Assembly (NCBI GenBank): GCA_013180625.2
Contig: SNVD02013746.1
Coordinates: 744,001 to 808,000, forward strand
DNA length: 64,000 nucleotides
DNA from: Boswellia sacra
Lineage: Eukaryota > Streptophyta > Magnoliopsida > Sapindales > Burseraceae
Direction: 5' to 3'
Position 1 is the first letter of the stretch. Each line of letters opens with the position of its first letter. This document shows positions 1-64,000 of this stretch, one piece after another. The notes under the pieces are model-generated. The model saw nothing but the letters and a program-made list of their open reading frames with translations, did no database searches and was not told the DNA's origin. The translations under genes and the position numbers were made by a program.

Positions 1-3000
1 ATTTGCTATTTTAATATATTGTTTACCATTTTTATACATTTTAAACTGTTGTTGTACGTATCTTTTCCCCTTCTATTTGCTGTAAAGTCTCGTCACTTTA
101 TTCATAATTTATTACGATTTTACCTTTGCGGGAGCCTATAAGCATCGGTGCTTACTGTGTGTAATAATATTTTGCTAGTTTATCCTTACATCCATGGGCC
201 GATTAGAAATGTTTTTCTATGGAATTTAAGTGAAGAATAATGTAATGTCTACGATTTATTTATAATTAATATTTTATACAATCTAATAATATATCATTGA
301 AAATATAATTATTATATTATTTAATTTAATATTATTTATTTATTTTTATATTTTTCCTATCCAATAATATTTTGATGATGTTGTATAAAAAATAGTTATC
401 AATAAATTATAAATGTAAAACCTATTTGTTTCGACACCTCCAAATAGAGCTTATAGAAGTAAATCTTATTGGAATAAAGTTTCTAAAAATATAGTTTTTC
501 TTTTTTTTTAAGTTATTAACTGTTTAATAAGATAAATATAAAAAGTACTTTTTATAATAATAAAATTACCAAAAGGGAACTTTATTATAAGGAAAGAATA
601 AGATAAAAATTGTATGATAAATGATAATATTTTTTATATTTTATAACTTCGAAAAAAATAAAAAAGAGTTTATTGAAAAAGTCTCAAATTTAGACTTCTC
701 CTAATAGTCATAAAAGAACCTTTTTAATCATCTATAAATTCTTTCTTAAATATGATCAAATAATCTAAAAAATTTAAAAAAGGCTTTTGACATTAAAAAA
801 ACTATTTTGACACTTACAAAAGTTGAGCTTGCAACGTTACTCTTAAGCAAAAAAAAGGAGGAATATTTTCTGAAATTAAAGTTTTGTTTTGTTTTTATTT
901 TTCCCAGGCAAAAATTTATTACAAGTGCAAGCAGAAGAAGTCAGCCATTTCCCCCCCCTCTTTAGACTTGGATGGCCTTACCCTTAGGGCAAGGCAGCCT
1001 TAAAGACGCCAAACAGTACATTTGTGTCCTCCACATGGGACCCCGTATCTTAAAGAGGAAGGGGAGTTTCGCCTTGGCTAGGCCTTAAAACGTGCCTAAA
1101 CTAAAACTCAATAAAGTAGAATCGGAACTCAAAAGGGAGACATTATGCACATGGTGGGGGCTTTGCTTCAAGCCTGACAGATTCATGATTCATGAGCCCA
1201 TTACTTCCTCCCTGGCTCTGGACCCGCTTTAGGATATTCATGAACCACAAAATATAAAATGAAAAGTGAAATTTATGACGGGGACGTATCTGTTTTGCAA
1301 CCACGTGCGTTGGCCCATGATGCCACATCTTTCGTAGGATAATTTTTGCCTATTCGATTTTAATATAGCTTTCTTCATGAACTACATATAAGCTTGATCT
1401 AGATAAGGGTTTATTTATTAATTTTTTTTAAGGTATTAGCATGTGAGGATTGAGTTTTGTATGGTTTTTTATGCAACGATTTTCGAGGTTAAAGGATAGA
1501 GTTTGTGTTTAAAGTTGAAACAGATCTGTAGTTTAAGGTTTCAATTTGGTATTGAATCTCGAATCTCAAGATTGTAAACTTAAGAAATTGATATTTTAGG
1601 GTACGCCCACAACTTCTAGGTCACCCAACAACTTTATACGTGTTTAGATATTACACTAGAATATTTAGAGTTCATCTCAAATTTTAAGAAACTAAAAGAA
1701 GATAAAACAAACATAATAGAAATGCAGTCGTTGAACTCAAATTTGTTGTATCAATTTATTCCCTTTGAGCCATTGTAAGTTAATAAAATCTTTAGGCATT
1801 CTTGACTTTTATATGTATGATCCCAGCTTTTATATAAAATCTGAAAACGATGCATTAAATATACCTAATATGATGTAGCATACCCAGTTGACTTTTGTAT
1901 TAATTCAATTCATAAAACAGATGTAATATGAAACTAATTGAAACTTACTACTTTGAATTGGGGCGATCTATTTAGACATGATAGATTAGCTCTCGAATAG
2001 CTCTTCCATAAATGTGAAGTTATTAAGCAATGAATGTATAATTAGTATTCAGAAAATGTTTGTCTATAATTCATTTATTGAAAGTAGTGTAGTGGAGCTT
2101 GTGTGGACTGTAGAGAAACAAGGATTTGAGCTCGAGAGATGCCCACAGCCATAACATCCCGACCTGAGTCATGATTGATGGGCCAACAGGCGCATCATCT
2201 AGATGTATTTATATAACACATGCTCCAAATGGGTTTTATTTTTTATTAAAAAAAAGAAAAAAAATTATTGCAATTTGCAACACCCATTGCTTAGCACATG
2301 GTAAACATTGGAAAATTAACTAGTCAAAGATTACATGGCCTTATCTTAAATAGAAAATCAAGCTACTGTTGAGGGCTCCTAATTCCTAAATGGCCTTTAT
2401 CTTAAAGATTTTATCCTTAAAAAATGGTGTGGTTGGTTGATGATCAAATCAATCTCAAACATCAAGCGAGGGGAAGAGAGACAATTTTCTAGAAGTAAAG
2501 CTCACATTTCATTATAATATCACAAACCCATCATTGTAATTTGGTTATTATAGAGTGTAATTACAATAGTTAACCAGGTTCATAATCATCATCATTGAAA
2601 TGAATCTATTCTGTTTACCCATTTTGTTGCCATGTGGTAAATAGCTTATAATGATGACCCCTCTAATAATGATCAACTGCTTGATTTTATCCAAATTGAA
2701 ACCTAAAAAGGTTTCCTTAATTTAATTTAATCCAAGTTTTAAAGTGTTTACACCTTCCTTATTGCTTTCCTTGCAAGCATACCTTTTTTTTTTTAGTGTT
2801 ACCAAAATAATTAAGAAGAAATTGATGGAACTTTCCTCTCCCATTCATTTTCATGTTTTTGTTTTATAAGCAAAGATAAAGAGACTGGTTCAAAAGTTAA
2901 TAAATAGTAGAGTTTCTTTCATTGCATTGAGGATTTGTTTTAATTTTATTGGCTTCATTGATATGAATTTATAGATTTCGTGTTTAATATTTAGAAATAA

Positions 3001-5058
3001 TTTCATAATTTTCATAAACTCCTTTTTCAAATTTTATGGTGTGATTTTTTAATTTTTTTTTGTTTATTAAAAATAAAATTGAGAAGGAAGAAACGAGTAG
3101 TGAGTGGAGTGAGGCATTTAGGTTTGCGTTTGAGGTGTTCGAGCAGTATCTCGAAAGATGACACATCAGGACGTAGGTCCCACGAAGGACCACACTGTTT
3201 GAGACGAGGAAATGCCAGATCAGATAGCGCGTGGTATGCACCCTTCAGCCACCGAGTACACGGCGCACGTTTTGGCATAATCCTTACTTTTATGATTCAC
3301 TCCCCAGTTTCCACAATGCCAGCCTGTCCTTTCGCGTTCACTCTCCCTACCAGCGCGTCTAATAATGGACTATAAATTATCATTATTTATAAAAGAAAGA
3401 ATTTTAAAAATCGTCCGAAAATAAAGAATTGATGTCGTCCATAAATGGCCATGATAGTAAAAACTTTAGATGTTAATGTTCATAAATTATAAATATAAAC
3501 ATTGAAAATTGATGACTGCTAATTCCGATGTTAATGTTAATAAATGATACATATAAACATTGAAAATGATTAAAGACATGGTTTTAGGAACACAACAACT
3601 AAGCTAACATGGTCTGGTTTCTTTGGTCATAGATTCATAGGTTGGTTAGCATTAAATTATTATTATTTTTAAATTAATGTAAGCCTAACATTATGCATAA
3701 TTGTTTATAGATGGGCTTAAATTTGATGATGGTAATAATAATAATAATAATAAATTATTGTTAACAATACTTATTTTTAAGTAATTTGTGGCATCAATTA
3801 ATTTATTGTAATCGTAAATAATTTATAGCCGGCGCCACTTCATGGAAATCTTCTCAATTATATATATTTTTTATAATAAATTAAGTTAGATAAGATTTTT
3901 ATTTTTTATTTGTAAAATAATTCTTGATTCTTCATGCATGTACCCGAGATTCAATATCAAATTTATGAACTCATGTAATGATATAAATCATAAACTTAAA
4001 AATATCTGGACGATGTTGACAATATGTTAAGAAAATTAATTCTATATAGAGAGTGATGTAACTTATAAAGATAAAAGTTTAAACAATATATTGTGAGGTT
4101 GAAATATTATAAAGGTAGTATATAATATCAATTATTTGATTAATTATAAGGACCATTGTTTATATCTATATCATAAAAATTTTAAAATACAATAATTGGA
4201 AAGCAAAAATTAAAAAAAAAATTATACATCAGTTTTTGCTCTTCCTTTTTCCCTCAAACTAGAAAGCCCTAAAAGGCTATCAAATTTACCAAAAATTATG
4301 AATCTTGCTTGTGAATTCCTATTTACTTTAAGGACTAAATATAAGTAAGTTAAATTCACTCAATTATTAGAGGCTCAGGTCAGTTTTTATTTGAAATTTC
4401 CTCAAGCAATAGGGCATAATAAGAAGGACGCCTTTTAAATGAAAATCTAAATAACTAAAGAAAGTTATTGTATGATAAATCAAAACAATCAAATAGAACT
4501 TTTATGATAAATTTTTTCGTCGGGGTCGACTATGAATCTCCTATTTAAAACACATTTTATGATAATGCTGATACTCTGATAATCAATAGAAATTTATTAT
4601 ACAAAAATATTGATATTGTTAACTTACCATCTAATATTTGATTATAGGAAATAAAGAGGGATTTGAGGAGAACCTTTTTTTTTTTTTTTCCGTCTCTCTG
4701 AACTTAACCAAACATGGTATAAGCTAGTGACACTATCACCACTGCACTGCATAGATCAATATTAAATACATGTTTAAATTTATTCTAATTACATTATAAA
4801 TTATAATTTAATTATGTAGTTCTAAACCTAAGAGGATTTCAAGATTCAAAATTTTGATAATGGGATTTTACCAAATCAAAAATAGAATTCAATTGTTGGA
4901 TTCTCTCTCTCTCTCTCTCTGTAGTCTAGAGTGAAGAGCTACATGGCTTTGGGATCTTAAGATCTGTAATTAATAGACAACAAAAGTAAAAAAAAGAATT
5001 AATTAAAGTATTCAGTTCCTAGGAAGAAGAGGAGCAGAGCAGAGTGAGGAATTTACAA
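1..5058. other. Intergenic DNA, no gene recognised
   Basis: A/T-rich non-coding DNA with stop codons in all frames at short intervals. The only longer open frames, such as one at 3079-3375, have no recognisable domain and lie in a short patch of higher GC without splice or codon-use support. It contains a TAA microsatellite (about 3733-3753), a pair of diverged copies of a roughly 55-base unit around 3463-3565, and a CACGTG hexamer at 1302-1307. I see no conserved gene here. Confidence 0.5.
4902..4920. repeat. TC microsatellite
   Basis: Uninterrupted TC dinucleotide repeat, about 9.5 units. No gene is attached to it. Confidence 0.9.
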
Positions 5059-5238
5059 TTTTAGAGACGGCCTTCAAGGTGGGTAGGGGCCGCGAGCGAA
5101 ACGCGAATCTAGACAGGTGTCGTGATCACATGGTACAGTGGGTCCAGTTTAGCAACTTCAGCAGTAATTGAAATCAATAGAGGTAGCGGACAGCTAATGC
5201 TAAGGCTAAAATGCACTCCTATGAAGTGGGTCCCATTA

Positions 5239-5357
5239 CACGTGTAAGAATCACGTGGCGCCGTAGTGCTGTCAAGTTCAATTGCCGGGCCGTTTGTTTT
5301 CTCATTTTTTTTTCAAAGGAAATGGTGGTGTCCTCTCTGTAAGACGACGTCACGTCG
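5239..5357. promoter_or_regulatory. ACGT-core motif cluster (G-box / C-box like)
   Basis: Two CACGTG hexamers (5239-5244 and 5252-5257) lie 13 bases apart and are followed about 90 bases later by a near-palindromic GACGTC/CACGTC patch (5343-5357). The surrounding 5060-5580 segment is clearly richer in GC than its flanks and has no long reading frame. ACGT-core elements are bound by bZIP and bHLH factors in plants. No adjacent transcript start is visible. The nearest gene is the DELLA gene about 2.8 kb to the right, so a role as a distal promoter element is only a guess. Confidence 0.25.
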
Positions 5358-5580
5358 CAGTTTATTATAATTTTTATTTTTTGGGAAAAGGGTGGAATTT
5401 GTGGGGATTACAAGGTGAAACTGAAATAAGATCTCATTACTAACGCCGTTACTGCCGTTTTTAAATAATAGTATTTTCATTTCGATTCTAGTTTGAGGGA
5501 TGGCAGTGGCTGACGTTGACGGCGGTTCGTTTTGTCAACTGGTCTCCCTCATGTAGGGCAGGCTTCATATTTGGTTAATC

Positions 5581-7673
5581 ATTTGCACCAAAGACTTTTC
5601 CCACGCGCTCCGTTCCAACATGCATCACCAAATTCATGAATCTTTAATTTTTTTCTTAATCTTCCACTTGTTTTGGTTCATTAAAATCAGTAAATTGTGT
5701 TGATTTCATTTTTCGTTAAGTGAGATCTTATGCAACGGTCGCGACGATATATGAATAATTTAGTCGTATCACCTCAATTTATATATATAAAATTTGTAAA
5801 AATTATAGTATTTATATGAAAATACTTCTGATAAATGGAAAAATTCTTTTTGGTTTAATCAAATTTCAAATAACTTTCACACAATTTTTATTATTTTTTC
5901 TAATTTTATTTACAATCTTTCACACTTTTACGTATTGGACTAGTAGCACGAATACAAGTCTCAGCATTTTATGATTTTTAACAAAATAGTGAGTAGCTTT
6001 ATAAAAACATGTTAAATTAAAAATATTTTTATAGCCACTAAAACATTTCACAGGGATCTTCTTTGGATCGTTAAAATAATTAGTTATATGAAGACAATTT
6101 GATCCTTCACAATTTTTTCTAAACGCATCTAGAATTTTATTTTTTTACTTATTTGAACAGCCCTTACCAATAAACTGTTATCGAACAATTTTATGAAATA
6201 TGGTACGAACTTTGATAAATAAAGGTGTTAAATATGAAAATTGGAGAATGTTATAATATTCAAAGGTGTCTTAGTCTTAGCTTATATCATTTTTTTTTAA
6301 ATTAATCTTTGAATTTGAATTGTTTTAACTAATAAAATTATCAAATCCAGGATCATAGCAGTTTTAGTAAAACACATTTTTCTTATTTTAGAAACATTTT
6401 TATCAAGGTAATTGGTAAACAAAAAGGAAAAGAAGAAAAACATTCTCGAGGACAAGGTAAAGTACAAACCACAAACACAAAAGGCTAGAGGCTAGAAAAA
6501 TCCATATTTGATTGGTACAATTATCATAAAATTGGAGAAGAAAGTTAGCTGGAAATCTATATACAATTAATACAAAGGGACATACTCCATCCAAAGCCAA
6601 CAAACTCGAGGAGATGATTGACTTTTACAAACTAAACAATAACAATGTGGTTGCAAGTTGCAACCTTTCCAAGCTTTCACATTCCATTTAGTCTTTGACC
6701 CCCAATAAGCAATTATGGCCAAGTTTGAGAAACCTACTTTTGGTGATTTCTATTTTTTTTTCCCATTTTCTCAAGTGGGTTAGTCTGTTAATTATTAGGG
6801 TTGTCTTACAATATATATATAAAGTATTTATTGGAATAGGAAACCAATCACGGCAAGTTTTCATAAATTATCTCCCAATCTATGGAGCTATGTTCATTAG
6901 ATTCTTTGAATTTGCCTCTGCTCTTTGATAATACTCTATGATTTTGATTAATTTTAATTAAAGCTATCAAATCAGAAACTTATCACATAATTGTAATATT
7001 TGAGTAATATTAGATATGCAACTTAATTTATATAACTTGATGTGGACTAATATTAGTAAATAAATATAAATAAAAAATAAATAAAAATTTAACAGATGAT
7101 GTGGTAACCATTTGACACCTTGGATGTGTGATTTCTTTTATATACTCCTTATTCTGATATTATAGTTATAATCAGTCAAATTTATATTAGAACAATCTAT
7201 TGAACAATAAAAACACAAAACTAGTTCCCGCCAAACTATGATTCCAAATACATGCTACACATAATAAATTTGATCGTACAAACCTATTCTCGTGAAATTT
7301 AGCCCCAGCCCACCCCACTACAATGGAACTCTTAAACCCTACAATTCAAGTGGCAATTGAGGTGGCTAACCCCCCGATCACCAAGAAAAAGAAATATATA
7401 TATACATTTATTTATTATTTTCTAAGGATAATGCAATTGCTAAAAAGAGGGAAAGAGAAGATATGAAGGGGATTAAGAGACATAATTAAAGAGGCAAAAA
7501 AGAAGCAAACTGAGTTGTTAAAAAGATGAAATGAAAGAGGGGAAAAAAAAAGGTGAAGTAATTACTCAAAAAAGTAAAAAGGGCAGTAAATGAAGTGGGC
7601 TGGTGGTCTGGACTGCTAGCGAACATGGCATGAGAAGAAAGGGCCTGCCTGCCTGGCCCTGCTCTGAACTGAT
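5581..7673. other. Region upstream of the DELLA gene
   Basis: A/T-rich non-coding DNA. Short open frames at 6403-6603 and 6695-6928 have no domain and use A/T-biased, hydrophobic codons typical of chance frames. The last 300 bases become purine-rich and then GC-richer, as expected for the approach to a promoter. I cannot place a convincing TATA box. Confidence 0.4.
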
Positions 7674-7693
7674 CTGACCTGACCTGACCTGAC
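7674..7693. repeat. CTGAC pentamer repeat
   Basis: Four perfect tandem copies of CTGAC, in the presumed promoter of the DELLA gene about 390 bases before its start codon. Confidence 0.85.
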
Positions 7694-7826
7694 GCTGCCC
7701 TCTGCCCTTCCTGCCCCTACCAGCAAAGCAAAATAAAAATTTTACATCTTATCTGTTTGAGCTTTAGTTGCTGTTATAGTTTTTTTTTTTTTTCTTTGCT
7801 TCTCAGCTTTAGACCCTTCACCCTGT

Positions 7827-7860
<34 letters not shown>
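7827..7860 (+). repeat. CT microsatellite in the DELLA leader
   Basis: Long TC/CT run, nearly uninterrupted, about 225 bases before the DELLA start codon and so probably in the 5' leader. CT/GA runs are common in plant leaders and can bind GAGA-type (BBR/BPC) factors. The run ends directly in CGCAG followed by GG at 7861-7867, which together look like a polypyrimidine tract plus a 3' splice site, so a leader intron is possible. Confidence 0.8.
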
Positions 7861-7986
7861 CGCAGGGCTCATTGAAGGTCGAGCCCCATCACGAGCGTTG
7901 TTCACTTCTCAAATTATTATTTTAACTCTTCTTCTATCTTCTCTTCCAGTGGTGGTACTCTCAGCAGCTGAGATCCCCAATCCCCA

Positions 7987-8022
7987 ATGCACAGATTCTT
8001 CAGTCCTCAACCATTCACATAA
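7987..8022 (+). CDS. Short upstream ORF in the DELLA 5' leader
   Basis: This is the only ATG I find between about 7700 and the DELLA start at 8086. It opens a frame of 11 codons (M-H-R-F-F-S-P-Q-P-F-T) ending in TAA, 63 bases before the main start codon. If the leader starts upstream of it, ribosomes would meet this uORF first, which could dampen translation of the repressor. Nothing in the peptide is recognisable, and whether it is conserved cannot be judged here. Confidence 0.4.
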   Translation: MHRFFSPQPFT

Positions 8023-8085
8023 CTCTTTGTTTTCTGAGCTCCACCTCACTCTCAAAAGTAGTCTAAACCTAACCTAGCGCGAAAC

Positions 8086-9792
8086 ATGAAGAGAGAACAC
8101 AATCAACTGGAACCCTCTTCCACAACCGGCGGCGGTAGCGGGAGCGGGTCTTATTCAGGAAAAGGTAAGATGTGGGAAGAAGAGGCGGCAGATGGTGGGA
8201 TGGACGAGCTCTTAGCTGTTTTGGGTTACAACGTGAGATCTTCGGACATGGCGGAAGTGGCTCAGAAACTTGAACAGCTTGAAGAAGCTATGTGTAGTGT
8301 TCAAATGGATGGTCTCTCTCAGCTTGCTTCTGAGACTGTCCATTACGATCCATCTAATTTATCTACTTGGCTTGAAAGCATGCTTTCTGAGTTCAATCCT
8401 TCCCCTGCTTTGGATCCCCTCCCTGCCGAATCCTCTACAATCACCTCCATCGATTTCCCCAATCACCAAAGAGTCGTGGAGGAATCCTGTTCGTCCGACT
8501 ACGATCTCAAAGCAATTCCCGGTAAAGCTCTGTATAACAACAACAACAACAATAACGCTGCTTCTTCATCAATTTCCTCAACCAGAGACCACAAACGCCT
8601 GAAAACCTCGTCTCCCGAGTTGTACCCACCCGAGTCAACTCGTTCTGTAATCCTCGCCGATTCTCAAGAGAACGGAATTCGACTCGTCCACACCCTCATG
8701 GCATGCGCGGAAGCTGTTCAACAGAACAACCTCACCTTGGCCGAAGTTTTCGTCAAACAAGTTCGCTTCCTCGCCGTCTCTCAAGCCGGCGCCATGGGGA
8801 AGGTCGCCAAGTGCTTCGCCGACGCACTTGCGGGCCGAATCTACGGCCTCTACCCGCAACCTCCAATCGATCATTCCTCCACGGATCTTCTCCAAATGCA
8901 CTTCTACGAGACGTGCCCGTATTTGAAATTCGCTCATTTCACTGCAAATCAAGCCATTCTCGAAGCCTTCGAAGGGAAGAAAAAAGTTCACGTGATAGAC
9001 TTTTCCATGAATCAGGGCATGCAGTGGCCAGCTTTAATGCAGGCTCTGGCTCTACGGCCCGGAGGACCGCCGGCTTTCCGCATCACCGGGATTGGTCCAC
9101 CGGCGCCAGATAACGTTGACTATTTGCAAGAGGTGGGATGGAAGCTTGCCCAGTTGGCAGAAACGATTCATATTGAGTTCGAGTACAGAGGCTTCGTTGC
9201 CAACAGTTTGGCTGATCTTGACGCGGCGATGTTGGAACTCAGACCGAGTGAGGCGGATTCTGTTGCGGTTAACTCAATATTCGAGTTGCATAAACTACTG
9301 GCTCGACCGGGTGCCATCGCTAAAGTGCTTTCTGTGGTAAGGAATATTAACCCGGTTATTTTCACCGTTGTGGAGCAAGAGACGAACCATAACGGTCCGG
9401 TTTTCTTGGACCGGTTCACCGAGTCATTGCATTACTACTCAACAATGTTTGACTCGTTGGAAGGATCGGTGAGTTGTCCGGAGAAAAGCATGTCCGAGGT
9501 GTACTTAGGGAAGCAGATTTATAATGTGGTGGCTTGCGAGGGAGCGGAAAGAGTTGAGAGGCACGAGACGCTGACTCAGTGGAGATCCCGGTTCGGTTCG
9601 GCCGGTTTTGTCCCGGTTCATCTCGGATCCAGGGCGTTCAAGCAAGCGAGCATGTTGCTGGCGTATTACACCAGCGGGGACGGGTACCGGGTTGAGGAGA
9701 ATAATGGGTGTTTGATGCTGGGTTGGTACACTCGCCCACTCATCGCCACCTCAGCTTGGAGATTCGGAGGTAGACCGGCTTCAGCTCACTGA
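8086..9792 (+). CDS. GAI: DELLA protein (GRAS family gibberellin-signalling repressor)
   Basis: Single-exon gene for a 568-residue nuclear growth repressor. DELLA proteins bind transcription factors and restrain gibberellin responses. Gibberellin-loaded GID1 binds the N-terminal region and targets the protein to the SCF(SLY1/GID2) ubiquitin ligase. Visible features: DELLA at residues 40-44 followed by VLGYNV; LEQLE (LExLE motif) at 62-66; TVHYDP at 84-89 in place of the usual TVHYNP; a Ser/Thr-rich linker with a run of seven Asn near 149-155; a basic HKRLK patch near 170; the GRAS domain from about residue 196 (LHRI), the VHVID core at 301-305, then LHRII, PFYRE and a C-terminal SAW segment with [12 protein letters not shown]. 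Length and the MKRE start fit the family. The leader carries a CT microsatellite and one uORF. The frame is intact, so the gene is probably functional. The N-to-D change in TVHYNP is the only oddity. The symbol is by family resemblance; RGA is equally possible. Confidence 0.97.
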
Positions 9793-12331
9793 GTCGACCC
9801 GGAGATTGGGTCAAAACGAGATTTCAATTCAAAACCCTAGCTAGTGGGGTATCAAATTTTTGTGAATGTGCGTTTCTGAGCTGGGTGCCTTATTGAGATC
9901 CAGACCCACCACCTCCCTATTGTGTCTCTCTCTTTTCTTGTCCTTTTTTTTAATTTTTATTTTACTTCTCTCTTTTTTTAGGTATTTTGCTTAATTTAGA
10001 TCCTATATTGGGTGTAATCTTTGTATTTTTCAGGCTGAATGGACAAAAAAAAAAGATTAATGTGTACCGTATATTAATATTATATATTTTATATATATAG
10101 TTTTGTGGTAATAAAAAAAGATAGAACCTTTTTTTTTCTTTGTTCTTAATAATGATGTTTTGATGTGAAAAGATTCAACTAAATAAACACCATCTAGTCT
10201 TGTGTTGTATGATGATTGGGAGGAATTATAAGAAACCAAAAATGGTTAAAAGCTCCCCACTCGCCACTTGATGCTATCATCGTTTATGAATTTAAATTTT
10301 GTTTTCTGTGTCACATATTTTTTAATATAATTTATATTTAATTTTAATCATATATTTTTTAAATTTAAAATAATTTAAAATTAATTATATATTCTTAAAT
10401 TCAATTGAAAATAAAAATATTAGATTCATAAATAAATACAGTCTTAACCTGGAAACGGAATGAGCTCAAGGAAAGAATAATGATTAACATTGTGACTTCA
10501 AAAGAAAATGAAATAGAAAAATAATTCAGCATAGAAGAAAATTTTAAGCTTTCACATTAACAACAACCCGTTATGTTATGTTTATAATTTATTTATATTT
10601 AATTTAAAATTTATTGTAGGAGAGAATTAACAAAATCGTACTAAAGATAAAATGAGTTAGTTGTAAATGGATACAATTAACTCAAAATTTATCGTAGGAG
10701 AGAGAGTTAAAAAATCATATTAAAGATATACGGAGTTGGCTGTAAGAGGATTGAAGGCGTAGAATTACTCTTTCTTTCTGAACGGTGTCCTCTCATAAAT
10801 GAATCATTTTATTGTGGTGCATGCAGTGAATATGCATTAAAGTTGAACAGGAGAATGTCCGATCAAGATTCAATAAATGAACCAATCTTCTGATAATTTC
10901 AAGCATTCAAGTATTCCAATCGGAGATGAAGATTCAATAAATGAACCATCTCTATTATTTTGTGATAATGTTTATTTTATTTCTATTATCTGTGTACACA
11001 AATTGAAACATATTATATTTTTGCCTTTGCTACTTGTTAAAGCATTAGAGAAGTCTAAACCCGTAAACCGCAAGTGTTTTAAGATTCCAAAAAAGTCTAA
11101 CCCGCAAGTGTTTCAGGTTCCAATGTAAGAGTAGATTTGAAAAAAAAAAGTGTTTTTTTAATTTTTTTGGTAATAAGCTAAAGCACAAGTAATCCATGTA
11201 AGATTATAAAGTGAAGTGAAGAGTGGAGGAGAGTGTAAAAAGGAGCGATGGATTTCATTAATTATAAGATGAAATGTGTTGAATTTTCCAGGGAACTATA
11301 GCAGCAGAAGAAGAATCACAGGAAAGTAAAGAGAATCAGTTAATGTGAGAAGTTATCAATTATTATGTTAGTCTTCACTTTCTTGAAAAGTTGGTGCTTT
11401 TGTTATGCCCTTTATCACCATCATCATCATTTCACTATTAACAACTTTCTTCTACTTGATCGTTCTTTTTGCATAACCCTATTCCCATTGCTCCTTTTTC
11501 TCAAAGCCCATCCCTGAAAACAGAATTTATAATTGATTAAATGATATTATGGAAAGTATATAATAAAATATCATGCCCCATAAACTATCTAGATTTGAAT
11601 TGCAATATATTAAGATAGTGAACAATATTGGGTATTGTTAATAGATTGTAGAAGAGAGCAGAGAGATCTTCTTGCCTCACCTTGTAGGCAAGAATCAAAT
11701 AAAATAAAATAGAAAATTGGAAAAACCAATCAACAAATAAGGCAGTAGAGATTGACTGATTGCTGCTGAGGAGGAGGAGGAGGATTTGTCAACAGAAAAG
11801 GGAACATTAAATTAGTGAAGATAGACCAGTAGATGAGTGACTATATGAGAAATGAAACGCACATGCCATTATCTCATGAAAATCTCTACTCATTGGACCA
11901 GCCAACACACAAACACACCATTGCATATAAATTCTATCAAATAATGAATAAACCAACATGGCCATGAAAGTTGGTGGTTTCATAATGCCCCAATTTGCAT
12001 GGTGATTCTGAATCTGAGCTGACTTCCACTTCTTTTATTCTTCTCTAATCACATCACATTCACATCCCATTTCATACACACACTTCTCTATCCCTCTCCC
12101 TCCTCCTCCTCCTTTTTCCTCAACTTTTCTCCTCTTTAATCATCTTTAAACAATTTCAAACGCAAACCAAAGTTCTATTTTTCTTTTCTTCTTTCATTAC
12201 ATAAAAGAAAACTTTTTATCAACTTTTGAATTTACTCAATTTCGCTCAATTCCGAAAACTTTTCTTTCATTTTCTCACAAATCAAACATCCTCCAAATTA
12301 CAATTTTGTTTTAGTCTTTCTTTAATGACTT

Positions 12332-12335
<4 letters not shown>
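9793..12335. other. DELLA 3' flank and intergenic DNA
   Basis: The first few hundred bases are probably the DELLA 3' UTR, with an AATAAA at 10110-10115 as a candidate polyadenylation signal. The rest is A/T-rich. Short open frames such as 10877-11128 have no domain. There is a perfect 9-bp-stem hairpin at 11669-11694, GAG repeats near 11770 and a pyrimidine-rich stretch at 12000-12360 that resembles a plant leader but has no coding frame after it. Confidence 0.4.

Positions 12336-12362
<27 letters not shown>
12336..12362. repeat. TC microsatellite
   Basis: TC/CT dinucleotide run ending a 300-base pyrimidine-rich stretch. No reading frame follows on the plus strand. Confidence 0.85.
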
Positions 12363-15300
12363 TTAAACCAAATCCCATATGAGATAAGTGAAACTTAATC
12401 AAAGCAAAAGCTTCAACTTTTAACCGAAATGACGATAACAGATGGTTTTAAAGATACATAAAGCAGTTTATTATCATGATTTTAATGAGAAGATAATTAC
12501 TCAAAGTGAAGGAATTTGAGGGCTTTGGTGTTATTTTAATGGGTTGGTGGTCCTAAACGCATTCATTGTACACTGTATTATAAGCGAGGAAGCCAAGTCA
12601 AAGGAGGATTACAGATGATTTTTATGGGTCAAGATAGTGACATTCATGGGCAACAATTAAAATGGACCACATCAAGAGAACACACTCTACAATCTATTCT
12701 AATCTTTACCTCAAAGATTATAAATATAAAAGTTTCTAAATATGACCCACTTTTATGACTTTTTACCCGTTTAATCATTTTATCTATTTGCTAAAGTTTC
12801 TCACATAATGGAGGAGCTCCCATGCAAGCCACCATAGTCAAAAATTTAAGCTGTTGATAGGATTATTATTATTATTTTTTAAATTTTATAAAGAGGTTAG
12901 GAGCCGAACTGCCTGGAGAGGAGGCTTGATATGATGTTATCTCATTATCTTTAACAGTAAATTGACTATTTTCCGTTTTATATTAAGTATAAGTAGAACA
13001 TTGATCTTTCAGCATTAAATCTCTAACATTAAGGTGCAATTTATTAAATATTTTTCATTTATATTTTATATTTTAACAATGTTATAAGTGTTGTAAAATT
13101 TGATAGTTTTATTATCCTTATCGCTGAATAACAAAATAACAACCATATTTCATACGTGATTATCATATATGTGATAATTGTTATTATTATTTGTGACTTC
13201 TTGTATATGTGATTATCATATGGTTAAAACCTTTTTTTTTTTGGTTTTTTATGCATATCCATCTAATTATAAAATTGATATTAATTCATTTGAGATGTAT
13301 GCACCTTGGAATTAAATATATACTTATTTATTTATTACATATAGTATTTTCTTCATTATATAATATGTTGGAAGGGTAATCTATCAACTTTATGATATCT
13401 AATCTTAGGAAAGAATATAATTCTTCGAATCATTATTAAAATTAAATGTATTGGATAGAAAGACGTAGCTTTCTAATTGATTGGGAAATGGTGGTTAGCA
13501 CAGTAATGCGTAGAGTCTAATCTAAAATCTAAAATTTGTGAGGGTCAAAATCACTCGTGGGGTTGCAACAGTTTTACAAGTTGGAAGAGAAAGTATTTAG
13601 AAGCCTTTTTTGCTTTGACTTTAACAGAGAAAATCTTAGACTATAGAGCGGCTAAAGCAACATTAAGGGTAATTGGTTAGCTGGTTGGTCAGAGCAGATT
13701 ATTTCAAGTTAGAAGACGAAGAGGATCACATTGGCTAGAGTTTGTAGGAAAATTTTTCTAATCCACTTGTCATGTCAACACGAAATTTTATAAATGTCGC
13801 TATTCATTTGATTTTCTATTGGTAGTATTCTTCATGTCATGTCCAATTATTAGTTCTTGGTCAATTTTAGGATAATACGTGTTTAAAATTATTGTCAATC
13901 TTGTTTATTATTGAGTTGACGTTTTAAAATTTGGTTATTATCGATCCAATAAAATGAAAGAGTTCCCGTATAAACATTTGAGATAAAGTGACTCCTCCTT
14001 TGTATCCAGGAATTTTGCATGGGATTTCTATAATTTTAATTCAAGAGATTTGATATAAAATAATTTCAGGTCAATTATTAGGTTGACTTCAATTGTTTTA
14101 AATTGTTAAGTTGTTAAATTTAGATTGGTTATGATAATTTTGATGGATTGAATGTAATCACGTTCTATTTTTCGATTCTATCAATAGTTAGATATTGGTT
14201 TATTTCATTTAATTTAGTATAAATTGAATTAGATTTCTTTGAATTTAATTCTCGTGTATTGGGTGGGAAAAGATTGAATTTTGACCAAAATTTTGAGTGT
14301 TGTTATTTAAACCCCAACTAATTTATTAGTAAACCTCGCCACACGGATAAAATTGTCATGATAAAAATAATATATATTTTTTCTTTCTATTTTCATTTCT
14401 TTTTCACCCGTGTTTCACTCATCAAATAGAAACAAGAAAACTTTAATCTTGAAACATTTATTATCTATTAACTTCAAATAAATCGACTTCAAAAACACTT
14501 TTAATCATTCTATTCAGATTATTTGGTCGAGAGGTTTTTTTTATTAAGAAGCAGCACCATTTTTTTTTTTATTGTAGTCCTTGTTTGTGTTTTCTTCCCT
14601 GGGCAATGAGATCACAGGTCTCATTCTCTTTTTTCTCGAGCATTGATTTCTCCCTTCTTAAACACCATTTTTTCAGCATTACCGAGAAGAAGAGAGCTTG
14701 GCACCTTGGCTTATATATATTTGTATGAAAAGCAAATTCAATATCTTCAACGTTGATAGCAAGTGAAGTCTCTACAAGTCCTATGTGACAAAAAGAATGT
14801 CCCACAAGAATTATGATAAAAAACTGGATCAAATTCTAATTGAGAGTATTGTTTTCACCTTTGGCATCTCTAGCACAGATTTCTTGTTAAAAACTGAAGG
14901 AGAATTATAACCGACACTGAAAAGGTAAGGGAGAGTGAAGAAAGAAACAATAATTTTTATTATTAAAATTTTTTCCACAAGACAGGGCTTACTAATAAAT
15001 TTAATGGGGCTTCGATATCAATATTCAAACTTTTTTTTTAAAACTTCGAATCCATAAACATCTCCATAGAATTATGATGCAAATTAAGAACGAAGAATAT
15101 TGGCGTGTACTCTACCCTAAAAAGTTGGTTTCGAGCACTAAAAGTCTACTTGGGTAGGCCCAAATTGTGGCCCAGTACTGAGAACCTGTGGCCCGACTCA
15201 GAACATAATGGGCTTAAGAAAACTTCATTAGGGTCCAGCTTAATAACTTTGTACTTCTTCCAAGTTTCATTACAAACGGTAAAGTTATTAACACACTTAA

Positions 15301-17447
15301 AACAATAAATGAAAATATAGATGGTAAATTTGTTAACACACTTAAGCAAGCAAATAAGTTACATATAGTCCAACCAAACTTTGCAAAAAAAAAAAAAAAA
15401 GAGGAAAAGATTTTCATAATTTCTTATATGAGACAAATCAAAAGTTTTAAGACACTTGTGCATCTTTGAAGATGATTCTTGAAGTACAATGACAATCAAT
15501 CCCAATTCTCATCCAAAAATTAAAGTCTTTAAAGAGTTCTCTAAAACTTAGTTATGTTGAAGAAAAAGATTGTTTTGCCCTTAATGAAAAATTGACCAAA
15601 TTTGATCTAATATATCACAAATTATTATAAGAGTCTTTCGTGTTAATTTCACGGGTAATGCTAGACTTATAAGCTTTATATAATTTAAATTCTACAACAT
15701 GATGTAGAAGTCTACATGGTAAAAATTAACTGGAGGAAGAAAAAAAAACTAAAAAGAATGGGAGAAGTTACTGTGACTTTGTTGAAGTTGTCTAGTTGGA
15801 AGTTTATAATTAAATAAACAAACCAATCTTCAACAAACAGAAAATTAAATGAAATGGAATTGGGGGGGAACAAACAAAGAAAAAGAAAGTTGGTAATGAA
15901 AATGAAAATGAGATGAGATTGGCCCAACCCCACTTCAAATTTCCAACCTCTAGTAGTATATTTTCGTATATGCCGATGTGTGATACCTATAAACCGCAAA
16001 GTTATAACTTCAACATCAAGTAAGCACATATTTTATTCTCGTGGAAGCAAAACCAAAAAAGAATATTTCATTTCCTTTTCAAATATCTTTTGATTAAAAG
16101 ATTTGGGTTAGAATAACCAACCCACATTCAAATTTCTTTGAGAAGCATTTTTGAACGAAATTTTCCAATTACTAAATAGAATTAATGAATGATGTTACAT
16201 GTAGATTTAGTGGTTAGTTAGTATGTTTTCAAATCTTGGAAATGTGCAAGTTGATATAAGTGAAATATGAGACAACATATATCTAGAAATATCCAAGTAA
16301 CCTACTCTCCGCCCACCTTTTAGTTGACAATTGTTCGAAGTTACAAAGTACAAAAAATTTGGCCCAAAAATGAACAATACATTGAACAAGAAGAAGAAAA
16401 TTACACGGCAAGGAAACTTGTAGTCAATATTTATTATTAGTGTGTTACTCTTCTTTTAAATAAACAACAAATATGATAGAAGCACAAACAAAATCTTCTA
16501 GTATTCGTACAACAGCGATTGTACTTTAATAAAGCAAGCAAAGAAAACAAAAAAAAAGTTGATCTCCTTTTGAGGAAAAGACACCATCACCACCACCCTA
16601 TGAATTCCAAGTTGATGAAAAGATATTTTTTTCTAGATCTGAGACGTCAATTAGCCCATGATCATCCATGTCGAGGTCAGGTTTTTAGATAAGCGCTTTC
16701 GAAAAGGTGAAGCAATTATAGTGTTTGATTTGGGATTCTAATAAGTGCTTTCCAGCTACTTCCGTTAGGTTATTTCCCAATCTGTTGGTAGATAGCAACC
16801 TCATTTATAAAAAAATAAATTATTAATAACTCTACTTTAGAAAAATGTGTGAATAAGGAATTTTTTTATCTTTTAAAAACTATTATAGAAATTAGATCCG
16901 GAAAGATGTTTGGCACTGGCTTTGAAAATTAATCTTAACCTCTCATTTTATATAAAATTTGTTTCAAGAAGTAATTACATGATTGATATAAGCAACGTTG
17001 ATGATAAGATGTATATTAACTGTGAAGTCCAGTTTCACGTGGGAACAATTAATTAGGATCTAGTCCATTTGTTTTTAATATTATATATATGTGCGTGTGT
17101 TTACAATTTCCCATTGACCAATTATCAATAACTAACCCAATAGTTCCACTTTCTCAAATTGTCTTTCAGTTTATAAAATTTTTTGAAATTAATTTGAAAC
17201 CGAAATTTAAGCTAAATCCGTGGACTAAAATTCAAACATTATAGAAATAGAGCAGGAAATATCAACCCTATTTTAATTAGTAGACTATTTTTATTATTAT
17301 TAAACTAATATCATAATTTTTTTTGGTATAACTCAAACTATTATACTTCTTTTTTGTAATAACCATTAACAATCGCTAGATTGATACTATATAATTCTTA
17401 TAATAATTATCAATAACATTACTGTTTCGACTTAACGACTAATTCCA
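12363..17447. other. Intergenic DNA, no gene recognised
   Basis: About 5 kb of A/T-rich sequence. Open frames at 14569-14832, 15105-15308 and 15712-16029 overlap one another on both strands, are biased to A/T-rich codons and show no domain, so I do not call them. No RNA gene or transposon ends were found here. Confidence 0.4.
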
Positions 17448-17450
17448 TAA

Positions 17451-18033
17451 GGGCATGTTTGATGCACTGTATAACATTGTATAGGATAGCATAAATTTAC
17501 TTGGATTGGATTGGATTGAATAGCATAGGATAAGATTAGATAAAACATAATACTGTACTATGTTTGATAGAATATTGTTGTATTAGATAAAACCCAAAAA
17601 AATTATATGTGAAACATTTAATTTAAATATAAAATAAATTTAAATAATAATTAAAATTATTTTTAAAATAAAAATTTAATTATTAAATTTTTTATTTATT
17701 TATATAATTATTTTTTATTTATTTAAATAATTAATTTTTATTTAAATATTTAATAAACTATTTATTAAATATATAAATATTTAATTTATATAATTTTTTT
17801 GTATTTATTAGTGAAAATTGAGATAAAAATAAGCTTATACGGTGTAATACCATGGGTAGGCTTGATATAAAAACGCTTAACTTTTATGCAAACAGTACCC
17901 GCTACAGTACCCGCTACAGTATCGCTACACTATCGCTACAGTACCCGTGTTATACTATACAGTCTCGTATCAAACGCAGTATAATTTTTTAATGTTATAC
18001 AATGCAGCGCTATACAGCGCATAAAACACGCCC
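17451..18033. mobile_element. Tourist/PIF-Harbinger-like MITE
   Basis: A 583-base non-coding element bounded by imperfect terminal inverted repeats. The left end reads GGGCATGTTTGATGCACTG and the right end, on the other strand, GGGCGTGTTTTATGCGCTG. About 20 of the first 23 positions match. It is flanked on both sides by TAA (17448-17450 and 18034-18036), the 3-bp TWA target duplication of PIF/Harbinger elements. The interior is A/T-rich, with GGATT repeats near the left end and four or five copies of a GCTACAGTA(CCC)-like unit at about 17890-17945. There is no transposase frame, so it would depend on one supplied elsewhere. Confidence 0.75.
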
Positions 18034-18036
18034 TAA

Positions 18037-19280
18037 ATATATAATAAAATAAACCTTTCTTCTCCAGGTGAAAACAGAAATAAATGAATTTAATGGTAGG
18101 ATCCACACTGAGCTGATGCCCGATAGCTGACACATGACCAACTAGTGTTGATAGAGATATAATAATCCATGCTTAATATGAGGATGGCTAGCTAGCTTCT
18201 AAAGACCAAGTGTGAAATGGATACTCTTAAAGCAGAAGCTGTTTGTGGCTGTGTTTACATTCTATGCGAATAGTTGGTTATTAGCATTAAAAAAAAAGAA
18301 GTGCTTCTAGATCTTGACTATCGAAATATGATCATATTCTTTTGCAAGTTGTTCTATAATAGAGGCCATCAAACATTTACCAGATATTACAAAGAAGCCT
18401 GCTCCTGACTTCATGGACTTTGTTTAAATAATGACTGAAGATGGTAACAGGAGCTCAGAATTTCAATCCAAAGATGCCATTAAACAATTCCTACAGCAAA
18501 GTGAATTCCAAGTGGGAAATCCAAAGTCTTTCTTATAATATTTCTAGCGGCTTCATGAGGAGCTTCAATCTCAATAAGAATACAGTTTTTCACCAAGTTT
18601 CTAAGCCTTGTTACGCATGCCTGATGGAGGCTAAAGATTAGGAAAAGACTGTCCATGAGATACCTAATTGAACCTGCTTATTCAAAGAGAGGTCTAGAGA
18701 GTTTCCAAATTGTTCAGTTCACCAAACATCTCATTCGCAACTGGCGGTCAGCTCTCTCAGCTAATTATAAAAAGTTTGGGGACATAAATTCCTACATTTG
18801 TCCACATTCCGGTTTGATTCCAAGCTGTAAACAAAGCATAGTCTTCCAGGATCGTATTCTGCAATTAAATTAATCCTAAATCAACAACTAGATTGCTTAT
18901 GTCACCTAATGCGTCATCATACTTCGAATGAATTCGGTTTATAGACTCCCGAGCAAAATTTTCAATGGAGTACAAAAGAATGATACGATTTCAAAAGCTC
19001 ACAAAATTGAGAACAACATAAAAAAATAACCAATTAAACAATCAAAATAAATCAACTTTGTTCCAAAACAAGAACTCCAAAGAGTTACATTTATTCCTCA
19101 AGGATAATCCAGGTTTATTAGACTCAACTTGAACAACAACAGAAAAGCCAGAAACATATGCGACCCCAATAATCGAACACGTGAAAGTGTTCGAGTTTCC
19201 ATCACCAAATAAAAATTGAGACAAAGACTCATCACTCAAACTTAAAGATGAATCTTCCATTAAATTAATGGAAACATCAC
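18037..19280. other. 3' flank of the DUF7054 gene, content unclear
   Basis: The part next to the gene (about 18900-19280) is probably its 3' UTR. The stretch 18350-18880 has a more balanced base composition than its surroundings and two plus-strand open frames (18441-18641, 18655-18873). Neither encodes anything I recognise, and stops interrupt any join between them. It could be a transcribed non-coding region or a decayed gene fragment. Confidence 0.3.
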
Positions 19281-19870
19281 TTAATGGGAAGAGACCTTAA
19301 GATTGAGAGACTTGTTAAGCCAGGATTTCCATTTCCCGCTCCCCCTTGGGGCAATGGCGGCAGCATCCAATCTTCCAGCATCTGCAACTTTCTCTGCCTG
19401 CGGCTTCTTGCATAGCATAAAATTACGAACTCCATAGGACCCAATTGTGTCCCAAGGACTCAGAGCTGCATTCAAATTCAATAACACAATCAAAATCATC
19501 TCAAACCCACAATCCATCCCACATAAAAACTCAATCTGTCAATTGCAACAAACAATCAAAGATAAATTTTGACAACATAAAACATATTCAAGCACAAATT
19601 ATGACACAAACTAAGAGACGGGAATTGAAAAAACTCACCATCTGATCCGGCATTGGAGCAATAGAGCAAGAAATCATTGAGATTGGAGCCAAGAACGGGG
19701 AGCCTCCCTTCACGAGCATAAGATTTCAAAGCGGTATCAATAACAGCAGCAACAAGCTCTTCTTCATTGACAACAAAACGGATCGGGCCAGCGCTACCCA
19801 GAACAGTAACGCTGATCAAGAGCCTGTTGCCCTTGGGAGGCGGCGTCTTCTTCTGCTTGTACAACAACAT
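19281..19870 (-). CDS. DUF7054-type small plant protein, two exons
   Basis: Minus-strand gene with exon 1 at 19639-19870 and exon 2 at 19281-19465, separated by a 173-base GT-AG intron (19466-19638). Donor is G|GTGAGT and acceptor ATGCAG|CT. The split codon joins GAT-G and CT in frame, giving 138 residues. The start ATG is the first in-frame ATG, and the protein opens MLLYKQKK. The body carries LLISVTVLGSAGPIRFVV and then a conserved stretch through VIDTALKSYAREGRLPVLG, LLYC, ALSPWDTIGS and NFMLCKK. This matches my memory of a widely conserved, uncharacterised plant family annotated as DUF7054; the beta-rich head looks ubiquitin-like. The C-terminus is basic (RGSGKWKSW). No catalytic motif, signal peptide or membrane segment is visible, and the function is unknown. 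Both exons are intact, so it is probably expressed. Confidence 0.9.
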
Positions 19871-20310
19871 TGTTTTTCTTTCTCGCAGCAAAAAGATAAA
19901 CAAAATCTAAACAAAATATTTTTTTTATTCTTTGTTTTTTTTAATCAAATTCGCGAGAGAATGAATTAAAAGCAAATTAATTTAAAAAACCCAAAAAAAA
20001 TCCGTTCAAGGGTCGACGCCGAGGCAGCGGTAGTACCAGCCTTCCTTGCAGGATCCGAAAGCGAAAGCAAGAGAAGAGCTCGCCCTTGATTCACAAAGGG
20101 AGAGCATCAAATGACTACTCCTCAAGATTGTTTCCACCATTCACAAACAATTTCTTTACCAACAAAGATTGACGCAAAACAGAAAATACTGGAAATCCCC
20201 GTCTCTTCCTTCCCTTAAACAAGCAAAAAATCTCCAAGAACTGAAAAATCTGAGAAAAGGGTTTTGTTTTTAGAGAGGATTGGGAGGTGGGTTTGGATTG
20301 TTTTGGCTCC

Positions 20311-20393
20311 TCTATATATATAAAGAGAAAAAGAAAAGATATTTGGAATTGTATGGTTGGCTTGAGTTGGGGCAGAATTTAGGGTTAGGGTTT
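20311..20393 (-). promoter_or_regulatory. Core promoter of the DUF7054 gene: TATA box plus tandem telo-box
   Basis: On the minus strand a TATA box (TTTATATATATAGA, 20311-20323) lies about 440 bases upstream of the start codon. Some 55-70 bases further upstream is a tandem telo-box, AAACCCTAACCCTAAA (20378-20393). Telo-boxes (AAACCCTA) are known in promoters of plant growth, ribosomal and translation genes. Spacing implies a transcription start near 20280 and a leader of about 400 bases, long enough to hide a leader intron. Confidence 0.5.
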
Positions 20394-20727
20394 GGGTCCG
20401 ATTTGTGCGTTTAACCAACGTGAGCTTTTTGTTTTGATTTTGACCCGTTTTGTCTCTGTTTTGGCTGCGACGTGTTGTGATTAGCTTACAATTTCTCGCC
20501 GACCTTTCACAGCCAAGTATTAGGGTGTATTTGCGTGTCTGCCAGCCAAGCCTGAGCTGAGCCGATAATCAGTGGGCTCCGCTTAACCCGACCCGACCCA
20601 ACTCACCCAACCTCCTTACTACATCCCAATGCAAACCGACTCCAATTCTCCATTTCAATTTTTTTTTCTTATTTATAATCTTTAGTTTGTTGGTATTTTT
20701 AGCTTTTCTTTTCTTGCTTTTGGGTTT
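20394..20727. other. Upstream flank of the DUF7054 gene
   Basis: Moderately GC-rich DNA without an open frame, fading into A/T-rich sequence. I see no further gene. Confidence 0.35.
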
Positions 20728-20767
20728 TTTTGTGTTTCAAAATTTTCTAGAATTTTGAAACACAAAA
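20728..20767. repeat. Perfect 17-bp-arm palindrome
   Basis: TTTTGTGTTTCAAAATT (20728-20744) and its exact reverse complement (20751-20767) are separated by only six bases (TTCTAG). The fold would be a 17-bp hairpin. No target duplication is evident, so it is not clearly a transposon. Confidence 0.8.
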
Positions 20768-21184
20768 TTTTTACATTATTTAGTTTTGTTTATGAGAATC
20801 TTTAATTTTAGTAATGGTCATTACCAAATTTTAATATACCAATTCTTGCAAAATTTTTTTTTTGTTGGTTGTTATCATGAAGTTGCCAAACAAATGTGCA
20901 TTAAGTTTGTTTTCTATTTTTTAAGCTATAAATTTAAACTAAATCAATCCCTTTCAACTTGAAGTTTGGAGCAAGTTATAAGCAATTTCATTGTCAATCC
21001 TAGTACAAGTAGAAATAAATTATAAATCTCTTTAGAGATTGCTTTCTTATAGAGGGAAAAAATTTTTTTAATCGTAATTAATTAAGAAAAATGTTGCAAT
21101 AGATAAATTAGATAAAATTCTAGGTGCTTGTAGTATATGTAGTATTTCTTTTATATTTAGTTGAATATATGGTTTGGTACTCTT
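20768..21184. other. Intergenic A/T-rich DNA
   Basis: No open frame, repeat ends or RNA motif that I can support. Confidence 0.4.
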
Positions 21185-21855
21185 ATTTTGAACCCAAATT
21201 TAAGACCATTTAATTTTATTTACCTACTCAACGGTTATATGAATGAGATTGTACAATTTGGTTGTATACCTAGTATTACTCAATACAATAATACTAAGTT
21301 TACAATCAAATTTGTACAACCTAATCCATACAACCTGATATGGTATAAATATATTGAACATGTGGATCCCATTTTATTTATTAAAAATTAGTTAATTCAT
21401 TTTTCATTTTTACTCATCCAGTGAATTTGTGCCGTGTTAGGTTGTATGAGTGAGGTTGTATACCTAGCATTACTCAATACAATAATACTATGCATACAAC
21501 CAAGTTGTACAACTTAATCCATACAACCTGATATAGTATAAATCTATTTGATGTGTGGGTCCCATTTTATTTATTAAAAATTAGTTAATTTATTTTTCAT
21601 TTTTACCACCAAGTGAATTTGTACCATGTTGGGTTGTATGAGCGAGGTAATACAATAATACTAGGTATATAACTAAGTTGTACAACCTAATCCATACAAC
21701 CTGATATAGTATAAATCCATTGGATGTGTGAGTCCTATTTTATTTATTAAAAATTAGTTAATTCGTTTTTCATTTTTACCCACTCAGTGAATTTGTGCCA
21801 GGTCAGGTTGTATAAGTGAGATTGTATAACTTGATTGTATATCTGGTATTACTCC
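21185..21855. repeat. Head-to-tail array of a small MITE
   Basis: Three near-complete copies and one partial copy of a unit of roughly 170-195 bases. The anchor TTAAAAATTAGTTAATT recurs at 21381, 21574 and 21747 (spacing 193, then 173). Each unit begins near AATAATACTAGGTATACAACC and ends near GGTTGTATACCTAGTATTACTC, which are inverted repeats of one another, so the unit looks like a MITE with terminal inverted repeats. The third copy lost about 20 bases at a junction, which explains the shorter spacing. A diverged relative of the end sequence appears near 22500-22556. Confidence 0.7.
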
Positions 21856-22151
21856 TTAAAATAATCGCATTTTACTTGAAATAACATTCTTTTTTACATT
21901 TGTTTTTCTCACCTAATTACAATGAACAATTATATTTACTTTTCAAATAAAATACTCCTACTTCCACATGAAAAAGTATCTTTTATATTCTCTCGTTAAA
22001 TGACAAAAATTTTCATAATCCACGTGCTATAAGGACAAGTATTTCTAACATAAAAAAAAAAAAAAAAACAGAGCATATATTGTCAATTCAAGAAGTATTG
22101 AATGCTATTGATTTAGTTGATTTAGCGGCTACAAACCAAACTACTTTGGAT

Positions 22152-22303
22152 CCACCAATTTGATTATCTACCAGAGAAGCTGCATTAATTTCTGTAGACA
22201 CTAAATAATTTCTTATCGTATGAGGCTCCACCAATTTGATTATCTACCAGAGAAGCTGCATTAATTTCTGTAGACACTAAATAATTTCTTCTCGTATGAG
22301 GCT
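22152..22303. repeat. Direct tandem duplication, 2 x 76 bp
   Basis: Two adjacent 76-base copies (22152-22227, 22228-22303) differ at one position (CTTATCG against CTTCTCG). Such near-identity suggests a recent replication-slippage duplication. No coding content. Confidence 0.9.
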
Positions 22304-24255
22304 CACATCTTCAAGATAAAGCACAAAAAATTATTTATAAATACATTTAGTTAGAATTATTTTAAAAATTTGTTAGAGAATAAAGAGAACTTTAGAAAAA
22401 CCGCGAAAGTAACCAACTTAAACAATCAAATCTATATAATATGATGAACCACAAATTTACTGGTAGGTCTTACCTACGTATTTAATGGCTTTATGCCAAA
22501 TCGGTTATATCAATTTAATTATTTGATTTGGTTGTATATATAGAATTATTCAATCGAGAAATGATTAAAAGAGTTATTTAATAGCTTAACGCCAAACATA
22601 GATGTTACTTGATTTTTATTAAGGACCGGGTTATAAAAACTTAGTTTTTCTAACTTAAATTTGGAAATTACATCTAGATGATTTATTTATTTATCAATTT
22701 TCTTAAAATACAAATTATTCCCACTTCACAAATTGAAGAACTGTCTAGGAAACTTTAACTCAGGTTGCAAACTCTTAATGAAAGTCTAAATTAATGATCT
22801 CATTCACATTTTTAGTCAAAATCTAAAATTAGGTTTCATAAAATGAGAAAGTATAAAAGAATTTACATAGTTGGAGGCACGAAAATGTCATTATAAGACC
22901 TCTTGTATAATTTAAGAGCATCCAATTACCTCCATCAATCAATTTTGGCATAACAAGAAGTAAATTACAAATCTCCAGTTAAAATATTTTTTAATTTCTA
23001 ATCAGTCAAGCAAAATTGTGTAGTAGCCAAACAAATTCCAGGTACAAGAACACTGCCACTCCGGCATGAAAAAAGGTAACTTAAATATTAATATGTTATA
23101 TTTTATTGTTAAATGAACATCAGATTCATGAAAACCCACACGCTACAGGCAAGGGCGGATCCAGAGTTAAACATTTGAAAGAGCCACTCAACAAAAAATC
23201 AAAAAACTGCAAGGGCCAAGGAAGGAAATTAATAGTTGGTTTGAAATTCCAGCAATTTTACAATAGAATTCTTGAAATTTTCAAATTTTGAGGGATTAGG
23301 CCTGGGGCCACCAAATAAAGCGGCCCCAGCTACAGATACAAATATATATGTTTATTTAAAGAGTATATATTATCATTATATTTATTCTCAATACAAATGT
23401 AGATTACTTGCCTCACAAAATACTGCCTTGGAGTGCAACACAAGAGCATCCAGTGCTATCAATATATATGTATGTATGTATGTATAAAAGTAACATTTAA
23501 CTAGAATTGTTTTGACAAATTTGTTAAAAAATAAGATAGAACTCGAGAAAATCCGGAAAGAATCAAGAGAATTACTAACCAACACATCTTAATTAAAATA
23601 TATTTTTTTTAATCAAACCAACTCATTCTTATTTCACATTTACTTTGTGTCGTAGTTTTATAGATAGATATAATTAGTTGTTATTCTGCTAATTTTAACT
23701 TTGAATTCTACAAGGGGTCAACTATTGACACTTTATTTTTAATTTTTATTAAATTTAAATAAAGTATATCTAGATTATTTATCCGTAAATTTTCTTAAAG
23801 TACAGATTATTCCCACTTCACAAATTGAAGGAACTGTCTAGGAAAACTCTATCTCAAGTTGGAAGCTTCAGCACATCACATTTGTAGTCAAAATTTGAAA
23901 TTGGGTTTAATAAAAAAATTATATAAAATGAAGAAGAGTATAAAGGGAGCTTAGGGAAGTATATTCCTCCATGGTCCTTACAGTATACGCCAACACCATT
24001 ATAGCATCAGATGCTCATTAACCACCCATTCTCAAGGCGGCATTAGATCCTCAATTTATGGGGCTTAATTCAACTATGAAAAGCTAATTATATAATTAAT
24101 TAATCAATCAATCAATTATATTATACATTGCCACTTTGCCAGCTTGTTCAGATTCCTTTCATTAAGAATCTGAAAAGTAATAAAAACAAAGCTCCATTTG
24201 TCATTTCTTGGAATCCAAACTCTTGTAGCAGTCGTTTAGGTTTTAAAAGTTTACG
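22304..24255. other. Intergenic DNA, no gene recognised
   Basis: A/T-rich. Two similar passages, around 22640-22760 and 23740-23840, share the phrase TACAAATTATTCCCACTTCACAAATTGAAG with small changes, and similar text surrounds both, suggesting an old segmental duplication about 1.1 kb apart. A phrase GGGCGGATCCAGAG near 23155 resembles common plant repeats. No coding gene. Confidence 0.4.
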
Positions 24256-24265
24256 TAGAAAGTAG

Positions 24266-24551
24266 GGTTTTGGTTACGGTACATCGGTTATACCGGTGTA
24301 TCACTTTTTTAAATTTTTATAATTTTTAGTATAAAAATTGTAAATTCTTGTATAAAAATGGCAAATATGGAGTGTAAAAGTTGTAAATGAGTGTAAAAGT
24401 TGTAAATCATTGTATAAAAGTCGTAAATGAGAATTTACAACTTTTTTTTTCACATTTACGATTTTTATATAAAGATTTACAACTCTTACATTGAATTTAC
24501 AAAAAATTGACAAGTGATGTACCGATACATCGAATATACTGTAGACAGACC
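24266..24551. mobile_element. Mutator-like MITE with 10-bp target duplication
   Basis: A 286-base element flanked by perfect direct copies of TAGAAAGTAG (24256-24265 and 24552-24561), the 9-10-bp duplication length of Mutator-like elements. Its ends form about 40-bp imperfect terminal inverted repeats, GGTT...GGTGTATCACTT at the left and GGTC...GGTACATCACTT read inward from the right. Inside are several copies of a motif like GTGTAAAAGTTGTAAAT on one arm and its complement on the other, so the whole element could fold back on itself. It encodes no transposase. Confidence 0.7.
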
Positions 24552-24561
24552 TAGAAAGTAG

Positions 24562-26166
24562 CCGTCATCTAGAAGATGGCATGAGATTTGGTGGAAAATG
24601 CCGGTAAATAATAAACAAATAACAAAAGAGCGTTCCATGCAGTTGCTTAATTTGTTTGGAATATAATTATAATTATATATATTCAGTTTATGCTTTCCAT
24701 TCCTTGTTGTTTTTATCGTGGAAGCTTTAATTACGCACGGTCTGTGAAAGTATGGGATTTGGTGCTTGCTTGCATATTAATACATATCCTCCATTTTGAA
24801 CTATTATTATATTTAATGCACAATTGGGTCATGAATTCTGTTTACCTAAAAAGAGATACTAATAATTACTATATGCTTGTTCGGTTTATTAAGATTTATT
24901 TCTTTGTTTAAGAAAATAACGGATGCAATAAAATTGAATATTGTAAAAATAGGTTTTGTTAAAAAGCAGTGATACATTTTTTAAATTTATTTCAAAATCA
25001 GGTATCTTAAATGATGTATATAATTTTAAAACTTTTGTATCGTTTATTATATTATCAACCCATCAATTTAGTAATCATTAATTGAATTTATATCGGGATA
25101 CAAAGTTTGAAATATAATTTGATATGAGTGTGATTATTTATTGTTGAAATATCCTCATAGTTGTTTTTAAATACAATCTTAATGGATTTAGAATTTCAAA
25201 ATGAAAGAAAATTTCTTAACTATTTTATGCTTTTTAACTTTCAAAATAACTTTCGATGCCATGTGATTAATGCATCTTAAGATATTAAAAATATTGGTAA
25301 CACAATCCATGTTTAAAATTGTTTTTAATTTTTTTGTTGGAAATAGGCCATTTTAATCGCTAAGAACATTACATACTTAAAAAAGTTTAAAATGGTAAAC
25401 AATTATTATTCTAACGGAAATAAGAATTATTTAATAATAAAAATATTTTATTTAGATATTAAGATTAAGTTATTGTTTAAAATTTTTAGGACATGTGTTA
25501 AGGATCTTAAGATAGACTTTTTAAAATTGTTTAAATATTAAAAAAAAAACGACTAATCGCATGCTTCAATATGGATTCAGAAGAAAAAAATTTGTTAATT
25601 ACTAGAATTGTTGGTCAAGATACAAAAAAGAGATGTGATAAGAAAGTTATAAAGAAATACATTTATTCGATAATGTCTTATTAAAAAAAATCCTAATAAA
25701 ATTTCCAAAAATAAATGAGAGAATTTAAGGTGCTTACAGAGGGAAAACATCGACAGACATTCGAAATTACTGCATAGAGATGTGGAGGCTTCGAGAAAAT
25801 TAGACAAAGATTTGGCAATTTTTGATTTTGGCAACATCGACATACAAGCCATCAAAACCAAAAACTAATAATTTTCAGTCGCCAATGTTGCTGTTTTCAA
25901 TTAATGTGTAGACACATGGCTTCTATTGCCCGCCCCTATGAAGAAGTCGGCAAAATTCCAATGTCAAATGTATTACTTAACCGACATTAGGATTCTTCTT
26001 CGAAACTCGTGGTGTAGTTTCCATGTTACGCATGTTAGCTAGATATATGTTACATTTAAATAATGAGAGGAGATATTTTAATATAATTTTTTTTAAAAAA
26101 ATATATAACTTTTTAAAAGAGAAAAAATATTTTAATATTAACAAATTAATTTTGAAAATAACTACA
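24562..26166. other. Intergenic DNA left of element 1
   Basis: A/T-rich sequence with no supported gene. Open frames at 25595-25861 and 25977-26231 have no domain, and the second runs into the retrotransposon LTR. Confidence 0.4.
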
Positions 26167-27042
26167 TGAAAGTTCTGGAAGTTTGCAATTATAAGAAATA
26201 TAACAGTAAACTGTAAAGTAAATCGGCACAAGAAGATTTTTACGTAGTTCAGTTATAAAATCTACATTCACTGACAGCTATAGAGCTGCAATTCACTAAG
26301 TTCTTGTTTATATAATCTTTAGGATCTTTTACAGTGCTGACTCACTCTCACACACTGACCTAATATTTGTAAAACAAAATTCCGCCAAGATCTTAAACTC
26401 TAGTGACACTGCCCACTCTCTGTTACAGATAACTTAACAACACACTGTTAAATTATACATAACAAACGACGTCTGACGCTGAATTACATAACAATTAATC
26501 CGTAAGTTATCCCAAGTGTCTACTAACTCTCACAGACTTAATCAACAACTCATGTACGATTTCTACATCTCATATATGAATCAAAGACTCAAAGAATCAA
26601 ATCAATAAAGACATTCCAATTTGCATTGAAACTTTTTCTCCCAAATCCTAGAATGCCGAAACAAAGAACACTCCCCACCAACTAATGAATCTCACCGACC
26701 AAGTTATGTAAAAAATAACTTAATATATATAGTGGGAGGTCTGGACGAAATCTCTTAGAAATCCTGTAAAAATCTAAATCAAAATTACATTAAGATTAGG
26801 AGAAATAAAATAGGAAGATATATAATTAAACTCCAAAAGGAATTAGGACAAAGATAAATATTCTCCTATTTTAATTAGGATACAAGAAACAATATCCTAA
26901 TATAAGGAGATATTTATTATAAATCAAATACTTCCTAAAATATACTTCTAGAAACAGTAAAATAAGAAACAAAAAAATATTCTTGTTTTATCACAAGTTG
27001 AACAAAATTCATCATGTGCATGGCACATGCACGTTGACACCA
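26167..27042 (-). repeat. Element 1 3' LTR
   Basis: 876 bases. On the plus strand it begins TGAAAGTTCTGG and ends GTTGACACCA. The polypurine tract (on the minus strand, AAAAAGAGGGAG; plus-strand 27048-27059) lies five bases inside the element. Confidence 0.9.
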
Positions 27043-27047
27043 GTAAT

Positions 27048-27059
27048 CTCCCTCTTTTT
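27048..27059 (-). promoter_or_regulatory. Element 1 polypurine tract
   Basis: CTCCCTCTTTTT on the plus strand, a purine run on the coding strand immediately before the 3' LTR. It would prime plus-strand DNA synthesis. Confidence 0.7.
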
Positions 27060-27559
27060 GGCAACTTATGATGAAAACACCAAATTGTTTTTGATAAAAA
27101 GAAATCACACATGATAAGTCAATCATAACAATAAGCTATCATGAAATAGCAAACAGAAAAATATCATGTGTAAAGAATGAACCAGTGTGCTGTTACAAAT
27201 CTCATAACAGAACACTGTTAGAATATGTATATCCTGCAAACAATTGAAGGTTAAAAAACTTGTCAAACAATAATTCAATCAGATCATGATCAGAGCAAAT
27301 CAAACCATCAAACCAAGATAACACAAAATAAGTAATAACACAAACACACAAACACAAAACATCAAAATAGTTCGAATGTATACACAAAGCAAGCATAAGA
27401 AGTTCAAGTTCTTTCTCCCCCTTGCTCCTTACTTACATCCCTTGAGAGGAAGCAGTAACAAAAACATCAAACAGACATAATGGAAACAAAGTTAAAAGGA
27501 ACAGAGGAATTAAAAGGAACAGTTTTATAAAAACATTATCAGAGCTCTTCTCCCCCTTG

Positions 27560-29519
27560 ATTTCAGCACAAGTGCCAAAAGCACTTAACGAAGTCTGAGA
27601 CTTGCGAACTGGTGGTGAAAAGGAACTGCCGGGATGCTTCTTGAATCTGTCAGCCTTCTCTTTATATCTCTTCCTGGTTGTGGTAGGAGTTAGCTGCTTA
27701 GAAGCCTCAGGTGTAGGTTGTGCTTCAGTTGTCTCAGAGGAAGTGGAGTTACTTCAGCTACAACTTTGCGAATCTCCTTGTCAAGTCTCTTTGCACTGGT
27801 TTCTGTTGTGTGTAACTCAACAGCAGGTTGTTGAGTAGGAACCAGTGATTCTTCAACAAATGTAGGTGGTGGAGATGTGGCTGGTGTAGTTGTTTCTTCA
27901 GCAGGAGGGGGTGCCTGTGTGTGGTCTTCCTCAGGTTGTGCTGCAAGTGATGAGGTTGGAGCTTCATGTGGTGGTGACTATATGTATGGTGGAGAATCGT
28001 GATGCTCTGCTTCAGGGATAAAAGGAACATGAGGTTCAGTCTCAGCAAGTGGTGAAGGCAAGTTCATTTCGGTATCTGCTTATGCTGGTTCATGTGACAA
28101 AGATTCATCTTTTAGTTCAGGAGCTGCTGATTTAGTTTTCTTCTTTTTCTTGTCAGATTGTTTCTTTACCATTTTAACTTTCCTCTTTCTTATCAATTTT
28201 CTTCCCTTAGCAATTGACTTGATGTGCTTTTTCTTCTGCTTCTGTGCTGTTGTTATGTGTGTTGTAACAGCAGGTTGTGCAGCTTGTCCTGCTTCAGCCA
28301 TTTGTTCAGTTTCCGCAGGCATTGGAGCATCAGGAACTAATGTATGCTCAGCTGACTTCGCAAGATCCACATGTTCAGTCTCCATTGGCTGTGGCTCTTC
28401 TGCTGTACCATATTGCCCTGTAAATTTTGCCTCCAAAACATGCTATTTTGCTTTGATGTCCTTCAAATCCTGCATAATCTCAGTCAAGGCAGAGTTTATC
28501 AAAGCAAGCTGTTCTTCAACATTTTTCATTTGATTTTTCCTGACTCTCTTAGGCTTTGGTTTAGGCATAGGCAAGTCAATCTTATCATGCAATCTTTGAA
28601 GAAATCCTTTGGTGATGGATTTAGACAGAATTTCTGTCTGTTCCTTGGGGCTTATAGGAATGCTATTTTGTGCAAGAATCTCTTGAATTAAGCATGGAAA
28701 CATAAGCAAGTGATAGTTAGAGTGATATGGACCAATCTGAACTATCATCCTATAGGCTAGCAAACCAAAATTTATTGGTCGATTGGTGCCTAAGCAATAC
28801 AAAAATTTTACTCTGTCTTCTCGAACTTGATTTTGATGGAAAGAGGAAAGCCAATTGAACTGTACAATTTTATGCATCACTCTATACTTCTTTCTAAGGT
28901 ACTGTTGAGCTATACCATCTCTATGATTCTACTCAATGTCTTCTCTACCAGTTAGTTCTTTAATCACTACAGCCATGTTAAATTCCTTATCTAAAGAATG
29001 TAAGCTGCCTATAGGAATATCCAGAAAAGTGTTTATGACATTCGGAGAGAATTTCACAAACTTTTCTCTATAATAAACTTTGTGATAATGAAAGCTTTTA
29101 GGATCATCAATGATAGTTGAGATATTTGCATAGAATTCTTGGATTAAAGACTTCACAGGGGGTAGGAAATTTGTTACCATACGAGTCCAGTATATAGACT
29201 CAAGCAACTCACTTAGGCCATAGGTGTTGAAGTCTGTTAGTTTCACTAGCCTTTCCATCTGTAATCTCCTCTTTGAGTTGTATTTGACAAACTTCTGTCT
29301 GATGGCTTCCGTAAGGAGCTTGTTGAACTTTGGTTTTACTTTGTCTTTCATCTTTTTCATTGGAACTTGCTCATCCTCACTCATGACGGGATCAATAGCG
29401 ATCTCTGCATGTGTTTGTTGCGTTGGAGATGACGGTGCACTGTTGCTCCTGTTGTAACTGGAGTCGCTCTGTTAAGATGAAGAGCTGTTGGATTTTGAGG
29501 TCGCAGGTGTGGTCGCCAT
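27560..29519 (-). pseudogene. Extra 3' ORF of element 1 (putative plant transposon protein domain), broken
   Basis: Minus-strand frame starting at an ATG at 29519 (MATTPATSKSNS...) between pol and the 3' LTR, about 640 codons. One reading frame is shared by all parts down to about 27800 but is cut by in-frame stops near 29472, 28929, 28443, 28080 and 27980, and a frameshift near 27760 is needed to reach the end near 27560. The N-terminal half contains a segment (FYANI...YYREKFVKFSPNVIN) that resembles what is catalogued as a 'putative plant transposon protein' domain. The middle is a basic lysine-rich stretch (repeated KK/RK), and the C-terminal part is Pro/Glu/Thr-rich. Its role in the element is unknown. 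In SIRE elements the ORF at this position is described as env-like, but I see no signal peptide or clear membrane segment here. Inactive as it stands. Confidence 0.65.
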
Positions 29520-30350
29520 TGTTAGGGTTTTAGATCTGCAACAATTTTCAGAACAAGAAAAGAGAAGCAAGACGAGGGACAGTGGAGAAACTGTTGAATG
29601 GGTATGGAATGAACAGGAGAAGTCCAAAACCGATTCGTAATATACTAGAACAAATTTAAAGAAATTTTGTTTTTAACAAAAAATTAATGTTAATTCCCTT
29701 TCCAAAAATTATTTCATAACTGACATTTATGAAAAAATTCAAAATTTGATTCTCATTAGAATAAGGAATTCTAATAGAATTAGGATTCCCGCCACTGAAA
29801 CTTCTCCCTCTCAATTCAATAATGCTGACATGGTATTTTTGACACATGGACACACAAGAAAATCAAATTTCATATAAGCACAAAAAAGCATCGTATGTTA
29901 TGAAAAACGTAATAGAAAACAGTTAACAATAATATAACAATAATATCTGAATATCATATGAATCATTCTAAGAAAGCATATTTCAGAGCTGTTCATTTAC
30001 TTTTATTTTACTTTATCACTTAATCCAATTGAGTGATCAACCTGAGCATGCTTTGTACACATACAAAAGTTAGTCTCAATGTGAATTTTCTAAATAAATA
30101 CAGTAGTTTTCACATAATATTAAGGTAGCCCTTTTCATTTGAGTGGGTGACCTTAACATATTTCTTAGATACCCTGAGGTTATTTTCAATGATGGCTTTC
30201 ACACATCATATATTGGTAGCCCTCTCTATATTTTTCATTTTAAATCAGTATCTTATCATTCATTCAAATTTTATATTACAGCTCACACATGCTAATTTAG
30301 AAGAAAACTTATGATACTACAGATATAAGTAAAATAACAGCACACAGTGT
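29520..30350. other. Element 1 spacer between pol and the extra ORF
   Basis: About 830 bases of non-coding retrotransposon sequence with no domain. It may hold an internal promoter or splice acceptor for the extra ORF, but nothing can be shown. Confidence 0.4.
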
Positions 30351-33300
30351 TTATTTAGATAACTGACAGATGCCTAAGGCTTTTCTTCGATTTTCAAATC
30401 TTGTTGTATCTAATGCTTTAGTGAACAAGTCAGCCAATTGTCTATCAGTGGAGATGTATTCAATGTGTATCACCTTAGACTCTACTAATTCCCTTATAAA
30501 ATGGCATCTTACGTCAATGTGTTTTGTTCTAGAATGCTGAACATGATTTTTGAAAATATTTATAGCATTAGTATTATCACAAAACACAGTTATAGGCTTT
30601 TGTTCAATATCATAATCACTCAACATTTGCTTCATTCATAATAGTTGTGTGCAACAACTCCCTACTGTTATGTATTTGGCTTCAGCAGTTGACAAAGAAA
30701 TAGAATTCTGTTTTTTGCTGTGCCATGAAACTAAGTTAGTACCAAGATAAAAACATCATCTTGAGGTACTTTTTTTGTCATCTGATGATTCTCTTAGCTG
30801 TTGACAGATGTGATTCTTTGGGATTTACTTGAAATCTTGCACAAAGTCCTACACTAAAGCACAAATCTGATCTACTTGCTGTGAGGTATAACAGGCTGCC
30901 TATAATGCTTCTGTATAAACTTGCATCAATAACTTTTCCTGCATTGTCTTTTGAAAGTTTTAGATTAGTACTGATAGGAGTTTTCATTGGTTTTGATTTC
31001 TCAAACCCAAATTTCTTTCAAGATTTTTAGTATATTTTGATTGAGATATGAATATCCCATCATTCATTTGCTTAACCTGCAATCCAAGAAAAAAAATTTA
31101 ATTCTCCTACCATGCTCATCTCAAACTCTTCCCGCATCAACTTAACAAACTCATTAGTTTTGCTTTTGTTAGTTGATCCGAATACAATGTCATCCATATA
31201 TATTTGAGCAACAATAAAATAGTTAGATGCATGTTTGATAAACAAAGTTTTATCATTGCTGCCTGTTTTATAACCTCTATTGATCAAAAAATTTGTCAAC
31301 TTTTCATATCAAGCTTTAGGAGCTTGTTTCAAACTATATAAAGCTTTGTGCAATTTGTACACAAAATCATAATGTTTAGGATCTTCAAAACCCTTAGGCT
31401 GTTCAACAAAGACTTCTTCATTAAGATAGCCATTTAAAAATACTGTTTTAACATCCATTTGGTACAACTTAAAATCAAGCAAATAAGCAATTGCAAGTAG
31501 TAATTTGATTGACTCAAGTCTAGCTACTGGTGCAAAGGTTTCATCAAAGTCTATGCCTTCTACTTGTGTATACCCTTGTGCAACTAGCCTAGCCTTATTT
31601 CTTACTACTTGTCCACTTTCATCAGTTTTTTTTTGAATATCCATTTAGTTCCAATGACGTTTGCATTTTCTGGCCTAGGAACTAATTCCCATACTTCATT
31701 TCTTTTAAACTAATTAAGTTCATCTTGCATGGCTTGAATCCAAACATCTTCTTTTAAGGCTTCTTTAACATTTTTTGGTTCAACTAAAGAAACGTAGCAT
31801 GCAAATCTTACCTGATTTCTTACCTTGCTCCGAGTCTTCATCATGCCATCTAGTGTTCCAATGATAGAACTTGTTGGATGTGCCTTCTGAATCTATGTGG
31901 GTGGATCTTTCCCTTCATCTTCATTCCTGATTGAATTTTTGTTCAAATCTGAGTTGTCAATTGTTACAGTTATGGCGGGGGTAACAACAACTGTTTTCTC
32001 TTTCATAATAGAGTCATCTTTATTACTGTTGCTGTCTGAATCTGATTTCTCTATATCTTCTATGAAGCTGGTTATGTTTTTCTCTTGTGAATACTTTGCA
32101 TAATTATCTAGATCATCAAATACTACATTTGCAAATTCTATGACTGCCTCAGTTCTCAGATTGTAAATTCGAAATGCTTTGCTATTTTGTGCATATCCTA
32201 CAAAGACTCCTTCATCACTCATTGGATCCAATTTTCCTAACTGTTCTATGTCATTTAAGATGCAACACCTGCATCCAAAAACATGAAAATATTTCAAATT
32301 CGGTTTTCTACCTTTCAAAATTTCATAAAGTGTCTAGTTAGTGTCAGGTCTAAGAAAAACTCTATTTGAAATATAACAAGCAGTGCTTATTGCTTCAGCC
32401 CATAGCCTTTTGATCAACTTTTTGCTATTTAGCATCACTCTAGCCATCTCTTGAAGAGTTCTATTCTTCCTTTCCACAATGCCATTCTGTTAAGAGGTTT
32501 TAGGAGTTGAAAATTCATGATCAATTCCATGATATTTACAAAAATCAGCATAGCTAACATTTTCAAACTCCTTGCCATGATCACTTCTTATTATCACAAT
32601 CCTTCCAATGTTCCTGTTTTGCTCATTCTCAAGCTTAACACAAAGATTCCTGAAAGCTTCAAAAGTGTCAGATTTTTCTTTAATGAAATCAACTCAAGTA
32701 TATATAGAAAAATCATCCACACAAACAAATATGTATCTCTTACCTGTAACGCTTTCAATTTGCATAGGACCCATAAGATCCATGTGAAGCAAATCAAGTA
32801 TTTTGGATGTGCTAAGATATGAATTTGATTTGTGTGAATTTCTAATTTGTTTTCCCATTTGACATAGTCCACAAATTTCATTAACTTTGTCATCAAGTTT
32901 AGGAACTCCTTTTACAGCACCTAACTTAGTTAATTTAACCAAGTCTTTGTAATTCAAGTGTCCTAATTTTTTATGCCACAATTCTAAATTTGAAATCCTA
33001 GCTTGAAATGCAATCTTTACCAAATAACAATTATCCGAAGATCTATTACCTTCTAGAATGCATTTACCAAAATTATCTAAGACCATGCATTTGTTTTGTG
33101 TAAAATTAACAATATTCTTGTCATCACATATCTGACTAATACTAATAAGATTAGCTTTCAAACCTTTAACCAACAAGACATTTTGAAAGTTGGGCAGACC
33201 TTTGACATTCAAAGTGCCTTTACCAATGATCTTACTGTTTACTCCATCTCCATAGGTGACATTTCCTTCCCTGCATGCTTCAAAATCTGTTAAAAACTGT

Positions 33301-35160
33301 TTATTTCCAGTCATGTGCCTGGAACAACCATTGTCAAAGTACCACAAATTGTTAGAAGACTGTTTAAGAGCAGTAAGAGCAACATGACATATTGTCTTGT
33401 CTTTCTTAACCCACTGCAGTTGTGATTTTGGTAACAGTTTGAACTGTTTTGATCTTTTATGCAAAAGATTCAATAATTTAAAGCATCTAGACCTAATGTG
33501 TCCCTTTTTACCACAAAAATAACAAATTGGGATAAATTTTCTTACCTTTTTAGGACTAGATTTGAAAGAACTCAGAGGAGAAACAAATGTTTCATTACTC
33601 TTTGAACTAGGACTCGACCTCAAGGAGTTAAGTTCAGAATTTTTACCTGATGTTGAAGCTTTTAGAAAAACTATTTTTGATGAAGATGCAACATTACCTT
33701 TTGTATACCCCAATCTATGTTTGTTGGAGTTGTCTCTTCCAAGACTCAAGACCTGATCAAGTTTGGCTGCTCCAATTTTGAGTTGATCAACACACCTCTT
33801 GTTTTCAACCAGTTCTGTTGTGATTTTCTCAATATGTGCTATTTTGTCGGTCAAGACATACTCCAGTTCTGTGATATGATTTTCAGCATAAGATTTTTCA
33901 CATTTCAACACCTCAATCTTTTTTTTCAAGGTTTTGATTTCTTCTTTCTGACTTAGTCATTCACTATAAAGTGCATTGTAAGTTTCTTGCAACTTTTCAT
34001 AGTATTCGGGACCATCTTCTTCTTCTGAATGATCAACACTGGTTCTGCAATTTTCTGTTATGTCAGACATAACAGCTTTCCTTTTATCAGCTGTAGATGC
34101 TGTAAATGCAACAAATTGTTCATGCAATCTTGATCTTCTGAATCCGATTCTGATTCATCACTCCAGGTTGCTGTCAGACCTTTGTTCTTTTTCTTGAGAT
34201 TAGTACATTTATACTGAATATGCCCATAACCAGAACATTCATAGCACTGAATCTGCCCTTTCTTATCTAGTTGCTTCGATTTCTTCTTGTCATTCTCCTT
34301 GTTGAATTTCCTGAACTTGTCTTCATTTGAGTTTGATGGCTTTCCTTGATTCTTTTTCCTGAAATTTCTTTTCATAAACTTGACATAATTTCTTGTTAGA
34401 AAAGTAATCTGTTTAGAATCAGTTTCATCAAGCTCATCATTACTTTCTTCATTAGATTTTTCAGTTTTAACATTGAATGCAATGCTTTTCCATTTTTGCT
34501 TCCTAGTACTTTGATTAATTTCAAAGTTTTGGAGAATGCCAATCAGTTCATCAACCCTCATCTCATCAGTGTTTTTAACTTCTTTAATGGCTAAAATTTT
34601 AGGTTGACATTTATCTGGGACAGACCTAATTATTTTACTAACAATTTCTGCATCAGTGAAAGTTTTTCCAAGCATGTATGCAGAATTTGTGATGTGACAT
34701 ATCTTAGAGTAAAACTCAGAAATTGATTCATTCTCATGCATCATTAAAATTTCAAATTGAGAATTAAGTCTCATCAATTTAGATCTTTTAACCGATGCAG
34801 TACCTTCATGTTTTACCTCAAGTATGTCCCATGCTTCTTTGGTCACTTTGCATCTAGAAATCTGTCCAAAATTGTTTAAGTCTACTGCTGCAAAAATTAC
34901 ATGAAGAGCCTTTGAATTCTAGCTGGAACGTCGGTATTCTTCATCAGTACATTCATCCTCAAGTTTGGGTTCGGAATCATCAAAAGCATTCAACTTTGTT
35001 GGCAGTGTCCATCCTTTAAGCACACTAGTCCATGCTCTGTCATCAAGAGATTTGATATACATCATCATTCTTACCTTCCAATATGAGTAATTACTATCAT
35101 CAAGAATAGGTGGTTGTATTCCGGATCCTCCGTTGCAAATAAACTCTATTCTTCCAGATC
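30351..35160 (-). pseudogene. Element 1 gag-pol polyprotein, broken
   Basis: Copia polyprotein in the usual order on the minus strand. The gag region (about 35160-34060) ends with a CCHC knuckle (CYECSGYGHIQYKC). A coiled, charged stretch and a second CCHC knuckle (CYFCGKKGHIRSRC) follow at about 33500. The protease motif near 33320 reads FDNGCSRHMTG, with Asn where Ser/Thr of the D-S/T-G site is expected. Next come GAG-pre-integrase (LWHKKLGH), integrase (32900-31900, interrupted), RT (31644-31070, with the YMDD active-site box near 31205) and RNase H (30990-30351, ending LADLFTKAL). Several stops and frameshifts separate these blocks. One stop falls at the expected Trp after QAPKA near 31308 and one frameshift lies in a T run near 31098. 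It cannot make a functional polyprotein. Confidence 0.88.
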
Positions 35161-35198
35161 ACTGTGATTGTTTTCTTCACTTGTCCGTCAGTGAACCT

Positions 35199-35210
35199 GC
35201 TCTGATACCA
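35199..35210 (-). promoter_or_regulatory. Element 1 primer-binding site
   Basis: TGGTATCAGAGC on the coding strand, complementary to the 3' end of plant initiator Met-tRNA, two bases inside the 5' LTR. Confidence 0.9.
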
Positions 35211-35212
35211 AT

Positions 35213-37506
35213 TGAAAGTTCTGGAAGTATGCAGTTATAAGAAATAAAACAGTAAACTGTAAAGTAAATCGGCACAGGAGGATTTTTATGTGGTTCGGTT
35301 ATAAAACCTACATCCACGGACAGCTATAGAGCTGCAATTCACTAAGTTCTTGTTTGTACAATCTTTAGGATCTTTTACAGTGCTGACTCACTGTTTACGC
35401 CCAAAATATACCGCGGTTATTGTAGTATACATTGAGGTGTCGAATCCACAAGGAGGCCTTTGATAAAAGAGGGTAGTAAAACAAAAATATAAAAGATAAT
35501 AAAGATATAAAATTTAACTTTGAAGTGATTAGTTCTAAAGAAAATACAATGTTTAATAATTGGAAACAATCGATGATAATTAAGAAGTAAGGCATCGAGA
35601 ATCACTTATATGTTTTGTAAATCTAATCTCCACTTTGATTTAATAATTATAACTCAATTGAAAGTTTCACATCCCAAACAATCAATCGGAAAATATGTAT
35701 AGTATAGCATAAATGATAAACACATGTATTTGATATGCATAAACTCTTTACAAGCAATATTTACCAACAACATTCATCCTTACAAGTTATCCAAGAGCGA
35801 CAATATATCATATGACAATATTGTAGTAAAGGACTAACTCATAAAACGAAACTACCAGTAACAATTATAATTCAACATGAATCACATAAAGAAAGCATGA
35901 CTGAATTTATATGAAATTGAGAATTATAATTTCTGGATTAAAAAGAAATCACAAGATGAGAAAGAGTTTAACACATAAACAAATATACAATCTTTATAGC
36001 CCTTGAGGTAGAATGAAAGTGGAGAAATAGATAAACTACACATACAAGTTCATCTCTAGCCTTACCAAGAGTTCTAGCCTAACTTACAATTCATTCTTAT
36101 CATTTCTAAAGAGAAAATACAAGAGAGAATTGTAATATACAATTATAAAATGTGAACTCAAATGATTTTTTCTTCCTCCCATTCAATTCCTCAAGTTGTC
36201 CTTAAATAGGTGATGAAATGGAACTATTACACCAAACCTCCACCAATTTTTCCACAATGTCGGCCACCAACTTGCAGCTGATTTTTGACCACCAAATGGA
36301 CCGAATTGGGCTTTGTGGAAAACATGAAAGTTGTAGCATTTTGTCTCAGCTTTCCAGGGCCACTAGATTCATGCAATTTGGACAAGTATTCTCTGAGATA
36401 TGGCTCAAATACCGGACATGGGTCGGGCTGAGAAACAACTACAATTTGGTTTTGTTGTGTCTCAATTTCGGCCCATCAAATGTTGGATTTGAGCTTTTGA
36501 TTGTTCTTCAACTTTGTGTAAAATTGAGACATGTTGCTCCAGGTTCAATAATCTCTCCATTTTGATCTATAGATTGAGAGTTGTGTCCATTTTATTAAAC
36601 TTGAAAAAATGATTTCCATTAATCACAATTTAAGGACAATACTTTATTTCAAGATAAAGACTAAAGAAAATGCAAAAGAAATGAAACAAATGTAAAAGAG
36701 GTATAGGCAAAATAATTATGCTAAAATATCATAAAAGCTTTATAATACTCTCCAATTAGCATTAATTATTTATGCTTAAGAGTGTACTTTCATGCATTTA
36801 TCACTCACTCTCACACACTGACCTAATCTTTGTAAAACAAAATCCCGTCAAGATCTTAAACTCTAGTGACACTGCCCACTCTCTGTCACAGATAACTTAA
36901 CAATACACTGTTAAATTATACATAACAAACTACGTCTGACGCTGAATTACATAAACACTTAACCCGTAAGTTATCCCAAGTGTCTACTAACTCTCATAGA
37001 TTTAATTAATAACTCATGTCTGATTTCTACCTCTCATACATGAGTTAAAGACTCAAAGAATCAAATCAATAAAGGCATTCCAATTTGCGTTGAAGCTTTT
37101 TCTCTCAAATCTTGGAATGCCGAAACAAAGAACACTCCCCACCAACTAATGAATCTCATCGACCAAGTTATGTAAAAAATAACTTAGTATATATAGTGGG
37201 AGGTTTGGACAAAATCTCCTAGAAATCTTGTAAAAATCTAAATCAAAATTACATTAGGATTAGGAGAAATAAAATAGGAAGATATATAATTAAACTCCTA
37301 AAGGAATTAGGACACAAATAAATATTCTCCTATTTTAATTAGGATACAAGAAACAATATCTTAATCTAAGAAGATATTTATTATAAATCAAATACTTCCT
37401 AAAATATACTTTTAGAAACAGTAAAATAAGAAACAAAATAATAATACTGTTTTATCACAAGTTGAATAAAATTCATCATGTGCATGATACATGCACGTTG
37501 ACACCA
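35213..37506 (-). repeat. Element 1 5' LTR, split by a solo LTR
   Basis: The parts 35213-35391 and 36809-37506 together give 877 bases, matching the 876-base 3' LTR along its whole length. They are separated by a 1412-base solo LTR and one copy of its target duplication. Confidence 0.88.
35392..36803 (-). mobile_element. Solo LTR (probably Ty3/gypsy) inside the element 1 5' LTR
   Basis: A 1412-base TG...CA unit (TGTTTACGCCC... to ...GCATTTATCA) flanked by perfect 5-bp duplications CTCAC (35387-35391 and 36804-36808). It has no coding capacity; an open frame at 36218-36565 is without domains. Its end, read on the minus strand as TGATAAATGCATG, and the opening text about 'ATCC ACAAGGAGG' resemble LTRs of Athila/Tat-type gypsy elements, and the same style of sequence is seen in the LTR of element D at 57000. 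The rest of the element was lost by LTR-LTR recombination. Confidence 0.8.
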
Positions 37507-39730
37507 ACACAACACATTTTTCCATACTTTTTATTAATAATGAGAAAGAAAATAATTTTATGTTTTCTGATAAAACAAAAAAATACTTTTTTATCTTTTC
37601 CAAGTATACCAAAAAAAAAAAGAAAAACGTACAATGAAAATAGATGAGGGAAAAATAACTATATCTTGGAAACGGTTTTGAGTTTTAACAATATCCTAAT
37701 TTTTTTTAAATTTTTATTATATCTAATTAAATATTAATTTATAAAGTAAGATGTCAAGTTGGTTTCTAGAAAAATGTAGAGTTTAGTTTGTTGAACAAAC
37801 CAACTTGATAGTCAATGGCTTATTAAACTTGTCAAATATCGCTAATATGTAGACAAACAATTAACATTTCATGCAGTTAATAAATAATTTTAGATGCTTG
37901 TCAAAATATTTGTCGATTTATCCTATTATGTCTTTGCATATGAAAAATTATGAATAAATTCGATACTTCAATTTTAAATTTGATTAGAAAATAAAAATAA
38001 TTAAAACTTAATTAAATAATAAAAATAAATTAAAAATTTGTTAATATTCAAAATAGTCCCTTTTGATTGAGCTATTTTTTACACTTCCCCGTTAAATAAA
38101 GAAAGCGACCTTGAAAGTTTGGTTCCCTGCTAGCGAGCAGTTCTTAAACGTGCAGTGCTGCTTAGCAATTAATAAGTACAAAACAGTGGTCAAAGAAAGG
38201 GGCGGTAGCTCTGTATGTTTCAACAGATCATACGGAGATTCATGTGCCTTTACAATTAAGTTCTCTTCTGTAATTGGCAAACACAAACAATCAAGCTTCA
38301 AGCTCATCGTTATGGTTAGCTTTCAGTAGACTCTTCTAACGTAAATACGTAATAAAGAAAGTCTAGCTAATTAGCTGGCCGTTTCTTATGCTTTCATGAA
38401 TTCCATCTTTGTCTATGTTGGCACAGCCTTTTGAAATAAAACAAGTTAGCTTCAAATAAATTAATGGAATGGAGTTATCGTATCATCAACATGTCTAGCT
38501 AATAATACCCCAAATTATTTATGTTCGATCCGTAGAATTAAAACTTTAAAAGAAAACTATCATTAGTAGTACAAATAAACAAAAAAATTAGAAAAAAAAG
38601 CTTTCGGTGCCACTACTTTAAAGAAGTAAAAGAACGATTTGACATATGTTTTAAATCATACTATAAATTATGAGACTAATAATAAGTTTATAAACAATTT
38701 ACAATGCTTTATAAGGAATAGATTATCGATGCTATAGTACATATCCGATCTAAAACATTAAATTGTTAGGTAATCAAATGTTCAACTTCTTTATAAATCT
38801 CAAGAACTCCTTTCAACCATTTAATATATGACTCAATAATCCTTTTGAATGGAACTTTTCGACGGGAGGATATAACACGATACATCACATTAGATGTTCG
38901 AGTCTAGCTTTAGGTGTCTAATCCAATAAGAGGGACTTAATGTAGACTATAGAGAGCTCTATTAGGTCAAAAAGTAAATAAACCAGGTTAAGGCTCAGCC
39001 ATTGAATATGAACTTGTCAGTACTGAGATGATTGAAGTGTCAATTACTGAAACCAACTTGAAAACAATCTAAACTTACCCCACGAAAACGATTCTTGTCT
39101 TTGTGTCAGTTTCTGCTCACTGGCTAGGATTTTAAAACAAAAGGTGTTGGAGATTGATTCTTAGCTATCCTGGATGAACTTGGACACACCATTTTGGCCA
39201 CTTTCGACCAACGAAGTGACCTGATTGAAGAGGAGGTGAGACTGGCTGTTGGTTGGCAATTCTCTTGTACCATGACGTTGCAAATTTAAGCATGAAATGA
39301 CTAAAGGAGCAACTGCTTGGCCACAATGAGATTTATGGAGATCTCTTCACATGTATCAAGATTGATATGCCCCGACTGGTAACAATATCGACCAACCAAG
39401 ATGAGTCACTAACATAGTCTCTTTCACTTTTTGATGATCAATGGTCCAGAACGGTATAACATATATAATTGAAAGATATGGGAAACGATAGGACAGATTG
39501 GTCCCTTTCGGATGACGGTTATGTGTTATGCCTCATTGAGTCAGAGGTCCAAAACCAACAAAGGCCGAGCTTTGCCATGAAGAGGAGAAAGCTTGTGGTA
39601 ATGTAGTTGCACAGCTAGCCCATGAATGCTCTATCTCTTCAGGTTTTGCATCTCAACTGATTGGATCAGATGCACAACAGCACAAGTGATCTGTTCAATG
39701 ATGTGAAGTTTGGAAGCCATAGAGGAGCGT
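37507..39730. other. Host intergenic DNA right of element 1
   Basis: A/T-rich sequence. The stretch 38100-38340 is open on both strands but shows no domain. The region 39050-39900 is less A/T-rich and reads in places like worn-down coding sequence, but stops in every frame prevent a call. Confidence 0.3.
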
Positions 39731-39806
39731 TGCTGTATGGCTCCTAGAATAAATGCAATTAAGGTTATTGCTGTATGGCTCCTAGAATAAATGCAATTAA
39801 GGTTAT
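39731..39806. repeat. Direct tandem duplication, 2 x 38 bp
   Basis: Two adjacent identical 38-base copies starting TGCTGTATGGCTCC at 39731 and 39769. A recent slippage event. Confidence 0.88.
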
Positions 39807-40350
39807 CTGCTGCATCCTGGAGACTTAGAAGAACAATGTGTTCAGATACTAGCTGTAGAATTCAATTGGAAGTGAGAGGATGCTGATATTCCAGGGAAGC
39901 TAGCCACATATTCAAAGTGTTAATTAACCAACTTTAATAATTAATGTACAACTGCATGCTTTAATTCTGTTTCAATTTGTACATATGTTATGCTGGGCTT
40001 TAATTTGGTTTGTTTCCCTAACGTGCACGGATTATCTGCTGATATGACTTTTTTGATTAATTCTTTTTTCTCATATAAAAGTTAACAATTCAATATTCTG
40101 TCAACTATGTTAATGTTAATTGGGCTTGCTTTCACAAATACGTGGACTTGATTTTGGTCAATATTTGCCAACCTAAAAAAAAAAAAAAAAAAACTACCCT
40201 TACCAAGTAATTGGATGGACAAGGTAACCTCAATTAGTTGGCAAAAATCCGAAGCCAAAGAGCACCACTAGTTCAAATTCTAGCTTTTTGCTAAAAATAC
40301 TAAGCAGAATTGTTTCAATGGTACTCAGCTACAAAAGCGTTGAATCACAA
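39807..40350. other. Upstream region of the CAR gene
   Basis: Non-coding. An 18-A run lies at about 40175-40192. About 80 bases later, 40225-40285 faintly resembles boxes A and B of a tRNA-derived promoter, too weakly for a SINE call. Confidence 0.3.
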
Positions 40351-40388
40351 GGCCAATAGCAACCCTTGACTCTATCTCTTTATATATA
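40351..40388 (+). promoter_or_regulatory. Candidate core promoter of the CAR gene
   Basis: CCAAT at 40352-40356 and a TATA box (TTTATATATAA) at about 40379-40389, some 300 bases before the start codon. This implies transcription from about 40415 and a leader of about 270 bases that may itself be spliced (a candidate acceptor lies just before 40600). Supported only by motif and position. Confidence 0.4.
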
Positions 40389-40685
40389 ACAGTTTTATCT
40401 TGAGATACATCCAGATAAAATTGATATATCTGAAGCAAACGAGAGACACGTTTCACTAAGACAAAGGTGAAAGTTCTGTGAAAAGCTTCCTCAGGTCCTA
40501 AGTGGGTATGCTTTAGCTAAATGTTCTGTGATTGAGAATTAATGTTTGTTCAAACTTTTGTTATATAATACATATATGTCACTATTCTAGTTTTATACAA
40601 GGAGGAAGATTGTTCCAGGCCAAGCCATACATCAATCAAAGTCATCACAAGGGTCTTTTGTTGTTACATCACCTTTGTCTTCAAA

Positions 40686-41624
40686 ATGTCTCGCTCAATA
40701 GAGAGTATGCTTGGCCTTCTCAAAGTTCGTGTTAAGAGAGGCATTAATCTTGCGGTGCGCGATGCTCTTACAAGTGACCCTTACGTTGTCATTAACATGG
40801 GAAAACAGGCATGTTGTCTTACTTATCTTTTTTTGTTACATTTACCAATTTACATCTGATTTGAAGCTTTTTACCCAACATTATATTAACTTGTGTCTCA
40901 AGAAAGACTTTTGATAGAGAATCTTATAATAATTTCAATGTTATTCCCAAACACCATGTAGTTAAACATGTAGGCCTGAGAAATAAAACTTTTACAATAG
41001 ATAAGAAATCATCACTTGGAGCATATTGGCAATTTATCAAATTAAGTTCAAGATTTTTTTTTCCCATTTGATATCCAATAAAGAAAAAAAAATAGAAGTT
41101 TGAAAATATTTTCCTCTTTGTAGATATTCATATGATTCCTTTTTCTCTTTCATGAATTGTTGCAGAAAATGAAGACTCATGTTATCAATAGTAACTGCAA
41201 TCCTGTATGGAATTGTGATTTGACTCTTCCAATTAGAGACCTTGGAGATCAAAAAATCCATTTGGTAAGTAAATTAATCTGCTTTTTCGAGCAGGGAAAT
41301 GATTATTCCATATAAAGAGCTAGGCAAATGATGAGGTTTCCATGCTTGCAGACTGTGTACGACAAGGACACATTTAGTGTGGATGACAAAATGGGAGAAG
41401 CAGATATTGACATTAGACCATATATCGAGTGTATACAGATGGGCTTGGAGAACCTCCCAAATGGTTGTGCAATTAAGAAAGTTCAGCCTACCAGGGAAAA
41501 CTGCCTTGCTGCTGAGAGCGGCATTATTTGGAACAACGGCAAGATTTCTCAGGACATGCGGCTCAAACTGAAAAATGTAGAGAGTGGAGAAGTGGAGATC
41601 CGAATTGAATGGATTGATGTGTAA
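40686..41624 (+). CDS. C2-domain ABA-related (CAR) family protein, three exons
   Basis: Exons 40686-40808, 41166-41264 and 41352-41624 join in frame to 164 residues. CAR proteins are small single-C2 proteins that bind phospholipid membranes in a calcium-dependent way and recruit ABA receptors (PYR/PYL) to the plasma membrane. The start ATG gives MSRSIESMLGLLKVRVKRG, matching the family N-terminus. Calcium-ligand Asp residues are visible at 26 and 31 in loop 1 (RDALTSDPYV) and 78, 80 and 85 in loop 3 (YDKDTFSVDD). The family-specific insertion with ENLPNG and the C-terminal beta strands (EVEIRIEWIDV) follow. Intron 2 is GT-AG (41265-41351). Intron 1 (40809-41165) has donor CAG|GCATGT and acceptor TTGCAG|AAA, so it is GC-AG. 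No GT nearby keeps the frame, and the join GKQ-KMKT fits the family exactly. All exons are open and the gene looks functional. Confidence 0.93.
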
Positions 41625-42431
41625 CGGTCTGGGACCTCATAGTGGCTTTTAAAATATGTTTCTTGTACGTTTTTGTATGTGTGTGTGTGTGTAGTTTCAA
41701 GCTCCAGCTCGATATAGTTCAATGTATTACAATGGATCTTGAAACCATATATATGACATGTGCTCTCGTCTGCCAGTTTGAGTCATAAATCTTCATTAAG
41801 TGGCTGGGATCCTCTACTTTTGTATTATTAATTACTACTAATGCAGTATCTATCAATGTATGTTTCGAACATCTTTACAAATCCATCATTTGCAAGCATG
41901 AACTCCACTTAAAAGACCTAACTAGTACCTTGTGATGCAAGTCATTCAAGCAACATCGATCCAGGTTAAGAATGGTGACTTAAGAATTAATGATTTTCCT
42001 AATGCCATTTTCCATTACATCCTTTATTTCTCCCCAGATAATATAGTATAATGTATGCATTCGTTACTATTGACTTTTCCAACTTCAAAATTGTTCATAA
42101 GTGTGTAGGGATTTCTTGAAATGATGAATGTTCCCCAGTGATTTTCATGTATAAAGAAAACAAATAGAAACTAATATTCTAAATGACTTCGTGAAAGTAT
42201 ATAGATGAATGTCTTTCCTGTCGATTGAGTTCATGGAGCTATGAATTTGTAATTTTGCCAATAACAAGGTAGCTAAGAAGTCAGTAGTAGCTCCTCATCC
42301 TTAACTTGAGGGAAACAGAGAGCTTAAAGAAAAACATTTCACATTATTCATTTCAAATGGGTCTTGAAAATTTAGGGGCAAGTTCTAGAGGGTAAAATCA
42401 TTGTGCAGAGATACCATGAAGTTTCTGGTAA
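41625..42431. other. CAR 3' flank up to element A
   Basis: The first 200 bases probably hold the CAR 3' UTR, with a short GT repeat near 41677. The rest is non-coding up to the left LTR of element A. No gene seen. Confidence 0.4.
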
Positions 42432-42624
42432 TAAACCTTGATTATAGGCTCATGTTTAGCACATAATCTTTGCATTTGTACTCTGTAAATAACTATACTT
42501 TGTTTTTGTTTATTTGATTTTATTGTCCTCAATTATAGGACTTGGCTTTAGCTTGTAACTTGTATATAATCACCTGGCAATAGAGAGTGAAATATAATTC
42601 AACATCAATCTTTGACTATTCTTT
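42432..42624 (+). repeat. Element A 5' LTR (edges approximate)
   Basis: Shares a long similar stretch with 56813-56998: ...CTTGATTATAGGCTCATG, then ...CCTCAATTATAGGA, ...GCTTGTAACTTG and ...CATCAATCTTTGA. It is followed by the primer-binding site at 42626. Confidence 0.7.
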
Positions 42625-43314
42625 ATGGTTATCAGAGCCATCTTGATAAAAGCAAAAGCAAGAAAGCCCAGCTTATCTATGTCTTCTATCTTCCTTGTCT
42701 TTTCTTATCTAAAATATGTCTGAAAATTCTTCAAACCCATCCACGAAGAACCAAGCCATCATCGCAGTTGGATCCAACTCTCTCTTCTATTTTGTTTATC
42801 TAAATGTTTCTACACAAATACCTCTCAAACCCTCTAGAGGTGGAAAATATGCTATATGAAGATCTCTCTTCACTGATCTTCTTTTTGGATACTATCTGTT
42901 GGGCTATCTTGATGGGACCACATTATGCCCACCTAAAAAATACAAACGCCAAACTCTATTGAAATCATTTCTAATCCTGATTATCATTTTTGGCAATGTC
43001 AAGATCTTCTGATCCTTCATGGAATTCGGCCATCTATTACTAGTCAAGTGGCTCCTTCAAGTTCTTGATGTAAAACTTCTGCTGAAGCAGGGGAGAAGTT
43101 GGAGAACTCTGATGCCAACAAATCTTGTTCTCGTAAGGTAAATCTTCTTGATACCATAATGAATTTAAATGGAGGACAAATCCAGTGGTGAATATCTTCA
43201 ATCTCTCAAAAGTGTTATTGATGATCTTGCCTTGGTTGGTCACGAGTTGAGCGATGAAGAAATCATACTCTATACGCTTAATAGCCTAGGGGCTGGATTC
43301 AAGAAGCTGAAAGC

Positions 43315-43663
43315 TGTTGGGTATGCAATGCAAACTCAGAACAGAATTTGGGAGAAAATTAACTTGTATTAACAGAGAAAATTCAATATACAAGATTTAC
43401 ACAAAAACTCCCCTAAAATAATCCTGAAGCTCTCCTGGCTCTCTCACTTCTAAACTCTCTGGTTTAGTTCCTCTCTGGGATGATCACAACTTTGCAGGAC
43501 GTCCTCTATTTATAGAGGAGTCTGCATTACATTGTCAATAAGGTAAGTGAGGTGGGTCACCTAACCTTGCCTACCCTTAGACTTTCCTTTGGTTGGTCAC
43601 CTACCTCACCAAGGGAGGTGCCAACCTTTGACACAATCACACATGGGAGGAAGACTTTCAACA
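43315..43663 (-). repeat. Element B 3' LTR
   Basis: 349 bases, TGTTGGG...TTTCAACA. The polypurine tract (purines on the minus strand, plus-strand 43665-43675) abuts it. Confidence 0.92.
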
Positions 43664-43704
43664 ATTCTCCCCCTTCATCCCATGTGAAAGGGAATAAGTA
43701 TAAA

Positions 43705-46700
43705 AGTAATCAGACAGCTTCTAGTCTAACTATTTCTCTGCATAGTTCTAGCTTATCTCTTGTGACTACCTTTGTTAACATGTCGGCTGGATTCTCTTTA
43801 GTATGGATCTTCACTAGTTTCAACAGTTGCTTGTCCATCACCTCGCGTATCCAATGATAGCGAATGTCGATATGCTTCGTTCGAGAATGGTACACTGAAT
43901 TCTTGCTCAAATCCAGAGCACTTTGACTGTCACAGTGTACTTTGTACTCCTTTTGCTCAATCCCAAGTTCTTAGAGAAACCGCTTCAGCCACAACATTTC
44001 TTTTCCAGCTTTCGCTGCGGCAATGTATTCTGCCTCTGTCGTGGATAGCGCAACACACTTCTGTAGTCTTGACTGCCACGATACAGCTCCCCCTGCAAAA
44101 GTGTAAACAAAACCTGATGTAGATTTCTTACTGTCAGGATCTCTGGCCATATCTGAATCTGTATAGCCTTCCAAGATTGGATCAGCTCCCCCGTAACATA
44201 AGCATATCTTCGAAATACCTTTAAGGTATCTGAGAATCCACTTGACTGCCTCCCAATGTTCTTTCCCTTGTTTGGAAAGAAATCTACTCACGACTCCTAC
44301 AACATGAGCAATAACTGGCTTTGTACACACCATGGCATACATCAAACTTCTTACAGCAGACGAATAGGGCACTGATGCCATGTCCTCTATCTCTTTCTTG
44401 GATGAGGGACATGATCTCTTGCTCAGCTTGAAATGATTAGCCAGTGGTACACTAACTGGCTTGGCACCGTCCATGTCGAACCTTTGAATCACCCGTTCAA
44501 CATAGTTCTCCTGAGACAGCCATAATTTCTTATGTTTCCTGTCTCGACGAATGTGCATCCCCAAGATTTGCTGAGCTGGTCCCAAGTCCTTCATATCAAA
44601 GGTTTTTGAAAGTTCCTTCTTCAGCTGCTTTATTTTTGTTGCATCCTTCCCGACGATCAACATGTCGTCCACATATAACATTAATGCAACAAAGTCTCCA
44701 CCTGGAAGTTTATAGAAGTAGACACACTGGTCTGCAGCGGTTCTTTTATACCCATGACTCACCATGAAAGAGTCAAACTTCTTGTACCATTGCCTTGGTG
44801 CTTATTTGAGGCCATACAAGCTCTTTTTGAGCTTGCACACGAGGTGTTCTTTTTCTTGAACCTCGAATCCTTTTGGCTGCTCCATGTAGATTTCTTCATG
44901 CAAGTCTCCATGAAGAAATGTTGTCTTCGCATCCATCTGTTCAAGCTCCAAATCAAGACTTGCGGTCAATCCGAGGATGATGCGGATTGAGGACTTTTTA
45001 CTACCAGTGAGAAGATTTCATCGAAGTCAATTCCTTTATGCTGAAGGAATCCTTTTACCACCAATCGGGCTTTGTGCTTCATCACCTTTCATGTTCCATC
45101 TTTCTTGAGCTTGAATACCCACTTGTTCTTCAGTGCCTTCTTTCCATCTGGGAGCTCTACCAGTTCATAAGTTTTGTTCTTCTCTAGAGAATTCATCTCA
45201 TCTCGCATCGCATGCAGCCATCGTTCTTTGTCTGGATGAGATAAAGCTTCATGAAAGCTTTCTGGCTCCCCCTCATCAGTAAGCAGTGTATACTATGATT
45301 CCGGATATCTCCTCGACGGAATCCGACCTCGCTCAGATCGTCGTAGTTGAGGTTCTTCATTTCTAGGAGGTACAGCAGCTTCTATAGGTGATTGTGGCTC
45401 CCCCGGCTCAACAATCTCTTCATTTTCCTCCTCTTGATCTGCTTCTGGAACTTCTTCTGGTACCTCGTCATTTCCTGTAGCATTTGGTGTTGAATTTGCA
45501 ACAATATCTGGGGCACTGCTAGTGGGATTTGTAGATATTGTTGTCTTTTTAGCGTCTTCATATGTTTGGTCTTCGTGAAACACCACATCTCTACTGCGGA
45601 TGACTTTCTTTTCTTTGGGATCCCATAATTTGTATCCGAATTCTTCATCTCCATAACCGATGAAGATACATGGAACATTTCTTGTATCGAGCTTCTGTCT
45701 GAGCTCCTTGGATACATGTACGAAGGCTAAACAACCAAACACTTTTAAATGATTATAGGAGGGCTTTTTATTAGACCATACCTTTTCTGGAATCTCGAAG
45801 TTCAGTGGCACTGATGGTGTTCTATTAATTAGATAACAGGCGGTACGAACTGCCTCCCTCCAAAATGGCTTGGGTAACTTAGCCAATCTGAGCATGCTCC
45901 TGACTCGTTCCATGATGGTTAGATTCATCCTCTCGGCCACTCCATTGTGCTGTGGTGTGCGTGGGATCGTTCTTTCATGACGGATACCGTATCTCCGATA
46001 GTAAGCATTGAACTCTCTGGAGGTATACTCGCCTCCATTATCTGACCAGAGGCATTTTAATTTTTTACCCGTTTCACGTTCTACCATGGCGTGAAACTCC
46101 TTGAACTTCTCCAGAACTTCATCCTTCGTCCTGAGGAAATACACCTACACTTTCTGAGATACATCATCAATGAAGGTCAAGAAATACCTTTTACCGCCTA
46201 GACTTTCCACTTCGAGAGGTCCACATACATCATTGTGTACTAGCTCCAACAACTTTGATTTCTTCACTGATGAGGAGCTGAATCACACCCTCCGTTGTTT
46301 CCCGTACAAATAATAGTCACAAGGATGAGACGCTGCATCCTTGAAAACAGTGATCAGCTTCTTTTTCTGAAGGGTTGATAAACCTTTCTCACCCATGTGA
46401 CCGAGCTTTTTATGCCACAAATCCAGAGGTACCATGTGCTCTGCTACATGGAGGCTCTCTCCGTTTATCTTTACATGGGTTCTGTAAAGATTATAACATA
46501 ATTTACCTCCAGTAACCACCATGACCCTCTTCAACATTTTTCATGTACCATTGGTGAAACAGTTATCACAGCCTTGCTGATCAAAGGCTTTTACCGAGAG
46601 CAAGTTGAGTCGAAGACCTGGCACATAACGAACGTCCTTCAAAGTCATTGTACATTCGACGTTCGTTTGGAATTGAACATCACCAATTCTCATAATTTTG

Positions 46701-47701
46701 GCGGTGCTGTTATTTCCTATTTTCACTATCCCAAAGTCTCCTGCTTTGTACGTGGTGAAGATCTGTTTGCAAGGAGTGACGTGACAGGAAGCTGCTGTGT
46801 CAATTACCCATTCTACTCCTTGGTCTGCTATGTGGAAGCACGTCTCTTCTGCACAAATGGTCACATCTTCTACCACTGTAACTCGTGGCTCTTCATTACT
46901 ATGTGCCTGTGAACTCTCCTGGTTCTGCTTCTGAAGACTGCGACAATTTTTCTTCATGTGACCCTCTTTGCCATAGTGATAGCATTTGTAGGTGGGTCTC
47001 CGCCCATCTGTTGACCTGCCCCTTCTGTTTGTCGATCTACCTCTGCTTTTGCTTCTACCTCTTCTCCAGTCTTCACCTCGAGACTGTCTTCCTCGATTCT
47101 CCATGATATAGGCTTCATCTTGACTAGCACCTACATCTTTTCTTGTTGCCTCCTCATTCATCAAGGCATCCTTAACCATTGATAAGGTAAGTTTGCCTCC
47201 GGGTGCTGAATTACTGATAGAGACCACTAACGTCTACCATAAATCTGGAAGGGAACTGAGAAGTAGAAGGGCTTGTTCTTCATCTCCAAGCTGTAACTCG
47301 ACTGCTGTCAACTGATTCACCAAGTTCTGAAACTCACTTGTATGTTTTGCTACAGGAGTTTCACTTCGCAACTTCAAGTTTACAAGCCGTCTCATTAGGA
47401 TGGCTTTGTTCCGTGTTGACTTGGCTTGATACATACTTTCTAATTTTGTCCATAGAGAATATGCATCTGTTTCCTTGGCTACATGGTGGAAGACACTGTG
47501 GTCGATCCATTGTTTGATTTGACCGATGCATTTTCTATTAATTTTCTTCCACTCTGCCTCTTTTTCTGTCTCAGGTCTCTGCCCTTGAAATTCTATAGGA
47601 TTATATAGATCCTTACAACTAAGGAGATCCTCCATCCTGGGCCTCCATAGTGTGTAATTGGTAGCAGTCAATTTAATCATACCTCCGGATGATTCCTTCA
47701 T
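43705..47701 (-). pseudogene. Element B gag-pol polyprotein, multiple nonsense codons
   Basis: Minus-strand copia polyprotein beginning MKESSGGMIKL at 47701. Gag (47701-46950) ends in a knuckle reading CYHYGKEGHMKKNC, where the second Cys is replaced by Tyr. The protease motif is WVIDTAASCH. Integrase contains WSDNGGEYTS and HNGVAERMN (46144-45800). RT follows (about 45290-44400) with LYVDDMLIVGKD, then RNase H (SKKSTSGFVYT, STTEAEYIA) to about 43705. Gag and most of pol are in one frame, with stops near 47231, 46538, 46280, 46145, 45293, 45090, 44802 and 43968. One frameshift lies between the integrase-RT linker and RT near 44990. The RT and RNase H catalytic segments are otherwise well preserved. 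Confidence 0.9.
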
Positions 47702-48425
47702 TTTAGAATAATTAATTCACTAAAATGGAAATTGAATTTCAAAAATTCGAGCCCACCGTTACGTCTGGAACAGTAAAAAATGGTGGAATAACCTCTTCCG
47801 GGGCTCAAAAATTCTTTTTATGCAATAAATACTAAGCTTGGAAACCTTAAGGACTAAACTAAATTTCCTAAGGGCTAAACTGAAATTTCAGAAGCTGAAG
47901 GGGGCATAATGTTAATAATCAGAATTACAGGGGCCAAACTGAAATTTCCTAAGGATTGAAATGTAAATTTTAGAAATTCAGGGGGTCATAAATGATTACC
48001 CAGAAATACAGGGGCTAAACTGTAATTTCAGAAAGATATGCTGACGTGGCAGAGGCTGGACACGTGTCTCTGACGTGGCCTACTGATGTGGCCTTGATGA
48101 CGTGGCTCTACTGAATTGGCAAAAGTGCGCTGACGTGGCGGATTGCGTGGCGCTGACGTGGGTCGTCTTCTTTCTTGAGACGCGCGTGTGGCGCGTGAGG
48201 CGAGTTAAGTCCACTCGCAGTGCAGGCTGGTGGCGCGTGCGGCTTCTCTGGACGTCAGATTGATCGCCGAAAAATTACAGAATGATCAGCACGACGTCAC
48301 GAACACACAAAACACTTCAAATTCGGAATTCGAACACTTTCCGAAAAATCGAAATTTTCCAGAAACAGGGGACGAATTTTCTCTGAATTTTTTCTCTCTG
48401 TTCTGACGTTCCAGGAGCTCAACGA
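47702..48425. other. Element B leader between primer-binding site and gag
   Basis: About 720 bases of untranslated retrotransposon leader. It contains repeated phrases like GGGGCTAAACTG(A/T)AATTTC in about 47870-48035 and several short TGACGTGGC repeats at 48045-48160. Confidence 0.6.
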
Positions 48426-48438
48426 GGCTCTGATACCA
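48426..48438 (-). promoter_or_regulatory. Element B primer-binding site
   Basis: TGGTATCAGAGCC on the coding strand (initiator Met-tRNA type), two bases from the 5' LTR. Confidence 0.9.
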
Positions 48439-48440
48439 TT

Positions 48441-48789
48441 TGTTGGGTATGCAATGCAAACTCAGAACAGAATTTGGGAGAAAATTAACTTGTATTAACA
48501 GAGAAAATTCAATATACAAGATTTACACAAAAACTCCCCTAAAATAATCCTGAAGCTCTCCTGGCTCTCTCACTTCTAAACTCTCTGGTTTAGTTCCTCT
48601 CTGGGATGATCACAACTTTGCAGGACGTCCTCTATTTATAGAGGAGTCTGCATTACATTGTCAATGGGGTAGGTGAGGTTGGTCACCTAACCTTGCCTAC
48701 CCCTAGACTTTCCTTTGGTTGGTCACCTACCTTACCAAGGGAGGTGCCAACCTTTGACACAATCACACATGGGAGGAAGACTTTCAACA
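48441..48789 (-). repeat. Element B 5' LTR
   Basis: 349 bases. Identical to the 3' LTR over about the first 227 plus-strand bases, with six substitutions after that. Confidence 0.92.
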
Positions 48790-49425
48790 AAAGCAGCCAT
48801 CTGTGCGCATGAGACATCAATATCCTTTAAGCCTTAAGGAGCTGACTGAAAAACTTACTAATCATGAAAGTTTCTTCAATCGAGAAGTCGTCAGAAAGGG
48901 AAACACCACCATTATGGCTCAGTTCAATCAAAAGACTGATCATAATAGGGGCAAAGGAGGACAACGACATCAATTTGGCAACAAGGGACATAGATCAAAT
49001 TATGAAAATAGTGGCTATCAAGGAAATATGTCATTTAATCAGAGCCAACAACGAAATGGTTCTCACCAAGGCAACTTTTCACAAGGCCATAATTTCTCCT
49101 ATCCAAATTCCATTTCTAGGAATTTCAACATTGGCACCATCCATCAGCAAAATTGGGGTCCCAATAATCCAAGAAAAAAAATGTGATATGTTCCTATTGT
49201 AACAAACCTGGACATATTGCCCGAAATTGTCTATCTCACCCTCCGCAGTCAAATTGGCCACAGGCCAATTTCACGACCAGTGAGCCGCAACAAAACAACA
49301 GTTGGATGGTCGATTCTAGTGCATCTCACCATATAAAATCTGACCTGCAAAATCTCTTTGTGCACTCTGAATATGACGTTAATGAAGGTATAATGATCGG
49401 AGATGGCAATGATATACCCATATCT

Positions 49426-49985
49426 TGTTATGCACAGCGGAAGCGATAACCAATAGAACAACTAAGTGCACAACCACAAACTATACTAGATAATAGAATA
49501 TAATAGCAACTAAAGAGGCAACCAATCAACCACAATGTAGAAATAGAAATAACACCAATATTTAACGAGGTTCGGTATGAATACCTACGTCCTCGGGCGC
49601 CGCTGAAGAAACTTTCTACTATCTTCAAAGAGAACTACAAACTTTTGAGCCACAATACAAATATCACAACTATTGGGCCAAACTGTAATTACCTGAATAG
49701 TTGGGCCAAACTGTAATTACCTAAACAATTGGGCAATACTACAAATACCCAAAACAAAGGAGAAAAAAGTAAATATTACAAACTTTAAGGTCCTTAATGA
49801 AAGGCTCTTAAACTATGAGGTCTTATAGGTGAGACCTTACAAATAGAGGGGGTAGAGAAGAATTTCCAATGGGACACAAAACTTCTCCCATATGGCCTCC
49901 TTTTATAAGCCCATATGAGACTCATGCTTTGTAACTTAACCAATGTGGGATTTCTCTCCCACTTGCATATGAGCCACACTTAACA
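49426..49985 (-). repeat. Element C 3' LTR
   Basis: 560 bases. The polypurine tract follows directly inside the element (plus-strand 49986-49997). Confidence 0.92.
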
Positions 49986-50086
49986 AATCTCCACCTTGGC
50001 GAATATGCTAACCCACCACAAATTTCTTCTTTTTCCCACATTCTCTATCACAACTACAACGCCTCCAAATGCGCCCACTGGCGCAG

Positions 50087-53000
50087 TCAAACTCGCACAA
50101 TGTTGATCAAGTCCAAACAATGACTGAACTTGATCGCTGTCACAATCTTAGTCAACATATCTGCGGGATTCTCAACAGTCTCAATCTTTTGAAGTAAGAT
50201 TCTCCCTTCATCAATAATCTCCCGCACAAAATGATACCGAACATCAATATGCTTCGTATGAACATGGAACACTGGATTCTTCGCTAAGTGGATAGCACTC
50301 TGACTGTCAGAATAAAGAGCGATCTTCTTTTGCCCAATTCCCAATTCATCCAACAGTCCCTGTAACCAAATAGCTTCCTTCACAGCCTCTGTCATTGCCA
50401 TATACTCTGCCTCTGTAGTAGACAAAGCCACTGTAGACTGTAAAGTAGACTTCCAACTCACTGGTGCTCTTGCAAGAGTAAACACATAACCAGTTGTCGA
50501 CCGACGTTTATCCAAATCACCAGCATAATCTGAATCAACATAACCAATAGCATACTGACCACATGTATCATCCCTCTCAAAGACTAAGCCAACATCTACA
50601 GTTCTCAACAAATACCGTAGAATCTATTTCACTGCTTGCCAATGTCCTTTACCAGGATCATGCATATTCCTGCTCACAACTCCAACTGCATGTGAAATGT
50701 CAGGTCTCGTACACACCATAGCATACATCAAGCTACCAACTACATTAGCATATGGAACTCGAGACATATACTCTCGTTCCTCATCTGTACTAGGAGATAA
50801 AGATGCACTCAGCTTCATATGAGGAGCAAGTGGGGTACTTACAGGTTTTGACTGTCAAACTACTGTAATACCTTCTTCAGATACTACTTCTGAGTCAAAC
50901 AAATCTTGCTTCTCCCTCTATCTCTACTAATCTCCATGCCTAGTATCTTCTTAGCTTCTCCCAAATCTTTCTTCTCAAACTCTCGATTCAACTGAGTCTT
51001 CAACTTTGCAATTTCTTCAACATTCGTCGAATCTATCAACATATCATCAACATACAAGAGTAGATAAATGAAAGAACCATCATGTAGCCTCCGAAAATAC
51101 ACACAATTATCAAATTTTGCTTCTTGTGTACCTCTGACCCATCATAAACCGATCAAATCGCTTATACCACTGTCTGGGAGATTGCTTTAAACCATAAAGC
51201 GATCTTTTTAGTTTGCAAACCAAATTTTCCTTACAAGCAATTTTGAATCCCTCTGGCTGAGTCATATAGATTTCCTCTTCCAAGTCACCATGTAAAAATG
51301 CAGTTTTTACATCAAGTTGAACTAGTTCCATATTCATCTGAGCTACAAAGGCCAACAAAATTCTAATGGAAGAATGTTTCACAACTGGAGAAAATACCTC
51401 ATTGTAGTCAATTCCTTCCCTCTGAGCGTAGCCTTTAGCCACCAACCGTGCCTTGTAGCGGATGTCATTCTTGTCAGGAAATCCATCTTTCTTTGCATAT
51501 ACCCATTTGCACCCAATTACCTTTTTACCCTTCGGTAGTTGAGCTAGCTCCCAAGTTTCATTCTTCTGAAGAGACTGCATCTCTTCGCTCATAGCTGTCT
51601 TCCACTTATCAACTTCAGAGCATCTGACTGCCTCTCTATAAGTGGAAGGAACATTAGCATCTACAATTGGAAGTGCATAGGCCACCATATCAACAAATCG
51701 AGCAGGTCTGTGAATCTCACGTCTTGGCCTATTAACTGCAATAGATTCTTGTTGCTGTTGAGGTTCCTGAGTAGAACCCTCTCCATCATCTCTCAAATCT
51801 CGCTCTGTCATAGGAGTACCATTATCTGTCTCAATAGATCTAACTGGGTTCAATATCGTTGTTTCAAACTCCACCTGCTGCTGAATATGCTCCACCTGCT
51901 ATGAAGTACCATTCACCTTTGTCTGGTTTTCTGATTTCCTCAACATTGAAGACTCATCAAATGTCACATCTCTGCTGGATATAATTTTCCTCGAACTAGG
52001 ACACCAAAGATGATATCCTTTTACTCCTGAAGTAAATCCTAAGAAAATTGCTTTCTTGGCTCTAGGATCCAGCTTAGATTCTTTCACATGATAATATGTT
52101 GGAGAACAAAAAACATGTAAAGAATCATAATCAGAAACAGGTTGTCTAGACCATACCTCCAATGGAGTTCTATCACCAATAGCAGCTGAAGGTAGACGAT
52201 TAATGAGATGACACGCATAAGTCACAGCCTCAGCCCAAAATTCTTTGCCTAACCCAGCATTGGACAACATACACCGAACTTTCTCCAGCAATGTCCGGTT
52301 TATGCGTTCTGCCACCCCATTCTGCTGCGGTGTACCTCTAACAGTAAAGTGACGTACAATACCCTCATCATGACACAATTTAAAAAACTGATCACTGCAA
52401 TACTCACCACCATTATCTATTCTGAGATGCTTGATCTTCTTACCAGTTTGTGTCTCAATCCTTTTTTTCCATTTAAGGAAAACACCAAGTACATCATCTT
52501 TTGATTTCAAACAGTACACCTAAGTTCTTCTGAAAAAGTCATCAACAAAAGTAACAAAGTAGTGCCTACCTCTCATAGATGCGGTTTTAGTAGGTCCCCA
52601 CACATCTGAGTGAACATAATCAAGAATACCCTTAGTATTATGAATAGCGGTGCCAAATTTCACTATCTTTTGCTTTCCCATAACACAATGCTCACAGAAA
52701 TCCAGCTTGCAGGTCTTTGCAGCTTTCAATAAGCCTCGCTTTACCAAACTGAATAAGGCTTTCTCACCTGCATGTCCCAAACGCATATGTCATAGTCTCG
52801 TGATCTCTGAATCTGCATCATTATTAGAAACCATAGCAGTTGATCCAATGAACGTATTACCATTATAGTAATACAAGTTGTTCCTCCTAGTGCCTTTCAA
52901 TACCACAAGAGCACCTGAAGTGACCCTCAGAATACCATCTCGAATAGATATACCACAGCCTTTAGATTCTAAGGCTCCCAAAGAGATGAGATTCTTCTTC

Positions 53001-54075
53001 AATTTCGGTACATACCGAACATCTGTCAGAACTCTAGTCAGTCCATCATGATTCCTCAAACAGATCGAACCTATCCCAGCAGTATGGCAAATATCATCAT
53101 TGCCCATATACACAACTCCACAATCAAGTTCCTCAAACTGAAAGAACCAATCCCGATATGGACACATATGATAAGTACAACCCGAATCCATAATCTACTC
53201 ATCAGAACCAAAAGTGGATGGATGACCAACTAGACATATATCCGACTCACTATCATCCTCACGCTCAATAACACATGCATCAGAAACAGCCTTGCCCTTA
53301 TCTTTCTTTTTCAACTTAGGACAATCTTTCTTTCAATGCCCTTTGTCACGACAAAAGGCACACTCATCTTTTCCTAATCTACCGCTCGACCAAGATTTTC
53401 CCCTTTTTCCTGGTTTCCTACTTTGACTACGCCCTCTCACTGTCAATGCATCTACTGACTCATCCCTATGTTCCCTTTGATCTTTCTTACGAATTTCATA
53501 ATTCAACAAAGCAGAACATACTTCTTCAAAAGACAGTTTATCTTTCCCATGGATAAGAGTAATGCACAAATGATCTAATTCATCCGGAAGTGAGCCAATC
53601 AATAGCATAACCTTAATTTCATCTTTGAAGGTTTCATCTAAGTTTAATAAATCAGCAATTAACTTATTAAACTCATCAATATGAGAACTGATGCTCGTAC
53701 CTGGTTTCAACTAGAGACGGAACAATCTTTTCAATAGATACAGCCGATTCTCATTGCTTTTCTTCATATATTTGTTTTCCAGCGCCTTCCACAGTTTGCT
53801 TGCAGATGTCTCTTTCATGAACGGATACTTCTGTTCTCTACACAAGCAAGAGCGAATCAACCCATAAGCTTTTATATTCAGCCTGTCCCAATCTCTTGCA
53901 CTAATATCTTCTGGTTTTGTTTCTTCTAGAACAATATCCAAATCTTGCTGATACAACCCGTCCAACACCTCATTCTGCCATAAGCCGAAATTATTTCAGC
54001 CATCAAATTTTTCAACATCTATTTTTGCATTTGTCACAGTCACTATCTTCTTAGGTACAGTTGACGATGAAGCCA
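50087..54075 (-). pseudogene. Element C gag-pol polyprotein, multiple nonsense codons
   Basis: Minus-strand frame from an ATG near 54075 (MASSSTVPK). Gag (UBN2-like) runs to a CCHC knuckle (CAFCRDKGH then C after a stop at the Trp position). Protease is at about 53190 (MDSGCTYHMC), GAG-pre-integrase at 52786 (HMRLGHAGEKAL), integrase at 52740-51900 (RIDNGGEYCS, NGVAERINR), RT at 51700-50880 (LLYVDDMLIDST) and RNase H at 50560-50090 ([19 protein letters not shown]). Stops lie near 53711, 53333, 53194, 52787, 52520, 51896 and 50619. Five of the seven fall exactly where a conserved Trp is expected. Two compensating frameshifts lie near 51110 and 50880. Otherwise one frame. Confidence 0.9.
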
Positions 54076-54227
54076 TTACTACCTCTCATAAATAAGCTCG
54101 ATACACAAATCACCAATAACCAAGCTCCAACAAACTATTATATTCAATAACTAGCAATCCAAAATCAATAGCCCAGAACAGTAGTAAGTGCTTCAATGAA
54201 ATAGCCACTAACTACCCAAAACCTTCA

Positions 54228-54239
54228 GCTCTGATACCA
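54228..54239 (-). promoter_or_regulatory. Element C primer-binding site
   Basis: TGGTATCAGAGC on the coding strand, two bases from the 5' LTR. Confidence 0.9.
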
Positions 54240-54241
54240 AT

Positions 54242-54801
54242 TGTTATGCACAGCGGAAGTGATAATCAACAGAACAACTAAGTGCACAACCACAAACTAT
54301 GCTAGATAATAGAATATAATAGTAACTAAAGAGGCAACCAATCAACCACAATGCAGAAATAGAAATAACACCAAGATTTAACGAGGTTCGGTATAAATAC
54401 CTACGTCCTCGAGCGCCGCTGAAGAAACTTTCTACTATCTTCAAAGAGAACTACAAACTTTTGAGCCACAATACAAATACCACAACTATTGGGTCAAACT
54501 GTAATTATCCGAATAGTTGGGCCAAACTATAATTACCCAAACAATTGGGTAATACTACAACTACCCAAAACAAAGGGAGAAAAAGCAAATGTTATAAATT
54601 TTAAGGTCCTTAATGAAATGTCCTTAAACTATGAGGTCTTATAGGTGAGACCTTACAAATAGAGGGGGTAGAGGAGAATTTCCAATGGGACACATAACTT
54701 CTCCCATATGGCCTCCTTTTATAAGCCCATATGAGACTTATGCTTTGTAACTTAACCAATGTGGGATCTCTCTCCCACTTGCATGTGAGCCACACTCAAC
54801 A
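54242..54801 (-). repeat. Element C 5' LTR
   Basis: 560 bases, same length as the 3' LTR and differing from it mostly by transitions. Confidence 0.92.
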
Positions 54802-56812
54802 TATCTCACATTGGTTCCACTTCACTTTCTTCACTTACAGCCACTTTTAAACTTGATATTGTTTTGTGTGCTCCTCTAATCAAGAAAAATTTGTTGTCTA
54901 TATCTCAGATTTGTAAACAAAATAATACTTTAATTGAGTTCTTTCCCAACTCGTTTCTTGTGAAGGATTTGAGCATGGGGGCATCCTTTTTGCGCGGCCA
55001 AGGTAATGGAAATATTTATGCGTGGCCATCAACAAATTTCATGTCTTCTCCAGTTGCTTTAGTTGCCAATGCAGTTTCCTTTGAGTCATGGCATCGTTGT
55101 CTCGATCATCCTTCTAGTATTTATTCAAAAAAAGTTAGTCATTAGTCAACATCTCCCTGTTTCATCAGTGTTTCTATGAATCATTGTGACTCATGCCTTT
55201 GTAATAAGAGTCATAAACTTTCTTTTGGAATATCTTCAATTTCATGCAGTCGCCCTCTTAAAGTTAATTTACACTGATGTTTGAGAACCTATACAGTTCG
55301 ATTCCATTTTTTTATAATTTTAGTTATTTTGTTATTTTTTGTGGATTATTTTTCCAAATACACATGGTTTTATCTGCTTCAATAAAAATCCGAGGTTCCA
55401 ACAATTTTTGAACGCTACAAGAAAATTGTTGAAAACTACTTTGTTACAATCATAAAAACTATTTATTCGGATGACGGTGGTGAATATCGAAGTTTGGGAC
55501 ATCTTCTCTCTAAATTTGGTATTCAACACCTAACCTCCCCACCATATACTCATGATCGTGTTGTCACTGCCAAAAGAAAACATCACCATATCTGTGAAAT
55601 CGATCTCACTTTGCTTCATCAAGCCTCATTGCCACTTCGTTTTTGGTCCATAGCTTTTAACACTGCTGTGTATTTAATTAACCGTATGTCAACACAAGTG
55701 TTAAACTTCTTGTCCCTATTTGAAAATTTTTTTCACACATCACCTAATTTTCTTAAATTAAGATTCGTTGGCAGTTTGTGCTATCCATGGCTTAAACCAT
55801 ATACTTCCAATAAATTAGAACCTCAGTCCAGGCCATGTGTATTCCCTGCTTAATTCTCTTCAACATAATTCATATCATTGTTTTGATCCACAACCTTGCA
55901 AAATCTTCATATCACGGCATGTGGTTTTTGTAGAATCATGTTTTCCATTTATGAGAATCTCCTTAAATGATACTTGAAGTAATTCTCATTTAGCTTCCAT
56001 GCGGTCAAGACCAACTTCTCTTCTCAACTATTTTCTCTTACAGATTCAGATTCATTTTGTTCTTTACCTTCCAATAATGAGTCCACTTGCCAATTATGTC
56101 CAGCGAACCTTCCAACTCATGATATTGTTCCCATTCAAAAGATTCCCACACATCTATCACATCCTACCAATTCTAGAATTTCTTCCCTTCCAAATCACAA
56201 ATAAATTCCTTAACAGATTTTCCTAATTCCTTCAACTCTCTAGCTAGTAGCAACTCACAAATAATGCCGTCTACTCACTTTTGGCTTCACGGATTGCTCT
56301 CATGCAAAACTTTTTACAGGTACATACTTCTTCAATTTCTTCACCTTCTCATAAGTCCACATCATCTAAATCTACCCTTCTTACTTCCTCTCCATCCCAA
56401 ATTGTTACCCGATCCAAAAATAATATATTCAAGTCAAAATTTTTTTTTGACTCACATCTACTGAAGCTGCGTTCAAAGCTGTTGCTGATGCCATTTTTGA
56501 GCTTGCCTAGGTAAAAAATCTTCTTTTAGAAGTTGTAATCCTACCAACTCTGCCACCAACAATATATTGTGATAACATAGGTGCCATGCATCTCTCTGCC
56601 CATCCTGTGTTTCATTCAAAAATAAAACATGTTGCTATTGACTTTCATTTAGTGAGAGATCAAGTTTCCAAAGGTCAACTTTGCATATCTCATGTTCATA
56701 CGGCTGACCAATTGGTGGATTCTCTTACCAAAGCTCTTCCTTATATAACATTTCAGGATCATCAATTCAAGATTGGATTCCGTGATGGATGATCAATCTT
56801 GCAGGGCCATAG

Positions 56813-56998
56813 TAAACCTTGATTATAGGCTCATGTTTAGCATCTAATCTTTGCAATCATATGCTGTAAAACAGTTGTACGTATTCTGTTTCTATTTGTT
56901 TGATTTTGTTCTCCTCAATTATAGGAATTGGCTTCAGCTTGTAACTTGTGTATAATCACGTTGAAATAGATAGTAAAATATAATTTAGCATCAATCTT
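56813..56998 (+). repeat. Element A 3' LTR, right end lost
   Basis: Matches the 5' LTR of A up to CATCAATCTTTGA and then diverges into the LTR of element D, so A's right boundary and target duplication cannot be seen. Confidence 0.65.
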
Positions 56999-58389
56999 TG
57001 AATACTAGTCGCACAAGTAATAAAGTGATAGGTAGATATCGTTCCTATGAGGATTGATTCTAATTGAATTTGTTATTCAAAAGCAACAACAGAATAAATG
57101 GGGGGGTTTTGTTGATAGATTAATTAAATAAAATATTAATGTAAATGCACAATAACACAACACAAAGTAAAATGGAGTGAAAAATCAATGAGAGACACTT
57201 GGTTAAGGGTTCTTTCTCTGCCACAAGATATAAATTTGTGAATTAACATAGAATTGTAATCCAATTACAGCATTGAAGTTATCAACCGTAGATAACAACA
57301 AGCTCTGTTATCCCAATCTTTCCTTACTTTGTTGTTAAATAAAACAAGCTCTTTATTTAATCTCTATCCATTAAACAACCTAGAACAAGCTCTCTAAGTT
57401 TAATTCAATGGAAGCATTACGATAAGAAAGACAGGTTGATCTAAGCAATAATCACACAGGTCGGATTATTTAACCTAGGTTGTATTTTCCAATTGCAATC
57501 TTTGATCACAATTTTGCTACTAATGATTGGAAATTCAAGACAATTACGGATCAAGATTTCTAATCTAGCAATAGACAACAACCAGATTATATTCAGTTGG
57601 CCATTCCAAATACAATTAGCAAGCAATCATAAGCATTAGATATGGGAAAATACAAGCAACTTCAATTAGAGAATTGGATAACAACTTCTTACACAATCAA
57701 CTCACAAAAACCATATCAAGGGCTTTGAAATCACCCTCAACCAATTCAGATTCAAGTACACATGTTCAAAAACGTGATAAATACAATACAACATATAAAT
57801 TTTCCAAAAAATGAAAGGGAAGGGAAAAATTTAGCAATTCTGATTAAATCTCTTTGAATTATAGTTCTTCCTCTTTCCAAGCTTTCTTTCTCCTTCAAGA
57901 ACTCCAAAAGATGAGAGAATTCCAGAGCTGCAGCCTCCAAGTCGTTTCCCCCTCTTCAAGTTATGAAAATAAAACCCTAAAATATGTTTATATACTCTGC
58001 TACAGTAACTTGCTACAGTGCCCCGTATTTAATAACATGCTACAGTGATATGTGGAATTACAAATATACACTTTTCATACCATTTTTATCATAACTTTTG
58101 GTACACTACATAAATTCGTGAACTGTACATTTTTCCAGAAAATAGACTTCGAGAGCTTTTCAATCGTATATAGTATGTTATCCGGTTAATTGTATATTGA
58201 TACAATCAACTCCGAGAAATTGGTTGATTAGCAGAGGTGAAAATGAAGGGTTTTACTTCATTTTTGTGCAAGTTGCTCCAAAACTCCTACAAACATCAAA
58301 ACCACACAAAAACATAAAAATACCAAAGAATATAGCAAAGAAACATGGACAAATTGATATGAAAGTAATACATAAATAGACACCTATCA
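56999..58389 (-). repeat. Element D 3' LTR
   Basis: About 1390 bases. The inner edge is firm: TGATAGGTG on the minus strand directly after the polypurine tract. The outer edge is placed at TGAATACTAG where similarity to the element A LTR stops; this is approximate. It contains no reading frame of note. Confidence 0.65.
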
Positions 58390-60356
58390 AATTCCCCCAC
58401 ACTTAGACTTTGCTAGTCCTCGAGCAACTACAACGATATGAAAACAAAACTAAATTTAAACAGAATCAAAGAAAAAATTAAAACACACATGTTTTAACTT
58501 GCAAATAGGCCTCAAAGATTGTACTTAATTATAACCTAAGGAAAACTTCAAAACAATGAACTTGATCAAGAATCTCATTACAAAGATTAGTTTCGCTCTA
58601 CTTCAATTCCTCCAGTGTGTGTGTGTAGAGCCATTCTCACCTAATAATTTATAACCCGGATGAGTTTATGCATAAAAATGAATCATATTTAATAGTGAAG
58701 ATGTGTGTATAAATGAACTCCATAGGCCTGCTTTTCAAGTCACTCTCCACTAATGTAGACATGCACAACACCAAGGATCAAGTAGGACTTTATTAAGCTT
58801 GTAACGTTTGGTTTGGGTGAAGGTATGATAAAGGATAATAATTTGGCTCAAATCACCCACAAACACATAAATCATTCAAGACTATGTAGAGCTCAACCCT
58901 ATAACACAACTTTATTTTAATTCACCAGGTTACTCCCCCAAACTTATTTAGAACACTCAATCTTTCTTTTTTTCGCAGAAAACAAAAGAAAACTACACCC
59001 CCATACTTTGTTGTTTCATTCTTTTTAAGAACACTTAAGGGTGTAGATATCTTATTCTTCTTCTTTTGTTCTCTTTTTTTTTCTTTTTTTTTTTTTTACA
59101 CTTCCCCTCCCCCACACTCAAACAACATATTGTCCTCAATGTGTAAGTACGTAGGCGATAAGTACAGATTGGCTTTTTTTTCTTTTTTCTTTTTTTTTTA
59201 CAAACACAATAGAACTCACTTGCATTGCTCATGACACATCCCAACCTCCGCTAACTTCCCAAAACCAGAACATAGCTCAAAATTTAATTGTGAATGATCT
59301 ACATGCTCATAGGTAAGGGATAAATTGTTTGGAACAAATTCATTTGAGGTTAGGAAATCTTTTAGTGAGTTAACAAAGAAAAAGGCTTACAAAGGCTCAA
59401 AAGGGGTAACTAGGGATCAATTTCAGTCAAGGTTGGCTATTAAGGCTCAAACGGTCCAAAGATGGCCTAAATCATTTCCCAATGTTGCACAGTCTAGGAT
59501 TTCGCCTCGAGTGACCATCAAACAAGTTCTAGAATTCATTGAAATCTGAAGAAACATTTAAATTACATAACTTTCTCTAAGTGAACAAATAACTCAGTGA
59601 TAATAGCTCAGTGCTCAATGTTGCGCAAGGAATCAAAAGCAAAGCGAAAACCAATAAACATTTCAAGCACACAGATCCATGCATCATTTATCATTTTCCA
59701 AGAGTTATTTTTAATTCAATCATTATCTTATCATTGACCCACAAAATGCAAGAAAAGAGGTACATGGCGTTGTTACACCTGAGTCAAGATTGTATATTTC
59801 AACAATCCTTAGGACCAGTAGCCCGCAGACTTAAGGTTTCCAGCCTATATACCTTTATTATGAAGAACAAAACAAGAAACAAGACACTTCAAACAACATG
59901 AAATAAACAAACTACAAAGTTATTAAGAAGAATGCGTTTCAAGGGTTAATGAAACCCCATATTCTACCATTCTTAGGTTTTTCCACAATTTTTTTTTTAA
60001 AATCGAAACTGATAAAGATAAAAACACATAACAACTCTAAATTACGCAAAACTAAACTCACTCATAAAATAACAAAGTTCAACAAGTCAGCAAACAAAAC
60101 ACAAGTTAGTTAGAATGGGTCTAAAAAAGTTTAGAAGTTAGCCTCCTTATTCAGCCATTATGGATTGAAGAGATCCAGAATGCGTTTCAAGAGAACTTGA
60201 ACTTTTTAAGCCACCACTCTAAAAACCGAGATTAGAAAATATTACCTGGGACGAAAGAAATAACTTGAAAAAGCTCAAAAGAAATAACATGAAAAATCTC
60301 AAATAAACACAATAAAAAGAGAGCAAACAAAAGTGAAGTAAACCAATAGATAAAGA
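58390..60356. other. Element D 3' non-coding tail
   Basis: About 2 kb between the LOG-like frame and the 3' LTR. It begins (minus-strand end) with the polypurine tract and contains long pyrimidine runs (59060-59100, 59175-59200). Open frames such as 59325-59549 have no domain. The composition is typical of the long non-coding 3' region of Athila/Tat elements. Confidence 0.55.
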
Positions 60357-61006
60357 TTACAGACTTAGCGTTAAATCCAGTTTACGCCTTTTATTGCCTT
60401 CCGCAAACCAATCTATCTGAGCTATTATTGGATCAGGCGAATAGATGAATGCTTGTAATTTGTCAATTAACTCCCTTGCAGTTGAAACTGTAACCAGGAT
60501 TTGCCTCGCCGACTGTGAGATAAAGTTTTTTTCTACTGCTTGATCAAGAAAAGACAACAAACCATCAAAAAATTATTGACATTTAACAAACCAATGGGTT
60601 TCCGATGGATGTTTAGCTGTGCCCAAGAGGTGATTTGAAATATCTCTTCTAATGTACCATAACCACTGGGCAAAGCTATAAATGCATCAGATTTAATGAC
60701 CATATGTGCAATACGCTCATGCATGTTAGAGACCTGTAACTCTTCCCCCATTGTGTTGCCTATGATATCTCGCACAGCTAATGGTTTAGGAATAATGCCG
60801 AGAACTTTACTTCCTCCCAAGGATGCAGCTGTCGACACACACCCCATTAACCCAAGACTATCCCCTCCATAAATCAAATGAATACTCCTCGCAGCTAATG
60901 TCCTACCAAGATCAAGAGCTGCTGTTGTAAACTCTCCATCTTTACCAAATTGCGATCCACAAAATACGCATATATTTTGGAATCGCCGAATTGGTGTTTT
61001 CTCCAT
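60357..61006 (-). pseudogene. LOG: Intronless LOG-like cytokinin-activating enzyme gene inside element D, one frameshift
   Basis: LONELY GUY enzymes release active cytokinin bases from cytokinin riboside 5'-monophosphates. The frame starts at an ATG at 61006 (MEKTPIRRFQNICVFCGS) and covers the whole family length, about 216 residues. Visible motifs: CVFCGS (13-18), YGGDSLGLMG (46-55; the family has YGGGS), MHER with Arg98, and PSGYGTLEE with Glu121 (the family has PGGxGTxxE). Arg98 and Glu121, the conserved catalytic pair, are kept, but two motif glycines are changed (to Asp49 and Ser114). One base is missing in an A6/T6 run at 60567-60572 (after residue 146). The C-terminal part continues in the next frame (SFLDQAVEKNFIS...) to the stop at 60357. 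Plant LOG genes normally have several introns; this copy has none, so it looks like a retrocopy carried by the retrotransposon. Probably inactive unless the frameshift is a sequencing error. Confidence 0.88.
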
Positions 61007-61212
61007 TTCTACAAGTGCTCTAACCTTGTGTAAGACAATGATGCACGTTAGGTAATATGCTTTTCAAGTGTAAGACAGGTTATAATAATGACATTTGAAA
61101 ATATGGAGAATGGATATATACACACATAAAACTCTCAAATTTGACACATGGGGACATAATTTCGGTGGGGGTTGCTCGATGCAGATTTATCGCCCTAAGA
61201 TTTGAAAAAAAT

Positions 61213-61336
61213 GAGATATGCTTTCGGCAGGGTTTGACAAAACCTACACATTTGTCTCCCACGTGAAGCATGAAAAATAGAGATATACTTTCGGTGGAGG
61301 TTTGACAAAACCTCCACACTTGTCTCCCACGTGTAC
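61213..61336. repeat. Tandem 67-bp repeat upstream of the LOG-like frame, each with a G-box
   Basis: Two similar units (from 61213 and 61280) share GAGATAT(G/A)CTTTCGG and TTTGACAAAACCT, and each ends in TTGTCTCCCACGTG. CACGTG lies at 61260-61265 and 61328-61333. A weaker third copy is visible at about 61145-61185. They lie 200-330 bases upstream of the LOG-like start codon on the minus strand. Confidence 0.7.
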
Positions 61337-61561
61337 TTATGCCATAAGGTAGTCATATGGTTTGTCAAAAAGAAAACTTGAAATTAAAACAAACAAAATC
61401 AACAAACAACAACAACACAAAAACAACATTGATAATCAGATCAAACGAAACAAGAAAAAATAAAATTCGACAACAACAACACACATTCAAATATACAAGT
61501 AGTTGTGATTGTGGCTCACATCTTCCTCTGGTTTTACGTCCAGTAACGGCTGAAACGCCTT

Positions 61562-62111
61562 CTATGAGTCGGGGATTTGCTTCCCATCCAGTTTTCTTAT
61601 AAACTGGCAAACAGGGTCGTTTTTAGTCAGATTCCCTAAACTATAACACTGCAATTCATCACGAAATTGTGTCCATAGATTAAGCAATTCACGCTGAACA
61701 AGTCCACAAGAATGTGACTCAAGAGTTAATAAAACATTATCCAGCGACTCATTACTCAGACCATTCTTAATAAATGAGAGTTTATCTTCTCTATTTCCTG
61801 GACACAAAACCTAATGAACGACAAGTCTGGTTACAATTCTATCTAGCACATTTATAACATACTTGTAACCTCTTTCGCCTCTTGGCGTAGTAGCTTTTTC
61901 CTAGACCAGGCATATATTTTACGAGATTAATGTCCGGCTCACCGGACAATCTCACATTGGCTTCGATAAGCCATCGGATATCCGCAGGCACATTTAAGAG
62001 CATCAACGCCCAAAGTCTAGTCATCCGTACTTTATAAATTTTGAACACAGCATTTTGAGGAAGTGAAGGAAAATATTTACGAAGGTTCGACAGAAAGATA
62101 TCGGCATCCAT
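61562..62111 (-). pseudogene. Unidentified frames in the captured region of element D
   Basis: Two adjacent minus-strand frames in different phases: 62111-61839 (90 codons, MDADIFLSNLRKYFPS...) and 61807-61562 (about 80 codons). The first has a basic C-terminus with a Cys pair (KRLQVCYKCAR). The second has an amphipathic stretch (LLNLWTQFRDEL). A frame change and a stop separate them. I do not recognise a family. Composition is closer to coding DNA than the flanks, and their position between integrase and the LOG-like frame suggests an element-specific extra ORF or another captured host fragment. Confidence 0.4.
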
Positions 62112-62543
62112 TGAAGAGAAGAAAAGGAGAGATATTATCGATAATGCGATTGAGTCTGTTCTTCTCCAAGATGTGCACGTTTCAAACCTTCGGGCAATGG
62201 CTTCAGCTTCCGTTTAGATGTTTCCTCAAGCTGTTGCACAAATGAGCTCAAAGCACGGAAAAATCAAATTAAACAAAAGAAACGAAAAGAAAACAAAATA
62301 AAATAAAGACACATAAAAGAAATAAAAACACAATAGCAAACAAAAGTCAAAAATAAACAAAGAAACAAATGAGACAGATTGCAAAGAGAGATAAAACCTG
62401 ATCAATTACGTTCGATAAAGCCTATGAGAGGAATCTCCTCGAGATACAAAAATTGATCATCATTACCTTCTTTTCTTCTTCTCTTTTTATTTATTTTTCA
62501 AAAACATTGGGTTGCCTCCCAGTAAGCGCTTGGCTTAACGTCC

Positions 62544-63850
62544 TCAGCCTGACGTTATCTGTCCACACCCATCAAGATAAGTTGGCTCGTAGAGAGGTAC
62601 CTCATCGATGTCCTGCATCACTGAATTATCATAGTAAGGCTTCAACCTGTGCCCATTCACCTTGAATACTTTATCCGTTTTTAAGCTCTTGATTTCCACT
62701 GCACCATGGGGAAAAACATTAATAATAACAAAAGGTCCAACCCATCGAGATCGTAATTTACCTGGAAATAACTTGAGGCGAGAATGAAATAAAAGAACTT
62801 TCTGTCCCACTTCAAAATTCTTCCTGGAGATCATTTTATCATGAAATGCCTTAGTTTTCTCCTTGTAAATTCTAGAATTCTCATAGGCATCATTTCTAAG
62901 TTCTTCCAATTCTTGCAGTTGAAGCTTCCTTTGTTCTCCAGCAGCATCCATCTCCATGTTACAAAGCTTTACTGCCCACCATGCTTTATGTTCAAGCTCC
63001 ACTGGAAGGTGGCATGGCTTACCATAGACTAACCTGTACGGAGACATACCAATAGGTGTCTTGTAAGCAGTCCGGTATGCCCAAAGTGCATCATTCAATC
63101 GTAGGCTCCAATCTTTGTGGTTCAGATTCACTGTCTTCTTGAGAATGGACTTGACTTCTCGATTTGAAACTTCAACTTGACCACTAGTTTGTGGATGATA
63201 TGCAGTAGACACCTTGTGAGTGATGTTGTACTTCTTGAGCAAGGCTTCAAATGATCGGTTGCAGAAATGTGTCCCTCTGTCACTAATCATGGCTCTTGGT
63301 GTTCCAAATCTCGCAAAAATATTAGATTTCACAAAATCTACAACAACTTTAGAATCATTAGTTCTCATAGCTTTTGCTTCCACCCATTTAGAAACATAAT
63401 CCACAGCAAGTATAATGTAAACATTACCAAAAGATGAAGGAAAAGGACCCATGAAATCAATACCCCACACATCAAAAATCTCGACAATAAGTATAGGGGT
63501 TTGTGGCATTTGATTTTTGGCACTTAAATTACCTGTCCTTTGACAATGGTCACAAGCTTTGCAGAACAGATATGCATCTTTGAATAATGATAGCCAATAG
63601 AATCCACAATCAAGAACTTTAAGGGCTGTTCTTTTTGGTCTGAAGTGACCTCCACATGCATAAGAATGACAGAAGGTTAAAATTGAATTAAATTCAGATT
63701 CAGAAATGCACCTTCTTATCACTTGGTCAGAACAATACCTCCATAAGTACGGATCATCCCATATGTAATACTTGGCAATGTTCTTAATCTTGTCTCTTTG
63801 AGCTCGAGTCAAGTCATGTGGTAGCTTCTTGGTAACTAAGTAGTTGACAA
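62544..63850 (-). pseudogene. Element D integrase (Ty3/gypsy, Athila/Tat-like), N-terminus cut
   Basis: C-terminal part of a gypsy polyprotein. The zinc-binding HHCC module is at about 63680-63540 (CHSYACGGH then CKACDHC). The catalytic core has D in GIDFMGPFP and D in ISDRGTHF, with the third acidic residue after HPQTSGQVE, the D,D-35-E layout. A GPF/Y module ([16 protein letters not shown]) follows near the end, then a stop at 62544. The frame is open through 63850, upstream of its first Met, and continues as [13 protein letters not shown]. Before that the sequence runs into a poly-G/poly-C tract, and the expected RNase H end is missing. The visible portion itself has no internal stop over more than 430 codons, the longest intact retroelement frame in the window. 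Confidence 0.88.
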
Positions 63851-63876
63851 TTGTTGACCCAGGTATGGCAACCCGA

Positions 63877-63910
63877 GGGGGGGAGGGAGGGGGGGGGGGG
63901 GGGGGGGGGG
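63877..63910. repeat. Poly-G tract
   Basis: Thirty-four bases of G interrupted only by A at 63884 and 63888, ending in 22 consecutive G. It lies exactly where the gypsy pol frame stops matching expectation. Confidence 0.9.
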
Positions 63911-64000
63911 AATTGGGTTTTTATTTATCAAAACGGATTTAGAAAACTTTTCTTGAAAGATCAAAATTAGTTCACTCTTTCTTTGAAAATAAAGGTGAAG
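63911..64000. other. Right edge, unidentified
   Basis: Ninety A/T-rich bases after the poly-G run. They do not read as RNase H or RT, so the element seems broken or misjoined here. Confidence 0.4.

Follow-up and report, generated by a model that had tools for sequence, protein, structure and literature searches.

We consider it likely that a plant Ty3/gypsy retrotransposon acquired the spliced transcript of a host LONELY GUY (LOG) gene, and that the copy found here is a decayed passenger of the element, not a working enzyme. The window, i.e., the whole stretch of 64,000 nucleotides that was analysed, contains a LOG coding sequence that runs in the direction of the element and lies between the integrase end of its pol frame and its polypurine tract (PPT) (Table 1). 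The LOG length is complete, as two abutting pieces in two reading frames.

Table 1. Features of the LOG sequence and of the surrounding retrotransposon (positions in the window)
Feature	Position	Strand	Basis or remark
gypsy pol frame, integrase end, with rve and H2C2 domains	62544..63812	-	Pfam
GGGAGGCAACCCA, just past the pol stop	62508..62520	-	exact; once in the window
Second extra frame, degenerate, containing MDADIFL...	61842..62213	-	frame reading; no Pfam match
Degenerate extra frame, possibly continued here after a change of frame	61565..61810	-	no Pfam match
68-bp tandem repeat (1.9 copies), separating the degenerate frame from LOG	61207..61333	-	repeat scan
Intron-free coding sequence of LOG (cytokinin riboside 5'-monophosphate phosphoribohydrolase) with one frameshift	60357..61006	-	PF03641, TIGR00730 and PDB matches
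157-aa ORF as now read: LOG at about 60569-61006, followed by 11 codons out of frame and a stop	60533..61006	-	ORF listing
LOG C-terminal part, other frame, stop at 60357-60359	60357..60572	-	PDB 2a33, E 3.7e-9; PF03641, E 4e-5 (below cutoff)
Six-T run, one-base frame change	60567..60572	-	direct reading of the letters
PSGYGTLEE, counterpart of the nucleotide-binding motif PGGXGTXXE, first Gly changed	60644..60670	-	alignment to references
MHERI in place of MHERK, with the catalytic Arg retained and Lys replaced	60710..60724	-	alignment; residue roles as given in PMC4979012
Polypurine tract GTGTGGGGGAATT	58390..58402	-	sequence reading; abuts the 3' LTR
3' LTR, 1364 bp, ends TGATAGGT...ACCTATCA, 8-bp terminal inverted repeat	57026..58389	-	outer end placed solely by the inverted repeat
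TAAAG, candidate 5-bp target-site duplication, partner beyond the window	57021..57025	.	adjoins the LTR

Results

The LOG assignment is supported by both profiles and structures. The 157-amino-acid ORF matched PF03641 (E 1.8e-26) and PF18306 (E 7.1e-11) in Pfam and passed TIGR00730 with 132.6 bits (cutoff, 96.35); the narrower profile NF058542 gave 88.3, below its cutoff of 300, with this truncated ORF as the query. Solved structures included 14 distinct LOG-family sequences at E <= 0.001, the best being Arabidopsis At2g37210 (LOG3, PDB 2a33; E 1.2e-48) and the second At5g11950 (1ydh; E 9.8e-43), chains that PMC4979012 names AtLOG3 and AtLOG8. The 71 codons that remain (60360-60572) have a LOG3 match of their own, starting from LOG3 residue 150. 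Because the switch between the two frames falls in a six-T run, the gene is of full length but shifted once. There are 175 runs of at least six A or T in the whole window, and the frameshift, being in such a homopolymer, may be a sequencing error. Neither piece has an internal stop, and no intron interrupts the approximately 216 codons. In peanut, the exon number of LOG genes varies from 3 to 7, most of the genes being split into 7 exons by 6 introns (PMC13257298), and against these intron-bearing genes the uninterrupted codons make a processed-RNA origin likely. The initial annotation had described one full-length, intronless LOG frame with the conserved motifs of the family. The profile and LOG3 matches agree with it on the family, the length and the absence of introns, the single frame gives way to two, and the motifs that it quoted are present with altered residues beside them (MHERI, PSGYGTLEE and a Gln in place of the prenyl-site Glu).

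These alterations concern the active-site region. Residues 10-149 of CgLOG (5its) paired with residues 9-148 of the query over equal lengths, so that the CgLOG number is the query number plus one, and the compared residues named by PMC4979012 land on the expected letters in both Arabidopsis chains. In CgLOG numbering, the catalytic Arg99 and Glu122 are retained, as are Ser19, Met96, His97, Gly116, Gly118, Thr119, Glu121 and Trp129. The element LOG departs from PGGXGTXXE by a Gly-to-Ser change, and in the prenyl-site set (Met96, His97, Lys100, Glu125 and Trp129) it has Ile for Lys and Gln for Glu, with Met, His and Trp kept. Lys100, Glu125 and the first Gly of PGG are the same in all four references (2a33, 1ydh, 5zbj and 1t35). 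According to PMC4979012, Lys100 of CgLOG belongs to the adenine and prenyl site and is listed among the AMP-binding residues, and Ala at the AMP-binding and catalytic residues of bacterial LOG, S19A excepted, nearly abolished activity. The same source reports that the LOG of M. marinum also differs at three prenyl-site positions; hence, the Lys-to-Ile and Glu-to-Gln changes are not fatal to membership of the LOG family. Ordinary LOG activity is nevertheless doubtful, even without the frameshift, because Lys100, Glu125 and the PGG Gly are substituted, and, judged from its residues, this copy probably encodes an enzyme with little or no activity.

The landmarks around the LOG sequence are those of a gypsy element, with integrase, PPT and LTR in the gypsy order and the reverse transcriptase (RT) and RNase H region beyond the end of the window (64000). 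The LOG ATG follows 1537 bp after the stop of the integrase, on the same strand, and 1967 bp separate the LOG stop from the edge of the LTR, in line with the distances of about 1.5 and 2 kb that had been proposed at the outset. For the PPT-LTR junction, GTGTGGGGGAATTTGATAGG at 58383-58402, shuffled sequences averaged 0.01 matches at up to three mismatches. The motif just past the pol stop is one that we take to be a landmark of Athila-like elements. Since the RT is outside the window, we infer the group from these features, and the element probably belongs to the Athila/Tat group of plant Ty3/gypsy. The two degenerate frames (61842-62213 and 61565-61810) gave nothing in Pfam up to E 10; the region that they cover between integrase and LOG may be an older env-like or other ORF of the element. 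Past a G tract of 34 bp (63877-63910), the pol frame soon runs into stop codons, so that this copy may be damaged or the assembly may have been joined there; the tract could be an insertion, a microsatellite or an assembly join.

Marks of an independent retrocopy were sought in the flanks. The 300 bp past the LOG stop have no A-run of at least 6 and no AATAAA, and the two 127-bp flanks have no common direct repeat of at least 9 bp. Missing poly(A) and direct repeats are weak evidence after divergence, and the comparison covered repeats of at least 9 bp. A blastn search of 54815-64000 against 1-54240 gave a sole match, 56810-57004, outside the LTR. This 195-bp piece lies just beyond the LTR, is 82% identical to 42429-42618 and may be left over from the DNA that received the gypsy insertion. 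Viral contigs, scanned once with the integrase and once with the LOG ORF, yielded four pattern matches per query and no relative, and the Rfam (gathering threshold) and tRNA scans were empty.

Elsewhere in the window, a DELLA/GRAS frame of 568 amino acids (8086-9792, forward strand; PF12041 and PF03514), of the family of gibberellin-signalling repressors, is full-length and uninterrupted. Three pairs of direct repeats, 43315-43664/48441-48790 (98.3% identity), 49425-49999/54241-54814 (93.7%) and 26340-27042/36803-37506 (93.5%), are likely the putative LTR pairs of other elements. The segment 21260-21831 is an imperfect tandem duplication whose units are 84-86% identical.

The element LOG has diverged substantially from the references. 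Over 137 residues it is identical to LOG3 at 77 (56%), to LOG8 at 70, to 5zbj at 65 and to 1t35 (YvdD) at 56, with 99 identities between LOG3 and LOG8. It is nearer to the two plant proteins than to 5zbj and 1t35, which we take to be bacterial. Changes avoid the core sites, since 8 of the 49 sites invariant among the four references are altered, against 25 of the other 50 positions that LOG3 and LOG8 have in common (in total, 33 of the 99 positions common to this pair). At sites where three references agree, the element LOG is altered at 10 of 51 (LOG3 at 2), 11 of 55 (LOG8 at 6) and 9 of 55 (5zbj at 6), and 1t35 departs at 16 of the 65 sites common to the other three. At core sites the element LOG varies more than LOG3 and LOG8, but no more than 1t35, the most distant reference, and thereby stays within the range of the references. 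With 5zbj as the outgroup, it shows 18 changes against 7 for LOG3, and 16 against 11 for LOG8, so that the LOG3 comparison suggests a faster change of the element sequence and the LOG8 comparison does not. Using LOG8 or LOG3 as the outgroup, which presumes the branching order, the counts were 33 to 4 and 33 to 11, and we give them no weight.

We simulated neutral decay with 1500 runs per setting, on the assumption of 0.05 or 0.12 indels per substitution. For the lower and the higher ratio, respectively, the probability of observing no stops and at most one frame break was 0.56 and 0.38 at 4% amino acid change; at about 8% it was 0.27 and 0.08, at 12% it was 0.13 and 0.02, and at about 16% it was 0.05 and 0.005. 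With no internal stop, the LOG pieces are more intact than expected after long neutral decay, and this counts against a decayed passenger. Their stop-free state may fit youth, past selection or decay alike.

Discussion

An intron-free LOG sequence in sense orientation between element landmarks, with no retrocopy marks in its tested flanks, is most simply read as a spliced transcript that the element captured. A plant Ty3/gypsy element would have gained a spliced host LOG transcript, in the sense direction, between pol and the PPT, most likely by template switching during the reverse transcription of LOG RNA that was co-packaged or had arisen by read-through. The insert would then have moved as an extra ORF under the LTR, and its LOG part would have diverged after capture. 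The frameshift and the changed residues of the substrate site would most likely make it a decayed passenger and not a working cytokinin-activating enzyme. The initial annotation had proposed the capture of a spliced LOG transcript and, as a possible outcome, the spread of a cytokinin-activating enzyme by the element. The absence of introns, the sense strand and the position of an extra ORF are the features from which we infer the former; the latter, as the spread of a working enzyme, is unsupported because of the frameshift and the three substitutions in the active-site region.

Alternatively, the LOG ORF could be a conserved and selected part of the element lineage, like the AlkB ORF of orchid elements, perhaps with an altered activity, in which case the frameshift would be a recent lesion or a sequencing error. 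Approximately 216 codons are free of stops despite the 56% identity to LOG3, the core sites are altered less often than the other sites shared by LOG3 and LOG8 (8 of 49 against 25 of 50), the catalytic Arg and Glu are kept, and neutral decay rarely gave such an outcome at about 16% change (0.05 or 0.005). In addition, the cases described in Citrus come from a screen that required five or more consensuses per species (PMC9289625). Yet, the site bias may stem from evolution in the host before capture, the plant baseline being LOG3 and LOG8 only, and a young capture needs no selection, given simulated probabilities of at least 0.38 at up to 4% change. Moreover, the element LOG has substitutions at three residues of the active-site region on which all four references agree. 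We therefore regard a selected ORF as rather unlikely, while taking it seriously. A more far-reaching proposal is that the captured LOG still works in an old lineage of Athila type that occurs in several plant orders, as an enzyme or nucleotide-binding protein with re-tuned properties and an effect on the cytokinin or nucleotide pools of the host, the present copy being a damaged member. It draws on the combination of a changed prenyl and adenine pocket with a retained catalytic Arg and Glu, and we think that it has only a slim chance of being correct.

Other origins would separate the LOG sequence from the history of the element. A processed pseudogene made by LINE-type retrotransposition could have landed by chance in this element copy, and an intronless sequence of complete LOG length with its own start and stop codons is what such an event might leave. 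It would have had to land on the element's strand and at the usual site of an extra ORF, in a kind of element for which LOG cargo is known elsewhere (PMC9289625), and the tested flanks have neither an A-run, nor AATAAA, nor a direct repeat of at least 9 bp. Given this absence of retrocopy marks, we judged an independent retrocopy to be less likely, and indeed very improbable. That the sequence is a host LOG locus around which retroelements inserted later has no specific support: host LOG genes contain introns, as in peanut (PMC13257298), the integrase and the PPT of one same-strand element are reached within 1.5-2 kb on either side, and no element boundary was seen in between by inspection of the letters. 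We give this origin almost no credence. The insertion of LOG may also have been a one-off event in one element copy.

The weight of this case on its own is modest, as it consists of a single broken copy of a kind already reported. A recurrence of LOG-bearing elements in unrelated plants would raise the question of whether they reflect a repeated gain of retroelements from a hormone-activating enzyme or simply a frequent capture of LOG RNA. The combination of a changed substrate pocket and kept catalytic residues also makes a testable prediction, namely that activity is lost or shifted.

A link between LOG and such elements was reportedly made in the abstract of Steinbauerova et al. from 2011, which is said to describe two Athila-like elements similar to LOGL4 and to propose transduction or recombination; our literature search joining LOGL4 with Athila found no paper. 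In a screen of 121 angiosperm genomes, the YgdH domain, which otherwise belongs to the LONELY GUY family, was found in gypsy consensuses of Citrus sinensis and C. clementina and, with a looser filter, of Populus trichocarpa, a result that the authors call consistent with Steinbauerova et al. (Genetica 139:1543) (PMC9289625). Hence, an element-borne LOG is already in print, and the named case of hormone-gene transduction that the initial annotation thought possible would not be the first. The present element adds one further LOG-bearing case, with its damage mapped.

As in Citrus and Populus, a plant Ty3/gypsy element carries a LOG-type domain, but, compared with the description of those elements in PMC9289625, the frame is broken here and residues of the active-site region are changed. 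With Arabidopsis LOG3 (At2g37210, 2a33) the element LOG shares the full domain length, the catalytic Arg and Glu and most of the nucleotide motif; it differs in being intronless and frameshifted, in the Lys-to-Ile, Gly-to-Ser and Glu-to-Gln changes and in an identity of 56%. Athila/Calypso-type elements likewise have an extra coding region between pol and the PPT, and their env-like genes are pseudogenes in PMC1142308, whereas the extra frame here is LOG, with a degenerate frame upstream that has no Pfam match. Orchid gypsy elements also carry a cellular enzyme as an extra ORF, but a different one, an AlkB m6A demethylase that is active in vitro (PMC9289625). Finally, maize Bs1 is also an LTR element with transduced host gene sequences; it has segments of three genes, none of them of full length (PMC13317346), whereas the element described here carries the whole length of LOG.
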